Shown here: piece by piece, positions 1-64,000 of the stretch
How the letters are laid out: each line of letters opens with the position of its first letter
How positions within the stretch are numbered: the stretch's first letter is position 1
From: Natronomonas sp. CBA1123
GTDB taxonomy: Archaea > Halobacteriota > Halobacteria > Halobacteriales > Haloarculaceae
Assembly (NCBI RefSeq): GCF_009741925.1
Contig: NZ_WPCC01000005.1
Coordinates: forward strand, 1-64,000
Direction of reading: 5' to 3'
Length of the DNA stretch: 64,000 nt
Notes under the pieces: generated by a model
Seen by the model: only the letters and a program-made list of their open reading frames with translations
The model's database searches: none
What the model was told of the DNA's origin: nothing
Position numbers and translations under genes: made by a program

Positions 1-2
1 GC

Positions 3-242
3 CTCGTCGGCTTCGCGGTGGCGGCGAGCGCAGTCGGCGTCTCCGGCGTGGTCGTCGCGTTGGCCGTCGGCGCACTCGGTGCGATACTCGTCGGAGCGGT
101 CGTCTACGCGATTCTACAGGTGTTCCTCCGATACTACGCCCTGTTCGTGTTGGGGGCGGTGGACGACGAACTCGATTTTCTGGCCGACCGACGGGCGACC
201 CTCGACGGGACCGACGCCGAGGCGGCCGCGCCATCGGAGTAA
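3..242 (+). CDS. C-terminal end of a membrane protein (truncated by window edge)
   Basis: The reading frame is open from the first base, so the gene begins before the window and only about 79 residues are visible. They form a long hydrophobic stretch rich in Val, Ala and Gly, then a motif reading VFLRYYALFVLGAVDDE and a short acidic, alanine-rich tail. A GTG at position 18 could serve as a start, but the residues before it (LVGFA) continue the membrane segment, so an upstream start is more likely. It resembles the C-termini of uncharacterised haloarchaeal multi-pass membrane proteins. No function can be assigned. Confidence 0.6.
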   Translation, partial: LVGFAVAASAVGVSGVVVALAVGALGAILVGAVVYAILQVFLRYYALFVLGAVDDELDFLADRRATLDGTDAEAAAPSE

Positions 243-325
243 TCGAAGGCGTCACGCCGTCTGCTCGGGTGTTTCACTTTCGCTTTGCGGCGTGTTTTTA
301 ACCCACACGGGGCGAAAGAGGACGT

Positions 326-736
326 ATGAGTCAGGCAACGCTCGACGACGACGAACTGTTCGACGAGGCGGCGAGTGAAATGCGCGAGGACGTGGAGTCG
401 AGTCTCGCCGAGGCCCGCGAGGCACTCCCCGAAGCCGACGCCGTCTGGGACACCGACGCCGACAACACCCTTGGCGTGTTGAACGCCCTGAAAGGCGCAC
501 TCGACACAGGCGACGCCGAAGACCACCTCCGGGATGCCAAGAAGTGGTTCGCGATGGGGAAGAAGGCCGACGCCTTCGAGGACGCCGACGACCTCGAATC
601 CGATATCGCCGAACTGGAGGACCTCCTCGACAGCATCGTCAGCGCCCACGAGCAGGTGAGCGAACTCGCCTCGACGGTGCCGGAACTCCGCGGCGCGCTC
701 GAAGACGCCGAAAGCGACGACGAAGACGACGAGTAA
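326..736 (+). CDS. DUF5790-type haloarchaeal acidic helical protein
   Basis: A 136-residue soluble, strongly acidic protein with no signal peptide or membrane segment. It is predicted to be almost entirely helical (heptad-like runs such as DDLESDIAELEDLLDSI) and ends in an Asp/Glu tail. Length and pattern, including the segment HLRDAKKWFAMGKKADAF, match a conserved haloarchaeal family of unknown function that I recognise as DUF5790. The ATG lies about 27 nt downstream of a TTTTTAA-type TATA element near 294-302, consistent with a leaderless transcript. It is convergent with the creatininase-family gene, whose stop follows immediately. Confidence 0.85.
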   Translation: MSQATLDDDELFDEAASEMREDVESSLAEAREALPEADAVWDTDADNTLGVLNALKGALDTGDAEDHLRDAKKWFAMGKKADAFEDADDLESDIAELEDLLDSIVSAHEQVSELASTVPELRGALEDAESDDEDDE

Positions 737-1462
737 TCAGACCGCCCGGGTCGCGACCGCATCGAGCAACTCCGAGAGCGCCCCTGCGGCTTCCGCCAGC
801 AGTTCCTCGCCCAGTTCCTCGGAACCGTTCCGAGGGTCGCCGACGACGCCCGATTCGGTGAACTCCGCGGAGTCATACGCGAGGTTCGTCCCGTTGAGCC
901 ACTCGCCCCACTGCTCGGCGGCACCCTCGGCCGCTTCCTCGGTTCGCTCTTCGTGTACCAACTCCGGCCGGAGGTGCCGCATGAACGACGTTTCCGCGGG
1001 GCCGCCGTGGCCCAACTCCTCGGTGGCGACGGCGTCGAACCACGTGTAGGACACCGCATAGGCGTCGCCGTCGCGGCTGATTCGACCGCAACACTCCCGT
1101 AAAGCGTCGACGTTGCCGCCGTGGCCGTTGACGACCACGACCCGGTCGAAGCCGTGGTATGCGAGGCTCTCCATCGTTTCGCGGACGTACGCACGGAAGG
1201 TGTCCTCGCTGACCCACAGCGTCCCGTCGAAATCGCGGTGCTCCTCGGCGATGCCGACGGGGATGGTCGGCCCGACGACGGCCTCGCCGTCGAAGTCGGC
1301 GGCGTACTGTTCGACGCCCGCCTCCGCAATCGCTTCGGCAGTCATGTAATCGACGCCCAGGGGTGCGTGGGGGCCGTGCTGTTCGGTGCTGCCGACCGGG
1401 AGTACCGCGAGGTCGGTGTCGGCGTCCCGGATATCGGTCCACGTCGACTCGGAAAGGTTCAT
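737..1462 (-). CDS. Creatininase-family amidohydrolase (possibly ArfB-like)
   Basis: A 241-residue protein with the metal-binding signatures of the creatininase superfamily: STEQHGPHAPLG near residue 25, a following Asp in GVDYMTAE, VVNGHGGN near residue 112, and HGGPAETS near residue 155, which should supply the remaining ligand Glu. Family members are cytosolic Zn/Fe/Mn hydrolases of cyclic or formyl amides. In archaea the best-studied one is ArfB, the formamide hydrolase of riboflavin/F420 biosynthesis; bacterial relatives include creatininase and MftE. No riboflavin gene lies nearby, so the substrate is unproven. Confidence 0.85.
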   Translation of the reverse strand: MNLSESTWTDIRDADTDLAVLPVGSTEQHGPHAPLGVDYMTAEAIAEAGVEQYAADFDGEAVVGPTIPVGIAEEHRDFDGTLWVSEDTFRAYVRETMESLAYHGFDRVVVVNGHGGNVDALRECCGRISRDGDAYAVSYTWFDAVATEELGHGGPAETSFMRHLRPELVHEERTEEAAEGAAEQWGEWLNGTNLAYDSAEFTESGVVGDPRNGSEELGEELLAEAAGALSELLDAVATRAV

Positions 1463-1553
1463 ACCGACCCAAAGCGGCGCTGGCGCTTGTAAGCGGTGGT
1501 TGGACTGGAAAAACGCGGTCGCTCACCGGGAGGAGAACGTAGGAAAGCCCGCC

Positions 1554-2087
1554 TTACGCGATGAGGAGTTCCTCGCCGCGCTCGACGCGGATGGTACACG
1601 GCGGGGAAATCTTGTTGTACGCGCGACGGAAGGCGTCCTTCGCTACGGCGGCGTCCTCTGGGTTACACCAGACGGTGAACAGCCGTTCGCCCTTCGGAAT
1701 CCGGGCGGCCGTGCCGACGATTTTCCCGAACGCCTGTCGCATCCCGTCGGAAACACGGTCTGCGCCGGCGCCGGTCGCCTGCTTGTTCTCCCGGATGACC
1801 TGGTGGGGGAACTTCCGGAGAATCATCTTGTAGTCGCCGCCCTCACCGAGTTCCTTCAGCATTCGGCGGTTCGCCGAGAGGCGCGCGGCCTCGAGCGACC
1901 CGTGTCGAATCTGGACTTCCTCGTCGACGATGAGGCTAATCTGGACCGGGTAGTCGTCGGGCTCGGCGTCGATTCGACCCATCTTGTACTGGGCGACCTT
2001 CGACCCCGGGATGCCCGTGATGTACTCCCGTCGCGTGTACGCGGGCTTGTCGATGTCCCGGTACATAGAGGCGGGCTTGTCACTCAT
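1554..2087 (-). CDS. rpl10e: 50S ribosomal protein L10e (L16 family)
   Basis: A 177-residue protein that is the archaeal/eukaryotic counterpart of bacterial L16, a large-subunit protein near the tRNA acceptor sites. Recognisable stretches include [19 protein letters not shown] at the N-terminus, [20 protein letters not shown] in the middle, and the loop segment with [17 protein letters not shown]. Length is normal for haloarchaeal L10e. The gene stands alone rather than in a ribosomal-protein operon and has about 107 nt before the next minus-strand gene upstream. Confidence 0.97.
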
Positions 2088-2194
2088 AGTACGTCAGATG
2101 TGGTTGAGTCTGTGGATAAAGGCTTCGAAGCCGACCCGACGTGGGACGGTGTGTCGTAGCGATACGGACGAGCGGCGAAAACGGGTGTCGTGAG

Positions 2195-2989
2195 TCAGCC
2201 GCGATGCGGGAGGAACGCGACCGCACCGAGGAGGAACGCCGCACCGAAACAGTAGACGATGATGTACGTGAGACTCGACATGCGCGTGTCGAAGTAGTCC
2301 TGATTGTCGAGGTCGGCTTGATACCCCTCGACGTCGGTCGACAACACGAGCGTGTCGCCGCCGCGGAACGTCGAGACGTACTGCGTTCCGCCGAGTTCCG
2401 TGGTGTCGCCCTCGGCGAACTCGATGGACTGCGTGGACGTTTCCTCCCACGTGAGGACCGCCTCCGAGGCGGTGACGTTGTCGACGGTCTTCGAGGTGTT
2501 CGCGTGTTGTATCGTATCGCCGACGGCGAAGCTCTCGCGGTTCGGTTCGGGGAGGTACTCGTCGACTGGCTGAGTCGTCCCGTTGCGGTAGCGGACGAAC
2601 TCGGTGCCGTCGTCGGCCGTGTAGGTGGTGTTGTCCACCTCTGGGTCGTTTTCGAGCAGCGTCGGCACGTCGAACTCCTCGACGAGCGTGAAGGACTGCT
2701 CGCCCGCGGCCGTCGTGACGTTGTACTCGCCGCCGTCGTACTCGACGACGGAGTTGTTGGCGAACGTCGTCTGTCCTTGGCTCGTTTGGCTGTATTCGGC
2801 GGTTGCACTCCCGTTCGACACTTCGGTGAACGTGTACGTCGTGCCGCCGAACTCGACGGTGTCTCCCTGTTGGAAGGTGTCCCCTTCGACATCGATAGTC
2901 GGTTCCTCGGCCACCGCCATCACCGAATAGGAGCTGGCGGCCATGACGAGGAAGAAGGCGATGTATATCGCCGCCCATCGTCGTTGCAT
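2195..2989 (-). CDS. Conserved haloarchaeal membrane-anchored extracellular protein
   Basis: A 264-residue protein with an N-terminal hydrophobic segment (residues 6-25), a roughly 200-residue polar, acidic exterior domain rich in Thr, Val and Gly, and a second transmembrane segment near residues 238-258 ending in LPHRG. The exterior part repeats short beta-strand-like motifs such as GDTVEFGGTTYTFTEV and DTTELGGTQYVSTF, suggesting duplicated small beta domains. It contains several N-x-S/T sites. I do not recognise a characterised family. It is probably a cell-surface protein with both ends at the membrane. Confidence 0.75.
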   Translation of the reverse strand: MQRRWAAIYIAFFLVMAASSYSVMAVAEEPTIDVEGDTFQQGDTVEFGGTTYTFTEVSNGSATAEYSQTSQGQTTFANNSVVEYDGGEYNVTTAAGEQSFTLVEEFDVPTLLENDPEVDNTTYTADDGTEFVRYRNGTTQPVDEYLPEPNRESFAVGDTIQHANTSKTVDNVTASEAVLTWEETSTQSIEFAEGDTTELGGTQYVSTFRGGDTLVLSTDVEGYQADLDNQDYFDTRMSSLTYIIVYCFGAAFLLGAVAFLPHRG

Positions 2990-3133
2990 ACGCGGAGGGA
3001 CGAAAGCCCCGCGTATAGGCGTTACTAACTCTTCTCATCCCCCTCGTTCGGACCGGTTCGACCGACGGGTACACGAAGAGCCGTGACAGAGCGAACCACG
3101 GTATAAGTGACCACACATGAGTGGCTCACATCG

Positions 3134-3150
3134 CCAACTGTATATGTTGG
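3134..3150 (+). promoter_or_regulatory. Probable promoter of P1: TATA element inside a small palindrome
   Basis: The element TATAT at 3141-3145 is centred 27 nt before the ATG at 3170, the spacing expected for a leaderless haloarchaeal transcript. It is flanked by the inverted pentamers CCAAC (3134-3138) and GTTGG (3146-3150). Such symmetry over a TATA box could be a repressor site, but this is inference. Confidence 0.55.
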
Positions 3151-3169
3151 CTCACGAGAACGTCACACG

Positions 3170-4263
3170 ATGAGCCAGAGACGACAACTGAGTGCGACGT
3201 TGCTCTCCATCGCCGTCGTCGCGACGATGGTCGGGAGCGTCGTGCTGTTCGGCGCGGCTGTCGCGCCAGCTGCTGCGAGCGACCACACGAAAGACGAAGC
3301 CGAAGACCTCACCGAGCAGTCCGACTTCGAGGTCGTCTTGCCGTACTCGACGGACCACTACCCCGGCGACCAGAACGAAGCCAACGGTAGCATCGAGTAC
3401 TACGCCTCGGGCGGCGACGCCTTCGGCGAAGTTGGAGCAGAAGAGGGGCTGTGGATTGATTACGTCATTATCGACGCCCAGTGGATAGATTACTCCAACT
3501 GCGACGTCTCGAACACGAAGGCCTTCGGCATCGACCGCGGCAACAACAACGACGGAACCCAGACCGACGTCGACCTCGTCCAGAAACAGAAGAACGTCAA
3601 CTTCCGGGACGACGGCATCACCATCGAGATTTACGACTTCAGCGACTTCGCCGGCGACCCGGCGTACATGGCCCCCGAAGACGCCATCGTCGCCGCCCAA
3701 GGCGCCGGCTCACAATCCGGCACCTGCCTGACGATGACGAGCGAACCCGGCTGGTATCAGGTGCAAGGGTTCCTCAACGGCACCGTCGCCGACAACGGCC
3801 CCGACGAAGAGCCCTCCGAGAACGCCGACGAAGTCGGCTTCAAACTGAACTCGAACTACCTCTACGTCTGTGACTGCGACAGCGAACAGGAGGCTCGCGA
3901 ACAGCTCGGCCCGCCGCCGAACGAGGACACCCAGTCTACGGCGACGCCGGAGCCGACCGCAACGCCCGAACCGACTCCGACACCCGACGACACGTCCGAA
4001 TCGACGGCGACACCGGAACCGACCGCAACGCCGGAACCAACCGCAACGCCCGACACCTCGGACTCGGAGGACACCCCCCCCCGAGCCGACCGACGCACCC
4101 GACACGCCACAGCCAACCGACGCGCCGCAGAACACCGCAACGCAGTCCGACGATAGCGGGACGGGCATGACCGCCGACCGCCGGCGCCGGCCCCGGCTTC
4201 GGTCCCGCTGTCGCTGTCCTCGCGTTGCTCGCCAGCGCCCTCGCCGTCATCCGGCGCAGATAA
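3170..4263 (+). pseudogene. P1: surface protein of the P1-P5 family, frameshifted before its PGF-CTERM anchor
   Basis: Starts at ATG 3170 with a signal peptide (cleavage near APAAASDH), then the P-family domain: DHYPGDQNEANGSIEYY, WIDYVIIDAQWIDYSNC, KAFGIDRGNNN, GTCLTMTSEPGWYQ and YLYVCDCDSEQEAREQLG, followed by a Thr/Pro/Glu stalk. A run of nine C (4074-4082) has one C more than the frame needs; reading through it gives an Arg-rich tail stopping at 4156. A second extra base near 4169-4172 is also needed to recover the anchor GPGFGPAVAVLALLASAL and its RRR tail, stopping at 4263. As written, the product would lack the archaeosortase signal and be released rather than anchored. P2-P4 are intact, so this is either a decayed copy, a phase-variable copy or sequence error. 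Confidence 0.8.
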
Positions 4264-4367
4264 ACACCCCCCGTTTTCCGGTTTCTACCGGACATTAACA
4301 ATAATTATAAACCCCAGTGAATAGCCAGCAACAGCGTTAGGAGCGGTGATTCTGCAGTCGTACCTAC

Positions 4368-5468
4368 ATGCACAGCGCAAGGCAGACAGCCGCGACGGTG
4401 CTGGCGACGTTCGTCGTCGTGTCGATGGTCGCAATCGGGGCGACCGCCGGCGCCGTCGCCGCCGACGAACACACGAAAGACGAAGCGCCGAACTTCGACG
4501 ACAAGGCGAACTTCACGATAAATCTCCCGTTCACGACGGACCACTACCCCGGCGACCAAAACCAGCAGAACGGCAGTATCGAGTACTTCGCCTCGGGGGC
4601 GGAAGCCTACGAGGCACAAGGCGCCGAGGAGGGACTGTGGATTGACTACGTCATCATCGACGCCGACTGGATTGACTACTCTGCCTGTTCGACATCGAAC
4701 ACGAAGGCGTTCGGTATCGACCGCGGCAACAACAACAGCGGGACCAACATCGACGAGGACCTCGTCGAACACCAGGTCCGGACGAACTTCCGCGACGACG
4801 GCATCACGATTGACATGTACGACTGGAGCGAGTTCGCGAACGACCCGCCGTATCTCGCCGCCGAGGACGCCATCGTCGCCGCACAGGGCGCTGGTTCGAA
4901 CGACGGACCCTGCCTGACGATGACGAGCGAACCCGGCTGGTACCAGATTCAGGGCTTTCTCAACGGCAGTATCGCGACCGGCTGCACCGAGGAGGGCAAT
5001 CCCGACTGTGAGCCAGAAGACAAGGAGTTCGTCGGCGTGAACGTCAACTCGAACTACGTCTACGTCTGTGAGTGTGAGAACGAACAGGAGGCTCGCGAGC
5101 AACTCGGCCCGCCGCCGGGAGAAGAGCCCGACCCGACGCCGACCCCCACGGAGAGCGGCGAATCGACGCCGACGCCGACCGAGGCATCCGACAGTACTCC
5201 GGAACCGACCGAACCGCCGGAATCCACTCCGGAACCGACCGACCCACCGGACGATACGCCACAACCCACTGACCCGCCCGAAAGCACCACTGCACCCACC
5301 GCAACCCAGTCCAACAGCGGCGGTGGAGGTGGCGGGGGCGGCGGCAACAACGCAGGTGGTGGCAACACCGGCATGACACCCACATCTGGTGGCGGCCCCG
5401 GCTTCGGCCCCGCCGTCGCCATCCTCGCACTCCTCGGCAGCGCGCTGCTCGCCAACCGACGGCGATAA
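4368..5468 (+). CDS. P2: PGF-CTERM-anchored surface protein of the P1-P5 family
   Basis: A 366-residue exported protein. Residues 1-32 are a signal peptide; the family domain follows with HYPGDQNQQNGSIEYF, WIDYVIIDADWIDYSAC, GPCLTMTSEPGWYQIQGF and YVYVCECENEQEAREQLG. Unlike its paralogs it has an extra Cys pair in ATGCTEEGNPDCEPED. A Thr/Pro/Glu stalk and a run of nine Gly lead to the tripartite anchor GPGFGPAVAILALLGSALL with RRR at the end, the PGF-CTERM signal processed by archaeosortase A in haloarchaea. A TATA-like ATTATAAAC lies at about 4303-4312. The function of the domain is unknown. Confidence 0.88.
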   Translation: MHSARQTAATVLATFVVVSMVAIGATAGAVAADEHTKDEAPNFDDKANFTINLPFTTDHYPGDQNQQNGSIEYFASGAEAYEAQGAEEGLWIDYVIIDADWIDYSACSTSNTKAFGIDRGNNNSGTNIDEDLVEHQVRTNFRDDGITIDMYDWSEFANDPPYLAAEDAIVAAQGAGSNDGPCLTMTSEPGWYQIQGFLNGSIATGCTEEGNPDCEPEDKEFVGVNVNSNYVYVCECENEQEAREQLGPPPGEEPDPTPTPTESGESTPTPTEASDSTPEPTEPPESTPEPTDPPDDTPQPTDPPESTTAPTATQSNSGGGGGGGGGNNAGGGNTGMTPTSGGGPGFGPAVAILALLGSALLANRRR

Positions 5469-5587
5469 CCCGTCATTCTGTTTTCTTCCGTTTATTTAGC
5501 GGTTCGTTCACCATCGCCGTGCGTGGTATAAACACCCGAATATGACTGGCATCAGGGATAAGAAAGTCGTGCCCCCCGTTGCCTCCG

Positions 5588-6703
5588 ATGGGACCCGCTA
5601 ATCGACAACGAATCGCGACCCTGTTGTCCATCGCACTGATTACGTCGATGGTCGCCGGGGTCACGCTGTTCGCCGCGGCCGCTGCGCCGGCGGCGGCACA
5701 GGACAGCGTCACGAGAGACGAGGCACCGGACAAGACGGATGCCGCGAACTTCACGGTCAATCTCCCCTTCGCGACCGACCACTACCCCGGTGACCAGAAC
5801 GAACAGAACGGTAGTATCGAGTACTACGCCATCGGTTCACAGGCGTTCTCCGACCTCGATGCGGAGGAAGGCGTTTGGATGAACTACATCATCATCGACG
5901 CCCAGTGGATTGACTACTCCGCCTGCGACATCCCGAACACGAAGGCCTTCGGTCTCGACCGAGACAGCAGTCTTCCCGGCACCCAGTTCGACGAGGACCT
6001 CGTCCAGAAGCAGCGGAACACGAACTTCCTCGACGACGGTATCGAAATCAAGTTCTACGACTTCAGCGACTTCGCCGGTGACCCGCCGTACATGGCCCCC
6101 GAGGACCAAGTCGTCGCCGCCCAGGGCGCCGGCTCGCAGGACGGCACCTGTCTGACGATGACGAGCGAACCCGGCTGGTACCGCCTGCAGGCGTTCCTCA
6201 ACGGCACCGTCGCCGACAACGGCCCCGACGAAGAACCCTCCGACAGCGCCGAAGAAGTCGGCCTGAAACTCCAGTCGAACTACATCTACGTCTGTGAGTG
6301 TGACAGCGAATCCGAAGCCCGCGAACAACTCGGCCCGCCGCCGAACGAGCCCGACGATAACGGCGGCTCCGAATCCACGCCCGAACCAACCGCGACGCCC
6401 GAATCCACGCCGACGCCGACGGAGGCGCCAGACAGTACTCCGGAACCGACCGAACCGCCGGAATCCACTCCGGAACCGACCGACCCACCGGACGACACGC
6501 CACAACCCACTGACCCGCCCGAAAGCACGACGGCACCCACCGCAACCCAGTCCAACAACGGCGGTGGCGGAGGCGGCGGCAACGACGGCGGTGGCGGCAA
6601 CACCGGTATGACACCTACATCCGGCGAAGGCCCCGGATTCGGCCCCGCCGTCGCCATCCTCGCACTCCTCGGCAGCGCGCTGCTCGCCAACCGACGGCGA
6701 TAA
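5588..6703 (+). CDS. P3: PGF-CTERM-anchored surface protein of the P1-P5 family
   Basis: I take the ATG at 5588 as start rather than the TTG nine bases earlier, because the signal peptide then begins with a short basic segment (MGPANRQR) and ends near APAAAQDS. The 371-residue product has the same domain as P2 and P4 (DHYPGDQNEQNGSIEYY, QWIDYSACDIPNTKAFG, DGTCLTMTSEPGWYRLQ, VCECDSESEAREQLG), a Thr/Pro stalk, a Gly-rich run and the PGF-CTERM anchor GPGFGPAVAILALLGSALL plus RRR. The stalk and anchor are nearly identical in DNA to those of P2 although the domains have diverged. It is probably lipid-anchored outside the cell after archaeosortase processing. Confidence 0.88.
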   Translation: MGPANRQRIATLLSIALITSMVAGVTLFAAAAAPAAAQDSVTRDEAPDKTDAANFTVNLPFATDHYPGDQNEQNGSIEYYAIGSQAFSDLDAEEGVWMNYIIIDAQWIDYSACDIPNTKAFGLDRDSSLPGTQFDEDLVQKQRNTNFLDDGIEIKFYDFSDFAGDPPYMAPEDQVVAAQGAGSQDGTCLTMTSEPGWYRLQAFLNGTVADNGPDEEPSDSAEEVGLKLQSNYIYVCECDSESEAREQLGPPPNEPDDNGGSESTPEPTATPESTPTPTEAPDSTPEPTEPPESTPEPTDPPDDTPQPTDPPESTTAPTATQSNNGGGGGGGNDGGGGNTGMTPTSGEGPGFGPAVAILALLGSALLANRRR

Positions 6704-6832
6704 CCCGACCATTACTGGTTTTATTGCGCCGCATATCCGGGTCAAGCGCCCGGTTCCCCGCCGCGGGGGATATAAACTGCCTCGAATACCCTGCAATACG
6801 GTTAGCGTCAAGTCGGTACAGTGTTCCCACGA

Positions 6833-7900
6833 ATGCGTAGACAGAGACGTGCAACGTCGCTTGCAGTCCTCGTCATCGCGGGGACGCTTGCCGGCGTTTC
6901 GGTTCTCACTGTCCCAGCGACCCCCGTCGCTGCGGACGAACACACCAAAGACCAGGCAGCGAACTTCGACGGACAGGCGAATCTCACGGTGAACTTCCCG
7001 TATGCGACCGACCACTACCCCGGCGACCGAAACGAGGCCAACGGCAGCATCGAGTACTTCGCCTCGGGCGCGGAGGCCTTCAAGGAACTCGACGCCGAGG
7101 AGGGCGTCTTCCTCGATTACGTCATCATCGACGCCCAGTGGATAGATTACTCCAACTGCGATATTCCGAACACGAAGGCTTTCGGCATCGACCGCGGCGG
7201 CAACAACCCCGGAACGCAGGTCGATGTCGACCTCGTCCAGAAACAGAAGAACGTCGACTTCCGGGACGACGGCATCACCATCAATCTCTACGACTTCAGC
7301 GACTTCGCGGGGGACCCGCCGTACATGGCCGCCGAAGATGCCATCGTCGCCGCACAGGGCGCCGGCTCGCAGGACGGCACCTGCCTGACGGTGACGAGCG
7401 AACCCGGCTGGTATCAGATTCAGGGCTTTCTCAACGGCACCGTCGCCGACAACGGCCCCGACGAAGAGCCATCGTCCAACGCGCGCGAGGCGGGCGTGAA
7501 CGTGAACTCGAACTACCTCTACGTCTGTGAGTGTGACAGCGAATCCGAAGCCCGCGAACAGCTCGGTCCGCCGCCGGGGGAGGAACCGCAGTCCACGGCG
7601 ACACCGGAACCGACCGCAACGCCCGAATCGACGCCGACACCGACGGAAGCCCCCGACAACACCGCAACACCCGAACCCACCGAACCGCCCGAGAACACAC
7701 CCGAGCCGACCGACGCACCCGACACGCCCCAACCTACCGACCCACCGGAGCGGACAGCGGCACCGACAGCGACCCAATCCGACACCGGCGGTAACGGCGG
7801 CACCGGCATGACGCCGACTGCCGGCGCCGGACCCGGGTTCGGTGCCGTCCTCGCCGTGTTCGCGTTGCTCGCCAGCGCGCTACTCGCCCGGCGAACGTAG
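6833..7900 (+). CDS. P4: PGF-CTERM-anchored surface protein of the P1-P5 family
   Basis: The ATG at 6833 gives a typical signal peptide (MRRQRRATSLAVLVIAGTL, cleavage near PVAADEH); a GTG at 6821 is a possible alternative. The 355-residue protein carries the family domain with Cys in DYSNCDIPNTKAFG, DGTCLTVTSEPGWYQ and YVCECDSESEAREQLG. Its stalk of TPEPT-type repeats lacks the long Gly run of P2 and P3, and the anchor is GPGFGAVLAVFALLASALL with a short ARRT tail. A TATA-like GATATAAAC is at about 6768-6776. It is the last member before the ABC transporter genes, 161 nt upstream of the binding-protein start. Confidence 0.88.
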   Translation: MRRQRRATSLAVLVIAGTLAGVSVLTVPATPVAADEHTKDQAANFDGQANLTVNFPYATDHYPGDRNEANGSIEYFASGAEAFKELDAEEGVFLDYVIIDAQWIDYSNCDIPNTKAFGIDRGGNNPGTQVDVDLVQKQKNVDFRDDGITINLYDFSDFAGDPPYMAAEDAIVAAQGAGSQDGTCLTVTSEPGWYQIQGFLNGTVADNGPDEEPSSNAREAGVNVNSNYLYVCECDSESEAREQLGPPPGEEPQSTATPEPTATPESTPTPTEAPDNTATPEPTEPPENTPEPTDAPDTPQPTDPPERTAAPTATQSDTGGNGGTGMTPTAGAGPGFGAVLAVFALLASALLARRT

Positions 7901-8061
7901 CGCCACACGGCCGAACGAACTCGCCGTCTGCACGGAGCTTTTTCATCGGATTTGACAGTTCTGCCGTCATGAACGGGCCGGTGATTCGCCGTATCCGTCT
8001 TAAACGGCCGGACAACACCAGCACAACACACATTTGCACCTGTTAAATATTGAGGACACAC

Positions 8062-9525
8062 ATGGCAGACCTGCCAGCTAACGAACAGAGTGATGAAGAA
8101 GACGGGCGCCTCGACAGGCGTTCGATACTGAAGTACGGAGGGGCCGGCGCGCTGACCGCCGGGCTCGCCGGCTGTCAGTCGCCGCAGAACCCCGCACCCG
8201 GGTTCCCGTTCCGCGGACAGGAAGAGCCACCTGACGAAGACGACGACGGAACCGGCGAAACCGGAAACAGCGACGGCGCTCTCTCGGGAGAGACCCTGAA
8301 CGTCGGCGTCCTCGCGCCGATGAACCTCCCGCTCGGGCGGTCGATGTGGAACGGTGCCCGACAGGCGGCGGAGGAACTGAACAACAACGGTGGCATCCTC
8401 GGTGCCACGGTCAACGTCAAACTCGGTAACACAGAAGTGTCGCCGGGGAAGGCCCAATCCGAGCACCGACGACTCGTCCTGCAGGAGAACTGCGATATGA
8501 CCTGTGGCATCTTCCTCGGGTCGGCGCTGCTGCAGACGCTTCCGTCTATCGCCAACCAGGAGACCGTCCACATCACCAGCGCCTCGGCCGACCCCCGCGC
8601 CGGGAAGTTGGTCTCGAAGACCAACGACGACATCACCGGCGAGGGCGGGGAGAACGAGTACGAGCGATTCAAGTACCACTTCCGTGCCGGACCGCTGCAC
8701 CTGCTCGATCTCGCCGACGCGATGTTGGAGTTCGTCGAGGCGAACAAAGAGGAGTACGGTTGGGAGAAGGCCGCGCTGCTGACCGAGAACCTCGGTGAGT
8801 TCACGCCGTACGCCGACCGACTCGGGAACCGCCTCAGCGACGTCATCGAGGTCCCCGTTTCGGAACGGCCGGGCGGCGTCAGTGACTGGTCGCCGCTGTT
8901 CAACGAAATCGAGGACAACGACTGCGACGTGGCCATCGTCGGGATGGCACTCATCGGCACCACCGCGGTCAACCAGTGGGCCCAACAGGAGCGTGACTTC
9001 GAGTTCGGCGGCATCCACGTCCCCAGCCAGGCGTTCAGTTACTGGGAGTCCACCGGCGGCAACGTCGAACACGTGTTCACGATGAACGCGATGACGCCCC
9101 AGACCTCGAACACCGAACAGACGCAGCCGTTCGTCGAGGCCTACCGCGAGAAGTGGGACTCGGTGCCCATCTACAGCGGGGCGCTGACCTACGACGTGAT
9201 TACCCTCGCCGAACAGGCGATTACCGCCGCCGTCGAGGGTGAGGACCTCGAAGAGATTCCGGACAGCAACACGCTGATTCCGTACCTCGAGGACGGGACG
9301 TTCACCGGCAGTACGGTGCTCAGCGAGTTCCAGTTCACGCCCGCGGACGCAACGTACGCCCACGAGCCACAGTGGACGTCCATCGAGGAGACGGGTGTGC
9401 CCGTCTTCCAGCAGTGGCAGAAGGACCCCGAGGTCCGGGAGGACTACGGGACGATGCACTCCTTTGCACCGCCACAGAACAAGAGCGCGGACAAAACGAT
9501 TCCAGACTGGGTGAGTAGTAACTAA
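8062..9525 (+). CDS. ABC transporter solute-binding lipoprotein, branched-chain amino acid/amide type
   Basis: I chose the ATG at 8062, preceded by a GAGG element, over a TTG at 8050. The N-terminus has a twin-arginine signal and lipobox (DRRSILKYGG then GLAGC near residue 43), so it is exported folded and lipid-anchored. After an acidic linker the periplasmic-binding fold type I begins (LNVGVLAPMNLPLGRSMWNG, LNNNGGILGATVNV), as in LivJ/LivK and amide/urea receptors. Its stop overlaps the start of the permease gene by one base. The ligand cannot be read from sequence. Confidence 0.93.
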   Translation: MADLPANEQSDEEDGRLDRRSILKYGGAGALTAGLAGCQSPQNPAPGFPFRGQEEPPDEDDDGTGETGNSDGALSGETLNVGVLAPMNLPLGRSMWNGARQAAEELNNNGGILGATVNVKLGNTEVSPGKAQSEHRRLVLQENCDMTCGIFLGSALLQTLPSIANQETVHITSASADPRAGKLVSKTNDDITGEGGENEYERFKYHFRAGPLHLLDLADAMLEFVEANKEEYGWEKAALLTENLGEFTPYADRLGNRLSDVIEVPVSERPGGVSDWSPLFNEIEDNDCDVAIVGMALIGTTAVNQWAQQERDFEFGGIHVPSQAFSYWESTGGNVEHVFTMNAMTPQTSNTEQTQPFVEAYREKWDSVPIYSGALTYDVITLAEQAITAAVEGEDLEEIPDSNTLIPYLEDGTFTGSTVLSEFQFTPADATYAHEPQWTSIEETGVPVFQQWQKDPEVREDYGTMHSFAPPQNKSADKTIPDWVSSN

Positions 9526-10397
9526 TGGTTCTAGATACGATACTCTCGGCAACGTTCATCAGCGCACTGTACGCCGTCATCGCCATCGGCTTTACCCTCA
9601 TCTTCGGCGTCGGTGGCATCCTGAACTTCGCCCACGGAGGGTTCATCACGCTCGGCGCGTTCAGTGCGTACATCGCCTCCGGATACTTCGGATTACCCAT
9701 CTTCGTTGGCCTCTTGGCCGGCACGCTCGTCGGCGCTGCCGTCGGCGGCGCGACGTACATGGGCGTCATCCGATACGTCCGGACGCGCCCGGTGACGATT
9801 CTGATTCTCACGTTCGTCATCGGCTTCTTCATGATGTACTTCGTCCGGGTGTTCGGCCGTGAAATCCTGAAAATCGACCCGCTCAACATCCCGGTCGACC
9901 CCGTCATCGGTTCGAGCAGTTTCGGAAACGACGTGTTCATCTTCGCCACGTCGTGGCTGCTCATCGGCGCGCTGTTCTACTTCGTCAACTACACGCGGAC
10001 GGGGCGCGCCATCATCGCGGTCAGCATGAGCGACAAGGGCGCCTCGCTCGTCGGCATCGACTCCGAGCGCATCAATCTGATTACGTGGGTGCTTGCGGGC
10101 GCCTTCGCCGGCTACGCCGGCGTGTTGCTCGCCGGGAGCCTCGGCGGCGGGTCCTGGCTCATGTCCATCGAACCGCCGGCACCGCTGGTGCTGTCGTTCG
10201 CTATCGTCATTTTGGGTGGGCTCGGCTCCATCAAGGGTAGCGTCGTCGGCGCCTACATCATCGGCTTCTTCGAGACGTTCACGGTCACGTTCGCACCGGG
10301 CGGCTCACAGCTCGCGGGCATCTCCTCGCTCGTCCTGTTGCTCGTGTTCCTGCTCGTGAAGCCCGAAGGACTGTTCGGACGGGAGGCTGCAGAATAA
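9525..10397 (+). CDS. livH: Branched-chain amino acid-type ABC permease LivH
   Basis: A 290-residue hydrophobic protein with about eight membrane segments, starting TLIFGVGGILNFAHGGFITLG, the N-terminal signature of the LivH/UrtB permease family. The C-terminal region has the coupling segment AIVILGGLGSIKGSVVGAYI and ends VLLLVFLLVKPEGLFGREA, again typical. The start codon shares a base with the stop of the binding-protein gene (TAATG), so the two are translationally coupled. It should form the heterodimeric membrane channel with the next gene's product. Confidence 0.95.
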   Translation: MVLDTILSATFISALYAVIAIGFTLIFGVGGILNFAHGGFITLGAFSAYIASGYFGLPIFVGLLAGTLVGAAVGGATYMGVIRYVRTRPVTILILTFVIGFFMMYFVRVFGREILKIDPLNIPVDPVIGSSSFGNDVFIFATSWLLIGALFYFVNYTRTGRAIIAVSMSDKGASLVGIDSERINLITWVLAGAFAGYAGVLLAGSLGGGSWLMSIEPPAPLVLSFAIVILGGLGSIKGSVVGAYIIGFFETFTVTFAPGGSQLAGISSLVLLLVFLLVKPEGLFGREAAE

Positions 10398-10399
10398 CA

Positions 10400-11626
10400 A
10401 TGGCTACGAAAACACCTTTCGAAGGCAACACCAAGGAACGGCGCCGCGAGGCGGTCAAAGAGAAACTCCAGTTCAGCGAGCTGACGCTCCGACACCGAAT
10501 CGGTGTGTACGCGATCGTGCTGCTGGGGCTGTTCCCGGTGTTCCTGACGCCGTTGGAACTCGACGCCTTCCGACCCGTGTTGTTCTTCATGATGTTCGCG
10601 ATGAGTTGGGACGTCGTCTCCGGGTACACCGGCCAACTCAGTTTCGGTCACGCGTTCTTCTTCGCCATCGGCGGCTACGGAAGTGCAGTGGTGACGACAC
10701 AGCACGGCCTTCCCGTCATCGTCGGCATCGTGCTGGCGACCGTGGTTGCGGCGCTCGGCGGACTGCTCATCGGTATCCCCGCGCTGCGACTCGAGGGGCC
10801 GTACCTCTCGCTCGTCACCCTCATCGCGCCGCTGTTGCTGTACCAGACGTTCATCCTGTTCAGCGAGAACCTGCCGCTGTTCGCCCCGCAGGGCCTCGGT
10901 GGGACCGGCGGGCTTCCAACCCAGCCACCTCAAATCGTCGGCTTCGCACAGGACGCGCTGGTGACGGTGAGCGGCAACATGTCGTGGGCGCTCGGGCGGT
11001 ACTACACCGCCTTCGCCGCGTTCCTCATCGTGTTGTCCGTCTGCTACGCCGTGACTCGTTCCTCCGCCGGAACGGTGTTCACCGCGATTCGTGAAGACGA
11101 GAACGCGGTGCGCTCCTCGGGACTCAACCCTGCGAAGTTCAAAATCTTCGCGTTCGTCCTCGCGGGCGCAGTCGGCGGCTTCGCCGGAGCGATGTTCGTC
11201 CACGCCGGCGGCTTCCCGAACACCGAGAACCTGCTCGGCCCCGGCCGAATCGACCTCAGCATTCAGGTCATCATCATGGCGATTATCGGCGGCATGGGGA
11301 CCATCGTCGGCGCGGTCGCTGGTGCGCTCCTGTTCGCGCTGACGACCGAAGTCGTCAACGCGCTCACGTTCACGATTCCGCTTCTCGGCATCGAGTTCGC
11401 CGCGCTGGACCCGCTTCCGACGTTCCTGCTCGCCATGCTGGTGTTGGTGTATCTCCCCGACGGCGTCGTGCCCGAGGCGATTCGGCGCGGCCGTCGGATG
11501 CGGGCACGCTACCGCGGCGAGGAGGTGCCCGAACCGGAACCGACCGGCGGGAACTCACCCGTCCAGAGTACCATCCAGAAGTACCGCGAAGAAATCAACG
11601 ACATCATCGGACGTGATAACCAATGA
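10400..11626 (+). CDS. livM: Branched-chain amino acid-type ABC permease LivM
   Basis: A 408-residue membrane protein whose central part carries the LivM/UrtC hallmarks SWDVVSGYTGQLSFGHAFFF and AIREDENAVRSSGLNPAKFK, and the coupling region MAIIGGMGTIVGAVAGALLF. The N-terminal 40 residues are charged and cytoplasmic, and the C-terminus has an extra 50-residue polar tail after the last membrane segment. It starts 2 nt after LivH and overlaps LivG by 4 nt (ATGA). It is the second half of the import channel. Confidence 0.95.
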   Translation: MATKTPFEGNTKERRREAVKEKLQFSELTLRHRIGVYAIVLLGLFPVFLTPLELDAFRPVLFFMMFAMSWDVVSGYTGQLSFGHAFFFAIGGYGSAVVTTQHGLPVIVGIVLATVVAALGGLLIGIPALRLEGPYLSLVTLIAPLLLYQTFILFSENLPLFAPQGLGGTGGLPTQPPQIVGFAQDALVTVSGNMSWALGRYYTAFAAFLIVLSVCYAVTRSSAGTVFTAIREDENAVRSSGLNPAKFKIFAFVLAGAVGGFAGAMFVHAGGFPNTENLLGPGRIDLSIQVIIMAIIGGMGTIVGAVAGALLFALTTEVVNALTFTIPLLGIEFAALDPLPTFLLAMLVLVYLPDGVVPEAIRRGRRMRARYRGEEVPEPEPTGGNSPVQSTIQKYREEINDIIGRDNQ

Positions 11627-12411
11627 GCACTGACAGCGGACGAGCCGAAGTCGAAAACCGCTCGTACGGCCCCGACGACGGCATCCTCGTCGCCAACGAC
11701 CTGCGGAAGGAATTCGGCGGTCTCGTAGCAGTCGACGACCTCTCCTTTGCGGTTCAGGAGGGCGAAATTCTCGGGTTCATCGGCCCGAACGGCGCCGGGA
11801 AGTCGACGACGTTCAACTCCGTCACGGGGACGTATCCGCCGACCGACGGCACCGTCTACTTCAAAGGCGAAGACGTGACCGGCATCCCCGCCCACGAGAT
11901 GGTCAAAAAGGGGATGGCCCGGACGTTCCAGGAGTTCGCCCCACTCGAAGACCGCACCGTCGTCAAGAACATCGAACTCGCACTCGCGCCCGACGAACTG
12001 TTCACGCTTGCGGGTGTCGGCGGCGAGAGCGAAGCCCTCGCTACCGAAATCGCAAAACGCGTCGGGTTGGGTGACGTTCTCGACCAGACGCCATCCGAGC
12101 TTCCGCACGCCGGGATGTTGAAACTGGAGTTGGGTCGAGCGATTGCGACTCAACCCGACGTGATGTTGGTCGACGAGCCCTTCGCCGGCCTCTCCGGGAA
12201 GGAGGTTCAGGAACTCTCGGAAGTGATGGAGTCGCTCCGACAGCACGGCATGACGCTCATCGTCGTCGACCACAACATGCGTGGCCTGTTGAACCTCATC
12301 GACCGAGCGTTCGTCATCCAGTTCGGGTCGAAAATCGCGGAGGGAGACCCGGATGAAATCAAGAACGACCCGAAGGTTCAAGAGGCTTACCTGGGTGGTG
12401 ATGAGATATGA
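11623..12411 (+). CDS. livG: ABC transporter ATPase LivG with a divergent signature motif
   Basis: A 262-residue ATPase subunit. Walker A is GPNGAGKST near residue 60, Walker B is [11 protein letters not shown], and the switch His is in IVVDHNMRG. Where LivG proteins usually have LSYGQQ-type signature residues, this one has [15 protein letters not shown], so the normal Ser-Gly-Gln core is missing, whereas LivF keeps a canonical motif. The C-terminus ([14 protein letters not shown]) is the typical LivG ending. It overlaps LivM and LivF by 4 nt on each side (ATGA), indicating tight coupling. Confidence 0.93.
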
Positions 12412-13181
12412 GTGCGGATAGCACGGACGACTTCGAAAGCGAATTCCAACCCGCCACGGACACCCAACCGACGCCCGACGCGGTGCTCGAGGCCGAAGAC
12501 CTCTCGGTGTCCTACGGGAAGGTCCAGGCGCTGCGTGGGTTGGACCTTACCGTTCGAGAGGGCGAAATCGTCTCGCTCATCGGCCCGAACGGTGCCGGCA
12601 AGACTACCTTCGCCAACACTGCCTCCGGGTTCCTGCCGTACGACGGTAGCGTCCGCTACCGGGACCAGGAGGTCTCCAGCGTCGGCCAGACCGCGCTGGT
12701 CGAACAGGGCATGATTCACTGCACCGAGAAACGGGACCTCTTCGGGTACATGGACGTCGAGGACAACCTCGAGTTGGGCGGCTACCTGCAGGACGACGCC
12801 GTCATCGAAGAGCGCAAGGAGTTCGTCTACGACCTGTTCCCGCGACTCGACGAGCGCCGCGAGCAGAACGCCCGTTCGATGTCCGGCGGCGAACAGCAGA
12901 TGCTCGCCATCGGGCGTGCGCTGATGGGCGACCCAGACCTGCTCATCCTCGACGAGCCGACGCTGGGACTCGCACCCGTCATCCTGAAGGACATCGCCGA
13001 GGCCTTCGACCCGATTCAAGAACAGGGCGTCACCATCATGCTCACCGAACAGAACGTGACGTTCGCACTGAAACACGCCGACCGCATCTACCTGCTCGAG
13101 AACGGCGACGTCGTCCGTGAAGGGACGCCCGGCGAGCTGAAAGGCGACGACTACATCCGCGAATCCTACCTCGGCGGGTAA
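12408..13181 (+). CDS. livF: ABC transporter ATPase LivF
   Basis: A 257-residue ATPase subunit with Walker A GPNGAGKTT near residue 63, the signature SMSGGEQQMLAIGRAL, Walker B LLILDEPTLGLAP and the C-terminal ending DDYIRESYLGG, all typical of LivF. It would pair with LivG to power import through LivHM. The first 28 residues are an acidic extension common in haloarchaeal proteins. It closes the transporter operon; P5 follows 87 nt later with its own promoter-like element. Confidence 0.95.
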   Translation: MSADSTDDFESEFQPATDTQPTPDAVLEAEDLSVSYGKVQALRGLDLTVREGEIVSLIGPNGAGKTTFANTASGFLPYDGSVRYRDQEVSSVGQTALVEQGMIHCTEKRDLFGYMDVEDNLELGGYLQDDAVIEERKEFVYDLFPRLDERREQNARSMSGGEQQMLAIGRALMGDPDLLILDEPTLGLAPVILKDIAEAFDPIQEQGVTIMLTEQNVTFALKHADRIYLLENGDVVREGTPGELKGDDYIRESYLGG

Positions 13182-13268
13182 CTCCGTCTTCGGGGTCGAG
13201 ACATCGCGGCGAAGAATAAACCACCAACTGTCGAAACGTTTTATCCGCTCCGTTGACAGAGTTCGCTA

Positions 13269-14204
13269 ATGAAGCACGAATCGACACTTGCCCTCCTTCT
13301 CGTCGTCGTGTGCTCCCTTTGGCTGTTGCCCGCCGGCGTCGGTGCCAACCACGGCGGCAGTCCGACCGATTTCACCACGACGCCGAGCGACCGTACGCCC
13401 AGTGCCAACGGAACGAGCTATCTACTGTCGGCGGAGTTGACCGAGAAGTTCGATAGCTCACCCTCCCTCGCGTATCCCGACCGAATCGTGTTCCAAATCG
13501 AGGACGCAAACTTGAACAACTGCGAGCCGTTCGGCCTCGAGCAGGAAAACTACCGACTCGGCGTGAACAAATCGACGGAGAGCGGCTACCAGTTCCAGGC
13601 GTACGAAGTCCAGGGTGCCACGTGGGACGGCAGCGCCGTCGAGTTCCAGTTCGACACCGAAGACCAACCGAACTACGGACAGGGTGACAAACTGGAACTC
13701 GAACTGCAGGGCTGTGTGTCGAACGCCGACTCGGAGGGGTGGTACCAGTCGGCCGTGCTCGTCGATGGGAAATCCCGGACCGACCGGAACGTCAGTTTCA
13801 CCGACCAGTCACACTACTTCGGGCTCTGTGAGGGCTGTGAGAGCGACGACGACGCGCGGCAGGAACTCGGCCCGGCACCGTCGGACCCGACGCCGACTCC
13901 GGAGCCAACGCCGACGGCAACGCCGGAACCGACCGACACACCGACACCGGCACCGACGCCACAACCGACAGCGACACCGGAGCCGACCGCCCCAGCCACC
14001 GCACAACCGACGGCGACGGCGCAGCCGACGGACACTGCGACACCCAAGGCCACACGGACACCGACGCCGACCGAAGCCGAGAGCGGACCAAACGACGGCC
14101 CACCGTCGGCGTCGACCGTCTTCGGCGTCGACCCGCTCGCCGTCGTCGGTGCCGTCGCCGTCGTCTCCATCGCGCTCGCGGCGCTCGGCGCTCGACGGTT
14201 ATGA
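13269..14204 (+). CDS. P5: divergent member of the surface-protein family, stalk plus C-terminal membrane anchor
   Basis: A 311-residue exported protein with a signal peptide ending near GVGANHGG. Overall similarity to P1-P4 is low, but the framework is the same: NNCEPFGLEQ matches the first conserved Cys region, QGCVSNADSEGWYQ the second, and YFGLCEGCESDDDARQELG the third, where CxxC replaces CxC. A long Thr/Pro/Ala stalk leads to a C-terminal membrane segment (DPLAVVGAVAVVSIALAAL, then GARRL) without a clear PGF motif. GTTTTATCC about 28 nt before the ATG looks like the TATA box of a leaderless transcript. It ends 2 nt before the convergent tRNA-Cys. Confidence 0.82.
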   Translation: MKHESTLALLLVVVCSLWLLPAGVGANHGGSPTDFTTTPSDRTPSANGTSYLLSAELTEKFDSSPSLAYPDRIVFQIEDANLNNCEPFGLEQENYRLGVNKSTESGYQFQAYEVQGATWDGSAVEFQFDTEDQPNYGQGDKLELELQGCVSNADSEGWYQSAVLVDGKSRTDRNVSFTDQSHYFGLCEGCESDDDARQELGPAPSDPTPTPEPTPTATPEPTDTPTPAPTPQPTATPEPTAPATAQPTATAQPTDTATPKATRTPTPTEAESGPNDGPPSASTVFGVDPLAVVGAVAVVSIALAALGARRL

Positions 14205-14206
14205 AA

Positions 14207-14282
14207 AGCCAAGGGCCGGATTTGAACCGGCGTAGAGCTGCTCTGCAGGCAACCGCGTAAGGCCAGACTCTGCCACCTTGGC
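14207..14282 (-). tRNA. tRNA-Cys (GCA)
   Basis: The minus strand folds as a 76-nt tRNA: acceptor GCCAAGG pairs with CCTTGGC, discriminator T, T-arm GCCGG-TTCAAAT-CCGGC, and anticodon stem GTTGC/GCAGC enclosing loop CTGCAGA with anticodon GCA. CCA is not encoded. In many haloarchaea this tRNA directly follows 5S rRNA; here an acyl-CoA dehydrogenase gene lies between them. Confidence 0.95.
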
Positions 14283-14306
14283 GCAGTTGTCAGTAACGGA
14301 GTGGTC

Positions 14307-14316
14307 GGTTTAAGCG
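14307..14316 (-). promoter_or_regulatory. TATA-like element upstream of tRNA-Cys
   Basis: The minus-strand sequence GCTTAAACC lies about 28 nt upstream of the mature tRNA 5' end, after the acyl-CoA dehydrogenase stop. It suggests that tRNA-Cys can be transcribed independently of the rRNA operon. Confidence 0.4.
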
Positions 14317-14365
14317 TAGCGGTACGTCGTATTCGGCGGCGAAGGCTCCGAAAACCGAGAGGGAC

Positions 14366-15559
14366 TCAGTAACTGCGGGGCAGTCCCAGGGTGTGCTCGG
14401 CGACGTGGTTCCGCATCATCTCGGTCGACCCCGGAGCGACCTTCCCGAGGCGGGAGCCCTTCCACATCTCGATGACGGTGTAGTCACGCGAGAAGCCGTT
14501 GCCACCGTGGGTCTGGACCGCCACGTCGGTGGCGTCGTGGCCGACCTCGGTGGCACGGAGTTTCGCCATATTCGAGACTTCGGCGGTCTTTTTCGGGTCG
14601 GATTCATTGTCGACCATCCAGGCGGCCTTCCGGACGAGAAGTCCCGCCGACTGCAGTTTCGCCCACGAATCGGCGATGGGGTGTTGGATGCCCTGGTGGG
14701 CGCCGATGGGTTGGTCGAAGACCTCACGTTCGTTGGCGTAGTCGACCGAACGGTTGATAGCGCACTTGCCGACGCCGATGGCGCCGGAGGCCCCGAGGAG
14801 TCGTTCGGGGTTGACCGTATCGAACAGTTGGTACAGCCCCATGCCCTTCGTTCCGATGATGTCCTCCTCGTGGGCGCGGTAGCCGTCGAAGGACAGTTCG
14901 AACTGCTTTTCGGGCGTCGGGATACCCACGTCGAGCTCTCGCGCTTCGATGGCTGGGTCGTCGGGGTCGACGAGGAACAGGGTGACCCCCTGCATCTTCG
15001 CGGAGTCGTCCTTCGGCGACGTTCGTGCGACGAGCAGCATCTGGTCGGCCACGTCGACGCCGGATATCCACTGCTTCGTTCCGTCGATGACGTACTCGTC
15101 GCCGTCCTCCTCGGCGAACGTCGTCATGTTCGGCGCGTTGTGGCCGGCGTCGGGTTCGGTCAGCGCCATCGCGAAGTTCACGGAGCCGTCACAGATGCCC
15201 GGCAGCCACTCCTCTTTCTGTTCCTCGCTCCCGTTTTCGGTGAGGGTGATGCCTCCAAAACAGACGTTGACGACGAACAGCATCTCCGCACCGAGACAGC
15301 CGTTGGCACATAGCTCCTCGACGATGGCGGACAGTTCCCAAAACCCCATCCCTTCGCCGCCGTACTCGGTGGGAATCGCGGCACCGAGGAACCCGGCGTC
15401 GGCACAGTCGTTCCAGAACTCCGTCGGTTCTCGCCCTTCGGAGACCTCGAGCCAGTAGTCGTCGTCGTAATCCGACGCGATATCGCGAGCCGTCTGTCGA
15501 ATCATCTCCAACTCTTGGGTCTCTTCGAACCCCGGCTGTGAGGATTGTGATACCGTCAT
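14366..15559 (-). CDS. Acyl-CoA dehydrogenase family protein
   Basis: A 397-residue flavoprotein of the acyl-CoA dehydrogenase family, which oxidises an acyl-CoA to the 2-enoyl-CoA and passes electrons to ETF. Typical segments are FAMALTEPDAGHNAPNM, GTKQWISGVDVADQ, and near the C-terminus QTHGGNGFSRDYTVIEMW. The chosen ATG (15559) has a TTTAAG element about 28 nt upstream; an in-frame GTG six bases earlier is less likely. It lies between 5S rRNA and tRNA-Cys on the same strand. Chain-length specificity is not evident. Confidence 0.93.
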   Translation of the reverse strand: MTVSQSSQPGFEETQELEMIRQTARDIASDYDDDYWLEVSEGREPTEFWNDCADAGFLGAAIPTEYGGEGMGFWELSAIVEELCANGCLGAEMLFVVNVCFGGITLTENGSEEQKEEWLPGICDGSVNFAMALTEPDAGHNAPNMTTFAEEDGDEYVIDGTKQWISGVDVADQMLLVARTSPKDDSAKMQGVTLFLVDPDDPAIEARELDVGIPTPEKQFELSFDGYRAHEEDIIGTKGMGLYQLFDTVNPERLLGASGAIGVGKCAINRSVDYANEREVFDQPIGAHQGIQHPIADSWAKLQSAGLLVRKAAWMVDNESDPKKTAEVSNMAKLRATEVGHDATDVAVQTHGGNGFSRDYTVIEMWKGSRLGKVAPGSTEMMRNHVAEHTLGLPRSY

Positions 15560-15583
15560 ACACACCCCTCAGGACCGGAACCA

Positions 15584-15592
15584 CTTAAACTA
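15584..15592 (-). promoter_or_regulatory. TATA element of the acyl-CoA dehydrogenase gene
   Basis: Minus-strand AGTTTAAGTGG is centred about 28 nt before the ATG at 15559, giving a leaderless transcript independent of the rRNA operon. Confidence 0.5.
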
Positions 15593-15620
15593 TGCAACTA
15601 ACCACGTCTTGAGAGTTTAT

Positions 15621-15652
15621 CCGAGAGGGCAGTTCGTGTTGCCCACTCTCGG
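15621..15652. other. Perfectly paired stem-loop between 5S rRNA and acyl-CoA dehydrogenase
   Basis: CCGAGAG pairs with CTCTCGG and GGGCA pairs with TGCCC around an 8-nt loop, with one unpaired base. It lies between the rRNA terminator-like hairpin and the next gene's promoter. Its role is unknown; it may be a 3'-end or processing structure. Confidence 0.45.
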
Positions 15653-15662
15653 TAAGCAAATA

Positions 15663-15695
15663 CAAAAACCCCCGACCAGCGCGCTGCTGGTCGAG
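15663..15695 (-). terminator. Hairpin plus T-run downstream of 5S rRNA
   Basis: On the minus strand CGACCAGC pairs with GCTGGTCG around a 5-nt loop, followed by GGGG and TTTTT. It starts just after the 5S 3' end and probably ends or protects the rRNA transcript. Archaeal termination needs mainly the T-run. Confidence 0.6.
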
Positions 15696-15708
15696 GGTTG
15701 AATGAATG

Positions 15709-15830
15709 GTAGGCGGCGAACCAGATTTCCCAGAGACTCTCGTACTCCAGTACTCGCTGGAACGCTGGCGGGCTTATCTTCCGTGTTCGGGATGGGTACG
15801 GGAGTCGCCCCGCCGCTATGGCCGCCTTAA
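15709..15830 (-). rRNA. 5S ribosomal RNA
   Basis: About 122 nt on the minus strand, beginning TTAAGGCGGCCATAGCGG and ending GCCGCCTACC, with the conserved CCCGTACCCATCCCGAACAC segment. The terminal ten bases pair to close helix I. Exact ends are estimated from the haloarchaeal consensus. Confidence 0.95.
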
Positions 15831-15888
15831 CGCCGACTCGTGGAGTCGAACCACGATAACGCAACCGTGCGTCGGTGGTGAATTCCGT

Positions 15889-15935
15889 ATGTACGTGCGA
15901 TCCAGTTTACGCCCGGACCCGCTTCATCGGGCGGA
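15889..15935 (-). other. 23S rRNA processing stem, 3' half
   Basis: This stretch is complementary to 18871-18921 on the other side of 23S: TGTACGTGCGATCCAG matches CTGGATCGCACGTACA, and GGACCCGCTTCATCGGG matches the complement of CCCGATGAAACGGGTCC with one change. In archaea such stems form the bulge-helix-bulge cut by the splicing endonuclease (EndA is encoded at 37244-38251). Confidence 0.8.
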
Positions 15936-15937
15936 GC

Positions 15938-18858
<2,921 letters not shown>

Positions 18859-18870
18859 TAATGATAGATC

Positions 18871-18921
18871 GCTCATAAACCCGATGAAACGGGTCCAGTG
18901 AGCGTCTGGATCGCACGTACA
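18871..18921 (-). other. 23S rRNA processing stem, 5' half
   Basis: Complement of 15889-15935 as described for the 3' half; together they enclose pre-23S rRNA. It lies between tRNA-Ala and mature 23S. Confidence 0.8.
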
Positions 18922-19066
18922 CACGGTCTCATACACACCCTGCTGACAACAGGGAGCGTCCACCCTTCCCACTCGCGTTTGCACGGAGTGGTGCATCGGT
19001 TCTTCGTACCCAGACGAATCACCGTTTCCCACTTAAGGGACACGGTTCGAAGTCGGGTACGTGAGA

Positions 19067-19138
19067 TGGACCCACTGGGATTCGAACCCAGGGCATCCTC
19101 CTTGCAAAGGAGGCACTCTACCACTGAGCTATGGGCCC
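19067..19138 (-). tRNA. tRNA-Ala (TGC) in the 16S-23S spacer
   Basis: A 72-nt tRNA on the minus strand with acceptor GGGCCCA pairing with TGGGTCC, T-arm CTGGG-TTCGAAT-CCCAG, and anticodon stem CCTCC/GGAGG around TTTGCAA, anticodon TGC. CCA is not encoded. This is the usual spacer tRNA of haloarchaeal rRNA operons. Confidence 0.97.
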
Positions 19139-19143
19139 TACCA

Positions 19144-19177
19144 TTAGCCTTGACAGTTCAAAGGTGCTCGGTCGGTC
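19144..19177 (-). other. 16S rRNA processing stem, 3' half
   Basis: TTAGCCTTGACAGTTC and CTCGGTCGGTC here pair with GAACTGCCAAGGCTAA and GACCGACCGAG at 20801-20834, forming the long stem around pre-16S rRNA that is cut during maturation. Confidence 0.75.
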
Positions 19178-19241
19178 ACCGTCGACGAACGTCGATAGAC
19201 GCCAAAGGTGGGTCGGGGACAACGCCCCGATCCCGATCAGT

Positions 19242-20707
<1,466 letters not shown>

Positions 20708-20800
20708 GTATTCCCCGTGCCTGATTCCCGGCTCGGGGAGGGTTGGCGGGAACACACCAAGATGGTGTGTTTCCTATGCTATCGACGTTCGGCGACATCG

Positions 20801-20834
20801 GACCGACCGAGTGTCACCGAACTGCCAAGGCTAA
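20801..20834 (-). other. 16S rRNA processing stem, 5' half
   Basis: Complement of 19144-19177; located about 95 nt upstream of the mature 16S 5' end within the rRNA leader. Confidence 0.75.
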
Positions 20835-20988
20835 CATCAGATTTCATCTATACGGCGGACCGCAGGGGTGAAATCCTCATTTCCTTCGGACCTAATCGTA
20901 TTCCGCGATGGGTCATAAACCCACCGGAACACGTTGGTCCGTGAGTGAGTTCGGGTTCGAACCGAACTCAACCACGTCGTGTTATTCC

Positions 20989-21345
20989 CGAACACCCTCG
21001 TACTGATAAGGGCGTCGGATTGGGGACCACACCGAGCAGAACTCGATGCGACCCTCGTACTTCAATCCGAGTGCCCTGTTACACTTAAGGGCACCGGATT
21101 CAGGACGACGCCGGAATGCGATTCCACGTCGCCCGTCGTACTTCAACACCAACACCCTATTACACTTAAGGGCGTCGGAATCCCACTCGGCTCGAACGCC
21201 GCGTCCGACCGAGTGGTGTGTTCCAATCCGACTTCCTCCACAGTCGAGATGTCGAGACGAGACGACCCAGAGGGCCGTCCCGGCCGGGGCATCACGCCCC
21301 GTGTTGTTCGCATTCGTTCGGATGGGAGTGTTCACCTTAAGCCCG
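20989..21345 (-). promoter_or_regulatory. Tandem rRNA operon promoters
   Basis: On the minus strand a promoter-like unit recurs: GCCCTTAAGTGTAA at 21162-21174 and again at 21081-21093 (81 bp apart), a degraded GCCCTTATCAGTA near 21000-21013, and GGGCTTAAGGTGAA near 21331-21343. Each unit is followed downstream by a similar GGGTG or GGGCA block, and two units share TTGAAGTACGA. Multiple TTAAG-type promoters in series are known for haloarchaeal rRNA operons. The 20708-21638 stretch contains no gene; it holds the leader, the processing stem and these promoters, and I see nothing else from 21346 to 21638. Confidence 0.8.
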
Positions 21346-21638
21346 TCGAAGTGCACCCGCTACGTCACGCGTTTTCATGCCTCTCAGGCCTTGGCAAGCG
21401 GACTCACGCCATACGGGACCAATCGGTCACGCCTCGAGCTCGCGAGTTACGAATCCCGGCGCGCGCAGTCGACGGCCTGAGTCGAAAAACGTGTCCGTAT
21501 TCGGATATGAAATGTCGCGCGGTCGGAAGTCGTAGCCCTCATTCCGTACGCGCACACGCGTGGTCAGGCACGGGTGAGTTGCCGCGCACCTGCCGCTAAC
21601 GGCGGGTGACTCATAGCCGTTCGGAAAAACGTGGGGGC

Positions 21639-21953
21639 TTAGATTTCTTCGAGGTGTTCGATGCCCTGCTTGGAGACGTTTGCTTCGGTTATCTCCTCGG
21701 GCATCCAGTCCGGACTGTCACTCGGGGACTCCTCTTCCCACGCCCACCCGTCGTAGATGTGGACCTTCTTCGTCCCCTTCTCACGGAGCCGAAGTTCTTT
21801 GTGCTCGGCGTGTTGCTCGCTGTCCGCTGGGTCGAGTCGGCGTGCCGCCTTCAGCGCCGCCTGCCGAGGCGTCCGACCTGAGAACACACTCGTCTCGTTA
21901 CCTGTCTGGTCTCGAAGCGCGAAGTTTCGCTTGCCATCGTCGTCACGTGCCAT
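21639..21953 (-). CDS. Non-histone chromosomal protein MC1
   Basis: A 104-residue DNA-binding and DNA-bending protein of the MC1 family, found in Methanosarcina and Halobacteria. Family features visible are the start RNFALRDQTGNETSVFSGRT, PRQAALKAARRL, and IREKGTKKVHIY-like residues (LREKGTKKVHIYDGW). Haloarchaeal copies carry a long acidic C-terminal region, seen here after residue 72. The ATG at 21953 is chosen because a GGAGGAG lies 7 nt upstream; longer frames extend into the promoter. It lies downstream of an AT-rich promoter region. Confidence 0.95.
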   Translation of the reverse strand: MARDDDGKRNFALRDQTGNETSVFSGRTPRQAALKAARRLDPADSEQHAEHKELRLREKGTKKVHIYDGWAWEEESPSDSPDWMPEEITEANVSKQGIEHLEEI

Positions 21954-21960
21954 GGTTTCT

Positions 21961-21967
21961 CTCCTCC
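21961..21967 (-). promoter_or_regulatory. Strong Shine-Dalgarno of MC1
   Basis: GGAGGAG on the minus strand ends 7 nt before the ATG. This fixes the start and shows that the transcript has a 5' leader, unlike most genes in the window. Confidence 0.7.
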
Positions 21968-21989
21968 GTGTGAGGTCTGCACACACGTT

Positions 21990-22002
21990 GATATAAATAT
22001 AT
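21990..22002 (-). promoter_or_regulatory. TATA element of MC1
   Basis: Minus-strand GATATATTTATATC lies about 45 nt before the ATG, giving a leader of about 15-20 nt that includes the Shine-Dalgarno. A second TTTATAA lies near 22031-22037. Confidence 0.5.
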
Positions 22003-22189
22003 CCCCCGAACGAGGTAATTTCGGCCACTACATTTATAAACGGGGCCGCGGTGTCGGGCGAAAACGGGGGTCGAAACCCGTCAAATCGGTGCCGATTTTC
22101 GCCCCTCAGAACTCGCGCGCGCCGGAGGGCGGCACCGCGCGCACGGTACACTTATGTATCTCGTGCGGTGACGGGCACAATATAGCCCG

Positions 22190-22387
22190 ATGGTGCGAAA
22201 GAAGAAGCTCAGCCCGAGTGGCGCCAAAGACGAGGACGGCGAGTACCACAACGTACACGTCAACCTCCACGAGGACGAACTCGCCGTCGCCGGTATGGAA
22301 ATCGGGGACGAAGTGTTCGTCCGTGTCCGAGACGGGAAGATAATCATCCAGAAGGCGGACCCGGACGAACTCGAACACGAGTTCTGA
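22190..22387 (+). CDS. Small haloarchaeal protein with an AbrB-like pattern
   Basis: A 65-residue protein beginning with a basic patch (MVRKKKLSPSG) and continuing with VHVNLHEDELAVAGMEIGDEV and VRVRDGKIIIQKAD, the strand-turn pattern seen in SpoVT/AbrB swapped-hairpin DNA-binding domains. Acidic residues follow to the end. A regulatory DNA-binding role is therefore plausible but unproven; toxin-antitoxin use is not supported because no toxin gene is adjacent. It is divergent from MC1 and 56 nt upstream of pyrD. Confidence 0.75.
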   Translation: MVRKKKLSPSGAKDEDGEYHNVHVNLHEDELAVAGMEIGDEVFVRVRDGKIIIQKADPDELEHEF

Positions 22388-22443
22388 GGTCGGGATACCC
22401 CAAGACCGCCGTATTTAAGCGATTTCGGCGGCCTCTCTCGGTA

Positions 22444-23497
22444 ATGCGTCTCTACGACCTGGTGAAACCGATTCTGTTTCAGCTAGACGCCGAAACCGCC
22501 CACAGAAGCGTCCACACCCTCCTGGGAGCTGTCGAGGGAACCGCAGCCGAGCAGTTGCTCGCCGATTACTACACCGTCGTCGACTCCCGACTCTCCGTCG
22601 AGGCCTTCGGGCAGCGCTTCAACAACCCGGTCGGGGTCGCCGCCGGCTTCGACAAGAACGCCGAAATCCCTCGCACGCTCGCGGCCCTCGGCTTCGGACA
22701 CGTCGAAGTGGGCGGCGTCACAGCCGAACCGCAGGCCGGCAACCCCCGCCCACGGATGTTCCGCCTGCCGGAGGACCGAGCGCTCATCAACCGCATGGGC
22801 TTCAACAACGACGGCGCCGACATCATCGGCGAACGCCTCGCCGAAACCGACTGCAAAGTGCCCGTCGGCGTCAACATCGGCAAGTCGAAATCGGCCCCGA
22901 ACGACGAGGCCGAAGCCGACTACCGCTACACCTTCGAGCGTGTCCGCGAGGGGGGCGACTACTTCGTCGTCAACGTCTCCTCGCCGAACACCCCCCGGAC
23001 TCCGCGAACTCCAACAGCGCGACCGCCTCGAATCCATCCTCGGGACACTCCAAGACGCCGGGGCCTCGCCGTTGTTGGTGAAGCTCTCGCCGAACCTCAC
23101 CGACGCCGCCACGGAGGACGCCCTGGCCGTCGTCGACGACCTCGATTTGGACGGCGTCATTGCGACCAACACCTCCACGGACCGACCTACCTCGCTTCGA
23201 GGAGAGGCTGCCAACGAGGAGGGCGGCCTCTCCGGAAAGCCAATCGAGGAGAAAGCGACGAGCATGGTCCGGTTCGTCGCCGAGCGAACCGACAAGCCCG
23301 TCGTCGGCGTCGGCGGCATCTCCGACGCGGAGGGCGCCTACGAGAAGATACGCAACGGCGCCAGCGTCGTCCAGCTGTACACCGGTCTCGTCTACGAGGG
23401 GCCCGCCATCGCACGCGATATCAACCGCGGACTCCTCGAGTTGCTCGAACGGGACGGCTTCGACTCCGTCGAAGACGCCGTCGGCGTCGACCTCTAA
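22444..23497 (+). pseudogene. pyrD: Dihydroorotate dehydrogenase (class 2) with a +1 frameshift
   Basis: PyrD oxidises dihydroorotate to orotate in pyrimidine synthesis using FMN and quinone. The N-terminal half in one frame carries MRLYDLVKPILFQLDAETAH, GFDKNAEIPRTLAALGFG and VVNVSSPNTP. The frame then breaks in a run of six C (22991-22996). With five C the protein continues PGLRELQQRD through LLVKLSPNLTD, IATNTSTDRP and VVGVGGISDAEGAY to the stop at 23497, giving a full 350-residue enzyme. The break falls inside the catalytic SSPNTPGLR motif. No other pyrD is in view, so a sequence error is likely; if real, the strain would depend on another copy or uracil. Confidence 0.9.
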
Positions 23498-23503
23498 CTC
23501 GCG

Positions 23504-24256
23504 TCAGTAACACGGGTCCAACCGCAACCCACCGTCGACCGGAATCCGGACGCCGGTGAGATACGACGCGGCGTCGGAAACCAGAAACGCGACGACGTTC
23601 GCCACGTCCTCGGGCGTTCCCATCCGCCCCCACGGAACGCGGTCGTCCATCGCCTGCCTGCGTTCCTCGGAGGCCAGTATCTCGGCGTTCATCGGCGATT
23701 CGATGACGCCCGGTGCGACGCAGTTGACGTTGATGCCGAACTCGGCCAACTCCAGGGCTATATCCTTCGTGAGCATCTTCACGCCCGCCTTCGAAACGTC
23801 GTAGTGAATCTTCTCGGTCCGCGGGACGGTGTCGTGGTAACTGGAGACGTTGACGACCGCTCCCTCGATGCCGTCGGCTATCATCCGCTCGACGACGGCC
23901 TGACTCAGGAGGAACTGCCCTTTCAGGTTCACGTCGAGAACGCGGTCCCAGTCGGCTTCGGGCAACTCAACGAACGGGTACACCGTCTCGATGCCGGCGT
24001 TGTTCACGAGCACCTCGATGGGGCCGAGTTCCGAAGCCGTCTCGGCGACGATAGCCTCGACTGCCTCGCTGTCGGCCACGTCGCCGGGAACGGCGACCGC
24101 TTTACCGCCGTCGTCTCGGATTTCCGCGGCCGTCTCGCGGGCCGACTCCTCGTCGATGTCGTTGACGGCGATGGCGTAGTCGCCGGCGAGTTCCAGCGCG
24201 ATACCCCGTCCGATGCCGCCGCCTGCACCGGTAACGAGTGCAGCACGTTCGGTCAT
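23504..24256 (-). CDS. Short-chain dehydrogenase/reductase (SDR)
   Basis: A 250-residue classical SDR. The cofactor-binding motif is TGAGGGIGRG near residues 9-18, NNAG follows near 90, the catalytic residues are Ser in VNVSSYHD, then Tyr and Lys in HYDVSKAG, and the C-terminal VPVDGG-like segment reads IPVDGGLRLDP. Asp in AVNDIDEESAR after strand 2 suggests NAD rather than NADP. It resembles glucose 1-dehydrogenase or 3-oxoacyl-ACP reductase-type members; the substrate is unknown. It is convergent with pyrD. Confidence 0.93.
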   Translation of the reverse strand: MTERAALVTGAGGGIGRGIALELAGDYAIAVNDIDEESARETAAEIRDDGGKAVAVPGDVADSEAVEAIVAETASELGPIEVLVNNAGIETVYPFVELPEADWDRVLDVNLKGQFLLSQAVVERMIADGIEGAVVNVSSYHDTVPRTEKIHYDVSKAGVKMLTKDIALELAEFGINVNCVAPGVIESPMNAEILASEERRQAMDDRVPWGRMGTPEDVANVVAFLVSDAASYLTGVRIPVDGGLRLDPCY

Positions 24257-24300
24257 GATGCCGTGTAGACGGCCGGGGAAAACAGGCGTTTCCCTTCCGC

Positions 24301-26115
24301 TCAGCGCAGTCCGTCCAGGTCGAATTCGAAGCCGGCGACCGGCACTTCGAGGTCGTGTTCGACCAACACCGCCGGGTGAACCTCGCCGATGACGCCGACC
24401 GACTCCCCGTCGAGGACGACTTCGGCGGTGCGTCCGGAGATGAAGGATGGGTGTTCCGTCGGCGGCGTCTCCAACTCGGCGTCGAACGCCCGCGCGATAG
24501 CCTGCAGACGCGCCTTTGCGTCCTCGTAGGAGGCGTCGGTGCGGGCGACGACGCCCGCGACGGAGCGGCCTTCTGCGACGTTCGTCGGTTCCTCCAAATC
24601 GACGCCGGCGACGAGGCCGATTTCGGAGAGGTCCTGCGGGTAGGCCCGGTGGGTGTTGTTCTCCAGGACCATCAGCAGCGACGGTAGCGCCCACGTCCGG
24701 ACGACGGTGTAGTCCTCGCTGTACGGTTCGGTGATGGTCGCCGGGTCCCGAGCGCCGAGGGCCTCGTCGTCGGGCGACAGCGACATCCGCTCGAACAGCT
24801 CCGCCTCGTTGGTCATATGGAAGTTCAGCAGGTCCTCGAAGCCCAACCCGACCAGCGCGTCGCGGGCGGCGTCCTCCAGTCTGGAGGTGTCGTGGCGGCC
24901 ACCGACCGTCGACACGTCGGGGTACTTCGGTTCGAGGTCGTTGAACCCGTAGGCTCGGCCCACGTCGTCGACGATATCCATCGGGTGGAGCACGTCGACG
25001 CGGTACGGCGGTATCTCGACCTCGTACACCAGTTCGCCCGACGGGTCGGCGGTCGCCGGTTCCGTGACGTCCGGTTCGGACCTCGATTCCAGCCGTTGTG
25101 TCGGTACGTCTTCCAGTTCGACCGCATCGTCGTCGGAATCTCCTTCATCCGAGGTGTCGGCGTCCAACCCGGCCCGTTCGAGTAGGTCGACGACGTCCTC
25201 GCCGGCGATGTCGATGCCGAGCGTCGTCTCGATGCGCTCGTGGGAGACGGTCTTCGAAGTCGTCGAGAGGTCGGGACGAGTGAGTTCGCGGTCGGGGTAC
25301 TCGACGGTCACCTCCTCGATTCGCCCGCCGCGGGCGTCCAGCGCGTAGCAGACGATGGCACACATCTTGTCGATGGTCCACTGGTCGGTGCCGGTCATCT
25401 CGATGAAGAGGTCACGAGACCCCTCCTCGACTTCCGTCCGCTTGCCGTTGATAACCGGCGGGAACGAGAACAGTCCGATGTCGTCGTAGATGGCTGGATA
25501 CCGCTCCAACCCCTCCACGAGCGGCGCGTACTGCTCGCCAGTGTCGTGTTCGCGGAGTACCTCCGCGGGCGTCCGCTCCTCGTCGTCGTCCAACGGGACG
25601 AACGTGTCGCCGTCCGGTTCGACCCCACGGTAGGAGATGGATTTCTCACCGGCGCCGTCCCCGGAATGTCCTTTCAGCATGGCGAGGTCGTGGACGCCGA
25701 TGGCGCCTTTCGCGCGCTTCCGGCCCATCGTCGCGTGCAGTTTCTCCTGCAGTTGGATGAGCGAATCGAGTTCGTCGGCGTCGAGGTCGACACCACGGAC
25801 GACCGCACCCGTCACGTAGGGCCGTTCCTCGGGGACGCTCTCGTCGACTTCGATGGTCCACTCCGCGTCGTTGGTCTTCGGGACGTACACGCCGCGGTCG
25901 TCGCCGTACTGGTACCGCAGCGACCGGGCGACGCCCTCCACCGAGAGGCGGTCGAGTCGGTCCGGCGCGAACTCCAGTTGGAACTCGCCGTCCTCGGTTT
26001 CGCCCTCGTACTCGAGGCCGAGCGCGAAGAGGTCGTCTTTCAGTTCCTCGCCGCTCTTCTCGTCGTGGCCCGTCAGTTGCCGCAGTTCCTCGGGGTCGAC
26101 GTCGACGACGGGCAT
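24301..26115 (-). CDS. pheT: Phenylalanine--tRNA ligase beta subunit
   Basis: A 604-residue archaeal-type PheT, the non-catalytic subunit of the tetrameric enzyme, involved in tRNA binding and editing. It begins MPVVDVDPEELRQLTG, has the B3/B4 editing-like region with GLFSFPPVINGKRTEVEEGS, B5 domains with VEIPPYRVDVLHPMDIVDDV, and the catalytic-like C-terminal fold with VRTWALPSLLMVLENN. An acidic insertion (DTSDEGDSDDDAVELED) is typical halophilic decoration. Its start overlaps the pheS stop by one base, so the subunits are co-translated. Confidence 0.97.
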   Translation of the reverse strand: MPVVDVDPEELRQLTGHDEKSGEELKDDLFALGLEYEGETEDGEFQLEFAPDRLDRLSVEGVARSLRYQYGDDRGVYVPKTNDAEWTIEVDESVPEERPYVTGAVVRGVDLDADELDSLIQLQEKLHATMGRKRAKGAIGVHDLAMLKGHSGDGAGEKSISYRGVEPDGDTFVPLDDDEERTPAEVLREHDTGEQYAPLVEGLERYPAIYDDIGLFSFPPVINGKRTEVEEGSRDLFIEMTGTDQWTIDKMCAIVCYALDARGGRIEEVTVEYPDRELTRPDLSTTSKTVSHERIETTLGIDIAGEDVVDLLERAGLDADTSDEGDSDDDAVELEDVPTQRLESRSEPDVTEPATADPSGELVYEVEIPPYRVDVLHPMDIVDDVGRAYGFNDLEPKYPDVSTVGGRHDTSRLEDAARDALVGLGFEDLLNFHMTNEAELFERMSLSPDDEALGARDPATITEPYSEDYTVVRTWALPSLLMVLENNTHRAYPQDLSEIGLVAGVDLEEPTNVAEGRSVAGVVARTDASYEDAKARLQAIARAFDAELETPPTEHPSFISGRTAEVVLDGESVGVIGEVHPAVLVEHDLEVPVAGFEFDLDGLR

Positions 26116-27635
26116 CAGTGAACCACCTCCACGTTCCGCAACAGTTCGAGGTCACACAGCGTCCCGTGGACGTCGCGGATGTCCTCGAAGCCGTACATCA
26201 ACATGAGCAGTCGCTCTAACGCGAGTCCCCACGCCATCACGTCGCAGTCGACGCCGAGCGGCGACAGCACCTCCTCCCGGAAGATGCCCGAGTTGCCGAT
26301 TTCGATGAGCTCGCCCGTCTCGGGGTGTTTGCCGAACAACTCGAAGGACGGCTCCGTGTAGGGGTTGTAGTGGGGTTTGAACTCGATGTCGGTGATGCCG
26401 AACTGCTCGTAGAACTCCGTGAACGTCCCCATCAGGTCCCGCACCGAGAGGTCCTCGGCCATCACCCACCCCTCGATTTGGAAGAACTCGAGTAGGTGGG
26501 TCGGGTCGAGGGTGTCGTTGCGGTACACTTTCTCGACGCTGAAGTACCGCTGTGGCGGTTCGAGGTTGCCGACCTGTTCGCCGGAGAGATACCGCATCGA
26601 CAGCGAGGTGGTGTGACCACGGAGGTCGACCTGTCGGGCCACGTCGGTCGTCCACGGCGAGTGATAGCCCTCGCCGTCCTCCCCGACGCCGTCGCGGTGG
26701 GCCGACTCGACTGCTTCCAGTAGGTCCTCGGGGAGACCCTCCATCGGCGGCACGTCGAGACCGAACTGGTCCCAGTGGGTGCGGGCGGGGTGGTCCTGGG
26801 GCATGAACAGACAGTCGTTGATCCAGAACTCCGCGTCGGCGTGGGGGCCTTCCATCTCCTGAAACCCCATCCCGACAAGCACGTTCTTGACGCGGTTTGC
26901 GGTCTGACGCAGGATGTGTTCCTTCCCGCCGTGGACCGTTTCGGCGTCGGCTTCGACGTTGTACTCGGTGAACTCCACCTCTTCCCACTCCCCGGAGGTG
27001 AGCAGTTCGGGCGTGACTGCGCTGACGGTCTCGGCGACTTCGACGCCTTCCATCATCGCGGTGACGCCCTCGTCGGTCAGCGTGACGCTCCGGACGGTCG
27101 TCTCGGTGCGCTCGATGAGGCCGCGCGTCTCCAGTCGGTCGAGGATTCCGGGGTCGGTGTAGCCGGCGTTGCCTGCGGCGATAGCCTCCAGCGCCTCCGT
27201 CTCGGGGTCGGCGTCGGGGTCGACGTCCGGCCCCTCTGTGGTGTCGACGATTACCTCACCACTGTCGATTCGGCCCAGTCCCTTCCGGGCGAAGTTCGAC
27301 AGCGCGATGTCGACTTCGGGGCCCTCGAGGCCGGCCGCTCCGATGAGTTCGCCCATCGGAACGGGGTCGTCGTCGGCACCGGCGTCGATGGCGGCCTCGT
27401 ACAGGCGGAGTTCGGGCAGGCCGTCCTCGCGGTACGTCTCACCTTCGTCGGTGAGGTGGACGTCCTCGGCGACGTGTTCGTCGACCGCGAGCAGGCCGGT
27501 GTCTTCGAGTTCGAAGGCGGCCCGCGTGACGGCCGTGGCGTCTTCGCCGAGTTCCTCGGCGAGCTGTGCAACCGTTTTCGTTTCGGTCGCGCTGGCGGCT
27601 TCCAGCAGCGCGACCTGCGTTTCGGGCAATCTCAT
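26115..27635 (-). CDS. pheS: Phenylalanine--tRNA ligase alpha subunit
   Basis: A 506-residue catalytic subunit that charges tRNA-Phe. The N-terminal region is winged-helix-like (LPETQVALLEAASATETKTV), followed by the class II aminoacyl-tRNA synthetase core with HPARTHWDQFGLD, YRNDTLDPTHLLEFFQIEG, and motif 3 GLALERLLMLMYG. I chose the ATG at 27635 because the longer frame to 27785 adds an arginine-rich segment unlike the family. The 240 nt upstream of it (27636-27875) hold no recognisable gene. Confidence 0.97.
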   Translation of the reverse strand: MRLPETQVALLEAASATETKTVAQLAEELGEDATAVTRAAFELEDTGLLAVDEHVAEDVHLTDEGETYREDGLPELRLYEAAIDAGADDDPVPMGELIGAAGLEGPEVDIALSNFARKGLGRIDSGEVIVDTTEGPDVDPDADPETEALEAIAAGNAGYTDPGILDRLETRGLIERTETTVRSVTLTDEGVTAMMEGVEVAETVSAVTPELLTSGEWEEVEFTEYNVEADAETVHGGKEHILRQTANRVKNVLVGMGFQEMEGPHADAEFWINDCLFMPQDHPARTHWDQFGLDVPPMEGLPEDLLEAVESAHRDGVGEDGEGYHSPWTTDVARQVDLRGHTTSLSMRYLSGEQVGNLEPPQRYFSVEKVYRNDTLDPTHLLEFFQIEGWVMAEDLSVRDLMGTFTEFYEQFGITDIEFKPHYNPYTEPSFELFGKHPETGELIEIGNSGIFREEVLSPLGVDCDVMAWGLALERLLMLMYGFEDIRDVHGTLCDLELLRNVEVVH

Positions 27636-27875
27636 TGACGAGTGTGTGCGTGGCTCTCTGTTAGCGGTTCCGACTCGAAGACGGCGTTTCGCCGGAGGCG
27701 CGACAGCGTCGCCTCCGGGTCCACGCCGTCTACCGAGCGAAAAAGAAACCGAACCCAGAGACTGCGGGCTGGTCGGACGCGACACCGATGGCAGCAGTGG
27801 GTTCGGGCGCCATACGCGACGCCTTGGCAGGCGTCGACAAAAGCGTTACCGTCGAATCGTCGCCGTCGCGCTCGG

Positions 27876-28925
27876 CTATCTCGTGAATCCGCCGGGGACA
27901 CCCGCCGCGCCGGCGCCGCCCTCGTTGGGGTTGCGGCCGTCGGGAGCGGGTAACTCCAGCACGCGAGCGCCGCAGTCGGCACACTCGACGGCGATGACCT
28001 CCCAACTCTGACAGCAGGACTCAACGCTCTCGTCGGTGGGGGCGATGGGACCGCCACACTCCGGGCACGTCTCGAGGAAGACGCGGAACCCCTTGAGAAC
28101 CGAGAGCCGTTCCTCCGGGAGGAGGACGCTCCAGCGGCGGTCCTCGCTGGCGACCGCCCGGTGGGCCGCGAGGTCCGAAATCAGCGCCGCCTCCGTAATC
28201 CAGTTGTACTGTGCCTTCCCGTCGACGAGGCCGTAGTAGCGGCCGTCTTCGCGGGTCTCGATTTCGACCGCGGCTTCGTCTTCTTGGAACAGGTCCGCGA
28301 GCGTTTCGACGCGTTCGTCCTCCTCGGAAAGCGCCTCGATGGCGTCTTCCCACTCCACCCGGAAGGAGTCGACGAGTTCGAGGTCATCGCCCTCCTCGGT
28401 CGGTCGGACGACGCCGAACGCCGAGAGCACCTCCTCCATCGGTTGACCCATGAGGTCCTCGACGTCCTCCCGCTCCGGGAGGACCTCCGGTTCCGCGTCG
28501 TCCGCCTCAGCGGCGACGGCGTCGCTTTCGTCGACTACCTCGACGGATTCCGTCGCAGAGGGTTCGCTCGTCACGGAGTCGTCGTCTTCTTCCGAGTCGG
28601 CAGTTTCGTCGGCACGAGCGGCCGCCTGCTCGGCGAGTTCGACGGGTACGTCTTCGCCCGGCGGGTCGGCCTTGTCGAAGGCCGCAAGCACCGACTGCGG
28701 GAGATACCGCTTCGTCAACTCGGGCGTCCCGGGAACGAGATACCCCCGGAGTGAGACGAGTGCCGCGCTCGCTACGAACGTCAACAGCCCCAACGCACGG
28801 TTTCGACGGCCGACGAGCGCGGAGACGCCCGCCGCAATGAGGAGATTGAGAATCGTACAGGGCGTACACCGATTCTCTCCGGTGTACTCCGGCTGTTCGA
28901 GTCGCTCGAGAAGGTCATTCGGCAT
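27876..28925 (-). CDS. Haloarchaeal membrane protein with acidic linker and C-terminal zinc ribbon
   Basis: A 349-residue protein starting at the ATG at 28925. The N-terminus has a CxxC pair (NRCTPCTILN) directly before two membrane segments (about residues 22-60). A long Asp/Glu/Ser linker of about 90 residues follows, then a globular region with RYYGLVDGKAQYNWITEAAL, and a C-terminal zinc ribbon formed by CPECGGP, CC and VECADCGARV. It occurs across Halobacteria but has no known function. A membrane-tethered regulator or assembly factor is possible. It is 53 nt before ahcY on the same strand. Confidence 0.8.
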   Translation of the reverse strand: MPNDLLERLEQPEYTGENRCTPCTILNLLIAAGVSALVGRRNRALGLLTFVASAALVSLRGYLVPGTPELTKRYLPQSVLAAFDKADPPGEDVPVELAEQAAARADETADSEEDDDSVTSEPSATESVEVVDESDAVAAEADDAEPEVLPEREDVEDLMGQPMEEVLSAFGVVRPTEEGDDLELVDSFRVEWEDAIEALSEEDERVETLADLFQEDEAAVEIETREDGRYYGLVDGKAQYNWITEAALISDLAAHRAVASEDRRWSVLLPEERLSVLKGFRVFLETCPECGGPIAPTDESVESCCQSWEVIAVECADCGARVLELPAPDGRNPNEGGAGAAGVPGGFTR

Positions 28926-28979
28926 GCAAACCGGTTGCACCGCGAACAATAAAAGGGATTCCGACCAGGGCTGTGGCCG

Positions 28980-30260
28980 TCAGGTCCCGTGCTGCCAGCT
29001 GTCCATGTACTCGGTCTGTTCGGGGGTCAGTTCGTCTATCTCGATGCCTTCGGCTTCGAGTTTGATTTCGGCGACCTCGCGGTCGAGGTCGTCGGGCACC
29101 TCGTGGACGCCCGCGTCGTAGGCGTCGCTGTTCTCGACCATCTCGCGGACGCAAACGGCCTGCACCCCGAAGCTCTGGTCCATCACTTCGACGGGATGGC
29201 CCATCGCGACCGGCGAGGCGAGGTTGACCAACCGCCCGTCTGCGAGGACGTTGATGCGTCGGCCGTCGGGCAGTTCGAACTCCTCGACGCCGTCCCGCAC
29301 CTCTCGGCGGCCGACCGCCATCTCGTCGAGGCCGTCGAGGTCGATTTCGACGTTGAAGTGACCGGCGTTGGCGAGGACGACGCCGTCCTGCATGGCCTCG
29401 AAGTGCTCTTCGACGATGACGTCTCGGTTGCCCGTCGTCGTCACGAAGATGTCGCCTTTCTCGGCCGCCTCGGCCATCGAGGCGACCTCGTAGCCCTCCA
29501 TGTGCGCCTCCAGGGCCCGGCGGGGTTCGACCTCGGTGACGATGACGTGGGCGTTCTGTCCGGACGCCTTCATCGCGACGCCCTTCCCACAGTAGCCGTA
29601 GCCGGCGACGACGACGTTCTTGCCCGCAAACGAGAGGTTCGTCGTCATGGCGATGTTCGAAAGCGACGCCTCGCCCGTCCCGTGGACGTTGTCGAACAGT
29701 CGCTTCATCGGCGTGTCGTTGACCGCGAACATCGGGTAGTGGAGTTCGCCGTCGTCGTCCATCGCACGCAGGCGGTGGACGCCCGTCGTCGTCTCCTCAC
29801 AACCGCCGACGATGGAGTCGATGAGTTCGGGGTAGTTCTCGTGGATGGCCATCACGAGGTCACCACCGTCGTCGACGGTGACGGTGGGGTCGTGGTCGAT
29901 TGTCGCCTCGATGGCGGCGTAGTACTCATCGTCGTCGACTTCGCGTTTGGCGTAGGAGGTGACGCCGTCGACGGCATCCAGCGCGGCGCTCACGTCGTCG
30001 TGGGTCGAAAGCGGGTTACAGCCGGTGATGGCCACTTCGGCGCCCGCTTCAGCGAGAACCTCGGTCAGAACGGCCGTCTTGGCTTCGACGTGCATCGCCA
30101 TCGCCACGACCTCGCCCTCAAGGGGCGTCTCGGCGCCGAACTCCTCGGCGACGGCGGTCATGATGGGCATGTGCTGTCGGGCCCACTCGATTTTCTTGCG
30201 GCCCGATTCCCGAGCGCTCTCGGGGTCCGAGAGCTGTTCGGTTATCGTCGGGTGACTCAT
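28980..30260 (-). CDS. ahcY: Adenosylhomocysteinase
   Basis: A 426-residue NAD-dependent enzyme that reversibly splits S-adenosylhomocysteine into adenosine and homocysteine, keeping methylation reactions running. Key features are the N-terminal IEWARQHMPIM, CNPLSTHDDV near residue 82, TGVHRLRAMDDDGEL, the NAD motif VVAGYGYCGKGVAMKA and the C-terminal tail ending YMDSWQHGT. It is slightly shorter than eukaryotic SAHH, as is normal in archaea. A second SAH-processing enzyme is encoded at 31608-32900. Confidence 0.97.
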   Translation of the reverse strand: MSHPTITEQLSDPESARESGRKKIEWARQHMPIMTAVAEEFGAETPLEGEVVAMAMHVEAKTAVLTEVLAEAGAEVAITGCNPLSTHDDVSAALDAVDGVTSYAKREVDDDEYYAAIEATIDHDPTVTVDDGGDLVMAIHENYPELIDSIVGGCEETTTGVHRLRAMDDDGELHYPMFAVNDTPMKRLFDNVHGTGEASLSNIAMTTNLSFAGKNVVVAGYGYCGKGVAMKASGQNAHVIVTEVEPRRALEAHMEGYEVASMAEAAEKGDIFVTTTGNRDVIVEEHFEAMQDGVVLANAGHFNVEIDLDGLDEMAVGRREVRDGVEEFELPDGRRINVLADGRLVNLASPVAMGHPVEVMDQSFGVQAVCVREMVENSDAYDAGVHEVPDDLDREVAEIKLEAEGIEIDELTPEQTEYMDSWQHGT

Positions 30261-30316
30261 ACCCCTCGAAACGGGCGAGGGGCGGAAAACGCTACCGAAG
30301 GAAAAGTCCGCAGTCG

Positions 30317-31474
30317 TCAGTTGTTACCGCGGTCGCTCGGCGGGCCACGTCGGTCGTCGTCGGAGTCGTCGTCCTCATCCGTATCGTCACCGTCTTCGGT
30401 CGGCGTGGCGGTTCCGTCCGTTTCGGTGTCGTTCTCGGCGTCGTCAGCGTCGTCACCGTTTGGACCGGCGTTTTCCGGCGGGCCACGTCGGTCGTCATCG
30501 CTGTTCGGACCGGCGTCCTCAGGCGGGCCACGCTCGGTGTCGCTGTTCGGACCGGCGTCCTCGGGCGGACCGGCGTTTTCCGGCGCGTTACCCGGGTTGT
30601 TGCTCCGGACGAACTCGGAGACGGCCTGTCCGACGTTCGCGTCACCGGAGCCGTCGAGCAGTTGCTGGACGAACATCGAGACGCGCTGGCCGAAGGGAAC
30701 GGTCGCCTCTTCGGAGCCGGTCAGCGTCACCGATACCTCCTGCGTTCGGTTGCCGTCCTCGGCCGTGATAGTCAGGCGGACGCCCTCTTCGGGGGCGGGC
30801 AGCTCGACCGTTCCGTTCTCGTCGGTCGTGTACGTGCCCGTGCCCTCGTACTCGTAGTTCTCGTCGTCGGAGTCGTCCTCCTCGGAGTCCTCGTCTTCCC
30901 CTTCAGCCTCGGAGTCTTCGGCTTCTTCGTCTTCCTCGTCAGCGTCGTCGGAGTCGCTGTCGTCGTCGGACTCACTGTCCGAGTCCTCTTCCTCCGAATC
31001 CTCGGAGTCGTCCTCTTCTTCGTCCGAGTCGTCAGCATCGCTATCGTCCGAGTCATCGTCTTCGGACCCCGAGTCGTCGGAATCAGAGTCGCTATCGTCT
31101 TCCTCCGAACCGTCATCGGAGTCGTCAGAGTCGCTGTCCGAGTCCTCTTCTTCTGAATCCTCGGAGTCGCTATCGTCCGAGTCTGCATCGTCGGATTCAG
31201 AATCGTCGTCCTCCGAGTCGTCGTCGGATTCTTCGTCATCCTCGTCCGCGTCCACGTCTTCTTGCGTGACGGTCACGTTGGCGCCGTCGACCGACCCGTT
31301 CGCGTCGGTCACCGTCACGGTCACGTTCTCACCGTCCTGTGTCACGTCGATGTTCAGTGAGCTGACGTTGCCCGCGTCGTCGTCGGTCTGTGCCATCGCG
31401 AGGCCGGGGCCGACGACTGACAGTATCATCAGCGCCGACAGCGCGATTGCAGCGAGTCGTTTATTCGAGCGCAT
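30317..31474 (-). CDS. Secreted Asp/Ser-rich low-complexity protein with C-terminal GPPEDAGPN repeats
   Basis: A 385-residue exported protein starting at ATG 31474, with a signal peptide ending near GLAMAQTDD and a TTTATC element 29 nt upstream. A small N-terminal beta-like domain (VTVTVTDANGSVDGANVTV) is followed by about 130 residues made almost only of Asp, Ser and Glu. A second folded region (GTYTTDENGTVELPAPEEG) comes next, then VSMFVQQLLD, and finally three near-identical units of the type GPPEDAGPNSD, ending DRRGPPSDRGNN. There are no Cys and no membrane anchor. The highly charged region could bind cations or act as a surface brush; this is inference. Confidence 0.8.
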   Translation of the reverse strand: MRSNKRLAAIALSALMILSVVGPGLAMAQTDDDAGNVSSLNIDVTQDGENVTVTVTDANGSVDGANVTVTQEDVDADEDDEESDDDSEDDDSESDDADSDDSDSEDSEEEDSDSDSDDSDDGSEEDDSDSDSDDSGSEDDDSDDSDADDSDEEEDDSEDSEEEDSDSESDDDSDSDDADEEDEEAEDSEAEGEDEDSEEDDSDDENYEYEGTGTYTTDENGTVELPAPEEGVRLTITAEDGNRTQEVSVTLTGSEEATVPFGQRVSMFVQQLLDGSGDANVGQAVSEFVRSNNPGNAPENAGPPEDAGPNSDTERGPPEDAGPNSDDDRRGPPENAGPNGDDADDAENDTETDGTATPTEDGDDTDEDDDSDDDRRGPPSDRGNN

Positions 31475-31607
31475 CACACTCCCCACCAAGTAGGTCAGGG
31501 GGATAAACCGGGACTCTCGTTCAACTCGTTTACCAGTTCGTTTGGGAATAGAAAGAGGACCTCAAAACCGTTCAAAAGATTCAAAAACATATTTGAGCGT
31601 TTAATCG

Positions 31608-32900
31608 CTATTCGGTTGCGCGCTCGATGGCCGCCCGTGCGTGGCGGTCGGCCTCACGTCTGACGGCCGCTTCCTCCAACGACAGCACTTCGCGGTCGCG
31701 GACGAGGACCTCTCCGCCGACGACGGTGTGTCGCACGTCCGACCCGCGAACCGCGTAGGCGAGGTGGCTGACGAGGTCGTGTTCCGGCGTGAGATGCGGC
31801 GCCTCGAGGTCGACGACCGCGAGGTCGGCCAGCGCACCCGTCTCGATACGCCCGGCGTCGAAGCCGAGCAGTTCGGCGCCGCGTTCGGTCGCCGCCCGAA
31901 CCGCATCCTCTGCAGCGACGGCGCTTGCGTCCTCGGCGGCGAGTTTGCCGACCATCGCCGCGTCCCGGAGTTCGTCGAAGACGTCGAGGTCGTTGTTCGA
32001 GGCCGGGCCGTCGGTTCCGATACCGACCGTGACGCCTGCATCGAGCAACTCCTGGACGGGGGCGATGCCGCTGGCGAGTTTCATGTTCGAGGCCGGACAG
32101 TGGGCGACGCCGACCTCTTGGTCGGCGAGTAGTTCGATTTCGGTCTCGTCGACGTGGACGGCGTGGGCGATGAAGTCGCCGGACTCCAGCATTCCGAGGT
32201 CGTCGGCGAACTCCAGCGGCCGGACGCCGCGTTCGGAAACGATGGGGTCGACCTCGTCTTCGGTCTCGTTTGCGTGGTAGTGGACCGGGACGCCCGCCTC
32301 GCGTGCGCGGGCGACGTAGGTCTCCAAGAGGTCGGCGTCGACCGTCGTCAGCGAGTGCGGCATCAGCGCCGTTCGAATCCGACCGTCGGCGGCCCCGTCG
32401 AGTTCGCGGGCGACGGCCAATCCCTCCTCGAAGTCCGCGCGAGCGTCGGCGTCGTCCTTCCCGACGGTGACGACGCCGTGGCCGAGACGGGCACGGAGAC
32501 CGGCCTCCTCGACGGCCGCCGCCACCTCCGGAACGTGGAAGTACATGTCCGCGAACGTCGTGACGCCGTTTTTCAGCATCTCCACGAGTCCGAGTCGCGC
32601 GCCCGCACGGACGTCCTCGGCGTCGAAGGCGGCCTCGGTCGGCCAGATGTCCTCTTGCAGCCACGCGTCGAGCGGTTTGTCGTCGGCGTACCCGCGGAGC
32701 AGCGTCATAGCGACGTGACAGTGGGTGTTGACGAGTCCCGGAACGACCAGACAGCCCTCGGCGTCCAGCGTCTCCTCGCCGACGGCGGTGTCGCCAACCT
32801 CGACGATGCGTCCCGTCTCCCGGTCGGCCAGTACGTCGGCCCGTTCGACGGTCAGGTCGGGGCGGAGAACGCGCCCGCCGGTAATCTGGAGCGTGCTCAT
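31608..32900 (-). CDS. Amidohydrolase, SAH/5'-methylthioadenosine deaminase type
   Basis: A 430-residue metal-dependent hydrolase with the amidohydrolase signature VNTHCHVAMTLLRGYADD, zinc ligand His in VHYHANETEDEV, HAVHVDETEIELL, the SNMKLASGIAP segment and the catalytic Asp in GIGTDGPASNNDLD. This set is characteristic of MtaD/DadD enzymes that deaminate S-adenosylhomocysteine, methylthioadenosine or 5'-deoxyadenosine to inosyl derivatives. Proximity to ahcY supports a role in recycling SAM by-products. Exact substrate preference cannot be read. About 133 nt of AT-rich sequence separate it from the preceding gene. Confidence 0.92.
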   Translation of the reverse strand: MSTLQITGGRVLRPDLTVERADVLADRETGRIVEVGDTAVGEETLDAEGCLVVPGLVNTHCHVAMTLLRGYADDKPLDAWLQEDIWPTEAAFDAEDVRAGARLGLVEMLKNGVTTFADMYFHVPEVAAAVEEAGLRARLGHGVVTVGKDDADARADFEEGLAVARELDGAADGRIRTALMPHSLTTVDADLLETYVARAREAGVPVHYHANETEDEVDPIVSERGVRPLEFADDLGMLESGDFIAHAVHVDETEIELLADQEVGVAHCPASNMKLASGIAPVQELLDAGVTVGIGTDGPASNNDLDVFDELRDAAMVGKLAAEDASAVAAEDAVRAATERGAELLGFDAGRIETGALADLAVVDLEAPHLTPEHDLVSHLAYAVRGSDVRHTVVGGEVLVRDREVLSLEEAAVRREADRHARAAIERATE

Positions 32901-33014
32901 ACCCGGCGTTGTCGACGCCGGGCGTTGAAACTGCCGAATCGGTCGGACGAGGCGTCGGTTCTCGCCGATGAATCGGTGCGTGGGTTTTTACTGACCGACT
33001 CGGAACTCCGGACG

Positions 33015-33389
33015 ATGAACGCCCTCCTCCTGCCCGTCGCCGTGTTGCTTGCGGCCCTCGCGGGGTTGTTCTTTCTCGGGTCGTACCTCTGGTATCGCCA
33101 CGCGGTCCGACTCCACGCCGAGTCGCTGTTCCCCGACGACGCGACCGGCGTCCGACTGCTCCGATACGGCGTCTCGACTGGGGCAGCCACCTTCGGCGGC
33201 TTCCTGCTCGTCTCCGTCCTGTACCTCCTCGCCGGGAGTACCGCCGGCACCACGACGGGACCGGCACTCGACCCGATGCCGTTCGAGACGGTCGCAATCG
33301 GCCTGTTCGCGCTGTCGCTGTCGACGTTCTGTGTCGCCGGCGTGGGGTACGCCGCCGACGCCATCCGACGGCGCCTCGGCGTCCGATAG
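33015..33389 (+). CDS. Small three-segment membrane protein
   Basis: A 124-residue hydrophobic protein with segments at about residues 2-24, 54-74 and 90-112, a polar loop with RYGVSTGAATFGGFL, and a basic C-terminus (DAIRRRLGVR). It starts at ATG 33015; longer upstream frames run antisense through the amidohydrolase gene and are rejected. No family is recognised. It lies 30 nt before hisG on the same strand and may be co-transcribed with it. Confidence 0.7.
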   Translation: MNALLLPVAVLLAALAGLFFLGSYLWYRHAVRLHAESLFPDDATGVRLLRYGVSTGAATFGGFLLVSVLYLLAGSTAGTTTGPALDPMPFETVAIGLFALSLSTFCVAGVGYAADAIRRRLGVR

Positions 33390-33419
33390 GGCAAAGGCCC
33401 GTCGCCTGCAACCGGGTGT

Positions 33420-34265
33420 ATGCGCATTGCCGTGCCCAACAAGGGCCGTCTCCACGACCCGGCGCTGAAACTGCTGGAACGAGCCGGGTTACACGTCCAG
33501 AACGGTGCCGACAGGAAACTGTACGCCGACACCGTCGACCCCGAGGTGTCGGTACTCTTCGCCCGCGCCGCGGACATCCCCGAGTACGTTTCCGACGGCG
33601 CCGCCGCCCTCGGCATCACCGGACTCGACCAAACGCGGGAGTCCGACGTCGAGTTGGTCGACCTCCTGGATTTGGAGTTCGGCAGTTGCCGACTCGTCCT
33701 CGCCTCCCCCGAGGACGGCGGCGTCTCCTCGCCGGAGGAGTTGACCGGCGGCACGGTCGCCACCGAGTTCCCCAACATCACCGAGGCGTACTTCGCGGAG
33801 TTGGGCATCTCCCCCGACATCGTGGAGGTGACGGGCGCGACGGAGTTGACCCCGCACGTCGATATCGCCGACGCCATCGTCGACATCACCTCGACGGGGA
33901 CGACCCTGCGAATGAACCGCCTCGAAGTCATCGACGAGGTGCTGTCGTCGTCGGTGCGGCTGTTCGCCAACCCCGACGTTGCCGACGACCCGAAGGTCCA
34001 GCAGGTCAAGACGGCGTTCAAGTCCGTCCTCGACGCCAACGACAAGCGCTATCTGATGATGAACGTCCCCGAGGATGCCCTCGAGGATGTCGAAGACGTG
34101 ATTCCCGGGATGGGTGGGCCGACGGTGATGGACGTGGCCGGCAGCGACGCCCTCGCGGTCCACGTCGTCGTCGACGAGCGGAAGGTGTTCGAGGTCATCC
34201 CGGACCTGAAAGACGCCGGCGCCAGCGACATCCTCGTCACCGAAATCGAGCGGTTGGTCCCCTGA
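33420..34265 (+). CDS. hisG: ATP phosphoribosyltransferase (long form)
   Basis: A 281-residue enzyme catalysing the first step of histidine biosynthesis, joining ATP and PRPP. It starts [20 protein letters not shown] and has the PRPP loop [17 protein letters not shown]. The C-terminal 75 residues form the ACT-like regulatory HisG_C domain that lets the long form work without HisZ and respond to histidine. Other his genes are not in the window. Confidence 0.97.
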
Positions 34266-34334
34266 ACCGCCGTTACTGAAACCGTCGTTTTAGCTTACAC
34301 AAAGCCCTCCCCCGAAAGGGTTCCATCCTCGTGT

Positions 34335-35197
34335 ATGAACCCGACACGCAGACGAACGCTTCGAGCGCTCGGCGCTACCCTCGCAGGGACGGCGCTGGCA
34401 GGCTGTCTCTCGGATGACGAATCGACCGACGACCCGAGCGGCGACAACGGCGACAGCGGCGTGAGCGTACAGGACATCACCGCGACGCCAGCAGTCGTAA
34501 CGCTGAACTCCCCGGATTCGTACGGGACCTACGGCGGCCGGAACGAACAGCTGATTATCGCGAATATCTCGGTCGAATCGCCCGGTGACCACCCGGCCTC
34601 GTCGTTTTCCGTCGAGCGTCCGGGGAGCAATACGAGGTGACGACGAAAATCGGTCGTCAGGGGCGACTGGAAACGTTCGGCGACGCCTACGAACCGAACG
34701 ACGGGAGTTCCCCGACCGCAAGCGCCAGTGCCAGCGAGGACGGCGAAACCGGGCCGTCGTCGGGGTGGATTGCGGCGTACGTCCCGAAACCGCTCGACGC
34801 CGACTCGGCGACGCTGACGTGGGACGGCGGCGAGTACACCGTCGGCGATTCCGTCCTCGAACGGTTGAACCGGCCGCCAGCGTCGTTCGACGTGACCTTC
34901 GAGGCGCCCGAGACGGCGACAGTCGGCGAGACGGTGACGGCGACGGTGACCGTCGAGAACACCGCCGACGTCGACGGGACGTTCGTCGGCGCGATAAATC
35001 GGGTCGGGCCACGAATCGCCTACGCACCCGAAACGGAGGTGCGACTGGACATCGAGGCCGGCGAAACCGCCGAGTGGGAGTACACACACAGCCTCGACAG
35101 TTCCGAACTCGACGAGATGGAGGACCCGTCGATGGATATCCACCTCGTCTGGCGTGACAACTCGACGGTCCGGACGGTCGATATCGAAAGCGAGTGA
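34335..35197 (+). pseudogene. Tat-exported haloarchaeal lipoprotein with a -1 frameshift
   Basis: The first frame (34335-34640) encodes RRRTLRALGATLAG and lipobox LAGC, then an acidic spacer and a beta domain ending SSFSVERPG. It then stops. The second frame (to 35197) continues GEQYEVTTKIGRQGRLETFG and a beta-sandwich region (FEAPETATVGETVTATVTVE) typical of extracellular adhesion-like domains. A run of four G at 34622-34625 would join the two seamlessly if it had five (VERPGEQYEV). I read this as one 287-residue lipoprotein broken by a missing base, not two coupled genes, although a GTGA overlap exists. Function unknown. Confidence 0.8.
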
Positions 35198-35212
35198 GGA
35201 CGGCGGCGCACC

Positions 35213-35563
35213 TCACGCCAAGAAGATGTTGCCGAACGCGAAGGCGAAAATCGTAGTGATGGAGAAATAAAACACCGACAACAACACTGCTCCGCGGAGG
35301 TTCAACTCGTAGACGTACCGAACGACGGCGACGGCGGTGAAAAACGACAGCGCGACCATCACGGCGCCGTTGTACTGGCTGAACAGCATCGCGACGACGA
35401 CAGGGGCGGGAGCGGCTTTGACAGCGCGCTGGTGCGGTTCGTCGCCGAGCACCCACAGCGCGGCGAGATGTAGCGTTACGGCCGAAAACAGCGTCCCGAC
35501 GAGGAACGCGACGGCGAGCGCGAGCGGGCCGCCGCCGACGAACTCCACCTGCAGCGGAAGCAT
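35213..35563 (-). CDS. Small haloarchaeal four-helix membrane protein
   Basis: A 116-residue protein with about three to four membrane segments (residues 12-36, 50-64, 66-85 and 92-113). Notable conserved-looking pieces are LWVLGDEPHQRAVKAAPAPV and VRYVYELNLRGAVLLSVFYF. It contains no cysteines or catalytic motifs. It is located 43 nt downstream of tbp on the same strand and may share its transcript. I do not recognise a characterised function. Confidence 0.75.
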   Translation of the reverse strand: MLPLQVEFVGGGPLALAVAFLVGTLFSAVTLHLAALWVLGDEPHQRAVKAAPAPVVVAMLFSQYNGAVMVALSFFTAVAVVRYVYELNLRGAVLLSVFYFSITTIFAFAFGNIFLA

Positions 35564-35606
35564 ACCGGAATTAGGGAGCCGTCACGGGAGTAGTTGCCGC
35601 TCTTCG

Positions 35607-36170
35607 TTAGCCGTCGAGCAGACCGAGCTCTTCGAGTCGGGAGACGATTTTGTCGACTGCCTCGCGGGCGTCGTCGGGCTTCTTGCCGCCGGTGATGACG
35701 AGTTTGCCGGAGCCGAACAGCAGCGCGACCACGTCGGGGTCGTCGAGACGGTAGACGAGACCGGGGAACTGCTCGGGTTCGTACTCGATGTTCTCCAGAC
35801 CGAGACCGATGGCGATGGCGTTGAGATTGAGATTGCGGCCGAGGTCCGCGCTGGTGACGATGTTCTGGACGACGATTTCGGGGTCCTCGTCGACCTGAAT
35901 CTCCAGGTCGCGGAGTTTGTCGAAGACGATGCGGAGCGACTCGTGGACGTCGTCGGTGGATTTCGCGCCCGTACAGACGATTTTCCCGGAGCGGAAGATG
36001 AGTGCCGCGGACTTCGGCTCCTGTGTCCGGTAGACGAGACCGGGGAACTGCTCGGGGTCGTAATCGGCGCCCTCGAGGTCCATGGCGACGCTCTGGAGGT
36101 CGAGCTCCTGGCCAATCCCCGTCGAGGCAACGACGTTCTCGATATTGATAGTCTCCTTGGGGTCCTGCAT
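35607..36170 (-). CDS. tbp: TATA-box binding protein
   Basis: A 187-residue general transcription factor that binds TATA elements and recruits TFB and RNA polymerase. It shows the two direct repeats of the TBP saddle: each contains PEQFPGLVYR, a following F-x-SGK segment (IFRSGKIVCTGAKS and LFGSGKLVITGGKK) and NIV at the start (QNIVTSADLGRNLNLNA). It lacks the long acidic tail of many archaeal TBPs. Haloarchaea often carry several tbp genes; this is a well-conserved copy. Confidence 0.98.
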   Translation of the reverse strand: MQDPKETINIENVVASTGIGQELDLQSVAMDLEGADYDPEQFPGLVYRTQEPKSAALIFRSGKIVCTGAKSTDDVHESLRIVFDKLRDLEIQVDEDPEIVVQNIVTSADLGRNLNLNAIAIGLGLENIEYEPEQFPGLVYRLDDPDVVALLFGSGKLVITGGKKPDDAREAVDKIVSRLEELGLLDG

Positions 36171-36186
36171 AACTCGACTTAAAACA

Positions 36187-36206
36187 CGTATTTAAGGTTT
36201 ATAAAT
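36187..36206 (-). promoter_or_regulatory. tbp promoter with two TATA-like elements
   Basis: On the minus strand ATTTATAAA (36198-36206) and TTAAATACG (36187-36194) lie 17-36 nt before the ATG. The first is the better-spaced TATA box. Overlapping elements at the tbp gene could allow autoregulation, which is inference. Confidence 0.55.
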
Positions 36207-36286
36207 GTGGGTGGTCGTTCCCCCTCACCTCGCACGAGCGACCCCCGACCGGGCCGTTTATTTCCCGTCGGCGGCCACCTGCGGGC

Positions 36287-37240
36287 GTGTACCTCCTGGA
36301 GTTGGCCGGTGACGACGACGACTTCGCAGTCCGTGAGGCCGAGAGCCGCTGTTCGGCAGTGGAACTGCTGGCTCCCGGCCTCGCTACCGCACGGGGCGTC
36401 GTTCGACCCGAAACGCTGGCCTACACCAGACGAATCTGTCGACTCCTCGGTACGTGTGACCCCTCCGTCGACGACGCCGTCGCCCTGCTCGACGCCGCGA
36501 GCACCGACCGAACCGGCACCGTCGCCGTTCGCGCCCGCGACGTACGCGGCCTGACCGGCGTCGACACCCAGGCCGTCGAACGACGCCTCGGGTCCGTACT
36601 CGTCGACCGTGGATTCGAGGTCGACCTAGACGACCCCGACAACACGCTCGTCGCGTTGTTCTCCGAGACGGCCGCCCTCGGATGGCTCGAAACCGAGACA
36701 CCCCGGGATTTCACGGCCCGACAGCCGACCGACAAGCCGTTCTTCCAACCGGGAAGCATGGACCCGATGGACGCCCGCGCGCTCGCCAACATCGCCGGCG
36801 CCAGTCCCGATGCCCGCTTGCTCGACCCGATGTGCGGCACCGGCGGTATTCTCGTCGAAGCGGGCCTCGTCGGCACCGACGTCGTCGGTGTCGACGCCCA
36901 ACGGAAAATGGTCGAGGGCGCACGGGAGAACCTCGCTCACTACCTCGACTCCTTCGCCGTCGTCCGCGGCGATGCGACGCGTCTGCCGTTTGCCGACGGG
37001 GGGTTCGACGGTGCCGTCTTCGACGCTCCTTACGGCCGCCAGTCGAAAGTCGAGGGCGTCTCGCTGGAATCGCTCGTCGGCGACGCCCTCCGCGAAGTCC
37101 GGCGGGTCGCCGACCGCGCCGTCGTCGTCGGCGACCGCTCGTGGAACGACGCCGCCGAAGCCGCCGGCTGGACCGTCGAATCGCGGTTCGACCGCCGCGT
37201 CCACCGGTCGTTGACGCGGTACGTCCACGTCCTCGTCTGA
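36287..37240 (+). CDS. tRNA (guanine10-N2)-methyltransferase, Trm-G10/TRM11 type
   Basis: A 317-residue protein starting at GTG (VYLLELAGDDDDFAVREAE). Residues 1-150 form a THUMP-like tRNA-binding region; the C-terminal Rossmann methyltransferase contains FFQPGSMDPMDARALANIAG, motif I LLDPMCGTGGILVEA, motif II VVGVDAQRKMVEGA and motif IV DAPYGRQSKVEG. DAPY replaces the more usual DPPY, still compatible with N2-guanine methylation. Archaeal enzymes of this type make m2G10 or m2,2G10 in tRNA. It is convergent with endA, with a 3-nt gap. Confidence 0.93.
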   Translation: MYLLELAGDDDDFAVREAESRCSAVELLAPGLATARGVVRPETLAYTRRICRLLGTCDPSVDDAVALLDAASTDRTGTVAVRARDVRGLTGVDTQAVERRLGSVLVDRGFEVDLDDPDNTLVALFSETAALGWLETETPRDFTARQPTDKPFFQPGSMDPMDARALANIAGASPDARLLDPMCGTGGILVEAGLVGTDVVGVDAQRKMVEGARENLAHYLDSFAVVRGDATRLPFADGGFDGAVFDAPYGRQSKVEGVSLESLVGDALREVRRVADRAVVVGDRSWNDAAEAAGWTVESRFDRRVHRSLTRYVHVLV

Positions 37241-37243
37241 GCC

Positions 37244-38251
37244 TCAGGGCGTCAGCCGCCCGGCCGACCGCCACGTCACCGTTCCGTCCTCGACGAGGGC
37301 GAACACCATCCGTTTCCGGACGCCGTGAGCCAGCCGAACGTCGAGCGCCAAATCCCGCGGCGACAGTTCGGTGTCCGCCGGTAACACCCGGACCAGCAAC
37401 TCCGAGTGGCCGAGGTCGTCGACCGACTCCACGTCGGCGTAGGTGCGGAAATCCGCGCCGAATTTGAAACCGGTCTTCGGGACGATGCCCCGCCGGCGGA
37501 GTTCACGATACACCGTCAGCCGGCGGTCGAACCGCTCGCCTTCGACCGCCCGGCCGCGCTCGACGACCGCCCCGGTGCCGCCAGCAATCGAGAGAACGCC
37601 CGTCTCGTCCAGATGGGCGGCCTCCAGAAGCGACAACTGGAGCGTTTCGTCGTCACGACCCATTCGCTGCCCGTAGAAGCCGCGCTCGTAGAGGGGTTCA
37701 GGGGGGTCCCAGCAGAGCACTCGGTCTTCGAGGAGGACCCCATCGACGGTGGCGTCGAGGGCGAGCGAACTGGAACCGGAAACGTCCGGAACGTCGGTTT
37801 CGAGATACGTGATTTCGCTCTCCTCGTCGACGACCGCGAGGACGGTGTCACCGAGGCCAGCGAGCGGAATCGACTCCCGTTCGGCGACGACGCGAACCCG
37901 GTACTCGACGGACCCGTCCCACGGCCCGTCGCCGCGAGGGTGGACGACGAAGTCGACGCCGTCGGTCGAATCGACCCACTCCTCGCTCGCCACCGAGAGG
38001 TAGAAGCCGCGGTCACGCAAGTCCCGGTAGACCAAGAACTCGACGACGATGTCGTCGTGTTCGGCGAGGAAGCCGGCGAACCCGTTTCCGTCGACCGAAT
38101 CGAGGTCTCCGCGATAGAGGAGGTGAGCGGCCTCGACACGGGAGAGGACGACGCCGTCCCCTCGGGGGTGACCGTAGCCCCGAGAGTCGTAGTAGCGTTC
38201 GCGGCCGTTGGCGCCGACCTCGACGACGCCGTCGGAGAGGTGTCCTTCCAT
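37244..38251 (-). CDS. endA: tRNA-splicing endonuclease, fused two-repeat form
   Basis: A 335-residue enzyme containing two EndA units in tandem, the haloarchaeal homodimer form. The first (pseudo-catalytic) unit includes YGHPRGDGVVLSRVEAAHLL and VYRDLRDRGFYLSVA. The second has ERGFYGQRMG, VYRELRRRGIVPKTGFKFG, the catalytic Tyr in FRTYADVES, His in GHSELLVRVL and Lys in VRKRMVFALV. It cleaves bulge-helix-bulge sites in pre-tRNA and in the rRNA processing stems present in this window. It lies downstream of the NucS-like gene. Confidence 0.95.
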   Translation of the reverse strand: MEGHLSDGVVEVGANGRERYYDSRGYGHPRGDGVVLSRVEAAHLLYRGDLDSVDGNGFAGFLAEHDDIVVEFLVYRDLRDRGFYLSVASEEWVDSTDGVDFVVHPRGDGPWDGSVEYRVRVVAERESIPLAGLGDTVLAVVDEESEITYLETDVPDVSGSSSLALDATVDGVLLEDRVLCWDPPEPLYERGFYGQRMGRDDETLQLSLLEAAHLDETGVLSIAGGTGAVVERGRAVEGERFDRRLTVYRELRRRGIVPKTGFKFGADFRTYADVESVDDLGHSELLVRVLPADTELSPRDLALDVRLAHGVRKRMVFALVEDGTVTWRSAGRLTP

Positions 38252-38311
38252 CGTGTGGGGGTTGGCGGGTGCGGGCGTATAGCCGCTACGGTCGCCGGGC
38301 CGACGCGCCCG

Positions 38312-39028
38312 TCAGAGCGTGGCGCCACATCCCGAGTCGAGACACCGCTCCCCGCTGGCCGTTTCGAACCGAGGAAGGCCGCAGTCACACGGTTCCGAAA
38401 TCGTTCCGTCAGGTATCGAGAACCCAGTGTCGCAGTCAGGGTAGTTCTCACAGCCAGCGATGAGTCCGCCGCGTCTGAGAACACGGAGGTCGCCGTCGCA
38501 GTTCGGACAGTCCCACGCGCGGTCGAAGCACTCGGAAACCGCATCGAGCAACGACCCACACTCGTAGTCCAGACACAACTCGAAGTCCGTCCCGCGTTCG
38601 ACCCGAAACAGTGGAAGGCCGCAGTCGCAGGTCGAATCGAGCGTCGTCGCACCCGAGGGGAGCGAGTGACGCTCGGCACAGTCGAGACAGAGAACGTCCC
38701 CACCGGAACGGATGAGTTGGCCGCCACAGCGACAGTCGCCGACCGGCGTCCCCGCCTCACTCACGTCGTGTTCGGTCACGGCCACCTCGCCGGCAGCCTC
38801 GATACGAAGCGTCTCCTCGCCGTCTGTGGCGACCAGCCAGAGGGGGTCGTGGGTCAACGAGAGGTCCGCGGGACGGGTGAGCCACGCGACCGGTTGGTAG
38901 CCGTCGGCGTCGTGGACGAGGACGGTGTCGTCGGGCTTGACGACGACGAGAACGTGACCGCGCTGTCGGGTCTCTCGGCGACCGTCGAAGTAGACGTTGC
39001 AGTCTCCGGCGATGGTGGTCGTCGGCAT
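38312..39028 (-). CDS. NucS N-domain-like protein with C4 zinc-finger repeats
   Basis: A 238-residue protein. Residues 1-85 resemble the N-terminal DNA-binding half of NucS/DUF91 endonucleases (GDCNVYFDGRRETRQRG, VVVKPDDTVLVHDADG, PVAWLTRPADL). The nuclease catalytic domain is absent. Instead the C-terminal 150 residues carry Cys clusters of topoisomerase-type C4 fingers: DCRCGGQ, CLDCAE, CDCGLPLF, CLDYECGS, CPNCDGDL, GCENYPDCDTGF and CDCGLPRF. This suggests binding to single-stranded or damaged DNA without cutting. It is encoded between endA and the PLP enzyme gene. Confidence 0.85.
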   Translation of the reverse strand: MPTTTIAGDCNVYFDGRRETRQRGHVLVVVKPDDTVLVHDADGYQPVAWLTRPADLSLTHDPLWLVATDGEETLRIEAAGEVAVTEHDVSEAGTPVGDCRCGGQLIRSGGDVLCLDCAERHSLPSGATTLDSTCDCGLPLFRVERGTDFELCLDYECGSLLDAVSECFDRAWDCPNCDGDLRVLRRGGLIAGCENYPDCDTGFSIPDGTISEPCDCGLPRFETASGERCLDSGCGATL

Positions 39029-39128
39029 ACGGGTGGTGGTCCCGGCATCCCATTTGAAGGCTCGGGCGATTAAACTGACCGCACATCGACGCCCGAAACC
39101 TCAGGTATCGAGAGGAGAATCCGAACGT

Positions 39129-40307
39129 ATGAACGAGTACGGCGCCTATCGAGCGGCCTTCGAGGGCCGGGAGCTACCGACGGCCTTCGTCGACCGCGCG
39201 GCGCTGGCGGCGAACATCGCGCGCACAGCCGACCGAGCGGGTGGCCTCCCGGTTCGCGTCGCCTCGAAGTCGGTCCGGTGCCGGGCGGCACTGGAGCGGA
39301 TTCTCTCCGAGGACGGCTTCGAGGGCGTGATGTGTTACACCGGCCGCGAGGCAGTCGACCTCGCGAACGCGGGGTTCGACGATTTGCTCGTCGCCTACCC
39401 CGTCGTCGGCGACGCCGAACTCCGCGCAGTCGCCGAGCGCGTCGCCGAGGGCGCCGACATCACGCTGATGGTCGACTGCGCCGAACACGTCGAGCGAATC
39501 GCGAACGCCGCCGAGAAAGCGGGCGCGGACGTGCCGCTCTGTCTCGACCTCGATTGCTCGACGGAACATTTCGGCGTGTACTTCGGCGTCCGTCGGTCGC
39601 CGATTCGGACGCCCGAGGACGCGCTCGCCGTCGCCGAGACCGTCACCGAAGCCTCGGGTGTCCGCCTCACGGGGCTGATGGGCTATGAGGCCCAAATCGC
39701 CGGCCTGCCGGACCGAAACCCCGCCAACGGTGGTCTCGAGAACGCCGCGATGCGCCTGTTCAAGCAGCGCTCGAAACCCCTCGTCCGAAAGCGCCGACAG
39801 GCCGTCGCCGCGGCGCTGGACGACGAGTACGGCCTCGAATTCGTCAACGGCGGTGGGACGGGCAGCGTCGAGTTCACCCGCGAGGACCCACACGTGACGG
39901 AGGTTACCGTCGGGTCGGGCTTCTTTGCCCCACGGCAGTTCGACTGGTACGACCACCTCGACTACGAACCCGCCGCTGGCTACGCAATCGAGGTGACCCG
40001 CGAACCGACCGACGGCGTCTACACGTGCCGCGGCGGCGGCTACGTCGCCTCCGGCCCGGTCGGCCCTGACAAGGCGCCCGTCCCGTGGCTCCCCGAGGGG
40101 GCCGAACTGCTGGACAACGAGGGCGCCGGCGAAGTCCAGACGCCGGTCCGCTACGACGGGGACCTCGCGGTCGGCGACCCGGTCGTGATGCGACACGGGA
40201 AGGCGGGCGAGTTGTGCCGGTTCTTCGAGGAGTTGGCGGTCGTCGACGGCGAGGAAGTCGTCGACACCTGGAGTACGTATCGAGGTGATGGCCGATGTTA
40301 CATCTGA
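39129..40307 (+). CDS. PLP-dependent fold-III enzyme (alanine racemase / D-threonine aldolase-like)
   Basis: A 392-residue protein with an alanine-racemase-type TIM barrel. The putative PLP lysine is in VRVASKSVRCRAALE near residue 46. Later conserved pieces are CLDLDCSTEHFGVYFG, GLMGYEAQIAG, FVNGGGTGSVEF and a C-terminal beta domain with HGKAGELCRFFEELAVVDG. Members include D-threonine aldolases, D-amino acid deaminases and racemases; the exact reaction is unknown. It overlaps the following FAD oxidase gene by 13 nt, implying a shared pathway. Confidence 0.88.
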   Translation: MNEYGAYRAAFEGRELPTAFVDRAALAANIARTADRAGGLPVRVASKSVRCRAALERILSEDGFEGVMCYTGREAVDLANAGFDDLLVAYPVVGDAELRAVAERVAEGADITLMVDCAEHVERIANAAEKAGADVPLCLDLDCSTEHFGVYFGVRRSPIRTPEDALAVAETVTEASGVRLTGLMGYEAQIAGLPDRNPANGGLENAAMRLFKQRSKPLVRKRRQAVAAALDDEYGLEFVNGGGTGSVEFTREDPHVTEVTVGSGFFAPRQFDWYDHLDYEPAAGYAIEVTREPTDGVYTCRGGGYVASGPVGPDKAPVPWLPEGAELLDNEGAGEVQTPVRYDGDLAVGDPVVMRHGKAGELCRFFEELAVVDGEEVVDTWSTYRGDGRCYI

Positions 40308-41572
40308 CCGACGGCGTCTGGAAGAACTGGTCCGGAAGCGTCAGCGCACGTCCGACACACGTCCACTACCCCGAAACCGAGAGCGAACTCCGAACGGTCG
40401 TCGAAAACGCCGAGGGAACGCTTCGGGTCGCCGGCGCGGGCCACTCGTTCCCGCCGGTCGCGAAATCCGAAAAGACGTTCGTCTCCTTGGAGCGATACAC
40501 GGGACTCGTCGACGCCGACGCCGGAGCGCGGCAGGTGACCGTTCGGGCGGGGACGCCGCTGTGGCGGTTGACTGACGCGCTTGCCGACCACGGCCTCATG
40601 CTGGAGAATATGGGCGACATCGACGCCCAATCGATAGCCGGCGCGCTGTCGACGGGAACCCACGGAACTGGCACCGACTTCGGTGTGATGGCGACGCAAG
40701 CCGCCGGATTGCGATTGATTACCGCCGACGGTAGCATTCTCGACCTCGAACGCGGTGACGACCGCTTCTCCCACGCACAGGTGTCTCTCGGCACGCTCGG
40801 CGTCCTCAGCACTGTCACCCTCGACGTGGTCGACGACTACCGACTCCGCGAGCGGAAACGACCGGTCGACATCGAGGACGTACTCGCGAACCTCGAGGAG
40901 TACCGCGAGTTCCGCAACTTCGAGTTCTGGTGGTTCCCTCACACCGATACGGCACTCGTCAAGACGCTCGAAGAGACCGACGAGACGGGCGAACCCGGCC
41001 GCCTCGACGCCATCGAGGAGCGCATCGAGAACCTCGCGTGGGAAGGCATCAACCGCGTCGGCAGACGGCTACCGCGGGCCGCACCATCTCTGAACCGAAT
41101 CACGACGGGGACGTTCGCCGACTCCGAGCGGGTCGGCCCGGCCAAAGACATCTACCCGACGACCCGCGACGTGCGGTTCAACGAGACTGAGTACGGCGTT
41201 CCCCGTGAGGACGCCGCCGAAGTCCTCCGGGAACTCCGCGATGTCGTCGAGTCCCACGACGTGCTGTTTCCGGTCGAGTTCCGCGACGTGGCCGGCGATT
41301 CGATACCGCTGTCGCCGGCGACCGGCCGCGATTCGACGTTCATCGCGGTCCATACCTACCACCGCCGACCGTACGAGTCGCTTGTCGCCGACTCCGAGAC
41401 CGTCTTCGACCGCTTCGAGGGCCGCCCCCACTGGGGGAAACACCACACCAAGACCGCCGCCGACCTCGAAGGGCTGTATCCCGAGTGGGAAGCGTTCCTC
41501 GACGTGCGTGCGGAGTTAGACCCGGAGGGGTTGTTCCTGAACGACCACCTCCGGGAACTGTTCGGGTGCTGA
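40295..41572 (+). CDS. FAD-linked oxidase of the D-arabinono-1,4-lactone oxidase family
   Basis: A 425-residue flavoprotein of the VAO/aldonolactone oxidase family. The FAD-binding domain has RVAGAGHSFPPVAKSEKTF, LMLENMGDIDAQSIAGALS and TGTHGTGTDFGVMATQ. The C-terminal substrate cap ends with the family motif HWGKHHTKTAADL and FLDVRAELDPEGLFLNDHL. In this family the HWGKxH residues act near the flavin. A GAGGTGATG-type ribosome binding site lies inside the upstream gene. Likely substrates are sugar lactones or alditols, but the pairing with a PLP enzyme suggests something else. Confidence 0.92.
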   Translation: MLHLTDGVWKNWSGSVSARPTHVHYPETESELRTVVENAEGTLRVAGAGHSFPPVAKSEKTFVSLERYTGLVDADAGARQVTVRAGTPLWRLTDALADHGLMLENMGDIDAQSIAGALSTGTHGTGTDFGVMATQAAGLRLITADGSILDLERGDDRFSHAQVSLGTLGVLSTVTLDVVDDYRLRERKRPVDIEDVLANLEEYREFRNFEFWWFPHTDTALVKTLEETDETGEPGRLDAIEERIENLAWEGINRVGRRLPRAAPSLNRITTGTFADSERVGPAKDIYPTTRDVRFNETEYGVPREDAAEVLRELRDVVESHDVLFPVEFRDVAGDSIPLSPATGRDSTFIAVHTYHRRPYESLVADSETVFDRFEGRPHWGKHHTKTAADLEGLYPEWEAFLDVRAELDPEGLFLNDHLRELFGC

Positions 41573-41630
41573 GCCCTCGTCGGCCATTCCGTCGGCCGAT
41601 TTAATACCGTTCGACACCGACGCTCGGTAG

Positions 41631-42146
41631 ATGCCGAACTCGAACGCGAAGGGCGACCGCCGGGAGCGCGAACTCGTCAACGAACTCGACGGGGCCGGGT
41701 TCGCGGTGATGCGAGCGCCGGCCTCCGGCAGCGCGACCGAGCGGGAACTGCCGGACGTGCTCGCGGGCGACGGCGAGATGTTCTACGCCATCGAGGCGAA
41801 ATCCTCAAGCGGCGACCCGATTTATCTGACCGGCGAGGAAATCGAGGCGCTCGTGTACTTCTCGCGGAACTTCGGCGCGAAACCGCGGGTCGCCGCCCGC
41901 TTCGACCGCGAGGATTGGTACTTCTTCCATCCCGGCGACCTCTATACGACCGACGGCGGCAACTACCGGGTGAAGAAGGAGACCGCCATCGCGGAAGGCA
42001 CCGACTTCGCGGAGTTCGTCGGTGATTCCGAGAAGGTCACGCTCGAAGAGGTCGCCGTCGGCTCGGACGACGGCCCTGACCGCGACGTGCTGGAAGCCCT
42101 CGCACGCGGAGACCTCTCGGTCGACGACGCCGCCGAGATGCTGTAG
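41631..42146 (+). CDS. hjc: Holliday junction resolvase Hjc
   Basis: A 171-residue archaeal resolvase that cleaves four-way DNA junctions as a dimer. The endonuclease active-site set is visible: Glu in [14 protein letters not shown], Asp in [10 protein letters not shown], and Glu-x-Lys in [12 protein letters not shown]. The C-terminal 45 residues are an acidic extension with [16 protein letters not shown], not needed for the nuclease fold. A TTTAATACC TATA-like element lies about 27 nt upstream. Confidence 0.95.
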
Positions 42147-42291
42147 AAACCCGATTCGTCTCGTTTTTAGGTAGTTGAGTGAACGTAGGTACAGTGTCAT
42201 CCATCACAGCCACCCGAACGGATACCTCTTCCGAATATTATCGAATTATCTTCGAAACGTTCATGTGCTTGGTTGATAATCGTAAACTGAA

Positions 42292-42459
42292 ATGAGTAGT
42301 TCAGAGAACGTTCGGGCGTCGGATTCGGAAAACGGTGTACAGTCGTCGTACGACTACCGGAACGGCGAGCCCGCGTTCATCATCGCGGACGTCACGACCG
42401 ACGACGCGTGGCTGTCGGTCCCCGCCGGACAGGAAACGGACCTCTCGGAGTGGCAGTAG
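42292..42459 (+). CDS. Small haloarchaeal protein of 55 residues
   Basis: An ATG at 42292 opens a short frame encoding MSSSENVRASDSENG, then YDYRNGEPAFIIADVTTDD, AWLSVPAGQE and a TDLSEWQ ending, with its stop just before the convergent SWIM gene. The composition is acidic and the ending AWLSVPAGQE-type segment matches a widespread small haloarchaeal family of unknown function. Upstream sequence (42147-42291) is unusually AT-rich with GATAATC elements, consistent with a strong promoter. No cysteine or DNA-binding motif is visible. Confidence 0.75.
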   Translation: MSSSENVRASDSENGVQSSYDYRNGEPAFIIADVTTDDAWLSVPAGQETDLSEWQ

Positions 42460-42460
42460 G

Positions 42461-43108
42461 TCACTCGACGAGCATCTCCTCGCGGACCGCAAGCCGCGCA
42501 TACGGGAAGGCGTAACGCGGCCGCTCGTCGAGGCCCGAGTCGGCGTCACCCGAAAACGGGTAGACGACCTCCACGACCGGGTCATCGGGCGGATACCCCT
42601 CGTTTTTCGGGTACTCCGCGACCGTACACCCCGCGGCGTCGATGTAGCGCTCGTCTGCGCGCTCGTCGGTCAGTCGGTAGACGACGACCGTATCGCCCGT
42701 CTCGCGGTCGGTCGCGATGTCGCCGCGTTCGAGCCAGCAATCGCCACAGACCGCCGCCCCCGACTCGGGGACGAACGATTCGTGGCCACAGACCGCACAG
42801 TCGGCCCGCCGCTTGCCCGGCGCCGGGACGCGTCGCTCGGTAACTTCCAGTGCCACCCGGCGGAGGTGCTTGCAGCGCTCACCGCGGATTTCGTGGTCCG
42901 GACAACTGCAGTCGCCACGGGGGAGGTCGACGACGTAGGTGGCGCCGGAGCTGCTGTCGACAGCGTAGCGGCCGCTACCGAGCGGTCTGACCGCCATCGG
43001 CTCCGTCCACGCTCGCGCCGACCGGTCGTCCAGCCGGCGCGTATCGGGCGCCAGAGGCCGCCGACGCGAGGAGTCCGATGACGCTGGTGTGTGTTCTGGA
43101 TGCGTCAT
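42461..43108 (-). CDS. SWIM zinc-finger protein
   Basis: A 215-residue soluble protein. The SWIM motif CxCxnCxH is present as DCSCPDHEIRGERCKHLRRV near residues 66-85. A second zinc site follows as CAVCGHESF with CGDCWLERGD. The last 90 residues form an acidic domain (VVVYRLTDERADERYIDAAG). SWIM domains bind DNA or proteins, and in archaea are often linked to recombination; the nearby hjc is suggestive but not proof. Confidence 0.85.
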   Translation of the reverse strand: MTHPEHTPASSDSSRRRPLAPDTRRLDDRSARAWTEPMAVRPLGSGRYAVDSSSGATYVVDLPRGDCSCPDHEIRGERCKHLRRVALEVTERRVPAPGKRRADCAVCGHESFVPESGAAVCGDCWLERGDIATDRETGDTVVVYRLTDERADERYIDAAGCTVAEYPKNEGYPPDDPVVEVVYPFSGDADSGLDERPRYAFPYARLAVREEMLVE

Positions 43109-43310
43109 GTTCCAGTCGAAACGTAGGCGTCGAAGACTAATGAGTCACTCGACGTTTCACGACCGTTCGCGTCGTTTTTCGCCAAAATATCTCGCCACTG
43201 CCCCCGATTTCGAGTGTCCGCACGAACCGCTCGTCATCCATCGGTCGTCGTCGACCCACCGGCGCCTCGCCTTCGAAGCGCTTTTGGCCCACACCGTCGG
43301 AATCCCGACC

Positions 43311-43508
43311 ATGGACCGTGATGCCGTCGTCGAAGCCATCGTCGCGTTCGTCGGCGTTGCCACACTTGCCGCCATCATCCTCTACATCGGTAACACGTAC
43401 AACGACGGCGGGCTTTCGGGCGACGGCGGCGTCGCCCTGGTCGGCGCTATCGCCTTCTTCATCGTCTTCATGTCCGTCATCGGCGTCGGCCTCTCCCGGC
43501 GCTACTGA
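43311..43508 (+). CDS. Small two-segment haloarchaeal membrane protein
   Basis: A 65-residue protein starting MDRDAVVEAIVAFVGVATL, with membrane segments at residues 6-26 and 40-60 joined by a Gly/Asp loop (YNDGGLSGDGG), and ending GVGLSRRY. It is conserved-looking and haloarchaeal in style but not functionally characterised. Its last bases overlap the 3' end of the convergent priL by 7 nt. The 200 nt upstream (43109-43310) hold only a promoter-like region. Confidence 0.75.
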   Translation: MDRDAVVEAIVAFVGVATLAAIILYIGNTYNDGGLSGDGGVALVGAIAFFIVFMSVIGVGLSRRY

Positions 43509-44567
43509 GCGCGCCAGTCAGTTAGCTGCTCTTCCGGTGCCGCCTCCAGCCGCTGTTCGTAGTATGACAGCGGGTGCTCGATTGACTCACACAGCTCGTC
43601 TTTGTCGACACAGTCGCCGTAGTCGTCCATGACCGCACACGACGGCGGCGCCGCGACCGACCCCTCGCCGTCAGCCCCGCGGAGTCGGTCGACCTGCGCC
43701 CGAATCGAATCGGCTGCCTCCCCCTCTATCGCACACAACTCGACGACCTCGTCGCGGTCAAGGCCGGCACTCACGAGGAAGGCAACGAGCGAGAACCGCG
43801 AGCGGTCGGGGAGTGCCTCCCCCTCCCGAGCGCGAGTCAGCAGCGCACGCATACACGGCGGGAACAGTCCCGGCACCACCGCATCGAACGCCGTCGGCGG
43901 GTCGAGGTCAGCGACGCTGCGGCGAATCGCCGACAGCTCCGAATCGAGCGGGTCACCGATGCCCTCGGGCACCGACAGCGGAAGCCCCTCCTCGACGCGC
44001 CGGCCGACGGCCTCCCGAAGCAGCGTGTACAACTCCGGCCGCGAGACGGGGACGCGCCCCGAGTCGAGCGGTCGGCCGACGAGACGCCACCGCTCGCCCG
44101 ACAGCGCCGCCGCGAGTTCGAGATACGCCGTGACCGCGACGCTGAACTCGCCGTCGCCGGTGGGTTCGATACGCCCCGATAGCCCGAAATCCGCGAGCAG
44201 TCGGTCGAGCGTCAGCCGCTCGCCGCCCGCGCTCTTCAGCTCCAAATCGGCCTCGAAATCCTCGACGAACCGCTCGCGTGCCGTCGCGGCCTCGGCGGCC
44301 GCGTACTTCTCGACGGCACCCGGTACGTCCAGAAGCGAAACGAGCACGCGAGCGACCGGATAGGAGAGCAGTTCCGCCCGGTCGCTCCACGCTCGTGGCT
44401 CCTCGGCTTCGGTAGTCCCCTCCAACAGCGCGCGCTGGACGCGCTCGCGGCCGCGTTCGACGGCCGGACCCCCCCTCGACGACGAGGGCTGCGAGGTCGA
44501 CCTCCGCGGCCTCGACTGCCTCGCGGGAGGCGTCGAGGAACGGGTACCGAGCGTGGAGCCGCTGCAT
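43502..44567 (-). pseudogene. priL: DNA primase large subunit PriL with a +1 frameshift
   Basis: PriL partners the catalytic PriS in making replication primers and holds an Fe-S cluster. Translation from ATG 44567 gives MQRLHARYPFLDASREAVEA and DLAALVVEGG. A run of seven C on the plus strand (44469-44475) then shifts the frame; with six, the protein continues GPAVERGRERVQRALLEG and runs through SRPELYTLLREAVGRRVEEG, the Cys-containing FPPCMRALL, SCAVMDDYGDCVDKDELC and HPLSYYEQRLE. The Fe-S cysteines are all present downstream. PriL is essential, so a base-call error is the most likely cause. Confidence 0.9.
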
Positions 44568-45265
44568 GCTCTCGGGTATCGTTGCGGGGCCGATAAACGC
44601 ACCGACCCCGACTGCAGGATTATTCGTTTTGGGAGTCGGGCGTGGGAACGAGGATAGCACTACCTCGAAAGCCCTCGGCGCGGTGGCGGCCGCTGCTCGG
44701 GATACCCTCACTTCGTTCGGGTAGTGCCCGAGCAGCGACGCTCCTTCGGCGCCACCGCGCCTCACGGGTCGCTCTGCTCACGGCTCCTTCCAGTCGCCGC
44801 TCGCATTTCCGAGACACTCTCTTCGGTCGTGTCTCGCGCTCCCCGTTCGGCCAACCGAGACGCTCACTTCGTTCGCGTCTCGCACGCCTCGCCCTTTCAG
44901 TCCGCCAAGGATGTCGCTGTTCGACCCGCTGTAGCCCTGCCCTTCCCCGGGTTGCGCGGTCGGCAAAGGCCGACACGCGCTCCCGGCCGAGCATCTTTCA
45001 TCCGGCGCGCGAGAAACGCGCGAGGGACGAACGAGACGCGAAGCGTCGAGTGAGTCGGTTGGGGAGGAGCGTGGTTGCGGTGCTGTGCTGTCCGTGGCGG
45101 AATCGAAGGTGAGCGCAGAGCGGTCCGCGGGAGTCGAGCCAGCCGAGGGCTTCGAAGGCAGTACTGAATACGTGATACGAGAAGTGCGTGGTCCGTCCGT
45201 CCAAGCAATCGTCTCCAGAGAGTCGACACGCCTATACTCGCCCACCCCGACCCGAGGAACAACCC
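44568..45265. other. Non-coding region rich in stem-loops
   Basis: No convincing gene is present in either strand for about 0.7 kb. The first part holds a long imperfect inverted repeat (arms GGCGCGGTGGCG at 44677-44688 and CGCCACCGCGCC at 44750-44761) and two smaller hairpins at 44810-44836 and 44856-44882. All three have apical loops of the pattern TCACTTCGTTC or TCTCTTCGGTC. The second half has short repeats such as GACGCGAAGCGTC. It separates priL (reading away to the left) from the zinc-ribbon gene. The open frames here lack normal haloarchaeal composition. Confidence 0.65.
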
Positions 45266-45853
45266 GTGCGTCTCAGGTATCGCTGTCCCGGCTGTCGGAC
45301 GACGAGCAACCTCCACGACCCCGAGTGTGAGTTCGAGGGCACCGACCGCCGACACATCGAGAAAGCGTATACGGACCTCTTGGCGCCGCTGTCGGCCCGG
45401 ACCTACGACGACGAGGACGCACTCCGCGAGGACCTCCCCGAACGCTGGAGCGGCCTCCACGCCGCCGTTTTGCGTCGGCTCCGAGGCGACCAACGAGTCG
45501 TCGACGAAGACGACGAACTCCGACTGCTGACGCCCGAGGAGTACAAAGAGCGGGTCTCTCAACCCACCTTCGAGCCGCTGAAGACCATCTACGAGAAGGG
45601 CAGCGTCCCCGGTGCCCACGACAACAGCGTGTTTGCAATGGTAGCGTTCTACGAGATGGTGGGTCTCTCGTGGGAGGAGACCCGCGAGAACACCATCGAC
45701 TGGCTGGAAACCTCGGGGACGTGGAACCGCGGCGGCTTCGAGGAGGCCTCACCCGCCGAGTTGGTCGACTCGAAGAAACACGTCTACGAACAGGGCTACG
45801 GCTGGAAGGAGAAGGCACAGGCGGCGAAGGCGGTCATCGACCGCCACCTCTAG
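45266..45853 (+). CDS. Haloarchaeal zinc-ribbon protein of unknown function
   Basis: I start this 195-residue protein at GTG 45266 (VRLRYRCPGCRTTSNLHD) because the zinc ribbon begins there and the upstream frame is arginine-rich. The N-terminal CPGC and PECEFEG provide a probable metal site, and the rest is acidic and helical, with LRLLTPEEYKERVSQPTFE, DNSVFAMVAFYEMVGLSWEE and KKHVYEQGYGWKEKAQAAKA. The arrangement of a winged-helix-like centre suggests nucleic-acid binding. It ends in a four-base stop overlap with the convergent acetyltransferase-like gene. Confidence 0.78.
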   Translation: MRLRYRCPGCRTTSNLHDPECEFEGTDRRHIEKAYTDLLAPLSARTYDDEDALREDLPERWSGLHAAVLRRLRGDQRVVDEDDELRLLTPEEYKERVSQPTFEPLKTIYEKGSVPGAHDNSVFAMVAFYEMVGLSWEETRENTIDWLETSGTWNRGGFEEASPAELVDSKKHVYEQGYGWKEKAQAAKAVIDRHL

Positions 45854-46236
45854 TTGGGCGACCACCGATACCGCGTCGTCGTCGTGCCGTCGAAGCGCGG
45901 ACCGGGGCCGTGTTCCTCGAAGGCGGCGCGTTCGACGGCTTCCCGAGCCGCCTCGTCGCCGTCGGGGACGAGCAACTCGACGGCCATTCCCTCCCGTTCG
46001 GCGAAGCGGGTCGGCTCTTCGAGCAGTCGCTCACAGAGGTCGGCGTCGCCCTCCAGTTGCGTGACGTGGACCGTCCTTCCCTGTGCGTCGTAGCTGACGA
46101 ACCCCGCGACGCCGTCGTCGGCGTCGGCGACCCGAACCGTTCGGTCGTGGACGAGGTTCCGCATCACGTCGGTCGGCGCGCCGGTCAGCGTCGCCAGCCG
46201 TTCGGCGTCGGCCTCGACGGCGTCCCGGATGTCCAT
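45850..46236 (-). CDS. Small GNAT-like N-acetyltransferase
   Basis: A 128-residue protein starting at ATG 46236 (MDIRDAVEADAERLATLTG), a typical GNAT opening. VRVADADDGVAGFVSYDAQG and VHVTQLEGDADLCERLLEE match strands 2-4 and the following helix, and the C-terminal half has AVELLVPDGDEAAREAVERA. The acetyl-CoA loop (Q/RxxGxG/A) is not clear, so activity is uncertain. A longer frame to 46308 adds a basic stretch and is rejected. The partner substrate is unknown. Confidence 0.7.
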   Translation of the reverse strand: MDIRDAVEADAERLATLTGAPTDVMRNLVHDRTVRVADADDGVAGFVSYDAQGRTVHVTQLEGDADLCERLLEEPTRFAEREGMAVELLVPDGDEAAREAVERAAFEEHGPGPRFDGTTTTRYRWSPN

Positions 46237-46386
46237 ACACCCGATAAGACACTCGCGGGAAATAAACTTCCCCCGCAAGGGATGGGAATGACCGCGCCGG
46301 TGACGCAATAATCGCCGTAAGCCGCCCCCGGAGCAGACCCACGGAACATGGACAGGATTATCTCCCGTGACTGGCTACCGGCGGGT

Positions 46387-46428
46387 ATGAGCCATCACAC
46401 CGTACAGCAGGTGATTGTATGCGCGTAG
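46387..46428 (+). promoter_or_regulatory. Possible upstream ORF overlapping the lysC start
   Basis: An ATG at 46387 opens a 13-codon frame encoding MSHHTVQQVIVCA that ends 10 nt inside lysC. A TATA-like GGATTATC near 46352-46359 would place the transcript start just before it. It might be a leader peptide or merely chance. Confidence 0.3.
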
Positions 46429-47603
46429 TCGCCAAGTTCGGCGGAACGAGTCTCGGCAACGGCGACCGGGTCAACCGTGCCGCCGACTCCATCGCCGCCG
46501 CCGTCGAGAAGGGCCACGAGGTCGCCATCGTCGCGAGCGCGATGGGGTCGACGACGGACTTCCTGCTCGACGCCATCGAGTTCGAGGCCGACGAGGCCGA
46601 CGAAGCCGAAATCGTCTCGATGGGCGAACGCACCTCCGTCCGGATGCTGAAGGCCGCCCTCGGCGCCCGCGGTATCGACGCGAAGTTCCTCGAACCCGGC
46701 ACCGACAGTTGGCCGGTCATCACCGACGAACACGGCGAAGTCGACGTCGAGGAAACCCAGCGCCGCGCCAAACAGTTGGCCGCGGATATGTCCTCGAAGG
46801 GGTACGTCCCCGTCATCACGGGCTTTCTCGCACAGGACCACGCCGGCAACGTGACGACGCTGGGCCGCGGCGGCTCCGACACCACCGCCGTCATGCTCGG
46901 CAACTACATGAGCGCCGACGAAGTCGTCATCATCACCGACGTCGAGGGCGTGATGACCGGCGACCCCCGCGTCGTCGAGGGCGCACGCAACGTCGGCGAA
47001 ATCACCGTCGACGAACTCCGCAATCTCTCCTTCCGCGGTGCCGAAGTCGTCGCCCCCTCCGCGCTTTCATATAAGACAAACGACATGACCGTCCGAGTCG
47101 CCCACTACCAACACGGCGACTTACTGGAGGGCGGGACGACCATCGAAGGACAGTTCCAGAACCTCATCGACCTCCGGGAGACGCCGCTCGCGTGTCTCAC
47201 CGTCGCCGGTCGGGCCATCCGCAACACGCCCGGCATCCTCTCGGAGCTGTCGGTCGCGCTGTCGGAGTCGGACATCAACGTCGACGCCGTCGCAAGCGGG
47301 ATGGACTCGGTGACGTTCTACATCGACGAGGAAATCGCCGAGCGCGCCGAGAACGTCCTCCATCAGGCGGTCATCGACGCCGAGCCGCTCTCCAGCGTCA
47401 CCGTCGACGACAACGTCGCCGTCATCCGCGTCACCGGCGGCGAGTTGCCCAACCAATCGGGCATCATTCAGGGCATCATCGACCCGCTGTCGGAGGAACA
47501 CATCACCATCCACGACCTCATCACCAGCGCCACCTCCGTCGCCGTCTTCGTCGACTGGGACGACCGGGAGGAGGCGCTCGAAATCATCCAAGAGGCCGTC
47601 TAA
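46419..47603 (+). CDS. lysC: Aspartate kinase
   Basis: A 394-residue enzyme that phosphorylates aspartate, the first step to lysine, threonine and methionine. The kinase domain starts MRVVAKFGGTSLGNGDRVN and includes VSMGERTSVRMLKAAL, GRGGSDTTAVML and VEGVMTGDPRVV. The C-terminal 140 residues are two ACT domains (TPGILSELSVALSESDINVD and NQSGIIQGIIDPLSEEHITI) that usually bind lysine or threonine for feedback control. An overlapping short upstream frame may be regulatory. The next gene is convergent. Confidence 0.97.
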   Translation: MRVVAKFGGTSLGNGDRVNRAADSIAAAVEKGHEVAIVASAMGSTTDFLLDAIEFEADEADEAEIVSMGERTSVRMLKAALGARGIDAKFLEPGTDSWPVITDEHGEVDVEETQRRAKQLAADMSSKGYVPVITGFLAQDHAGNVTTLGRGGSDTTAVMLGNYMSADEVVIITDVEGVMTGDPRVVEGARNVGEITVDELRNLSFRGAEVVAPSALSYKTNDMTVRVAHYQHGDLLEGGTTIEGQFQNLIDLRETPLACLTVAGRAIRNTPGILSELSVALSESDINVDAVASGMDSVTFYIDEEIAERAENVLHQAVIDAEPLSSVTVDDNVAVIRVTGGELPNQSGIIQGIIDPLSEEHITIHDLITSATSVAVFVDWDDREEALEIIQEAV

Positions 47604-47616
47604 CGCGCGAACGACG

Positions 47617-48276
47617 CTATCGCCCTTTTCGCAGTCTGGTTCCGGTTCCCTCGGGCAGTCCCACCTCTCCGACGGCTTCGACGACGCGTTCGATGTCGTA
47701 GTCGACGCACCGTTGGTCGACGGTCAGCGAATCGAGGTCGACGACTGCGTAGGCGGCACGGGGGTCGCCGTCCCGCGGTTGGCCGACGCTTCCGGGGTTC
47801 ATCACGACGCCTTCGTCGTAGGATTCGTGGGCCTGGACGTGGGTGTGGCCCATCACGAGGACGTCCTCCTCGTCGAGCAACTCGGGGGAGAACAGCGCCG
47901 GGTACGTGTAGCGGTTCGGGTCCTCAGGGTGGCCGTGGACGAGTTTCAGACGGCCCTCGAAGCACGTCCGCTCGGTCGGTAGCTCGCGGAGCCACTCGAG
48001 TCGGCTCTCGTCCAGTTCCTCGCGAGCGTAGCGAGCGCCGGCGTCAGCCATGCCGTTGCCCCCGAAGCCGGTTCCCGTGGCGACGGCGCGGTCGTGGTTC
48101 CCCATAATCGTCGGCACGCTCCGTTCGCGAAGCGCGTCGATACAGTCGCCGGGCCAGGGGTTGTAGCCGACCACGTCGCCGGCACAGACGACGGCGTCGA
48201 CTGGAGGCATATCATCGAGTACGGCCCGTAGTGCGACCCGGTTGGCGTGGATGTCGGAGAGTACCCCCACTCGCAT
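47617..48276 (-). CDS. Metallophosphoesterase (YfcE-like)
   Basis: A 219-residue calcineurin-like phosphoesterase with the dimetal motifs in order: DIHANRVAL (DxH), GDVVGYNPWP (GDxxxY), GNHDRAV (GNHD), HGHPED and GHTHVQAHE (GHxH). It is cytosolic. Relatives hydrolyse phosphodiesters or nucleotides; the physiological substrate is unknown. It is divergent from the sensor kinase gene, with a 170-nt intergenic region containing a strong stem-loop. Confidence 0.93.
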   Translation of the reverse strand: MRVGVLSDIHANRVALRAVLDDMPPVDAVVCAGDVVGYNPWPGDCIDALRERSVPTIMGNHDRAVATGTGFGGNGMADAGARYAREELDESRLEWLRELPTERTCFEGRLKLVHGHPEDPNRYTYPALFSPELLDEEDVLVMGHTHVQAHESYDEGVVMNPGSVGQPRDGDPRAAYAVVDLDSLTVDQRCVDYDIERVVEAVGEVGLPEGTGTRLRKGR

Positions 48277-48305
48277 CGATTCGTTCTGGGACCGCAGTCC
48301 CGTAA

Positions 48306-48336
48306 GGCCTGTCGGTCAGCGTTGCTCCGACAGGCC
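48306..48336. other. Perfect 10-bp stem-loop in a divergent promoter region
   Basis: GGCCTGTCGG pairs exactly with CCGACAGGCC around an 11-nt loop. It lies about 30 nt upstream of the phosphoesterase start and 110 nt before the kinase. The palindrome CACGAAATATCGTG at 48344-48357 follows it. Either could be an operator. Confidence 0.5.
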
Positions 48337-48446
48337 AGTTCGACACGAAATATCGTGACATTGTTTGTGTCTTTTGCCCTATACCTACGGTAGTTTTTAA
48401 CTTTACGCAGATTAGACAGACATACAGACACCAAAATCAGAATCAG

Positions 48447-49529
48447 ATGAACGAAGCACAACAAGATAGCCACGGAACTGACGAGGAGACCTTCGACATC
48501 GAGGAATCGGACGGATTGCGGCACCTCTTGGGTCACATTCAGGACGCCGTCGTGGCGTTCGAACTCGTCGACGAGGAACCGATTATCCGGAGCGTCAACG
48601 CGTCGTTTCTCGAGTTGTTCGGCTACGACCGTGACACCGTCCTCGACGCCCCGCTCAACGAACACATCGTCCCCGAGTGGCGTACCGAGGAGGCTGCGAC
48701 GCTCGACGAGCGGACCGCTTCGGGCGAAATCAACTATCAGCGCGTCCAGCGACGGACCACGGACGGGCTCCGGGAATTCCTCTACCGCGGCATCCCCTAC
48801 AGCGACGGGACGACCCGAATCGACGGTTTCGCGGTCTACACCGACCTCACCGATATCAATCAGAAGGAACGGCAGTTACAGGTGTTGAGCCGCGTCCTCC
48901 GACACAACTTACGGACCGAGGCGAACATCATCGACGGGAACGCCGAACGGCTGTTGGAAATCCTCGACGCCGACGACAAGGGAGCCGTTCGGACGGCGAC
49001 GATAATCAACGACCGCGCCGAGCGATTGCTCGGACTGGCCAGCGACGCCGCCCGAATCAACGACGTGTTGCAGTCCCCACAAGCGGAGACAGCAACGCTG
49101 GACTGCGTGCCGGTCGTTCGGGCCGCAATCGAGGGCGTCCAAACGACCGCCCCGAACGCAGCGATTACCGTCGACGTACCCGACTCGAGAACCGTCTCGG
49201 CGACCGGACGCCTCCAACTCGCCGTCGAGAACGTCGTCGAGAACGCCATCGAACACAACCCCAGCGACGACCCCCGCGTCCACGTCAGCATCGACGACGT
49301 CGACGGCGGCCGCTGGGTCGACATCCTCGTCGAGGACGACGCGCCGCTCATCCCGCCGATGGAGCGAAACGTCGTCACCGGCAGCGCCGACATCACGCCG
49401 AAACACCACGGCAGTGGCCTCGGGTTGTGGCTCGTCAAATGGATAGTCGACCGTTCCGGCGGCGAGCTCGCTTTCGAGGAGAGCGACCTCGGCGGCAACC
49501 GCGTTCGGATTCGCCTCCAGCAGGCCTGA
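48447..49529 (+). CDS. PAS-domain sensor histidine kinase
   Basis: A 360-residue soluble kinase with no membrane segment. Residues about 25-140 form a PAS domain (LGHIQDAVVAFELVDEEPII, FLELFGYDRDTVLDAPLNEH). The phosphoacceptor region is VLSRVLRHNLRTEANIIDG and the ATPase has the N box AVENVVENAIEHNP and GSGLGLWLVKWIVDRSGG. The G1 box is degenerate (EDDAPLIPPMER instead of DNGPGIP-like), a feature to test for activity. No response regulator is adjacent, as is common in Halobacteria. Confidence 0.9.
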   Translation: MNEAQQDSHGTDEETFDIEESDGLRHLLGHIQDAVVAFELVDEEPIIRSVNASFLELFGYDRDTVLDAPLNEHIVPEWRTEEAATLDERTASGEINYQRVQRRTTDGLREFLYRGIPYSDGTTRIDGFAVYTDLTDINQKERQLQVLSRVLRHNLRTEANIIDGNAERLLEILDADDKGAVRTATIINDRAERLLGLASDAARINDVLQSPQAETATLDCVPVVRAAIEGVQTTAPNAAITVDVPDSRTVSATGRLQLAVENVVENAIEHNPSDDPRVHVSIDDVDGGRWVDILVEDDAPLIPPMERNVVTGSADITPKHHGSGLGLWLVKWIVDRSGGELAFEESDLGGNRVRIRLQQA

Positions 49530-49541
49530 GACGAGCGAACG

Positions 49542-50120
49542 CTACTCGCCGTTGTAGAAGCCCGTCTCGAAGCCGTCGTCGGTTCGTGCGACCGCGGCGG
49601 CACACACCGGATGTTCGAAGTCGAACTCGTACAGTTCCTGCGCCATCGTGTCGGCGTCGGTCGACTCGAAGTCGGCGGCCTCCGGTCGGTCCTTCTCGTA
49701 GGTGGCGACGAGCGTCGGTTCCTCGACTGCCTCGACGAGAACGGCGTCCCGTCGGACGATGCCGATGTAGCTCTCCTCGCCGACGACACCCGCGATACGC
49801 GGGGTGTCGTAGTCGTCTTTCTCGTAGTCCAGTGCGAGCAGCGACTCGACGAGTGCGTCGCGGGCGGGGTAGCCCAACTGGAGTTTCTCGACGATGGGGT
49901 CGACCTGCGTCCCGTTACCGATGACGGCCTGTTCGCCGTCCTCGGTGGTTCTCAGGCAGTTATAGGAGATGTAGGGGTTGTCCGTCTCCGGAGCGTCCGG
50001 CGTCGGGGCGACGGTGAGCGCGCCCTCGCGTTCGATGACGCGGCGGTTCGGGAACGACCGCGAGGAGACGCGGTAGGCGGCTCGGTCCGGTGCGACGACG
50101 ATGAAACGACCGACGTACAT
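49542..50120 (-). CDS. purO: Archaeal IMP cyclohydrolase PurO
   Basis: A 192-residue enzyme of the archaeal purine pathway, closing FAICAR to IMP in place of the bacterial PurH C-terminal activity. It starts [20 protein letters not shown] with [13 protein letters not shown] next, followed by [19 protein letters not shown] and [15 protein letters not shown]. Length is typical. It is convergent with the sensor kinase and divergent from the HNH gene. Confidence 0.96.
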
Positions 50121-50238
50121 ACCCGTCTCTGCCCCCGGCGACAGTATGTCGGTGTCGGTTCGGGGTCGAGGTGAAGGGTGGGAGTTTCAGTTCCGCCTCA
50201 TGGTCGTCTTTTTATTTTATCGGGAGTGAAGCCGGCGT

Positions 50239-51063
50239 ATGTCGACACCGAAGCCCGCCTGCATCGACGCGCTTCGGGAGGCTGCCGACCGCCTCGGCGA
50301 ATCACCGACGAAAGCCCAGTACGAAGCACTCGGGCTTACACCCGCCTCTGGAACGATTATCCGGCAGTTGGGTGGCTGGAACGAGGCGAAGAGGGCCGCC
50401 GAACTGGAGACGTATCGCTCGACCGGTTCGAAGGCCGAACCGAAACCCGACGACGTGGATTTACCGGAGGAGAAACAGTGGGTGGAACTCTCCGTCGACC
50501 AGCGATGGCATTACCGAAACCGCGAGTGGAACGCAGAGCGGAGTCGTCGGCGACGGACCCGTCTCAGAGCGTGGGTCAACGAACGGAAACGCACACGAGG
50601 GTGTCGATACTGTGGACGCAACAATCCCGCACAGCTGGATTTCCACCACCGTGACAGCGATGAAAAGGGGATGGCCATCGGCGAGATGGTCACGTACGGC
50701 TACGGAACGGACTCGCTCCGTGAAGAGATGAAGAAGTGCGACGTGCTTTGTGCAAACTGTCACCGGAGGGCCCACCACGAACCGACAAAAGGCCACCGTA
50801 GACGGTGGGTCTACGAGCAGAAGCGAACGTCGGATGGCTGTTCTCGATGCTCCGAGGCCGACCCACGGTGTCTCGAATTCCATCACGTACAGGGGCAAAA
50901 ACGGGCGACAGTCGCCCGACTGCTCGCCAACGGACAGTCCATAGAAACCATCGAAGCGGAAATCGAAAAATGTGAGATATTGTGTGCGAATTGCCATCGC
51001 CAACACCATCACGAACCGCCGACCCCGGCGGACTGCTCGCCGGAACACGACAATCATAAATAG
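50239..51063 (+). CDS. Double-HNH endonuclease-like protein with homing-endonuclease-associated repeat
   Basis: A 274-residue basic-and-acidic protein. Residues about 8-52 form a homing-endonuclease-associated repeat (DALREAADRLGESPTKAQYE, GGWNEAKRAAE), followed by an Arg-rich linker (RSRRRRTRLRAWVNERKR). Two HNH units follow: C122/C125, H136/H137 and CANCHRR at 171-177; then C201/C204, H215/H216 and CANCHRQ at 249-255. Such proteins are typically nicking or cutting enzymes of selfish or phage origin. It lies 27 nt before tRNA-Gln; TTTTATTTTATCGG upstream is a strong TATA region. Confidence 0.85.
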   Translation: MSTPKPACIDALREAADRLGESPTKAQYEALGLTPASGTIIRQLGGWNEAKRAAELETYRSTGSKAEPKPDDVDLPEEKQWVELSVDQRWHYRNREWNAERSRRRRTRLRAWVNERKRTRGCRYCGRNNPAQLDFHHRDSDEKGMAIGEMVTYGYGTDSLREEMKKCDVLCANCHRRAHHEPTKGHRRRWVYEQKRTSDGCSRCSEADPRCLEFHHVQGQKRATVARLLANGQSIETIEAEIEKCEILCANCHRQHHHEPPTPADCSPEHDNHK

Positions 51064-51090
51064 ACCCACGGCTTGCATTCGTATGCGCAC

Positions 51091-51163
51091 AGTCCCATGG
51101 TGTAGTGGCCAATCACGAGGGCTTCTGGGGCCCTAAACCGCAGTTCGAATCTGCGTGGGACTA
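51091..51163 (+). tRNA. tRNA-Gln (CTG)
   Basis: A 73-nt tRNA: acceptor AGTCCCA pairs with TGGGACT, discriminator A, T-arm CGCAG-TTCGAAT-CTGCG, and anticodon stem AGGGC/GCCCT around TTCTGGG, anticodon CTG. CCA is not encoded. It is convergent with the sugar dehydrogenase gene that starts its 3' end at 51197. Confidence 0.93.
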
Positions 51164-51196
51164 CTTCTTCGGACGCTCCGTTTCGAGCGTCGCTTT

Positions 51197-52540
51197 TCAC
51201 TCCGCGGCCACGAGCCGGTGGACCGCACCACCCTCCGACCCCAGCCCGAGAACGTACACCTCGCCGTCGCCGTCCCGACCGAACGAGAGGATTCGCTGGA
51301 GGCGCTCGTCACCGTCACCGGCGAGAGAAATCGCCCGCGTCGGCCACGTCCAGCCCTCGTCGGGACGGGTCGCGACGAACAGCCGGCCGTTGGCCTGTAA
51401 GTCGCCGAAGACGTAGGCACCGCCGAGTCCCTCGACGGCCGACCCGCGGTAGACGTAGCCGCCGATGACTGAGATGCCGCCGACCGCCGCATCCGAGTGT
51501 GGATACTCGACGATGGGGTCGACGAGCGGTTCGCCACCGCGAACGTCCGGTGGTGTCTCGGTGGGACAGTCCTCGGCTTCGTAGCAGTGGGCGCCCTCGC
51601 GGACGTTCCAGCCGTAGTTGCCGCCCGCTGTGACGAGATTGATTTCCTCATAGCGGCTCTGTCCCACGTCACCGGCGAAGAGGTCCGCGCCGTCGAAGGA
51701 CATCCGATAGGGGTTGCGCAGCCCCCACGCGAACTGTTCGTCGAGCCCCTCGCGGCCGACCAGCGGGTTGTCCTCGGGGATTCCGTAGTCGCCGCGCTCG
51801 CCGGTGTCGACGTCGAGACGGAGGATACTCCCCAGTAGGTTCTCCGTTACGTCCTGTCCGTTGCCGCCGGCGACACCGTCGTACCAGTCGGCGACGTGGC
51901 CCCGGCCCTGGTCGCCGCCGGCACCGCCGTCGCCGACGGCGACGTAGAGGTAGCCGTCGGGGCCGAAGGCGAGGTCGCCGGCGTTGTGGTTGCCCTGCGG
52001 CTGGGGAATTTCGAGGACGGTCCGTTCGGAATCGACACGGACGCTGCGGCCGTCCTCGCGCACCTCGAACTCGGCGAGGACGAAGGTGTGGCTGTAATTC
52101 GATGGCGTCCCCTCCCGCCGTGGGGAGCTGTAGCGGACGAACAGCCGGCGGTTCTCGGCGAAGTCGGGATGCAGTTCGATGCCGAGGAGTCCCTTCTCGC
52201 CGCCGAAGTCGACGGTCTCCCGGAGGTCGAGGAGCGGTTCCGACCGGAGTCCCCCGCTCTCGTGGACGTGGACGATTCCCTGCTGTTCGGCGATGTAGCG
52301 GCGGTCGGCCTCGGGCGAAAACCGAATATCGAGCGGGGCGTCGAGCCCCGAAACGAGCGTTTCGAGCGCGAACGACTCGGGGAGGGCGGCGTCGGGCGTT
52401 CCGGCGTCCGACCCCGGCGAGTCCGTACCGTCGTCGGAGGGCGTGCCGTCGCCGTCGGATGCACTACATCCGGCGACGCTCGCGCCGAAGGTGGTCGCTG
52501 CAGCGCCGAGAAAGCGCCGTCGGGTCGGACCGTGAGCCAT
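51197..52540 (-). CDS. PQQ-dependent sugar dehydrogenase family lipoprotein
   Basis: A 447-residue Tat-exported lipoprotein starting at ATG 52540: twin-arginine RRRFLGAAATTFGASVAG with lipobox Cys, and an acidic Ser/Gly linker. The six-bladed propeller follows (LVSGLDAPLDIRFSPEADRR, ELHPDFAENRRLFVRYSS, HNAGDLAFGPDGYLYVAVGD, NPYRMSFDGADLFAGDVG), the soluble glucose/aldose-sorbosone dehydrogenase family. Residues expected for PQQ and calcium binding lie in HNAGDL and GDGGAGGDQG. Whether PQQ is made by this organism is not shown here. Confidence 0.93.
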   Translation of the reverse strand: MAHGPTRRRFLGAAATTFGASVAGCSASDGDGTPSDDGTDSPGSDAGTPDAALPESFALETLVSGLDAPLDIRFSPEADRRYIAEQQGIVHVHESGGLRSEPLLDLRETVDFGGEKGLLGIELHPDFAENRRLFVRYSSPRREGTPSNYSHTFVLAEFEVREDGRSVRVDSERTVLEIPQPQGNHNAGDLAFGPDGYLYVAVGDGGAGGDQGRGHVADWYDGVAGGNGQDVTENLLGSILRLDVDTGERGDYGIPEDNPLVGREGLDEQFAWGLRNPYRMSFDGADLFAGDVGQSRYEEINLVTAGGNYGWNVREGAHCYEAEDCPTETPPDVRGGEPLVDPIVEYPHSDAAVGGISVIGGYVYRGSAVEGLGGAYVFGDLQANGRLFVATRPDEGWTWPTRAISLAGDGDERLQRILSFGRDGDGEVYVLGLGSEGGAVHRLVAAE

Positions 52541-52584
52541 ACTCACAGTGTCGACCACCGACGTATGAATCGTTCGGCGCGGCG

Positions 52585-53442
52585 TCAGCTACTCGCGTTC
52601 GTGGTCGTCGTCAGCCGGTAGTCCGGGGGTGGCAATTCGGGCGTCTCGATGCCCCGCTCCGCGAAGGCTTCGAGGCTCCGTTCGGTCACGTCGGAGGCGA
52701 AGGGGAACTCGTCTCTGAGGTCGTCGACGTATGCTTTGCCGCGAATCCGTCGATAGTAGGTCTCGTCGTTAACCAACACGGTGACGGGGTAGTCGTCGTC
52801 GACGTACACGTACGGAGAGGTGACGATGGCCTCCTCGACGATGGCTTTCGCCCGGTCGATGTCGGCGCTGGGGGCGACGCTCAGTTCGGTGACGACCATC
52901 ATGTGTGGGCTGCCGGCGTTGGCGTTGCCGACGTTGTCGGTGAACAGCCGGTCGTTTGGGACGACGACGGCGGTGTCGTCGGGCGTCCGCAACGTGGTCG
53001 ACCGCAGGCCGATACGTGTCACCTCGCCGTAGTCGTCACCGATAGACACCTTATCGCCGACCTGAAACGGCTTCTCGAAGACGATGAACAGGCCGCCGAA
53101 CAGCCCCGCGACGACGTCACGGAGTCCGAACCCGAGTGCGGCGCCGAACAGCCCCGAGGCCGCTAGCAGTTGCGTCGAGTTCAACTCCAGGAGAGGGACG
53201 ACGACGACGTAGACCGCTAGGACGTAGACGAGGAGTCGCACTACCGGGATGAACATCTTGATAGTGATGCGTCGGTTCGGACTGCGTTCGGCAGTCGCCG
53301 ACAGCAGGAACGTCAGAATCCGGGCGAAGACGTAGGCGGCGGCGAACACCAACACCGCATCGAAGATTGTGGCGATGCCGATGACGTTGGCGAGTTGCTC
53401 CGGTGCGGCCGTCGCCGAGGCGTCGGACTGCAGCGGAATCAT
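52585..53442 (-). CDS. Mechanosensitive channel MscS family protein
   Basis: A 285-residue channel starting at ATG 53442. Three membrane segments lie at about residues 18-42, 58-80 and 84-110; the pore-lining third helix is GLFGAALGFGLRDVVAGLFG. The cytoplasmic beta and alpha/beta domains follow (KPFQVGDKVSIGDDYGEV, RTPDDTAVVVPNDRLFTDN). Such channels release solutes on hypo-osmotic shock. Its start overlaps the upstream ATPase-like gene by 4 nt (ATGA), so they are translated together. Confidence 0.95.
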   Translation of the reverse strand: MIPLQSDASATAAPEQLANVIGIATIFDAVLVFAAAYVFARILTFLLSATAERSPNRRITIKMFIPVVRLLVYVLAVYVVVVPLLELNSTQLLAASGLFGAALGFGLRDVVAGLFGGLFIVFEKPFQVGDKVSIGDDYGEVTRIGLRSTTLRTPDDTAVVVPNDRLFTDNVGNANAGSPHMMVVTELSVAPSADIDRAKAIVEEAIVTSPYVYVDDDYPVTVLVNDETYYRRIRGKAYVDDLRDEFPFASDVTERSLEAFAERGIETPELPPPDYRLTTTTNASS

Positions 53443-54419
53443 AACACACCCCACCGTTCGGTCACGGCGACGGCCGCCGGAACGCCCGCCGGTTGGAGTC
53501 GAACCGTTCCGTCTTCGCTCGTCACGACGCCCGCCCGGGCGAACTGCCCGAGGAGTCGCGGCGTCCGCGGGCCGATTCGGTCGGCCAGCGTCGCCCGGTC
53601 GACCCACTCCGTCGAGAGGAGGATGCGGAGACAGAACGCCGCCTCGCGGTTGAGGTCCGCATCGAGGTCCAGTGTTTCGATGTCCGTCGGGCGGACGTCA
53701 CCATCGACACAGTGTTTCCAGATGGCGAGCGCCACCCCCGGGTTCCCGTCGGAGACGGTCGCGAGTCGCTCGAACGTCGCCGTCTTGGGGTCGAGGTCCT
53801 CGGTTCGGCGGGCCACCATCGCTTTACGGTCCAACGCCGGAAGGGGAACCGACACCGTGCGGTCGGCCACCGTCACCTCGTGTCGGCGAACGGTGAACGG
53901 ACTCTCGTCGGTCTCGTCCCGCCGGAACGTCGGCCGCTCGGTCGCGTTCGCCTCGACGAAGGTGGCCACCTCCTCGCCGGAGAGCCCGTTGATTTCGACG
54001 TGGGTCGGGATGACGGTCCCGACGTTACGGACCGCGTCGAGGTACGACCACGCGAATCGGTTCCATCCGGTGACGACCGTCGTCTCGGTTTCGGCGAGCG
54101 AATCGAGGAACTGCGACAGCGGCCGGAAGCCACCGACAGTGCGAGTGTAGAGGTGGTGACACCCCTCGACGACGGTCGGCCCGCCGGCGAGGGCGTCGAC
54201 GGCATCGGCTGCACTCGTATCGGCGTCGAAGCGGACGTGACGGGCGTCGAGGCGGTCGGCGGCACGCGCCAGCACGGTCTCCCGCCCGCCGAATGGACTG
54301 CCGATGACCGCGAGTGGTCCCGGTGTCCGGCCATCGACGACCCGGCTGAAGGTCTCCTCGTCGTCACCGAGCAGCGCCGAAAGGCCGACACCCCCATCGT
54401 CGAGTTGGGTCGTCGTCAT
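53439..54419 (-). CDS. Degenerate AAA/STAND-like ATPase coupled to MscS
   Basis: A 326-residue soluble protein with the layout of an AAA/Orc or STAND ATPase: a P-loop-like segment VIGSPFGGRETVLARAADRL where the Lys-Ser/Thr of Walker A is replaced by Arg-Glu, a following strand VRFDADTS, a Walker-B-position segment PTVVEGCHHLYTR, a sensor strand TTVVTGWNRFAWSYLDAV, and a C-terminal winged-helix-like region (WVDRATLADRIG, LLGQFARAGVVTSEDGTVRL). Loss of key residues suggests it no longer hydrolyses ATP. Coupled translation with MscS suggests a joint role, unproven. Confidence 0.75.
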   Translation of the reverse strand: MTTTQLDDGGVGLSALLGDDEETFSRVVDGRTPGPLAVIGSPFGGRETVLARAADRLDARHVRFDADTSAADAVDALAGGPTVVEGCHHLYTRTVGGFRPLSQFLDSLAETETTVVTGWNRFAWSYLDAVRNVGTVIPTHVEINGLSGEEVATFVEANATERPTFRRDETDESPFTVRRHEVTVADRTVSVPLPALDRKAMVARRTEDLDPKTATFERLATVSDGNPGVALAIWKHCVDGDVRPTDIETLDLDADLNREAAFCLRILLSTEWVDRATLADRIGPRTPRLLGQFARAGVVTSEDGTVRLQPAGVPAAVAVTERWGVL

Positions 54420-54515
54420 CCAGTTCTCTGCTACCCGTTCACATCCATCGCAGTTATAGCTCGGGGCGCCACGGGAGCCGTACCTTTCAAACCCTTTGCC
54501 CGCACAGAGCCACGC

Positions 54516-56018
54516 ATGTCCGCCTCAGAACTCGCGGCGCAGGTCAGGGAGGCACTCGAAGTCGACAGCGAGGAGTTCGCGTCGCGGGTCGACGAGGAAG
54601 TCGAGGCGCTCCGTGCGGAAATCGACGACGGCACCTTCGACAACCCACAGGCCATCGTGGGGCTGGAATACGAGTTCTACGCCGTCGACGCCGAGACGGA
54701 CGCGCTGATGCGGGTTCCCCGGCGGCTGCTGGAGTACATCGGCTTCGAGAAGGAGTTGGGCCTGCACAACGCCGAGTTGTCGACGGCGCCACAGCCGCTG
54801 TCGAAGTACGGGCTTCGCGCACAGGAAGCGGAGGTCCAGGCGAAACTCGACGCCGCCGAAAACGAAGTGACCCGCGAAGGGATGGCCCTCGTCAGCGACG
54901 GCCTCTGGACGGTGCCGCCGGTCGGCGAGACCGCGACGGGGTATCTCACCGACAGCATCGAGGAGGACGGCATCCGGATGGCGACGAACATGTCGGCGTC
55001 GGTTCGGTACCACGCGATGGCCAACACCGATTACGCCGCCGAACTCCAACTCGACGCGCCACACGTCAGCCTCGAAGCCGATACGGTGATGCCCGAGAGC
55101 CTCATCACCTCGATTCAACCCCACTATCAGGTCGCCCACGCCCACGACCTCCCGGAGAACTTCCGGTATGCGCTTCGAATCGCGGGGCCGCTTTTGGCCG
55201 TCGCCGTCAACTCGCCGTTCTTCCCGCCGGACCTCTACGACGCCGACCCAGAAGCCATCCTCTCGGAGGGATGGATGGAAAACCGGGTGCCGGTGTTCGA
55301 GTCCGTCCTCAACCCCGGCGGCGACCCGAAGGTGACGTTCCCCGAGGACATCGACAGCATCGACGAGACCCTCCAGCGCATCGCCGACGACGAGACGGTC
55401 GTCCCGACGCTTCTGGAGCGCGGCGACCGCTTCGACGACCGCTTCGAGCACTTCCGGCACAAACACGGCAGTTTCTGGCGGTGGGTTCGGCCGGTGTTCG
55501 ACGGCCCGACGAAACAGAGCGCCAACGCGCGCATCGAGTTCCGACCGCTGCCGTGTCAGCCGACCGTTCGGGACACCATCGCGCTGCAGGCGGTGTTCGC
55601 CGGACTGCTGGAGAGCCTCCCGCGCCGCGAACACCCGATTTACAACCAACCGTGGGCCGACGCCCGTGAGAGCTTCTATGCTGCCGTCCGCGATGGTCTC
55701 GACGCCGAGTTACGCTGGATAACGGCCGACGGCACCGAGACGACCGACACCGATGAACTGTACGCCGAACTGTTCGAACTCGCCCGCGACGGCCTCGAGT
55801 TGCGAGGGCTGGACGCCGAGGAGGCCAACCGCTACATCCAGCCGCTCAGAGAGCGCGTCGACCGGCGCGTGACCCCCGCCAGTTGGAAACACGAACACGT
55901 CGCGGAAGCCGTCGGCCGCGGCGAACCGTTCGCACAGGCCGTCTGGGGGATGCAATCGGAGTACATCGATAAACAGGCCGAGACGCTCATCGAGGGGACG
56001 TTCCTCGATTGGCTGTAA
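54516..56018 (+). CDS. Glutamate--cysteine ligase (GCS2)-like protein
   Basis: A 500-residue protein of the GCS2 ATP-grasp-like carboxylate-amine ligase family. Recognisable motifs are GLEYEFYAVDAETDAL (the metal-binding ExE region), HNAELSTAPQPLSKYG, MATNMSASVRYHAMANTDYA, AINSPF-like VAVNSPFFPPDLYDADPEAI, and ANARIEFRPLPCQPT near the C-terminal third. Family members form gamma-glutamyl amides; haloarchaea use gamma-glutamylcysteine as a thiol, so that product is plausible. The start at 54516 is clear; the longer open frame upstream is antisense to the ATPase-like gene. Confidence 0.85.
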   Translation: MSASELAAQVREALEVDSEEFASRVDEEVEALRAEIDDGTFDNPQAIVGLEYEFYAVDAETDALMRVPRRLLEYIGFEKELGLHNAELSTAPQPLSKYGLRAQEAEVQAKLDAAENEVTREGMALVSDGLWTVPPVGETATGYLTDSIEEDGIRMATNMSASVRYHAMANTDYAAELQLDAPHVSLEADTVMPESLITSIQPHYQVAHAHDLPENFRYALRIAGPLLAVAVNSPFFPPDLYDADPEAILSEGWMENRVPVFESVLNPGGDPKVTFPEDIDSIDETLQRIADDETVVPTLLERGDRFDDRFEHFRHKHGSFWRWVRPVFDGPTKQSANARIEFRPLPCQPTVRDTIALQAVFAGLLESLPRREHPIYNQPWADARESFYAAVRDGLDAELRWITADGTETTDTDELYAELFELARDGLELRGLDAEEANRYIQPLRERVDRRVTPASWKHEHVAEAVGRGEPFAQAVWGMQSEYIDKQAETLIEGTFLDWL

Positions 56019-56029
56019 AAAGAACCGCC

Positions 56030-56449
56030 TCAGATTGCCGCTGCGTCGCCGCCGGAACCGCCACTGTACTGATAATCGCCGAAGCCGAGCAGCGGCCAGA
56101 AGATGAACGACAGGATGGCGAGGCCGAGACCGAAGCCGACGCCTTGGCCGAACTGCTTAGCCACGTCGATGCTGATTTTGAACACCGCGATGATGTTCAG
56201 GATGGGGATGAAAAACAGGATGAGCCACCACCACGGGTTGTCGCTCACCTTGACCATCACGTAGACGTTGTAGATGGGAATAATCGCCGCCCACCCCGGT
56301 TCGCCTGCCTTCTCGAACGCCTTCCAGAATCCGGCGATTACCGCCACGATGATGGCGAGATACACGATGAGCCCCACGATACCAGCGAGTCCACCGCCAC
56401 CGCCACCGTTTTGCAACGGAACGAGCAGCTGTGCTATGTTCGGGAACAT
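56030..56449 (-). CDS. DUF5684-type small membrane protein
   Basis: A 139-residue protein starting MFPNIAQLLVPLQNGGGG. It has four membrane segments, in order around GIVGLIVYLAIIVAVIAGF, WAAIIPIYNVYVMVKV, WWLILFFIPILNIIAVF and GLGLAILSFIFWPLLGF. The motif IPIYNVYVMVKVSDNPWWWL is a hallmark of a widespread small-membrane-protein family (DUF5684) also fused to signal peptidases in bacteria. It has its own TTAAGTAATA promoter element about 27 nt upstream. Function unknown. Confidence 0.8.
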   Translation of the reverse strand: MFPNIAQLLVPLQNGGGGGGLAGIVGLIVYLAIIVAVIAGFWKAFEKAGEPGWAAIIPIYNVYVMVKVSDNPWWWLILFFIPILNIIAVFKISIDVAKQFGQGVGFGLGLAILSFIFWPLLGFGDYQYSGGSGGDAAAI

Positions 56450-56646
56450 ACGTCGGCACACATGTCTCGGTTATTACTTAACAGTTTTCCATAGATATAA
56501 CTATACAATCACATATTTGAACGAACACGGCTTGTTGCCACAGTGTCGCTCCTCAAGGCCAGAATCGAGCCAGTTCGTTACTATTCGAAGACCGAACGGA
56601 ACCCGGACAGACCGAAAGAGAACGATGTTCGTGGAATGGTTCGCAG

Positions 56647-57855
56647 TCAGACCTGCACTTCGACTTCGTACCCCGCCGCTTCCAAGGCGTCTAACAGCTC
56701 CAGGACGTGTTCCTCGCCGCGGGTTTCGAGGTCGAGTTCGACCTCCGCGGCGTTCATCGCAATGTCCTTCGAGGCGCGGTCGTGTTCGATGGCGTGGATG
56801 TTCGTCCGGTGGTCGACGAGCAACTCGACGAGTTCCTGGAGCGCACCGGGGCGGTCCTTGAGGACCGTCTTGATACGCAGGAACCGACCCCGCTCGACCA
56901 GTCCGCGGGTGATGACCGTCGTGAGGACGTTGAGGTCGATGTTGCCCCCACAGAGCGCCGGAACGATGGTTTCGCCCTCCTCGTACTCGAAACGCTCCTC
57001 GACGACGGCCGCGAGCGGAACGGCGCCGGCGCCCTCGACGAGTGTCTTCGACCGCTCCAGCAGCGAGGTGAGTGTGTTGGCGATTTCGGCGTCGGTGACG
57101 GTGACCACCTCGTCGACGCGCTCTTTGATGACCTCGAAGGTCAACTCACCGACCGTCCGGGTCGCGATGCCGTCGGCGATGGTGTCGACTGACTCTCGCT
57201 CGATTCGGTGGCCCTTCTGGAGCGATTCGGCGACGCTGGAGGCCCCCTCCGCTTGGACACCGATGACGCGGGCGTCGGTTTTCGCCTTCACCGCGGTGGC
57301 GATACCGGAGATGAGGCCGCCACCGCCGATGGGGACGACGACGGTGTCGACCTCGGGGCACTGTTCGACGATTTCGAGGCCGATGGTGCCCTGTCCGGCC
57401 ATCACCGCGGGGTCGTCGAAGGCGTGGACGTAGGTGCGGCCCTCTTGACGTTCGATTTCGTGGGCGCGCTCGGCGGCGGTGTCGTAATCGATGCCGTGGA
57501 GGACGACCTCGGCGCCGTAGGATTCGGTGGCGTTGATTTTCGAAATCGGTGCGTACTCCGGCATGACGATGACGGAATCGACACCGGCCCGCGTTGCAGC
57601 GAGTGCGACCCCCTGTGCGTGGTTGCCCGCGCTGGCGGTGACGACGCCGGCCTCGCGTTCGGCGTCGCTCAGTTGTGCGATTTTGTTCGTCGCACCGCGA
57701 ATCTTGAACGAGCCAGTGCGTTGGAAGTTCTCCAGTTTGAGGTGGATGTCGGCGCCGGTGCGCTTCGAGAACGTGTTCGACTGTTCCAGCGGCGTCTGCC
57801 GGGCCGTCTCGGCGACGCGGCCACGGGCCGCCTCCACGTCCGCGAGTTCGAGCAT
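56647..57855 (-). CDS. ilvA: Threonine ammonia-lyase (threonine dehydratase)
   Basis: A 402-residue PLP enzyme converting threonine to 2-oxobutanoate, the first step of isoleucine synthesis. The PLP lysine is in ENFQRTGSFKIRGATNKIA; SAGNHAQGVALAA, the glycine loop PIGGGGLISGIA and LCGGNIDLNVL are also present. The C-terminal 70 residues are an ACT-like domain (LKDRPGALQELVELLVDHRTN). I start at 57855 by family comparison. An in-frame ATG at 57957 with a TATA element exactly 27 nt upstream would add 34 residues, and may be the true transcription start. Confidence 0.93.
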   Translation of the reverse strand: MLELADVEAARGRVAETARQTPLEQSNTFSKRTGADIHLKLENFQRTGSFKIRGATNKIAQLSDAEREAGVVTASAGNHAQGVALAATRAGVDSVIVMPEYAPISKINATESYGAEVVLHGIDYDTAAERAHEIERQEGRTYVHAFDDPAVMAGQGTIGLEIVEQCPEVDTVVVPIGGGGLISGIATAVKAKTDARVIGVQAEGASSVAESLQKGHRIERESVDTIADGIATRTVGELTFEVIKERVDEVVTVTDAEIANTLTSLLERSKTLVEGAGAVPLAAVVEERFEYEEGETIVPALCGGNIDLNVLTTVITRGLVERGRFLRIKTVLKDRPGALQELVELLVDHRTNIHAIEHDRASKDIAMNAAEVELDLETRGEEHVLELLDALEAAGYEVEVQV

Positions 57856-57977
57856 GCTATCGACTACTGGTGGCAGTGTGGTATGCCTTCCGACGCGGCC
57901 GATTGCACCGGCGCCGCCGCTGGGCGACGTGAGACCAAAGGGAAGGAGCGTGTGCATCCTACGCTGGGGGTGGCAGT

Positions 57978-57988
57978 ATCATAAAACC
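57978..57988 (-). promoter_or_regulatory. TATA element of ilvA
   Basis: Minus-strand GTTTTATGAT is centred about 27 nt before the ATG at 57957. It either gives a 100-nt leader before the family-standard start or a leaderless start at 57957. The 57856-58105 interval holds no other feature I can support. Confidence 0.5.
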
Positions 57989-58105
57989 CGGCCATGCGGA
58001 CTGAAAGTGAAACCGCAAGAGGGAAGCTTTGTGAAACTGGTGTCAGACGGCCGTTCGACGGTCGACAGACGGCTCAGTGGTCGTTCGAATAGGCGTGTCG
58101 GCCCG

Positions 58106-58525
58106 TCAGTTGATGGGGATGTCGTGGCCCTCTCCCGAACCGACTTTCGGCAGCGTCACCGTCAGGACGCCGTTGTTGTACGATGCCTCGGTTTCGTCCT
58201 CCTCGACCGGTTCGGGGAGTCGAATCGACCGATTCACCGACTGTTCGTGGCGCTCTCGACGGATGTAGCGGTGGTCGTCATCCTCGTCTTCGGTTTCGGT
58301 CGATTCGCTGTGGGCCGCCGACAGTGTCAGCGTCTCACCCGACAGCTCCACGTCGATGTCGTCGCCGTCGAACCCCGGGAGGTCGGCGGTGACGACGAAC
58401 GACTCGCCCGTATCCTCAATGTCGACGGCGACAGAGCCCTCGAAGAGGTCCTCGTCGAGCGTCTCGAACTGGTGGCTCATCCGGTCGAACATCCGCTCGA
58501 TCTCGTCGAATGGGTTTCGGGCCAT
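58106..58525 (-). CDS. hsp20: Hsp20 small heat-shock protein
   Basis: A 139-residue alpha-crystallin chaperone that holds unfolding proteins. The alpha-crystallin domain spans about residues 30-130: VTADLPGFDGDDIDVELSGE, the R/Y-rich RYIRRERHEQSVNRSI, LPEPVEEDETEASYNNGVLT and VTLPKV near the end. The C-terminal anchor motif IPIN replaces I-x-I. The N-terminus (MARNPFDEIERMFDRMSHQF) is typical of haloarchaeal Hsp20. It follows the ABC-2 permease gene by 45 nt on the same strand. Confidence 0.95.
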   Translation of the reverse strand: MARNPFDEIERMFDRMSHQFETLDEDLFEGSVAVDIEDTGESFVVTADLPGFDGDDIDVELSGETLTLSAAHSESTETEDEDDDHRYIRRERHEQSVNRSIRLPEPVEEDETEASYNNGVLTVTLPKVGSGEGHDIPIN

Positions 58526-58570
58526 GGCAGTCTTGGAGTATCGACGCGAGCGAGAAAAAGCGTATCGGCC

Positions 58571-59425
58571 CTACAGGTCCGAACCCTCGAACCGGAGGTA
58601 GCCGACCGCGAGCGGCAGGATAATCCACAGCGCCATCGTGACGAAGCCGAACCACGGTTCCAGATAGAAGGCCTCGGCGCTCTGGGCTTCTTGGTTCTCC
58701 GCGAGGCGCCGAACCGTCCACAGCGTCCCCTGCTGGTAGGCCGTCGTCGGGCTGAGAATCTGTAGCACCTGTGAGAGTTCGATGAGGGTGTCACCCTGTT
58801 CGAGTCCCTCGAAGGAGAACCCGTTGAGGACGTAGATGAGTCCCTGAACGAGGATGCTCCAGAGGAACTGGAAGACGACGAACAGGCCGAAGGCGCCGTA
58901 GGCGGCCCGGGAGGTAGAGGACGTGAACGCCGAGACACCGACGGCGATGGCGACGAAGACGAACGCGAACAGCAGCGAAACGCCGACGAAAGCGAGGTAC
59001 TCCGCCGCCGAGAAGGCGTCGGCGAAGGCGGACGTGAACACCAACCCGATGGCGAAGCCGATGAGCAGGGCGATGGTGACGACACCTGACCGACCGATGA
59101 ACTTGCCCGCGACCACGTCCGCACGGCTGTTCGGCAGCGACAACAGCAGTTTCAGGCTGCCGCTCTGTCGCTCGCCGGACAGCGACCGATAGGAGGCGGC
59201 GATGGCGACGATGGGGATGAACACCGCCGTCGCGCTCACCAACCCGACGATGAGCAGCACCGTCGTCACCTCGCCGGTGAACTGCGCCTGCTGTGGCGGC
59301 TGGATGTTCGTGACGACGTAGGAGGCACCGGCGGCGAACAGCGCGAACAGTGCCGTCAACACGATGAGCAGCCGCGACCGAACCGCGTCCCGGAAGTCCT
59401 TCTCGGCGACGGCACGGACGCTCAT
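58571..59425 (-). CDS. ABC-2 type transporter permease
   Basis: A 284-residue membrane protein with six segments, starting MSVRAVAEKDFRDAVRSRLL. The architecture (ASYRSLSGERQSGSLKLLLS after the second segment, SRADVVAGKFIGRSGVVTIA in the middle) is that of NosY/ABC-2 exporters, which pair with a single ATPase and dimerise. Its start overlaps the ATPase gene by 4 nt. The cargo is unknown; related haloarchaeal systems have been linked to copper or antimicrobial export, which is not shown here. Confidence 0.93.
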   Translation of the reverse strand: MSVRAVAEKDFRDAVRSRLLIVLTALFALFAAGASYVVTNIQPPQQAQFTGEVTTVLLIVGLVSATAVFIPIVAIAASYRSLSGERQSGSLKLLLSLPNSRADVVAGKFIGRSGVVTIALLIGFAIGLVFTSAFADAFSAAEYLAFVGVSLLFAFVFVAIAVGVSAFTSSTSRAAYGAFGLFVVFQFLWSILVQGLIYVLNGFSFEGLEQGDTLIELSQVLQILSPTTAYQQGTLWTVRRLAENQEAQSAEAFYLEPWFGFVTMALWIILPLAVGYLRFEGSDL

Positions 59426-60330
59426 TGTTCACCCTCCGTGTAGGCGGCGAAGAGGTCCTCGAGCGGCGCTTCCTCCGTCGAGAAGTCCGACACCGTCGCA
59501 CCCATCTCCTCTAGCTCGGAGATGACGGTCATCTTCGCGTCGTCGTCACAGCCGACACGGAGCGTCGTGCCGTCGACGGTGACGCTGTCGATGCCCTCCA
59601 TGCTCTTCAGGCGGTGGCTCACGTCGTCGGGCACCGAATCGACTTCGACGATGAGCGTTTCCCCGCCGGCGACGTTCTCCCGGAGGCCCTCGATGGTGTC
59701 GACGGCGACGAGTTCGCCCTCGCGGATGATGCCGACGCGGTCACACACCGCCTCGACCTGCCCGAGGATGTGGCTAGAGAAGAAGACGGTCGTACCGTCG
59801 GCGGCCTCTTCCTCGACGAGTTCGCGGAGTTCGCGGGCGCCATTGGGGTCCAGCCCCGACGACGGTTCGTCGAGGATGAGGAGGTCGGGGTCACCGACCA
59901 GCGCCATCGCGAGGGCGAGGCGCTGGCGCATCCCCGTCGAGAAGCCGCCGGCCTTCCGGTCGACGGCGTCTTCGAGGCCGACGCGTTCGAGGAGCGGGTA
60001 GGGGTCGTCGTCTGCGTCCTTCGAGTCGATGGCGAACTGGAGGTGTTCGCGGGCGGTCAGTCGGTCGTAGAGGTCGAAGCCTTCGGGGAGGACGCCGGTT
60101 CGTTCCCGGACGGCGACGCTCTCCTCGCGGGCGTCGTGGCCGAGCACGCGGGCGGACCCCTCGTCCGGCCGGACGAAATCGAGGACGATGTTGATGGTCG
60201 TCGACTTGCCGGCGCCGTTCGGACCGAGGAAGCCGAACACCTCGCCTTCTTCGACTTCGAGGTCGACGCCGCGCAACGCCTGCACGTCGCCGAACCCCTT
60301 CCGTACGTCGTCCAATTCGATGGCGGCCAT
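59422..60330 (-). CDS. ABC transporter ATP-binding protein (ABC-2 exporter)
   Basis: A 302-residue ATPase of the CcmA/NatA/NosF type. Walker A is GPNGAGKST near residue 39, the signature is FSTGMRQRLALAMAL, Walker B is LLILDEPSSGLDPNG and the switch is FFSSHILGQVEAV. A C-terminal domain of about 90 residues (LIVEVDSVPDDVSHRLKSME) is common in this group. Position and 4-nt overlap make it the partner of the permease at 58571-59425. Confidence 0.95.
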   Translation of the reverse strand: MAAIELDDVRKGFGDVQALRGVDLEVEEGEVFGFLGPNGAGKSTTINIVLDFVRPDEGSARVLGHDAREESVAVRERTGVLPEGFDLYDRLTAREHLQFAIDSKDADDDPYPLLERVGLEDAVDRKAGGFSTGMRQRLALAMALVGDPDLLILDEPSSGLDPNGARELRELVEEEAADGTTVFFSSHILGQVEAVCDRVGIIREGELVAVDTIEGLRENVAGGETLIVEVDSVPDDVSHRLKSMEGIDSVTVDGTTLRVGCDDDAKMTVISELEEMGATVSDFSTEEAPLEDLFAAYTEGEQ

Positions 60331-60402
60331 ATCGAATCGGGGTTCAAACCGACGGATTATAGGCCTTGAGGCTCTCCTGTGGTGTGTTAGGCCACCACGT
60401 GG

Positions 60403-60666
60403 TCAGATAGGGTCGTCGGGGTCGTGGCTCTCCCGAACCCGCTCGACCTCCGTGACGTAGCGGTCGATGGTCTCGCTGTCCTCGACGGATTCGAGGTTCG
60501 AGGGGTCGGCGTCGGTCGCCGCGGTCACCGTCGTTCGCTGGAGCATCGTCGGTGCCAGCTCCTTTCGGAGTTTGCGCGTTCCGTCGGGCGTCGCATAAAT
60601 CAGGACGACCAAATCGCGGTCGGTGTAGGTCCGTTCGACCAGCCAGACGCGTTCGCTGTCAGTCAT
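60403..60666 (-). CDS. Small haloarchaeal protein
   Basis: An 87-residue soluble protein starting MTDSERVWLVERTYTDRDLV. The first half is a beta strand-turn region (LVVLIYATPDGTRKLRKEL) and the second half is acidic and helical (SETIDRYVTEVERVRESHD). It is conserved-looking but I recognise no function. A longer frame to 60768 is rejected because its extra N-terminus is Pro/Ser-rich and lies across the promoter region. It is divergent from larE. Confidence 0.75.
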   Translation of the reverse strand: MTDSERVWLVERTYTDRDLVVLIYATPDGTRKLRKELAPTMLQRTTVTAATDADPSNLESVEDSETIDRYVTEVERVRESHDPDDPI

Positions 60667-60780
60667 TGGCAGTGATGGGTGGCGCGGGGGCTTGTACGTG
60701 GTGTTCCGGTTCGATCGCTCGCTCGGCGGTGACGGGACGCTGACGCTGGGCTTTTCTACGCGCGTCACGACGGTTCGGAC

Positions 60781-61641
60781 ATGACCACTGTCGAGGCGAA
60801 ACGGGTCGCCGCAGTCGAGGACCTCCGGGAACGCGACGGCGTCCTCGTCGCGTTCTCAGGAGGCGTCGATTCCGCCGTCGTCGCCGCCCTCGCCGAGGAG
60901 GCGCTCGGCGACGACGCCGTCGCCTGCACCGCGAAAAGCGAGACGCTACCCGAGGCCGAACTCGAAGACGCCACTCGCGTCGCCGAGGAAATCGGCGTCC
61001 GGCACGAAATCGTCTCGTTTTCGGAACTCGACAGCGAGGCGTTCGTCGAAAACGACGGCGAACGCTGCTATCACTGCCGGTCGATGCGACTCGGCCGGAT
61101 GTTCGACACCGCCCGGGAGTTGGGCATCGACATCGTCTGCGACGGGACGAACGCCTCAGACCCCGGCGAGGGCCACCGTCCCGGCCTGCGTGCCGTCGAG
61201 GAGTTGAACGCCTACTCCCCGCTCCTGGAACACGACATCACCAAAGAGGAAGTCCGGGAAATCGCCCGTCATTACGACCTCTCGGTGGCCGACAAACCGT
61301 CGATGGCGTGTCTCTCCTCGCGCATCCCGACCGGGCTGGAGGTGACCGAGGAGAAACTCAGCCGCGTCGAGAAAGCCGAGACCCTCCTTCGGACGTGGGG
61401 CTTCGAGCAGTTCCGGGTGCGCGACCACGACGGACTCGCCCGCATCGAGGTCGGCGAATCGGAGCTGGAGCAAGCACTGGACCCCGATTTCGCCGCCGCC
61501 GCCCGCGAACACCTCACCGACGCCGGCTTCGACCACGTCACGCTGGACCTAGCGGGCTACCGAACGGGGAGCGTCTCGCCGGCCAACGAGACGGCCGCAC
61601 CCGAAGAGAGCGACGTACTGGACACCGAGTACCCGACGTAG
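60781..61641 (+). CDS. larE: ATP-dependent sacrificial sulfur transferase LarE
   Basis: A 286-residue PP-loop enzyme. The ATP pyrophosphatase motif LVAFSGGVDSAVVAAL lies near residues 22-37; ERCYHCRSMRLGRMF holds conserved Cys, and MACLSSRIPTGLEVTEEKL is the family's second signature. In bacteria LarE gives up a Cys sulfur to build the nickel-pincer cofactor of lactate racemase. LarB and LarC are not in the window, so the archaeal partner is unknown. A promoter-like GTGTTCC region lies upstream. Confidence 0.93.
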   Translation: MTTVEAKRVAAVEDLRERDGVLVAFSGGVDSAVVAALAEEALGDDAVACTAKSETLPEAELEDATRVAEEIGVRHEIVSFSELDSEAFVENDGERCYHCRSMRLGRMFDTARELGIDIVCDGTNASDPGEGHRPGLRAVEELNAYSPLLEHDITKEEVREIARHYDLSVADKPSMACLSSRIPTGLEVTEEKLSRVEKAETLLRTWGFEQFRVRDHDGLARIEVGESELEQALDPDFAAAAREHLTDAGFDHVTLDLAGYRTGSVSPANETAAPEESDVLDTEYPT

Positions 61642-61717
61642 TCCGAGCGCTCGGGCCGGACGGATTCGCCGCCTCGGGCGGCCGAGAGTACTTGCGGGTG
61701 GACGACGAAGCGGCGGT

Positions 61718-62155
61718 ATGGACAGGGTACCCACACACGTGCTGGTGCCGCTGGATGGCTCACCGCTGGCAGCAGCGGCGCTCGAGCACGCCCTCGCGGT
61801 GTACGACTGCCGGACAACGGTGCTGAACGTCGTCACGCCGCTGGACGGTCCGATGAGCGAAGGGGGCATCCTCGAGTTGGACGACGACCGGCGCGAGGCA
61901 GCCGAAGAACACGCCGAAACGGTGTTGGAACGCGCCCGCGAGCAGGCCGAAGTCGCCGGAGGAACCATCGAGACGGCCGTCGAGACGGGCGACCCCGCGG
62001 AGACGATTATCGACTACGCCGAGCGCCACGGCGTCGACCACATCGTGATGGGGAGTCACAGCGAATCCCGGAACGCGCTTGCCCGACGGCTGCTCGGCAC
62101 CGTCGCGACGGCCGTCGTCGGCGACGCCCCCGTCCCTGTCACCGTCATCCGGTAG
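61718..62155 (+). CDS. Universal stress protein (UspA family)
   Basis: A 145-residue single Usp domain: it starts VPTHVLVPLDGSPLAAAALE and has the ATP-binding-type segment IVMGSHSESRNALARRLLG followed by the C-terminal strand VPVTVIR. The G-2x-G-9x-G pattern is visible as GSHSESRNALARRLLG. Such proteins bind nucleotides and respond to stress. It is 76 nt downstream of larE and convergent with the phosphate permease. Confidence 0.95.
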   Translation: MDRVPTHVLVPLDGSPLAAAALEHALAVYDCRTTVLNVVTPLDGPMSEGGILELDDDRREAAEEHAETVLERAREQAEVAGGTIETAVETGDPAETIIDYAERHGVDHIVMGSHSESRNALARRLLGTVATAVVGDAPVPVTVIR

Positions 62156-62156
62156 G

Positions 62157-63359
62157 TTATCGGATGCCGAGTGCGGTCGTCAGCCCCCTGTAGAGGCCGA
62201 ACCCGACGGCGACCGACGAGCCGAGCGTGATGAACCAGAAGACGACGGTCCGGACGATTTTCTCCCGCGAGACGCCCGCCGACCCGCCCGCGAGACCACC
62301 TCCGATGACACCCGAGATGATGATGTTGTTGAACGAGATGGGGATGCCGAGTGCAATCGCGAGTTGCGCGATGAGGAACCCGGGGACCAAGGCGGCGATA
62401 GAGCGCCGAACACCCAGTTGGGCGTACTCCCGGGAGGTCGCCTGCAGGAGCCGCGGGGCGCCCATCCAGGCCCCGGCGAGGATGCCGCTGGCACCGAAGG
62501 CCAACAGCGCGATGGCCGGAAGGCCCAACTCCCCGCGAGCGAGGTTCTCGAGGGGGCCGGTCGCCAACCCGACCTGACTGCCGCCGCTGGAGAAGGCGAC
62601 GACGCTCCCCAGAACCAACAGGAACATCCTGATACCGGCGTCGACATCCTCGAGCATGCGTCCTCGGAGATACCGGAACGCGACGGCCCCGAAGGCGACG
62701 GTCGTCACCACGGCGACGACGTCGACGCCGGCGACGGTCGGACTCCCGAACGGCAGACCGGCGGCCCCGGCTATCGTCCCCTGGTCGGCGTCCGGAGCGG
62801 GGATGATGCCGAGACGGATGTTCGCGATGATGCCGGCGACGACCGCCGCCAACAGCGGGACGCCGACGGCCTCCGAAACGTCGTCACGGCGCAGCAGCGT
62901 CGCCGTCCCGTAGGCGACACTGGCGGACATGAACGGCACCGCGAGCCAGAACATCCCGAGTCGGCTGTAGGTCTCCCAGGCCGGCGACCCACCGAGTGAG
63001 AGTCCGACGCCGACGATAGCGCCGGTCGTGGCGAAAGCCGCGGGAATCGGGTAGCCGGAGTAGACGCCGAGTGCCATGAACGTCGCGGCGGTGAGGAGGC
63101 CGGCCGTCGCCGCCAACGGCGTGATGTCGACGCCGCCGATGAGGCTCGTGCCGACGGTCTCGGAGATGCTCCCACCCTGTGTGAGGGCGCCGAGGGCGGC
63201 GAAGATGCCGATGAGAAACGCCGCACGCATCGTCGGGACGGCGTTGGCACCGACCGCCGGAGCGAACGGCGGGGAGTTGCTGTTGGCGCCGAGCGCCCAC
63301 GCCATGAACAACCCGGCCAGCGCCGCGAACCCGACGAGTGCCCAGAACGTCGCCGTCAT
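62157..63359 (-). CDS. PiT-family inorganic phosphate transporter
   Basis: A 400-residue membrane protein with about ten segments, starting at ATG 63359 (MTATFWALVGFAALAGLFMA). The PiT signature is present in both halves: LGANSNSPPFAPAVGANAVP near the N-terminus, and FSSGGSQVGLATGPLENLA and PISFNNIIISGVIGGGLAGG later. GANSNSPP replaces the usual GANDVANA, so transport specificity should be viewed with caution. Its start overlaps the upstream Usp-domain gene by 4 nt. A longer frame to 63659 is rejected as antisense. Confidence 0.9.
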   Translation of the reverse strand: MTATFWALVGFAALAGLFMAWALGANSNSPPFAPAVGANAVPTMRAAFLIGIFAALGALTQGGSISETVGTSLIGGVDITPLAATAGLLTAATFMALGVYSGYPIPAAFATTGAIVGVGLSLGGSPAWETYSRLGMFWLAVPFMSASVAYGTATLLRRDDVSEAVGVPLLAAVVAGIIANIRLGIIPAPDADQGTIAGAAGLPFGSPTVAGVDVVAVVTTVAFGAVAFRYLRGRMLEDVDAGIRMFLLVLGSVVAFSSGGSQVGLATGPLENLARGELGLPAIALLAFGASGILAGAWMGAPRLLQATSREYAQLGVRRSIAALVPGFLIAQLAIALGIPISFNNIIISGVIGGGLAGGSAGVSREKIVRTVVFWFITLGSSVAVGFGLYRGLTTALGIR

Positions 63360-64000
63360 GCGCCCCGACGGCGGGATTGGAGACGGCCGATAAGCGACCC
63401 CAACGGGCCGTCGACTGCGTCGGCCGCCCGAGCCAACAGGACGGTCCGGTCGGTGCGGTCGGCGACGCGACGCGGGACCGACCCGACGAGTCGCTTCCGG
63501 AGGCCGCTCTGTCTGGTGGCGCCGAAGACGACGATGTCGTAGTCGGCCGCGGTCTCGACGAGTGCGTCCTCGACGTTCTCGGACTCCCGAACTCCCGTCT
63601 CGATGGCCACCTCGGAGCCGGGGGACCCCGAGACCGCCTCGACCGCCTCCGCGAGCCACCTGCTGGGCTCCTCGCGGTCTGCTCCCGGCGGTATCACCGA
63701 CACCGTGGTCACCGTCGCGTCGTTGCTCGCCGCGATGGCCGCGGCAGCCATCGCCGCCGGCCGGACGTGTGGGCCACCGGCCACCGGCAGGAGCACTCGG
63801 TCGACGCCGTCGGCGGTGCGGCCGATGCGCTCGACGTAGACGTCACACGGCGCCCGTCGGAGCAGCCTGTCGACGCTCGTTCCGAGGACGACCTCCGACC
63901 GTCGGGAGGGTCCGTGCCACCCGACGAACAGCGCTTCGACGCTGGGGGCGGCGACGGCATCCAACACGCCCGCCGCGACCGACTTCGCGACGACGAGTTC
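63356..64000 (-). CDS. C-terminal part of a protein with Usp domain (truncated by window edge)
   Basis: The frame is open to the last base, so the gene starts beyond the window. The visible 214 residues contain the end of one Usp-like fold (VEALFVGWHGPSRRSEVVLG, RAPCDVYVERIG) and a complete second one (RVLLPVAGGPHVRPAAMAAA, DIVVFGATRQSGLRKRLVGS), then a basic tail ending SRRRGA. In Halobacteria, tandem Usp domains often sit behind an amino acid permease; a transporter in front is therefore possible. It overlaps the phosphate permease gene by 4 nt. Confidence 0.85.
   Translation of the reverse strand, partial: ELVVAKSVAAGVLDAVAAPSVEALFVGWHGPSRRSEVVLGTSVDRLLRRAPCDVYVERIGRTADGVDRVLLPVAGGPHVRPAAMAAAAIAASNDATVTTVSVIPPGADREEPSRWLAEAVEAVSGSPGSEVAIETGVRESENVEDALVETAADYDIVVFGATRQSGLRKRLVGSVPRRVADRTDRTVLLARAADAVDGPLGSLIGRLQSRRRGA

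Follow-up and report, generated by a model that had tools for sequence, protein, structure and literature searches.

Gene content of the locus

Positions 3170–14204 of the window (the whole analysed stretch of 64,000 nucleotides from Natronomonas sp. CBA1123, close to N. gomsonensis) encode five paralogous exported proteins, P1–P5, which flank a complete Liv-type importer (Table 1). As the initial annotation had it, a receptor, two permeases and two ATPases lie between P4 and P5, all on the forward strand. The importer genes overlap or nearly abut, and their products are matched by the Pfam profiles PF13458 (receptor), PF02653 (both permeases) and PF00005 (both ATPases), with PF12399 additionally found in LivG; the receptor starts with a Tat/lipobox leader (RR...LAGC). 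The order of genes is the canonical one of the LivHMGF/urea-type ABC importers (HAAT family), but the subfamily to which the receptor belongs was found only in three genera. A specificity for branched-chain amino acids or urea is not indicated by the receptor, which scores far below the cut-offs of LivJ- and UrtA-type proteins (24.5 bits versus 494.8 for the archaeal urea receptor and 13 versus 477 for PRK15404). Related operons of other genera have genes resembling acyl-CoA synthetases at their 3' side, which suggests that the substrate might perhaps be a carboxylic acid.

Table 1. Features of the P/Liv block and its borders (positions in the window)
Feature	Position	Strand	Remarks
Bordering membrane protein	2195..2989	-	widespread in haloarchaea; adjoins P also in genera g78 and g80
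TATA-like box TATAAG	3102..3107	+	upstream of P1
P1, exported P-domain protein	3170..4263	+	domain 3278-3916
TATA-like box TATAAA	4306-4311	+	upstream of P2
P2	4368..5468	+	P domain 4464-5114, Thr/Pro stalk, PGF-CTERM
TATA-like box TATAAA	5527-5532	+	upstream of P3
P3	5588..6703	+	P domain 5699-6340, stalk, PGF-CTERM
TATA-like box TATAAA	6771-6776	+	upstream of P4
P4	6833..7900	+	P domain 6935-7573, stalk, PGF-CTERM
Liv-type receptor (Peripla_BP_6)	8062..9525	+	ATG start; profile match and Tat/lipobox leader
LivH-type permease	9525..10397	+	profile match
LivM-type permease	10400..11626	+	profile match
LivG-type ATPase	11623..12411	+	profile match
LivF-type ATPase	12408..13181	+	profile match
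P5	13269..14204	+	divergent P domain 13347-13877, stalk, conserved non-PGF membrane tail
tRNA-Cys	14207..14282	-	downstream border of block

P5 is preceded by a TTTAT box about 29 bases 5' of its ATG, a spacing compatible with a leaderless transcript. The membrane protein at the upstream border was rejected as a part of the module, as it occurs in 249 of the 391 genomes surveyed (see below).

The P family and its probable distant relatives

P1–P4 share 66–78% identity with each other and 24–28% with P5, similarities far above chance (E-values down to 1e-160), and the earlier proposal of one exported domain common to all five proteins is upheld, together with the four cysteine positions and the Thr/Pro-rich stalk, which are present in every one of them. 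The P proteins form an undescribed family, exported and predicted to be tethered to the membrane. Its members combine a signal peptide, a probably all-beta domain of about 180–215 residues that contains two pairs of cysteines, a Thr/Pro stalk and a tail. The common C-terminal anchor that had also been proposed is seen in P2, P3 and P4, which score above the cut-offs of TIGR04126 and PF18204 (PGF-CTERM), but the corresponding segment of P1 is out of frame and P5 ends with a different tail (FG.DP..VV...A..SI..A..GA.RL), which is kept in its orthologs. Substrates of archaeosortase A (ArtA) are lipid-anchored and carry a tripartite tail (PMC7157517) such as that of P2–P4, for which ArtA processing is predicted, unlike for P5 and its orthologs, which lack the PGF motif. 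The PGF-CTERM tails would provide a lipid anchor that depends on archaeosortase, and the tail of P5 would reside in the membrane; the presence of PGF-CTERM is uninformative on the role of the P domain. No enrichment of glycosylation sequons in the P proteins was found in comparison with shuffled sequences.

The stalk region of P1 contains two +1 frameshifts, the first within a run of nine C residues (4074–4082 on the forward strand, the sole G/C run of at least 8 in the window) and the second near position 4165. The in-frame ORF ends at 4156, which leaves the PGF-type anchor (about 4165–4263) out of frame. The P1 orthologs of N. gomsonensis and of another genome, G292, are intact (loci L091 and L115), while a sixth P copy of the analysed genome, on contig C5, has a similar shift; in P1 the frameshifts may be real or result from an error of sequencing.

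The P domain shows no match to any sequence family in Pfam, NCBIfam or PDB; beyond PGF-CTERM, no Pfam family matches P1–P4 at E<=1, and the sole Pfam match of P5 is a sub-threshold one to DUF4589. The earlier statement that the domain belongs to no characterised family holds for these three databases, but there are probably very distant kin in other haloarchaea. These are the 'GIDRGDD..GT..D' beta domains, whose matches to P cover about 130 of 192 positions with E-values of 1e-8 to 1e-4 (some of the ORFs there are on the wrong strand or unclosed). They share the GIDRG...GT..D stretch, the matches not extending over the entire P domain, and the conserved cysteines, the GWY and the CxC motif of P are absent from them. 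Judged from this weak resemblance, the P domain is predicted to be a four-cysteine branch of a more widespread beta domain of haloarchaea. An initial profile model (A2) had made the P family appear nearly restricted to one genus, a view overturned by a broader model (A7), which detected two more genera in addition to the probable distant kin. The 'GIDRGDD..GT..D' domains often adjoin DUF7282, with sub-threshold matches to DUF2808.

Structure prediction, based on 13 sequences, yielded weak models of P4 (pLDDT 45) and P5 (all-beta, pLDDT 55, pTM 0.55); a beta-sandwich fold of the domain may be envisaged. In the fold search with the P5 model, Z-scores reached 7.5 at most, with Ig-like domains of surface proteins (UafA, ClfB, SpaD) and a DUF4466 protein as matches. 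Such values are common and lie below the meaningful level, and the matches were not taken as a sign of kinship. No ligand-binding site was found in the P domain. Across 44 members of the family, the conserved positions (C75, C150, the GWY motif, Y194, C198/C200 and glycines) are structural in kind, the single nearly invariant acid, D135, is isolated, and no catalytic residue set is evident among them. These observations, together with the absence of a match to any enzyme family, make it very improbable that the P proteins are surface enzymes which release the substrate of the importer, even though all of them are exported and their genes adjoin that of the receptor.

Association with one receptor subfamily

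The linkage between P and the importer was surveyed in 391 Halobacteria genomes from 86 genera, with the receptor subfamily defined by scores above 460 bits (the next-best receptor scores 327). Strong P homologs are present in 7 genomes from 3 genera, and the receptor subfamily occurs in exactly those 7 (Fisher p 4e-15, uncorrected for relatedness). Permease genes are linked to 12 testable receptors of the subfamily (10 in Natronomonas, 1 in g78 and 1 in g80), and every one of these receptors is accompanied by a P gene within its cluster. The receptors of the g78 and g80 clusters are only 46% identical and the P genes there are oppositely oriented, yet the neighborhood is kept. The analysed genome itself possesses a second Liv cluster (contig C78), in which a receptor 38% identical and a P protein 21–29% identical to the window copies are still neighbors; the chance of such a pairing of diverged genes is about 0.008. 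The P genes upstream of Liv in the three genera constitute one clade, with the dispersed copies nested inside (support 95/95). Thus, the postulated co-occurrence of P homologs with the importer was borne out. So was the notion that Liv operons normally lack such partners: the contigs that encode the genome's 6 other Liv receptors are free of P homologs, and next to 9 Liv loci in other genera there is neither a P gene nor a PGF tail nor a stalk protein. The count of five P genes and their common orientation describe the window but are local, as the Liv locus of the relatives has one to six P genes and the P genes of g78 and g80 are inverted.

The tie to the transporter is not exclusive, however, for about half of the P genes in the P-bearing genomes have no linked Liv importer, and the relatives harbor further P genes away from the Liv locus. 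One sub-branch of P is fixed beside an aldo/keto reductase in three genera, where an ABC-2 exporter or a regulator of the HVO_0513 type is found nearby, and another adjoins SecDF. The possibility that unlinked P genes lie beside importers of other types was rejected, as the transport-like neighbors (the ABC-2 exporter and SecDF) are not importers.

The block occupies one slot, between the genes of L10e and tRNA-Cys, which in three P-lacking species contains other genes or little, and the presence of P and receptor within Natronomonas maps to a single branch, i.e. one phylogenetic event. Inherited synteny could therefore account for much of the linkage. Integration of an island at tRNA-Cys is not supported, since a direct repeat of the end of the tRNA gene is absent from the block. 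The P proteins could well be surface proteins of a general kind, or be associated with the S-layer, without taking part in this import, and be encoded in a block inherited whole with one gain or loss per lineage; the single event, the single slot, the many copies at other loci and the promoter-like boxes of the individual P genes all agree with this explanation, which we regard as nearly as likely as an accessory partnership with the importer. It is harder to reconcile with the diverged P and receptor paired on contig C78 outside the slot, with the persistence of the neighborhood in g78 and g80 described above, and with the P-lacking species, which are devoid of the receptor and of every P copy, including those at other loci.

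The P domains and the receptor diverge faster at the protein level than the permeases and ATPases, as expected of exposed proteins. Some P alleles exhibit 2–3 times the synonymous divergence of the neighboring genes: between the window and N. gomsonensis the values are 0.58 for P1 and 0.74 for P2, versus 0.09–0.26 for the Liv genes, as if alleles had been exchanged. Such a pattern, along with the one to six copies per locus, could point to variable surface proteins that act with or against viruses (as receptors, decoys or shields), with the viral pressure shaping copy number and allele exchange; in Halorubrum, the fusion of a pleolipovirus is set off by a component of the S-layer (PMC8875312). 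We consider this improbable, because purifying selection prevails throughout (dN/dS 0.09–0.23), a pattern-based search found no P relatives in viral contigs, and such a role would not account for the tie to a single receptor subfamily.

Possible role of the P proteins

The best reading is that P is a new, lineage-restricted family of surface proteins. For its Liv-adjacent branch we tentatively favor, at somewhat less than even odds, an accessory role at the surface, in partnership with one subfamily of Liv-type importers. Carried by their stalks on the outside of the cell, the P domains would bind the substrate or its carrier near the lipoprotein receptor, which would then pass the substrate on to LivHM/LivGF. 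Capture, processing or shielding of the substrate, as suggested in the initial annotation, are hypothetical functions. The accessory partnership is weakened by the separate TATA boxes of P1–P4, by the different orientation of P in g78 and g80, by a second subfamily receptor of g80, which has neither adjoining permeases nor P, by genome G298 (72% complete), in which P genes are accompanied only by a distant receptor, and by the negative outcome for a ligand-binding site, obtained with weak fold models.

Liv-type importers are, to our knowledge, a class not known to use anchored-receptor partners. In the Isd/NEAT system of heme uptake in Gram-positive bacteria, several sortase-anchored Ig-like surface beta domains cooperate with an ABC importer that has a lipoprotein receptor. 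NEAT proteins are secreted or surface-associated, commonly carry sortase motifs and exhibit an Ig-like fold (PMC4143258). The likeness to the P system is one of functional analogy only: the P domains have no NEAT match in Pfam and PDB sequence searches, the importer is of the Liv type instead of a heme importer, and archaeosortase or membrane tails take the place of sortase anchoring. By this analogy one might imagine a relay in archaea like that of the anchored receptors of Gram-positive bacteria, in which several four-cysteine beta domains, stalked and lipid-anchored, would bind a nutrient on the cell's exterior and hand it to the lipoprotein receptor of the Liv importer, but we deem it unlikely.

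How nutrients pass through the glycoprotein S-layer of haloarchaea to the importers is poorly known, and a surface-protein family kept with one importer subfamily across genera offers a concrete, testable case. The undescribed P domain occurs in part of Natronomonas and in two related genera, with a maximum of about ten copies per genome.

The P-Liv locus and the P domain

The initial annotation had described five paralogous surface proteins, P1–P5, surrounding a complete Liv-type importer on a single strand, and sequence comparison together with domain matches bears this out for the window, part of contig C40 in an 89-contig, 3.45 Mb haloarchaeal genome assembly (see table). P1–P4 are 66–78% identical to one another and 24–28% identical to P5, which lies on the other side of the importer. 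The receptor (of the Peripla_BP_6 lipoprotein type) reached none of the substrate-specific family cut-offs. The N. gomsonensis orthologs have the same order, with 83–92% identity for the P domains and 93–99% for the Liv proteins, which places the organism in Natronomonas. Between the last P gene and a complete rRNA operon shortly downstream lie tRNA-Cys and then an acyl-CoA-dehydrogenase-like gene.

Features of the P-Liv locus and of related loci on other contigs of the same genome
Feature	Position	Strand	Remarks
Membrane protein bordering the block	window 2195-2989	-	matches no Pfam family
P1–P5 and Liv-type importer	window 3170-14204	+	importer flanked by P1–P4 and P5
C9 run in P1 stalk	window 4074-4082	+	site of one +1 frameshift
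Liv receptor		+	Tat-lipoprotein-like leader RRSILKYGGAGALTAGLAGC
Importer remainder		+	two BPD_transp_2 permeases and two ATPases (domain matches)
rRNA operon	window 15708-20707	-	SSU, tRNA-Ala, LSU, 5S
Sixth P copy, contig C5	L018:8142-9280		two stalk frameshifts
Second P-Liv cluster, contig C78	L017:8074-13231		P, LivM (opposite strand), receptor, LivH

The P domain comprises ~180–215 residues, from the signal peptide to the conserved end 'C.C..E.EAREQLGPP', and conservation among 44 members compared centres on four cysteines, a GWY motif and several glycines. The third and fourth cysteines are jointly absent in three members that keep the first two, which suggests, as far as sequence can tell, the pairs C1-C2 and C3-C4. 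Searches of Pfam, NCBIfam and PDB sequences gave no match apart from the tail, so that to this extent the domain does stand outside characterised families, as had been proposed. With the 44-member profile, 18 further genomes gave weak matches (E 1e-8 to 1e-4), several of them exported domains rich in beta structure that carry 'GIDRGDD..GT..D' and in some cases adjoin DUF7282. Structure models of P are all-beta, with low confidence.

A common C-terminal anchor had also been claimed, and it stands for P2, P3 and P4, which exceed the PGF-CTERM cut-offs, but not for P1, whose tail is out of frame because of two +1 frameshifts in the stalk, nor for P5, which falls below the cut-offs and has a different membrane tail in common with its orthologs. 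The P1 orthologs of N. gomsonensis and of another Natronomonas genome (G292) are intact, as are both orthologs of the similarly frameshifted C5 copy; the frameshifts may be sequencing errors or real, and for the C9 run the candidates are a sequencing error and a phase-variation site. Each of P1–P4 is preceded by a TATA-like box ~50–70 bases upstream of the start, and P5 by a TTTAT box ~29 bases upstream of its ATG; judging by these boxes, the P genes seem to be transcribed on their own and not as part of the Liv operon. Between close species, the P domains and the receptor diverge faster at the protein level than the permeases and ATPases. Selection on P is purifying (dN/dS 0.09–0.23), and synonymous divergence of P1 and P2 is unusually high between some pairs, suggesting exchange of alleles.

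P genes at Liv loci

Of 20 Natronomonas genomes, 11 carry P genes. In ten of the 11 the receptor scores >670 bits; G298, which is 72% complete, has only a distant one, and none was found in the nine P-lacking genomes. At the Liv locus, five genomes (G287, G292, G293, G294, G295) have a P array upstream and a P5 ortholog downstream, separated from livF by an Rce1-like gene in G294 and G295; in three (G296, G297, G299) the P5 ortholog alone was found, and the contig of G303 is too short to judge. Two other haloarchaeal genera, g78 and g80, have P genes in the same position, with the membrane protein on one side and the receptor on the other, oriented away from the Liv operon; P5 was not found in either. 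A second receptor of the subfamily in g80 stands alone, without permeases or P. The C78 receptor is 38% identical to that of the window, and no ATPase genes were seen near that cluster.

Liv operons had been said ordinarily to lack such partners, and indeed no P, PGF-tailed or stalk protein adjoins nine Liv loci of other genera (receptors ~35% identical). An acyl-CoA-synthetase-like gene (PF00501, AMP-binding) follows livF in all four such loci tested (L136, L138, L142, L143), hinting at carboxylic acid substrates; similar-sized genes occupy this position at others of the nine loci.

Inheritance of the block and the function of P

A survey of 391 genomes covering 86 genera placed strong P matches and receptors above 460 bits in the identical seven genomes (five Natronomonas, one g78, one g80), the next best receptor scoring 327 bits. 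About half of all P copies lie elsewhere than at Liv loci. Fisher's exact test gives 4e-15, calculated on related genomes; because of this relatedness, and because one branch of the L10e and creatininase tree (support only 70/97) parts Natronomonas with P from those without, the effective number of presence-absence events is small.

The membrane protein, present in 249 of the 391 haloarchaeal genomes, is absent from the P-lacking Natronomonas; these keep the creatininase-L10e pair, with none of membrane protein, P or Liv next to it (nine contigs, two of which end too near it to judge). In three of these species tRNA-Cys, the downstream border of the block in the window and in g78, follows the pair within ~1.3–3 kb, with other genes or nothing clear in between. 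The block of membrane protein, P genes and Liv operon is best seen as a single inherited unit at one site, acquired or lost all together, which weakens co-occurrence as functional evidence and lends weight to a general surface role for the P proteins. The slot alone leaves unexplained the C78 cluster outside it and the absence of every unlinked P copy from the same genomes. Partnership with the importer is our best single reading, held tentatively, and a general surface role follows close behind as a somewhat less probable one. As partners, the P proteins might capture a ligand and relay it, in functional analogy with NEAT/Isd.

The dispersed copies have other neighbors. In several species, belonging to three genera (L019, L133, L130, L151, L189, L186), one branch lies next to an aldo/keto reductase; an ABC-2 exporter, an HVO_0513-type HTH regulator or both are found nearby. 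Another branch directly adjoins SecD/SecF-like genes in Natronomonas (L154, L147). In the P tree, the upstream Liv-linked copies of three genera form one clade with dispersed copies nested within it (95/95), P5 forms its own clade, the copies at aldo/keto reductase loci are separate, and the C78 copy sits on a long branch with no firm placement. Given this placement and the share of copies found elsewhere, the P domain can be read as a surface module of general use, whose association with the importer is limited to one part of the family.

Follow-up and report, generated by a model that had tools for sequence, protein, structure and literature searches.

Two frame breaks in a PGF-CTERM surface-protein gene of the Natronomonas sp. 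CBA1123 draft assembly, probably sequence errors

The P1 locus and its family

The window analyzed here, 64 kb in length, is the start of a 117-kb contig (C40) of the Natronomonas sp. CBA1123 assembly, a draft in 89 contigs. Its forward strand carries four tandem paralogs, of which P1 (3170–4156 as assembled, 328 amino acids plus stop) is the first. The three genes that follow, P2 (4368–5468), P3 (5588–6703), and P4 (6833–7900), are intact forward-strand genes, as a preliminary description of this DNA had recognized, and end in PGF-CTERM anchors scoring above the family cut-off. The frame of P1 opens at 3170 with a signal-like N-terminus (judged by eye), passes through an ectodomain and a TPEP stalk, and closes at 4156 after an arginine-rich tail that is out of frame. 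The point of departure from the stalk is a run of nine C at 4074–4082, beyond which the stalk goes on in the next frame. A second break lies at 4171–4172, where P1 has CC and where P2, P3, P4, and the closest orthologs of P1 from two other genomes have a single C. Because of this additional C, the PGF-CTERM anchor with its stop (4174–4263) is found in a third frame, so that the start of P1, the end of its stalk, and its anchor occupy three different frames. The anchor itself scores above both family cut-offs, with a Pfam PGF-CTERM match of 22.3 bits at 4192–4260 (cut-off 18.8) and a match of 31.7 bits to NCBIfam TIGR04126 over 4174–4260 (cut-off 24.5). Thus the preliminary description was right that the nine-C run puts P1 off the frame of its anchor, that a second extra base lies near 4170, and that the anchor is otherwise intact. 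Its count of one C too many in the run holds as a net shift of +1, but compared with the orthologs the run is longer by four bases rather than one.

Substrates of archaeosortase A (TIGR04126, PF18204) carry an in-frame C-terminal PGF motif followed by a hydrophobic stretch and a basic tail. P2, P3, P4, and both closest orthologs of P1 have all of these together with a stalk, whereas P1 as assembled never reaches the motif in frame, its anchor elements being present in the DNA in another frame. The genome also encodes two ArtA-type archaeosortase genes above the cut-off, which lie about 1.2 kb apart on contig C55 (775–1623 and 2789–3649; L067 and L068). Elsewhere in the window, positions 13269–14204 encode another stalked surface-type protein, which has a C-terminal hydrophobic stretch and no PGF motif.

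The closest matches of P1 that were compared come from a genome of the same genus (G009) and from a second relative (G015). Both orthologs are whole, at 363 and 364 residues, respectively. In the alignment, the site of the nine-C run reads as five C in G009 and as CACCC in G015, and each has a single C where CBA1123 has CC at 4171–4172. P1 has an open frame through its first 257 residues, and over these it matches the G009 ortholog at 96% identity. A wider search of 40 genomes returned 76 family matches in 12 of them, and 30 of these matches were read as loci. The 30 include P1 itself, one weak match that is not clearly a member (L024), and one truncated at the end of its contig (L032); all of the remaining 27 end in an anchor-like tail, with PGF in 23 and PGM, AGM, or AGF in four. 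Outside P1, the longest G/C run of each of the 29 loci measures four to six bases. A further pair of matches proved to be one distant family member in G009 (contig C1, about 3226100–3227117; L180) whose coding sequence is divided between two frames. No G/C run of at least six bases lies near it, and its second part retains an anchor-like tail. Members of this family may, therefore, really break.

Slippage at the nine-C run

Poly-C and poly-G contingency loci are slipped-strand phase-variable surface genes, and a C tract of nine bases in a surface-protein gene next to intact paralogs resembles them. The preliminary description accordingly raised the possibility of a switch in which slippage toggles P1 between an anchored and a released form. 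In a locus of this kind, the length of the tract alternates between a full and an altered product, the tract is kept in orthologs, and such tracts are concentrated in surface or otherwise variable genes. The P1 locus differs on each count. When products were computed for run lengths of 4 to 13 C, none of the ten reached the anchor. Between the run and the anchor lie the second indel and, in the frame of the anchor, a TGA at 4168–4170 that bars any single slip in the C run from reaching it. A switch by the length of the C run alone is thereby ruled out for these lengths. Moreover, the tract is not found in the two orthologs or in the other family loci that were read, P1 has its second break, and the G/C runs at which this assembly breaks frame lie not only in surface genes but also in housekeeping genes (see below). 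We consider a phase-variable locus highly improbable.

The tract is the sole C or G run of at least eight bases within the window. When the window was shuffled 100 times with dinucleotides preserved, 50 of the shuffles had at least one run of nine C; taken alone, the tract is not beyond chance. A hairpin cause was considered and rejected, as the DNA strand at 4156–4215 folds no better than its shuffles (z = −0.17). For the stretch at 4060–4110, the corresponding value is z = −1.04.

Homopolymer tracts have been proposed to serve prokaryotes generally as a means of regulation, with 18 archaeal genomes included in the survey, although the proposal, as excerpted, draws on tracts of poly-A and poly-T close to the starts of genes (PMC2831843). 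The excerpted portion of another study (PMC3711429) expects singleton frame-broken genes to result from indel mutations or errors of sequencing, while phase variation may be among the causes where such genes cluster. Among the matches listed for archaeal phase variation, archaeosortase, and homopolymer or sequencing error, the titles and abstract openings mention no poly-C switch in a PGF-CTERM gene.

Frame breaks elsewhere in the assembly

Breaks like those of P1 are found in genes of quite different function. Within the window, pyrD (dihydroorotate dehydrogenase; 22444–23497, forward strand) is split by an extra C at 22991, which makes a sixth C where G009 has five. The gene for the large subunit of DNA primase, priL (43502–44567, reverse strand), is split near 44468 by one extra base beside a run of seven C. 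In whole-genome searches, pyrD and priL were each present in CBA1123 as two pieces only, with no other copy matched, while all five relatives examined have one full match to each in one open frame, with listed stops at the gene end. On another contig (C9), rfcL is frame-broken at an eight-base G/C run. According to the excerpted text of PMC7776575, Haloferax volcanii cannot do without PriS/PriL or any of the three RFC proteins. An error of assembly or sequencing would be expected to leave like breaks in housekeeping genes that a cell cannot spare, and priL, pyrD, and rfcL provide three such cases; the essentiality of PriL and RFC is taken from Haloferax, and the test of copy number covers priL and pyrD.

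Conserved genes of C40 and of the first 200 kb of C9 were compared with G009. Eleven of 187 conserved G009 genes show a frame change in CBA1123, and eight of the 11 are, by our own sorting, internal and specific to this assembly. These eight are P1, pyrD, priL, rfcL, a flavin monooxygenase-like gene, a P-type ATPase gene, a pyranose-oxidase-like gene, and the gene at window positions 34335–35191, which is divergent and the weakest of the set. The three set aside (G009 genes 75307–76689, 59625–60119, and, in g9b, 160127–161527) change frame near their N-termini, where the choice of start may be wrong. In the reverse comparison, nine of 186 genes change frame. Six of these are the same sites viewed from the other side, and the other three, all N-terminal (C40, 82451 and 81287; C9, 27442), may reflect either wrongly chosen starts or breaks in G009. 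Five of the eight sorted breaks (P1, pyrD, priL, rfcL, and the pyranose-oxidase-like gene) fall at G/C runs of six to nine bases, and G/C runs of at least seven bases number eight in CBA1123 versus one in G009 over a matched 200 kb. Both observations are in keeping with errors of homopolymer length; the remaining three breaks lie away from G/C runs and count against such errors as a complete account.

Across the genus, CBA1123 has the highest number of C or G runs of at least eight bases, with 23, among the 20 genomes searched. The surroundings of 21 of these runs were read, and at 11 of the 21 both flanks are confidently coding on a single strand. By a codon-score frame test with flanks of up to 600 bases, which replaced flanks of 210 bases that were too noisy and whose thresholds were chosen after the 210-base result was known, nine of the 11 testable runs are out of frame. 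The class of the P1 run in this test is clear on one side only. Seven of the nine lie in named families other than surface or variable genes, namely a methyltransferase, RfcL, UDP-glucose dehydrogenase, an Rce1-like protein, an E1 dehydrogenase, an acyl-CoA dehydrogenase, and a metallo-hydrolase; the other two match none.

The large number of long runs in CBA1123, above that of all the other 19 genomes, could also be read as the mark of a mutator strain without mismatch repair, in which homopolymers have really grown genome-wide. We regard this as the least probable of the explanations weighed here. Open frames scoring above the cut-off exist for two MutS-type genes, and the genome also has an open NucS gene. 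The mutL gene falls across an unassembled gap of about 130 bases between the start of contig C6 (L176) and the start of contig C64 (L177); neither contig end carries an insertion or other foreign sequence, and the gene may or may not be intact. In addition, even a mutator would not survive breaks in essential genes.

Long runs are not confined to CBA1123. Relatives range from 19 runs of at least eight bases (G019) and 12 (G002) to six (G009) and none (G015 and G018). In the same frame test, the out-of-frame runs amount to none of one in G009 and none of none in G001. In G016, a genome of two contigs, all three testable runs of at least eight bases are out of frame (L163, L164, and L165), and the behavior is, therefore, not unique to CBA1123.

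Sequence error, decay, and other origins of the P1 breaks

The preliminary description noted that the need for two indels favors decay or error. This expectation is supported by the present analysis, and of the two we find error the likelier. The breaks in P1 are most likely errors in the assembled sequence, because like breaks split housekeeping genes in the same assembly, and we give this reading, which rests on sequence comparison, a probability of roughly 0.7. We infer that the breaks in P1 probably share the cause of the breaks in the housekeeping genes. The assembled P1 would then contain an over-long C run at 4074–4082 and, some 90 bases further along, an extra C, all in a stretch rich in G+C, and errors of homopolymer length and nearby errors in a draft assembly could be the common technical cause in P1, pyrD, priL, and rfcL. 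Several lines of evidence point this way. Both closest orthologs of P1 are whole; pyrD and priL each owe their split to a single extra base, within a C run or next to one, and are whole in five of five relatives; rfcL is essential in H. volcanii and is broken at an eight-base G/C run; and the unassembled part of mutL is what would be expected of a patchy draft. The prevalence of breaks at G/C runs, in the comparison with G009 and in the frame test alike, and the excess of runs of at least seven bases over G009 are consistent with the same origin. There is also a precedent in haloarchaea, as three single-base poly-C or poly-G differences in Halobacterium were judged likely sequencing errors in the excerpted part of PMC11834397. 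The CBA1123 cases resemble these homopolymer-length errors in that single bases break the frame at G/C runs, and do so in unrelated genes, some of them essential in a relative.

Some features of the locus fit sequence error less well. Unlike a homopolymer-length error, the second break of P1, at 4171, lies outside any long run, being CC versus C, and would need another kind of error within 100 bases of the first. The nine-C run is four bases longer than the corresponding site in the orthologs, and part of this lengthening may be real. Long G/C runs also occur in G019 and G002, and runs that disrupt the frame in G016. Finally, the split family member in G009 shows a break with no comparable G/C run nearby. 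This last case lowered our confidence in sequence error slightly, from about 0.74 to the present value, and raised that in genuine decay by a similarly small step.

Genuine recent decay is the main rival. Here both indels would be real, P1 would yield a truncated, unanchored protein, and P2, P3, and P4 would cover its function. Both indels do set CBA1123 apart from the two orthologs, the three neighbors of P1 are intact, and a distant member of the family is likewise frame-broken in G009. Differences specific to P1 are also dense toward its 3′ end, with 22 in 4071–4263 versus 21 in the longer stretch 3170–4070, indel columns included. Against this, most of P1 is still open and nearly identical to the G009 ortholog, the anchor still scores above its cut-off, and it is difficult to regard the comparable breaks in priL, pyrD, and rfcL as tolerated decay. 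On balance, decay appears unlikely, though a reading to be taken seriously.

The same cluster of differences bears on ectopic gene conversion from P4, or a chimeric assembly of P1 and P4 reads, either of which might have rewritten the 3′ end of P1 and left indels at the junctions. P4 matches 12 of the 22 P1-specific differences in 4071–4263 versus seven of the 21 in 3170–4070, counts that include indel columns and carry no significance test, and a three-base deletion is common to the 3′ end of P1 and to P4. However, the likeness to P4 is patchy and P4 has neither indel, and we consider such an origin very improbable, on a par with phase variation. Still less probable is that the breaks at G/C runs are real and are tolerated, in surface and essential genes alike, through transcriptional slippage or ribosomal frameshifting. 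If that were true, the P1 product would comprise both the anchored and the released form.

Sequence error thus remains our preferred explanation, and it carries a wider caution, as a tempting signature of phase switching can stem from an error in a draft assembly. A quick test is to search the housekeeping genes on the same contig for similar breaks. Frameshifts in the CBA1123 assembly, by extension, should not be taken as biology without the reads. For the organism itself, the preferred reading would make P1 an intact gene, encoding a surface protein with an anchor of the archaeosortase A type like those of its three neighbors.
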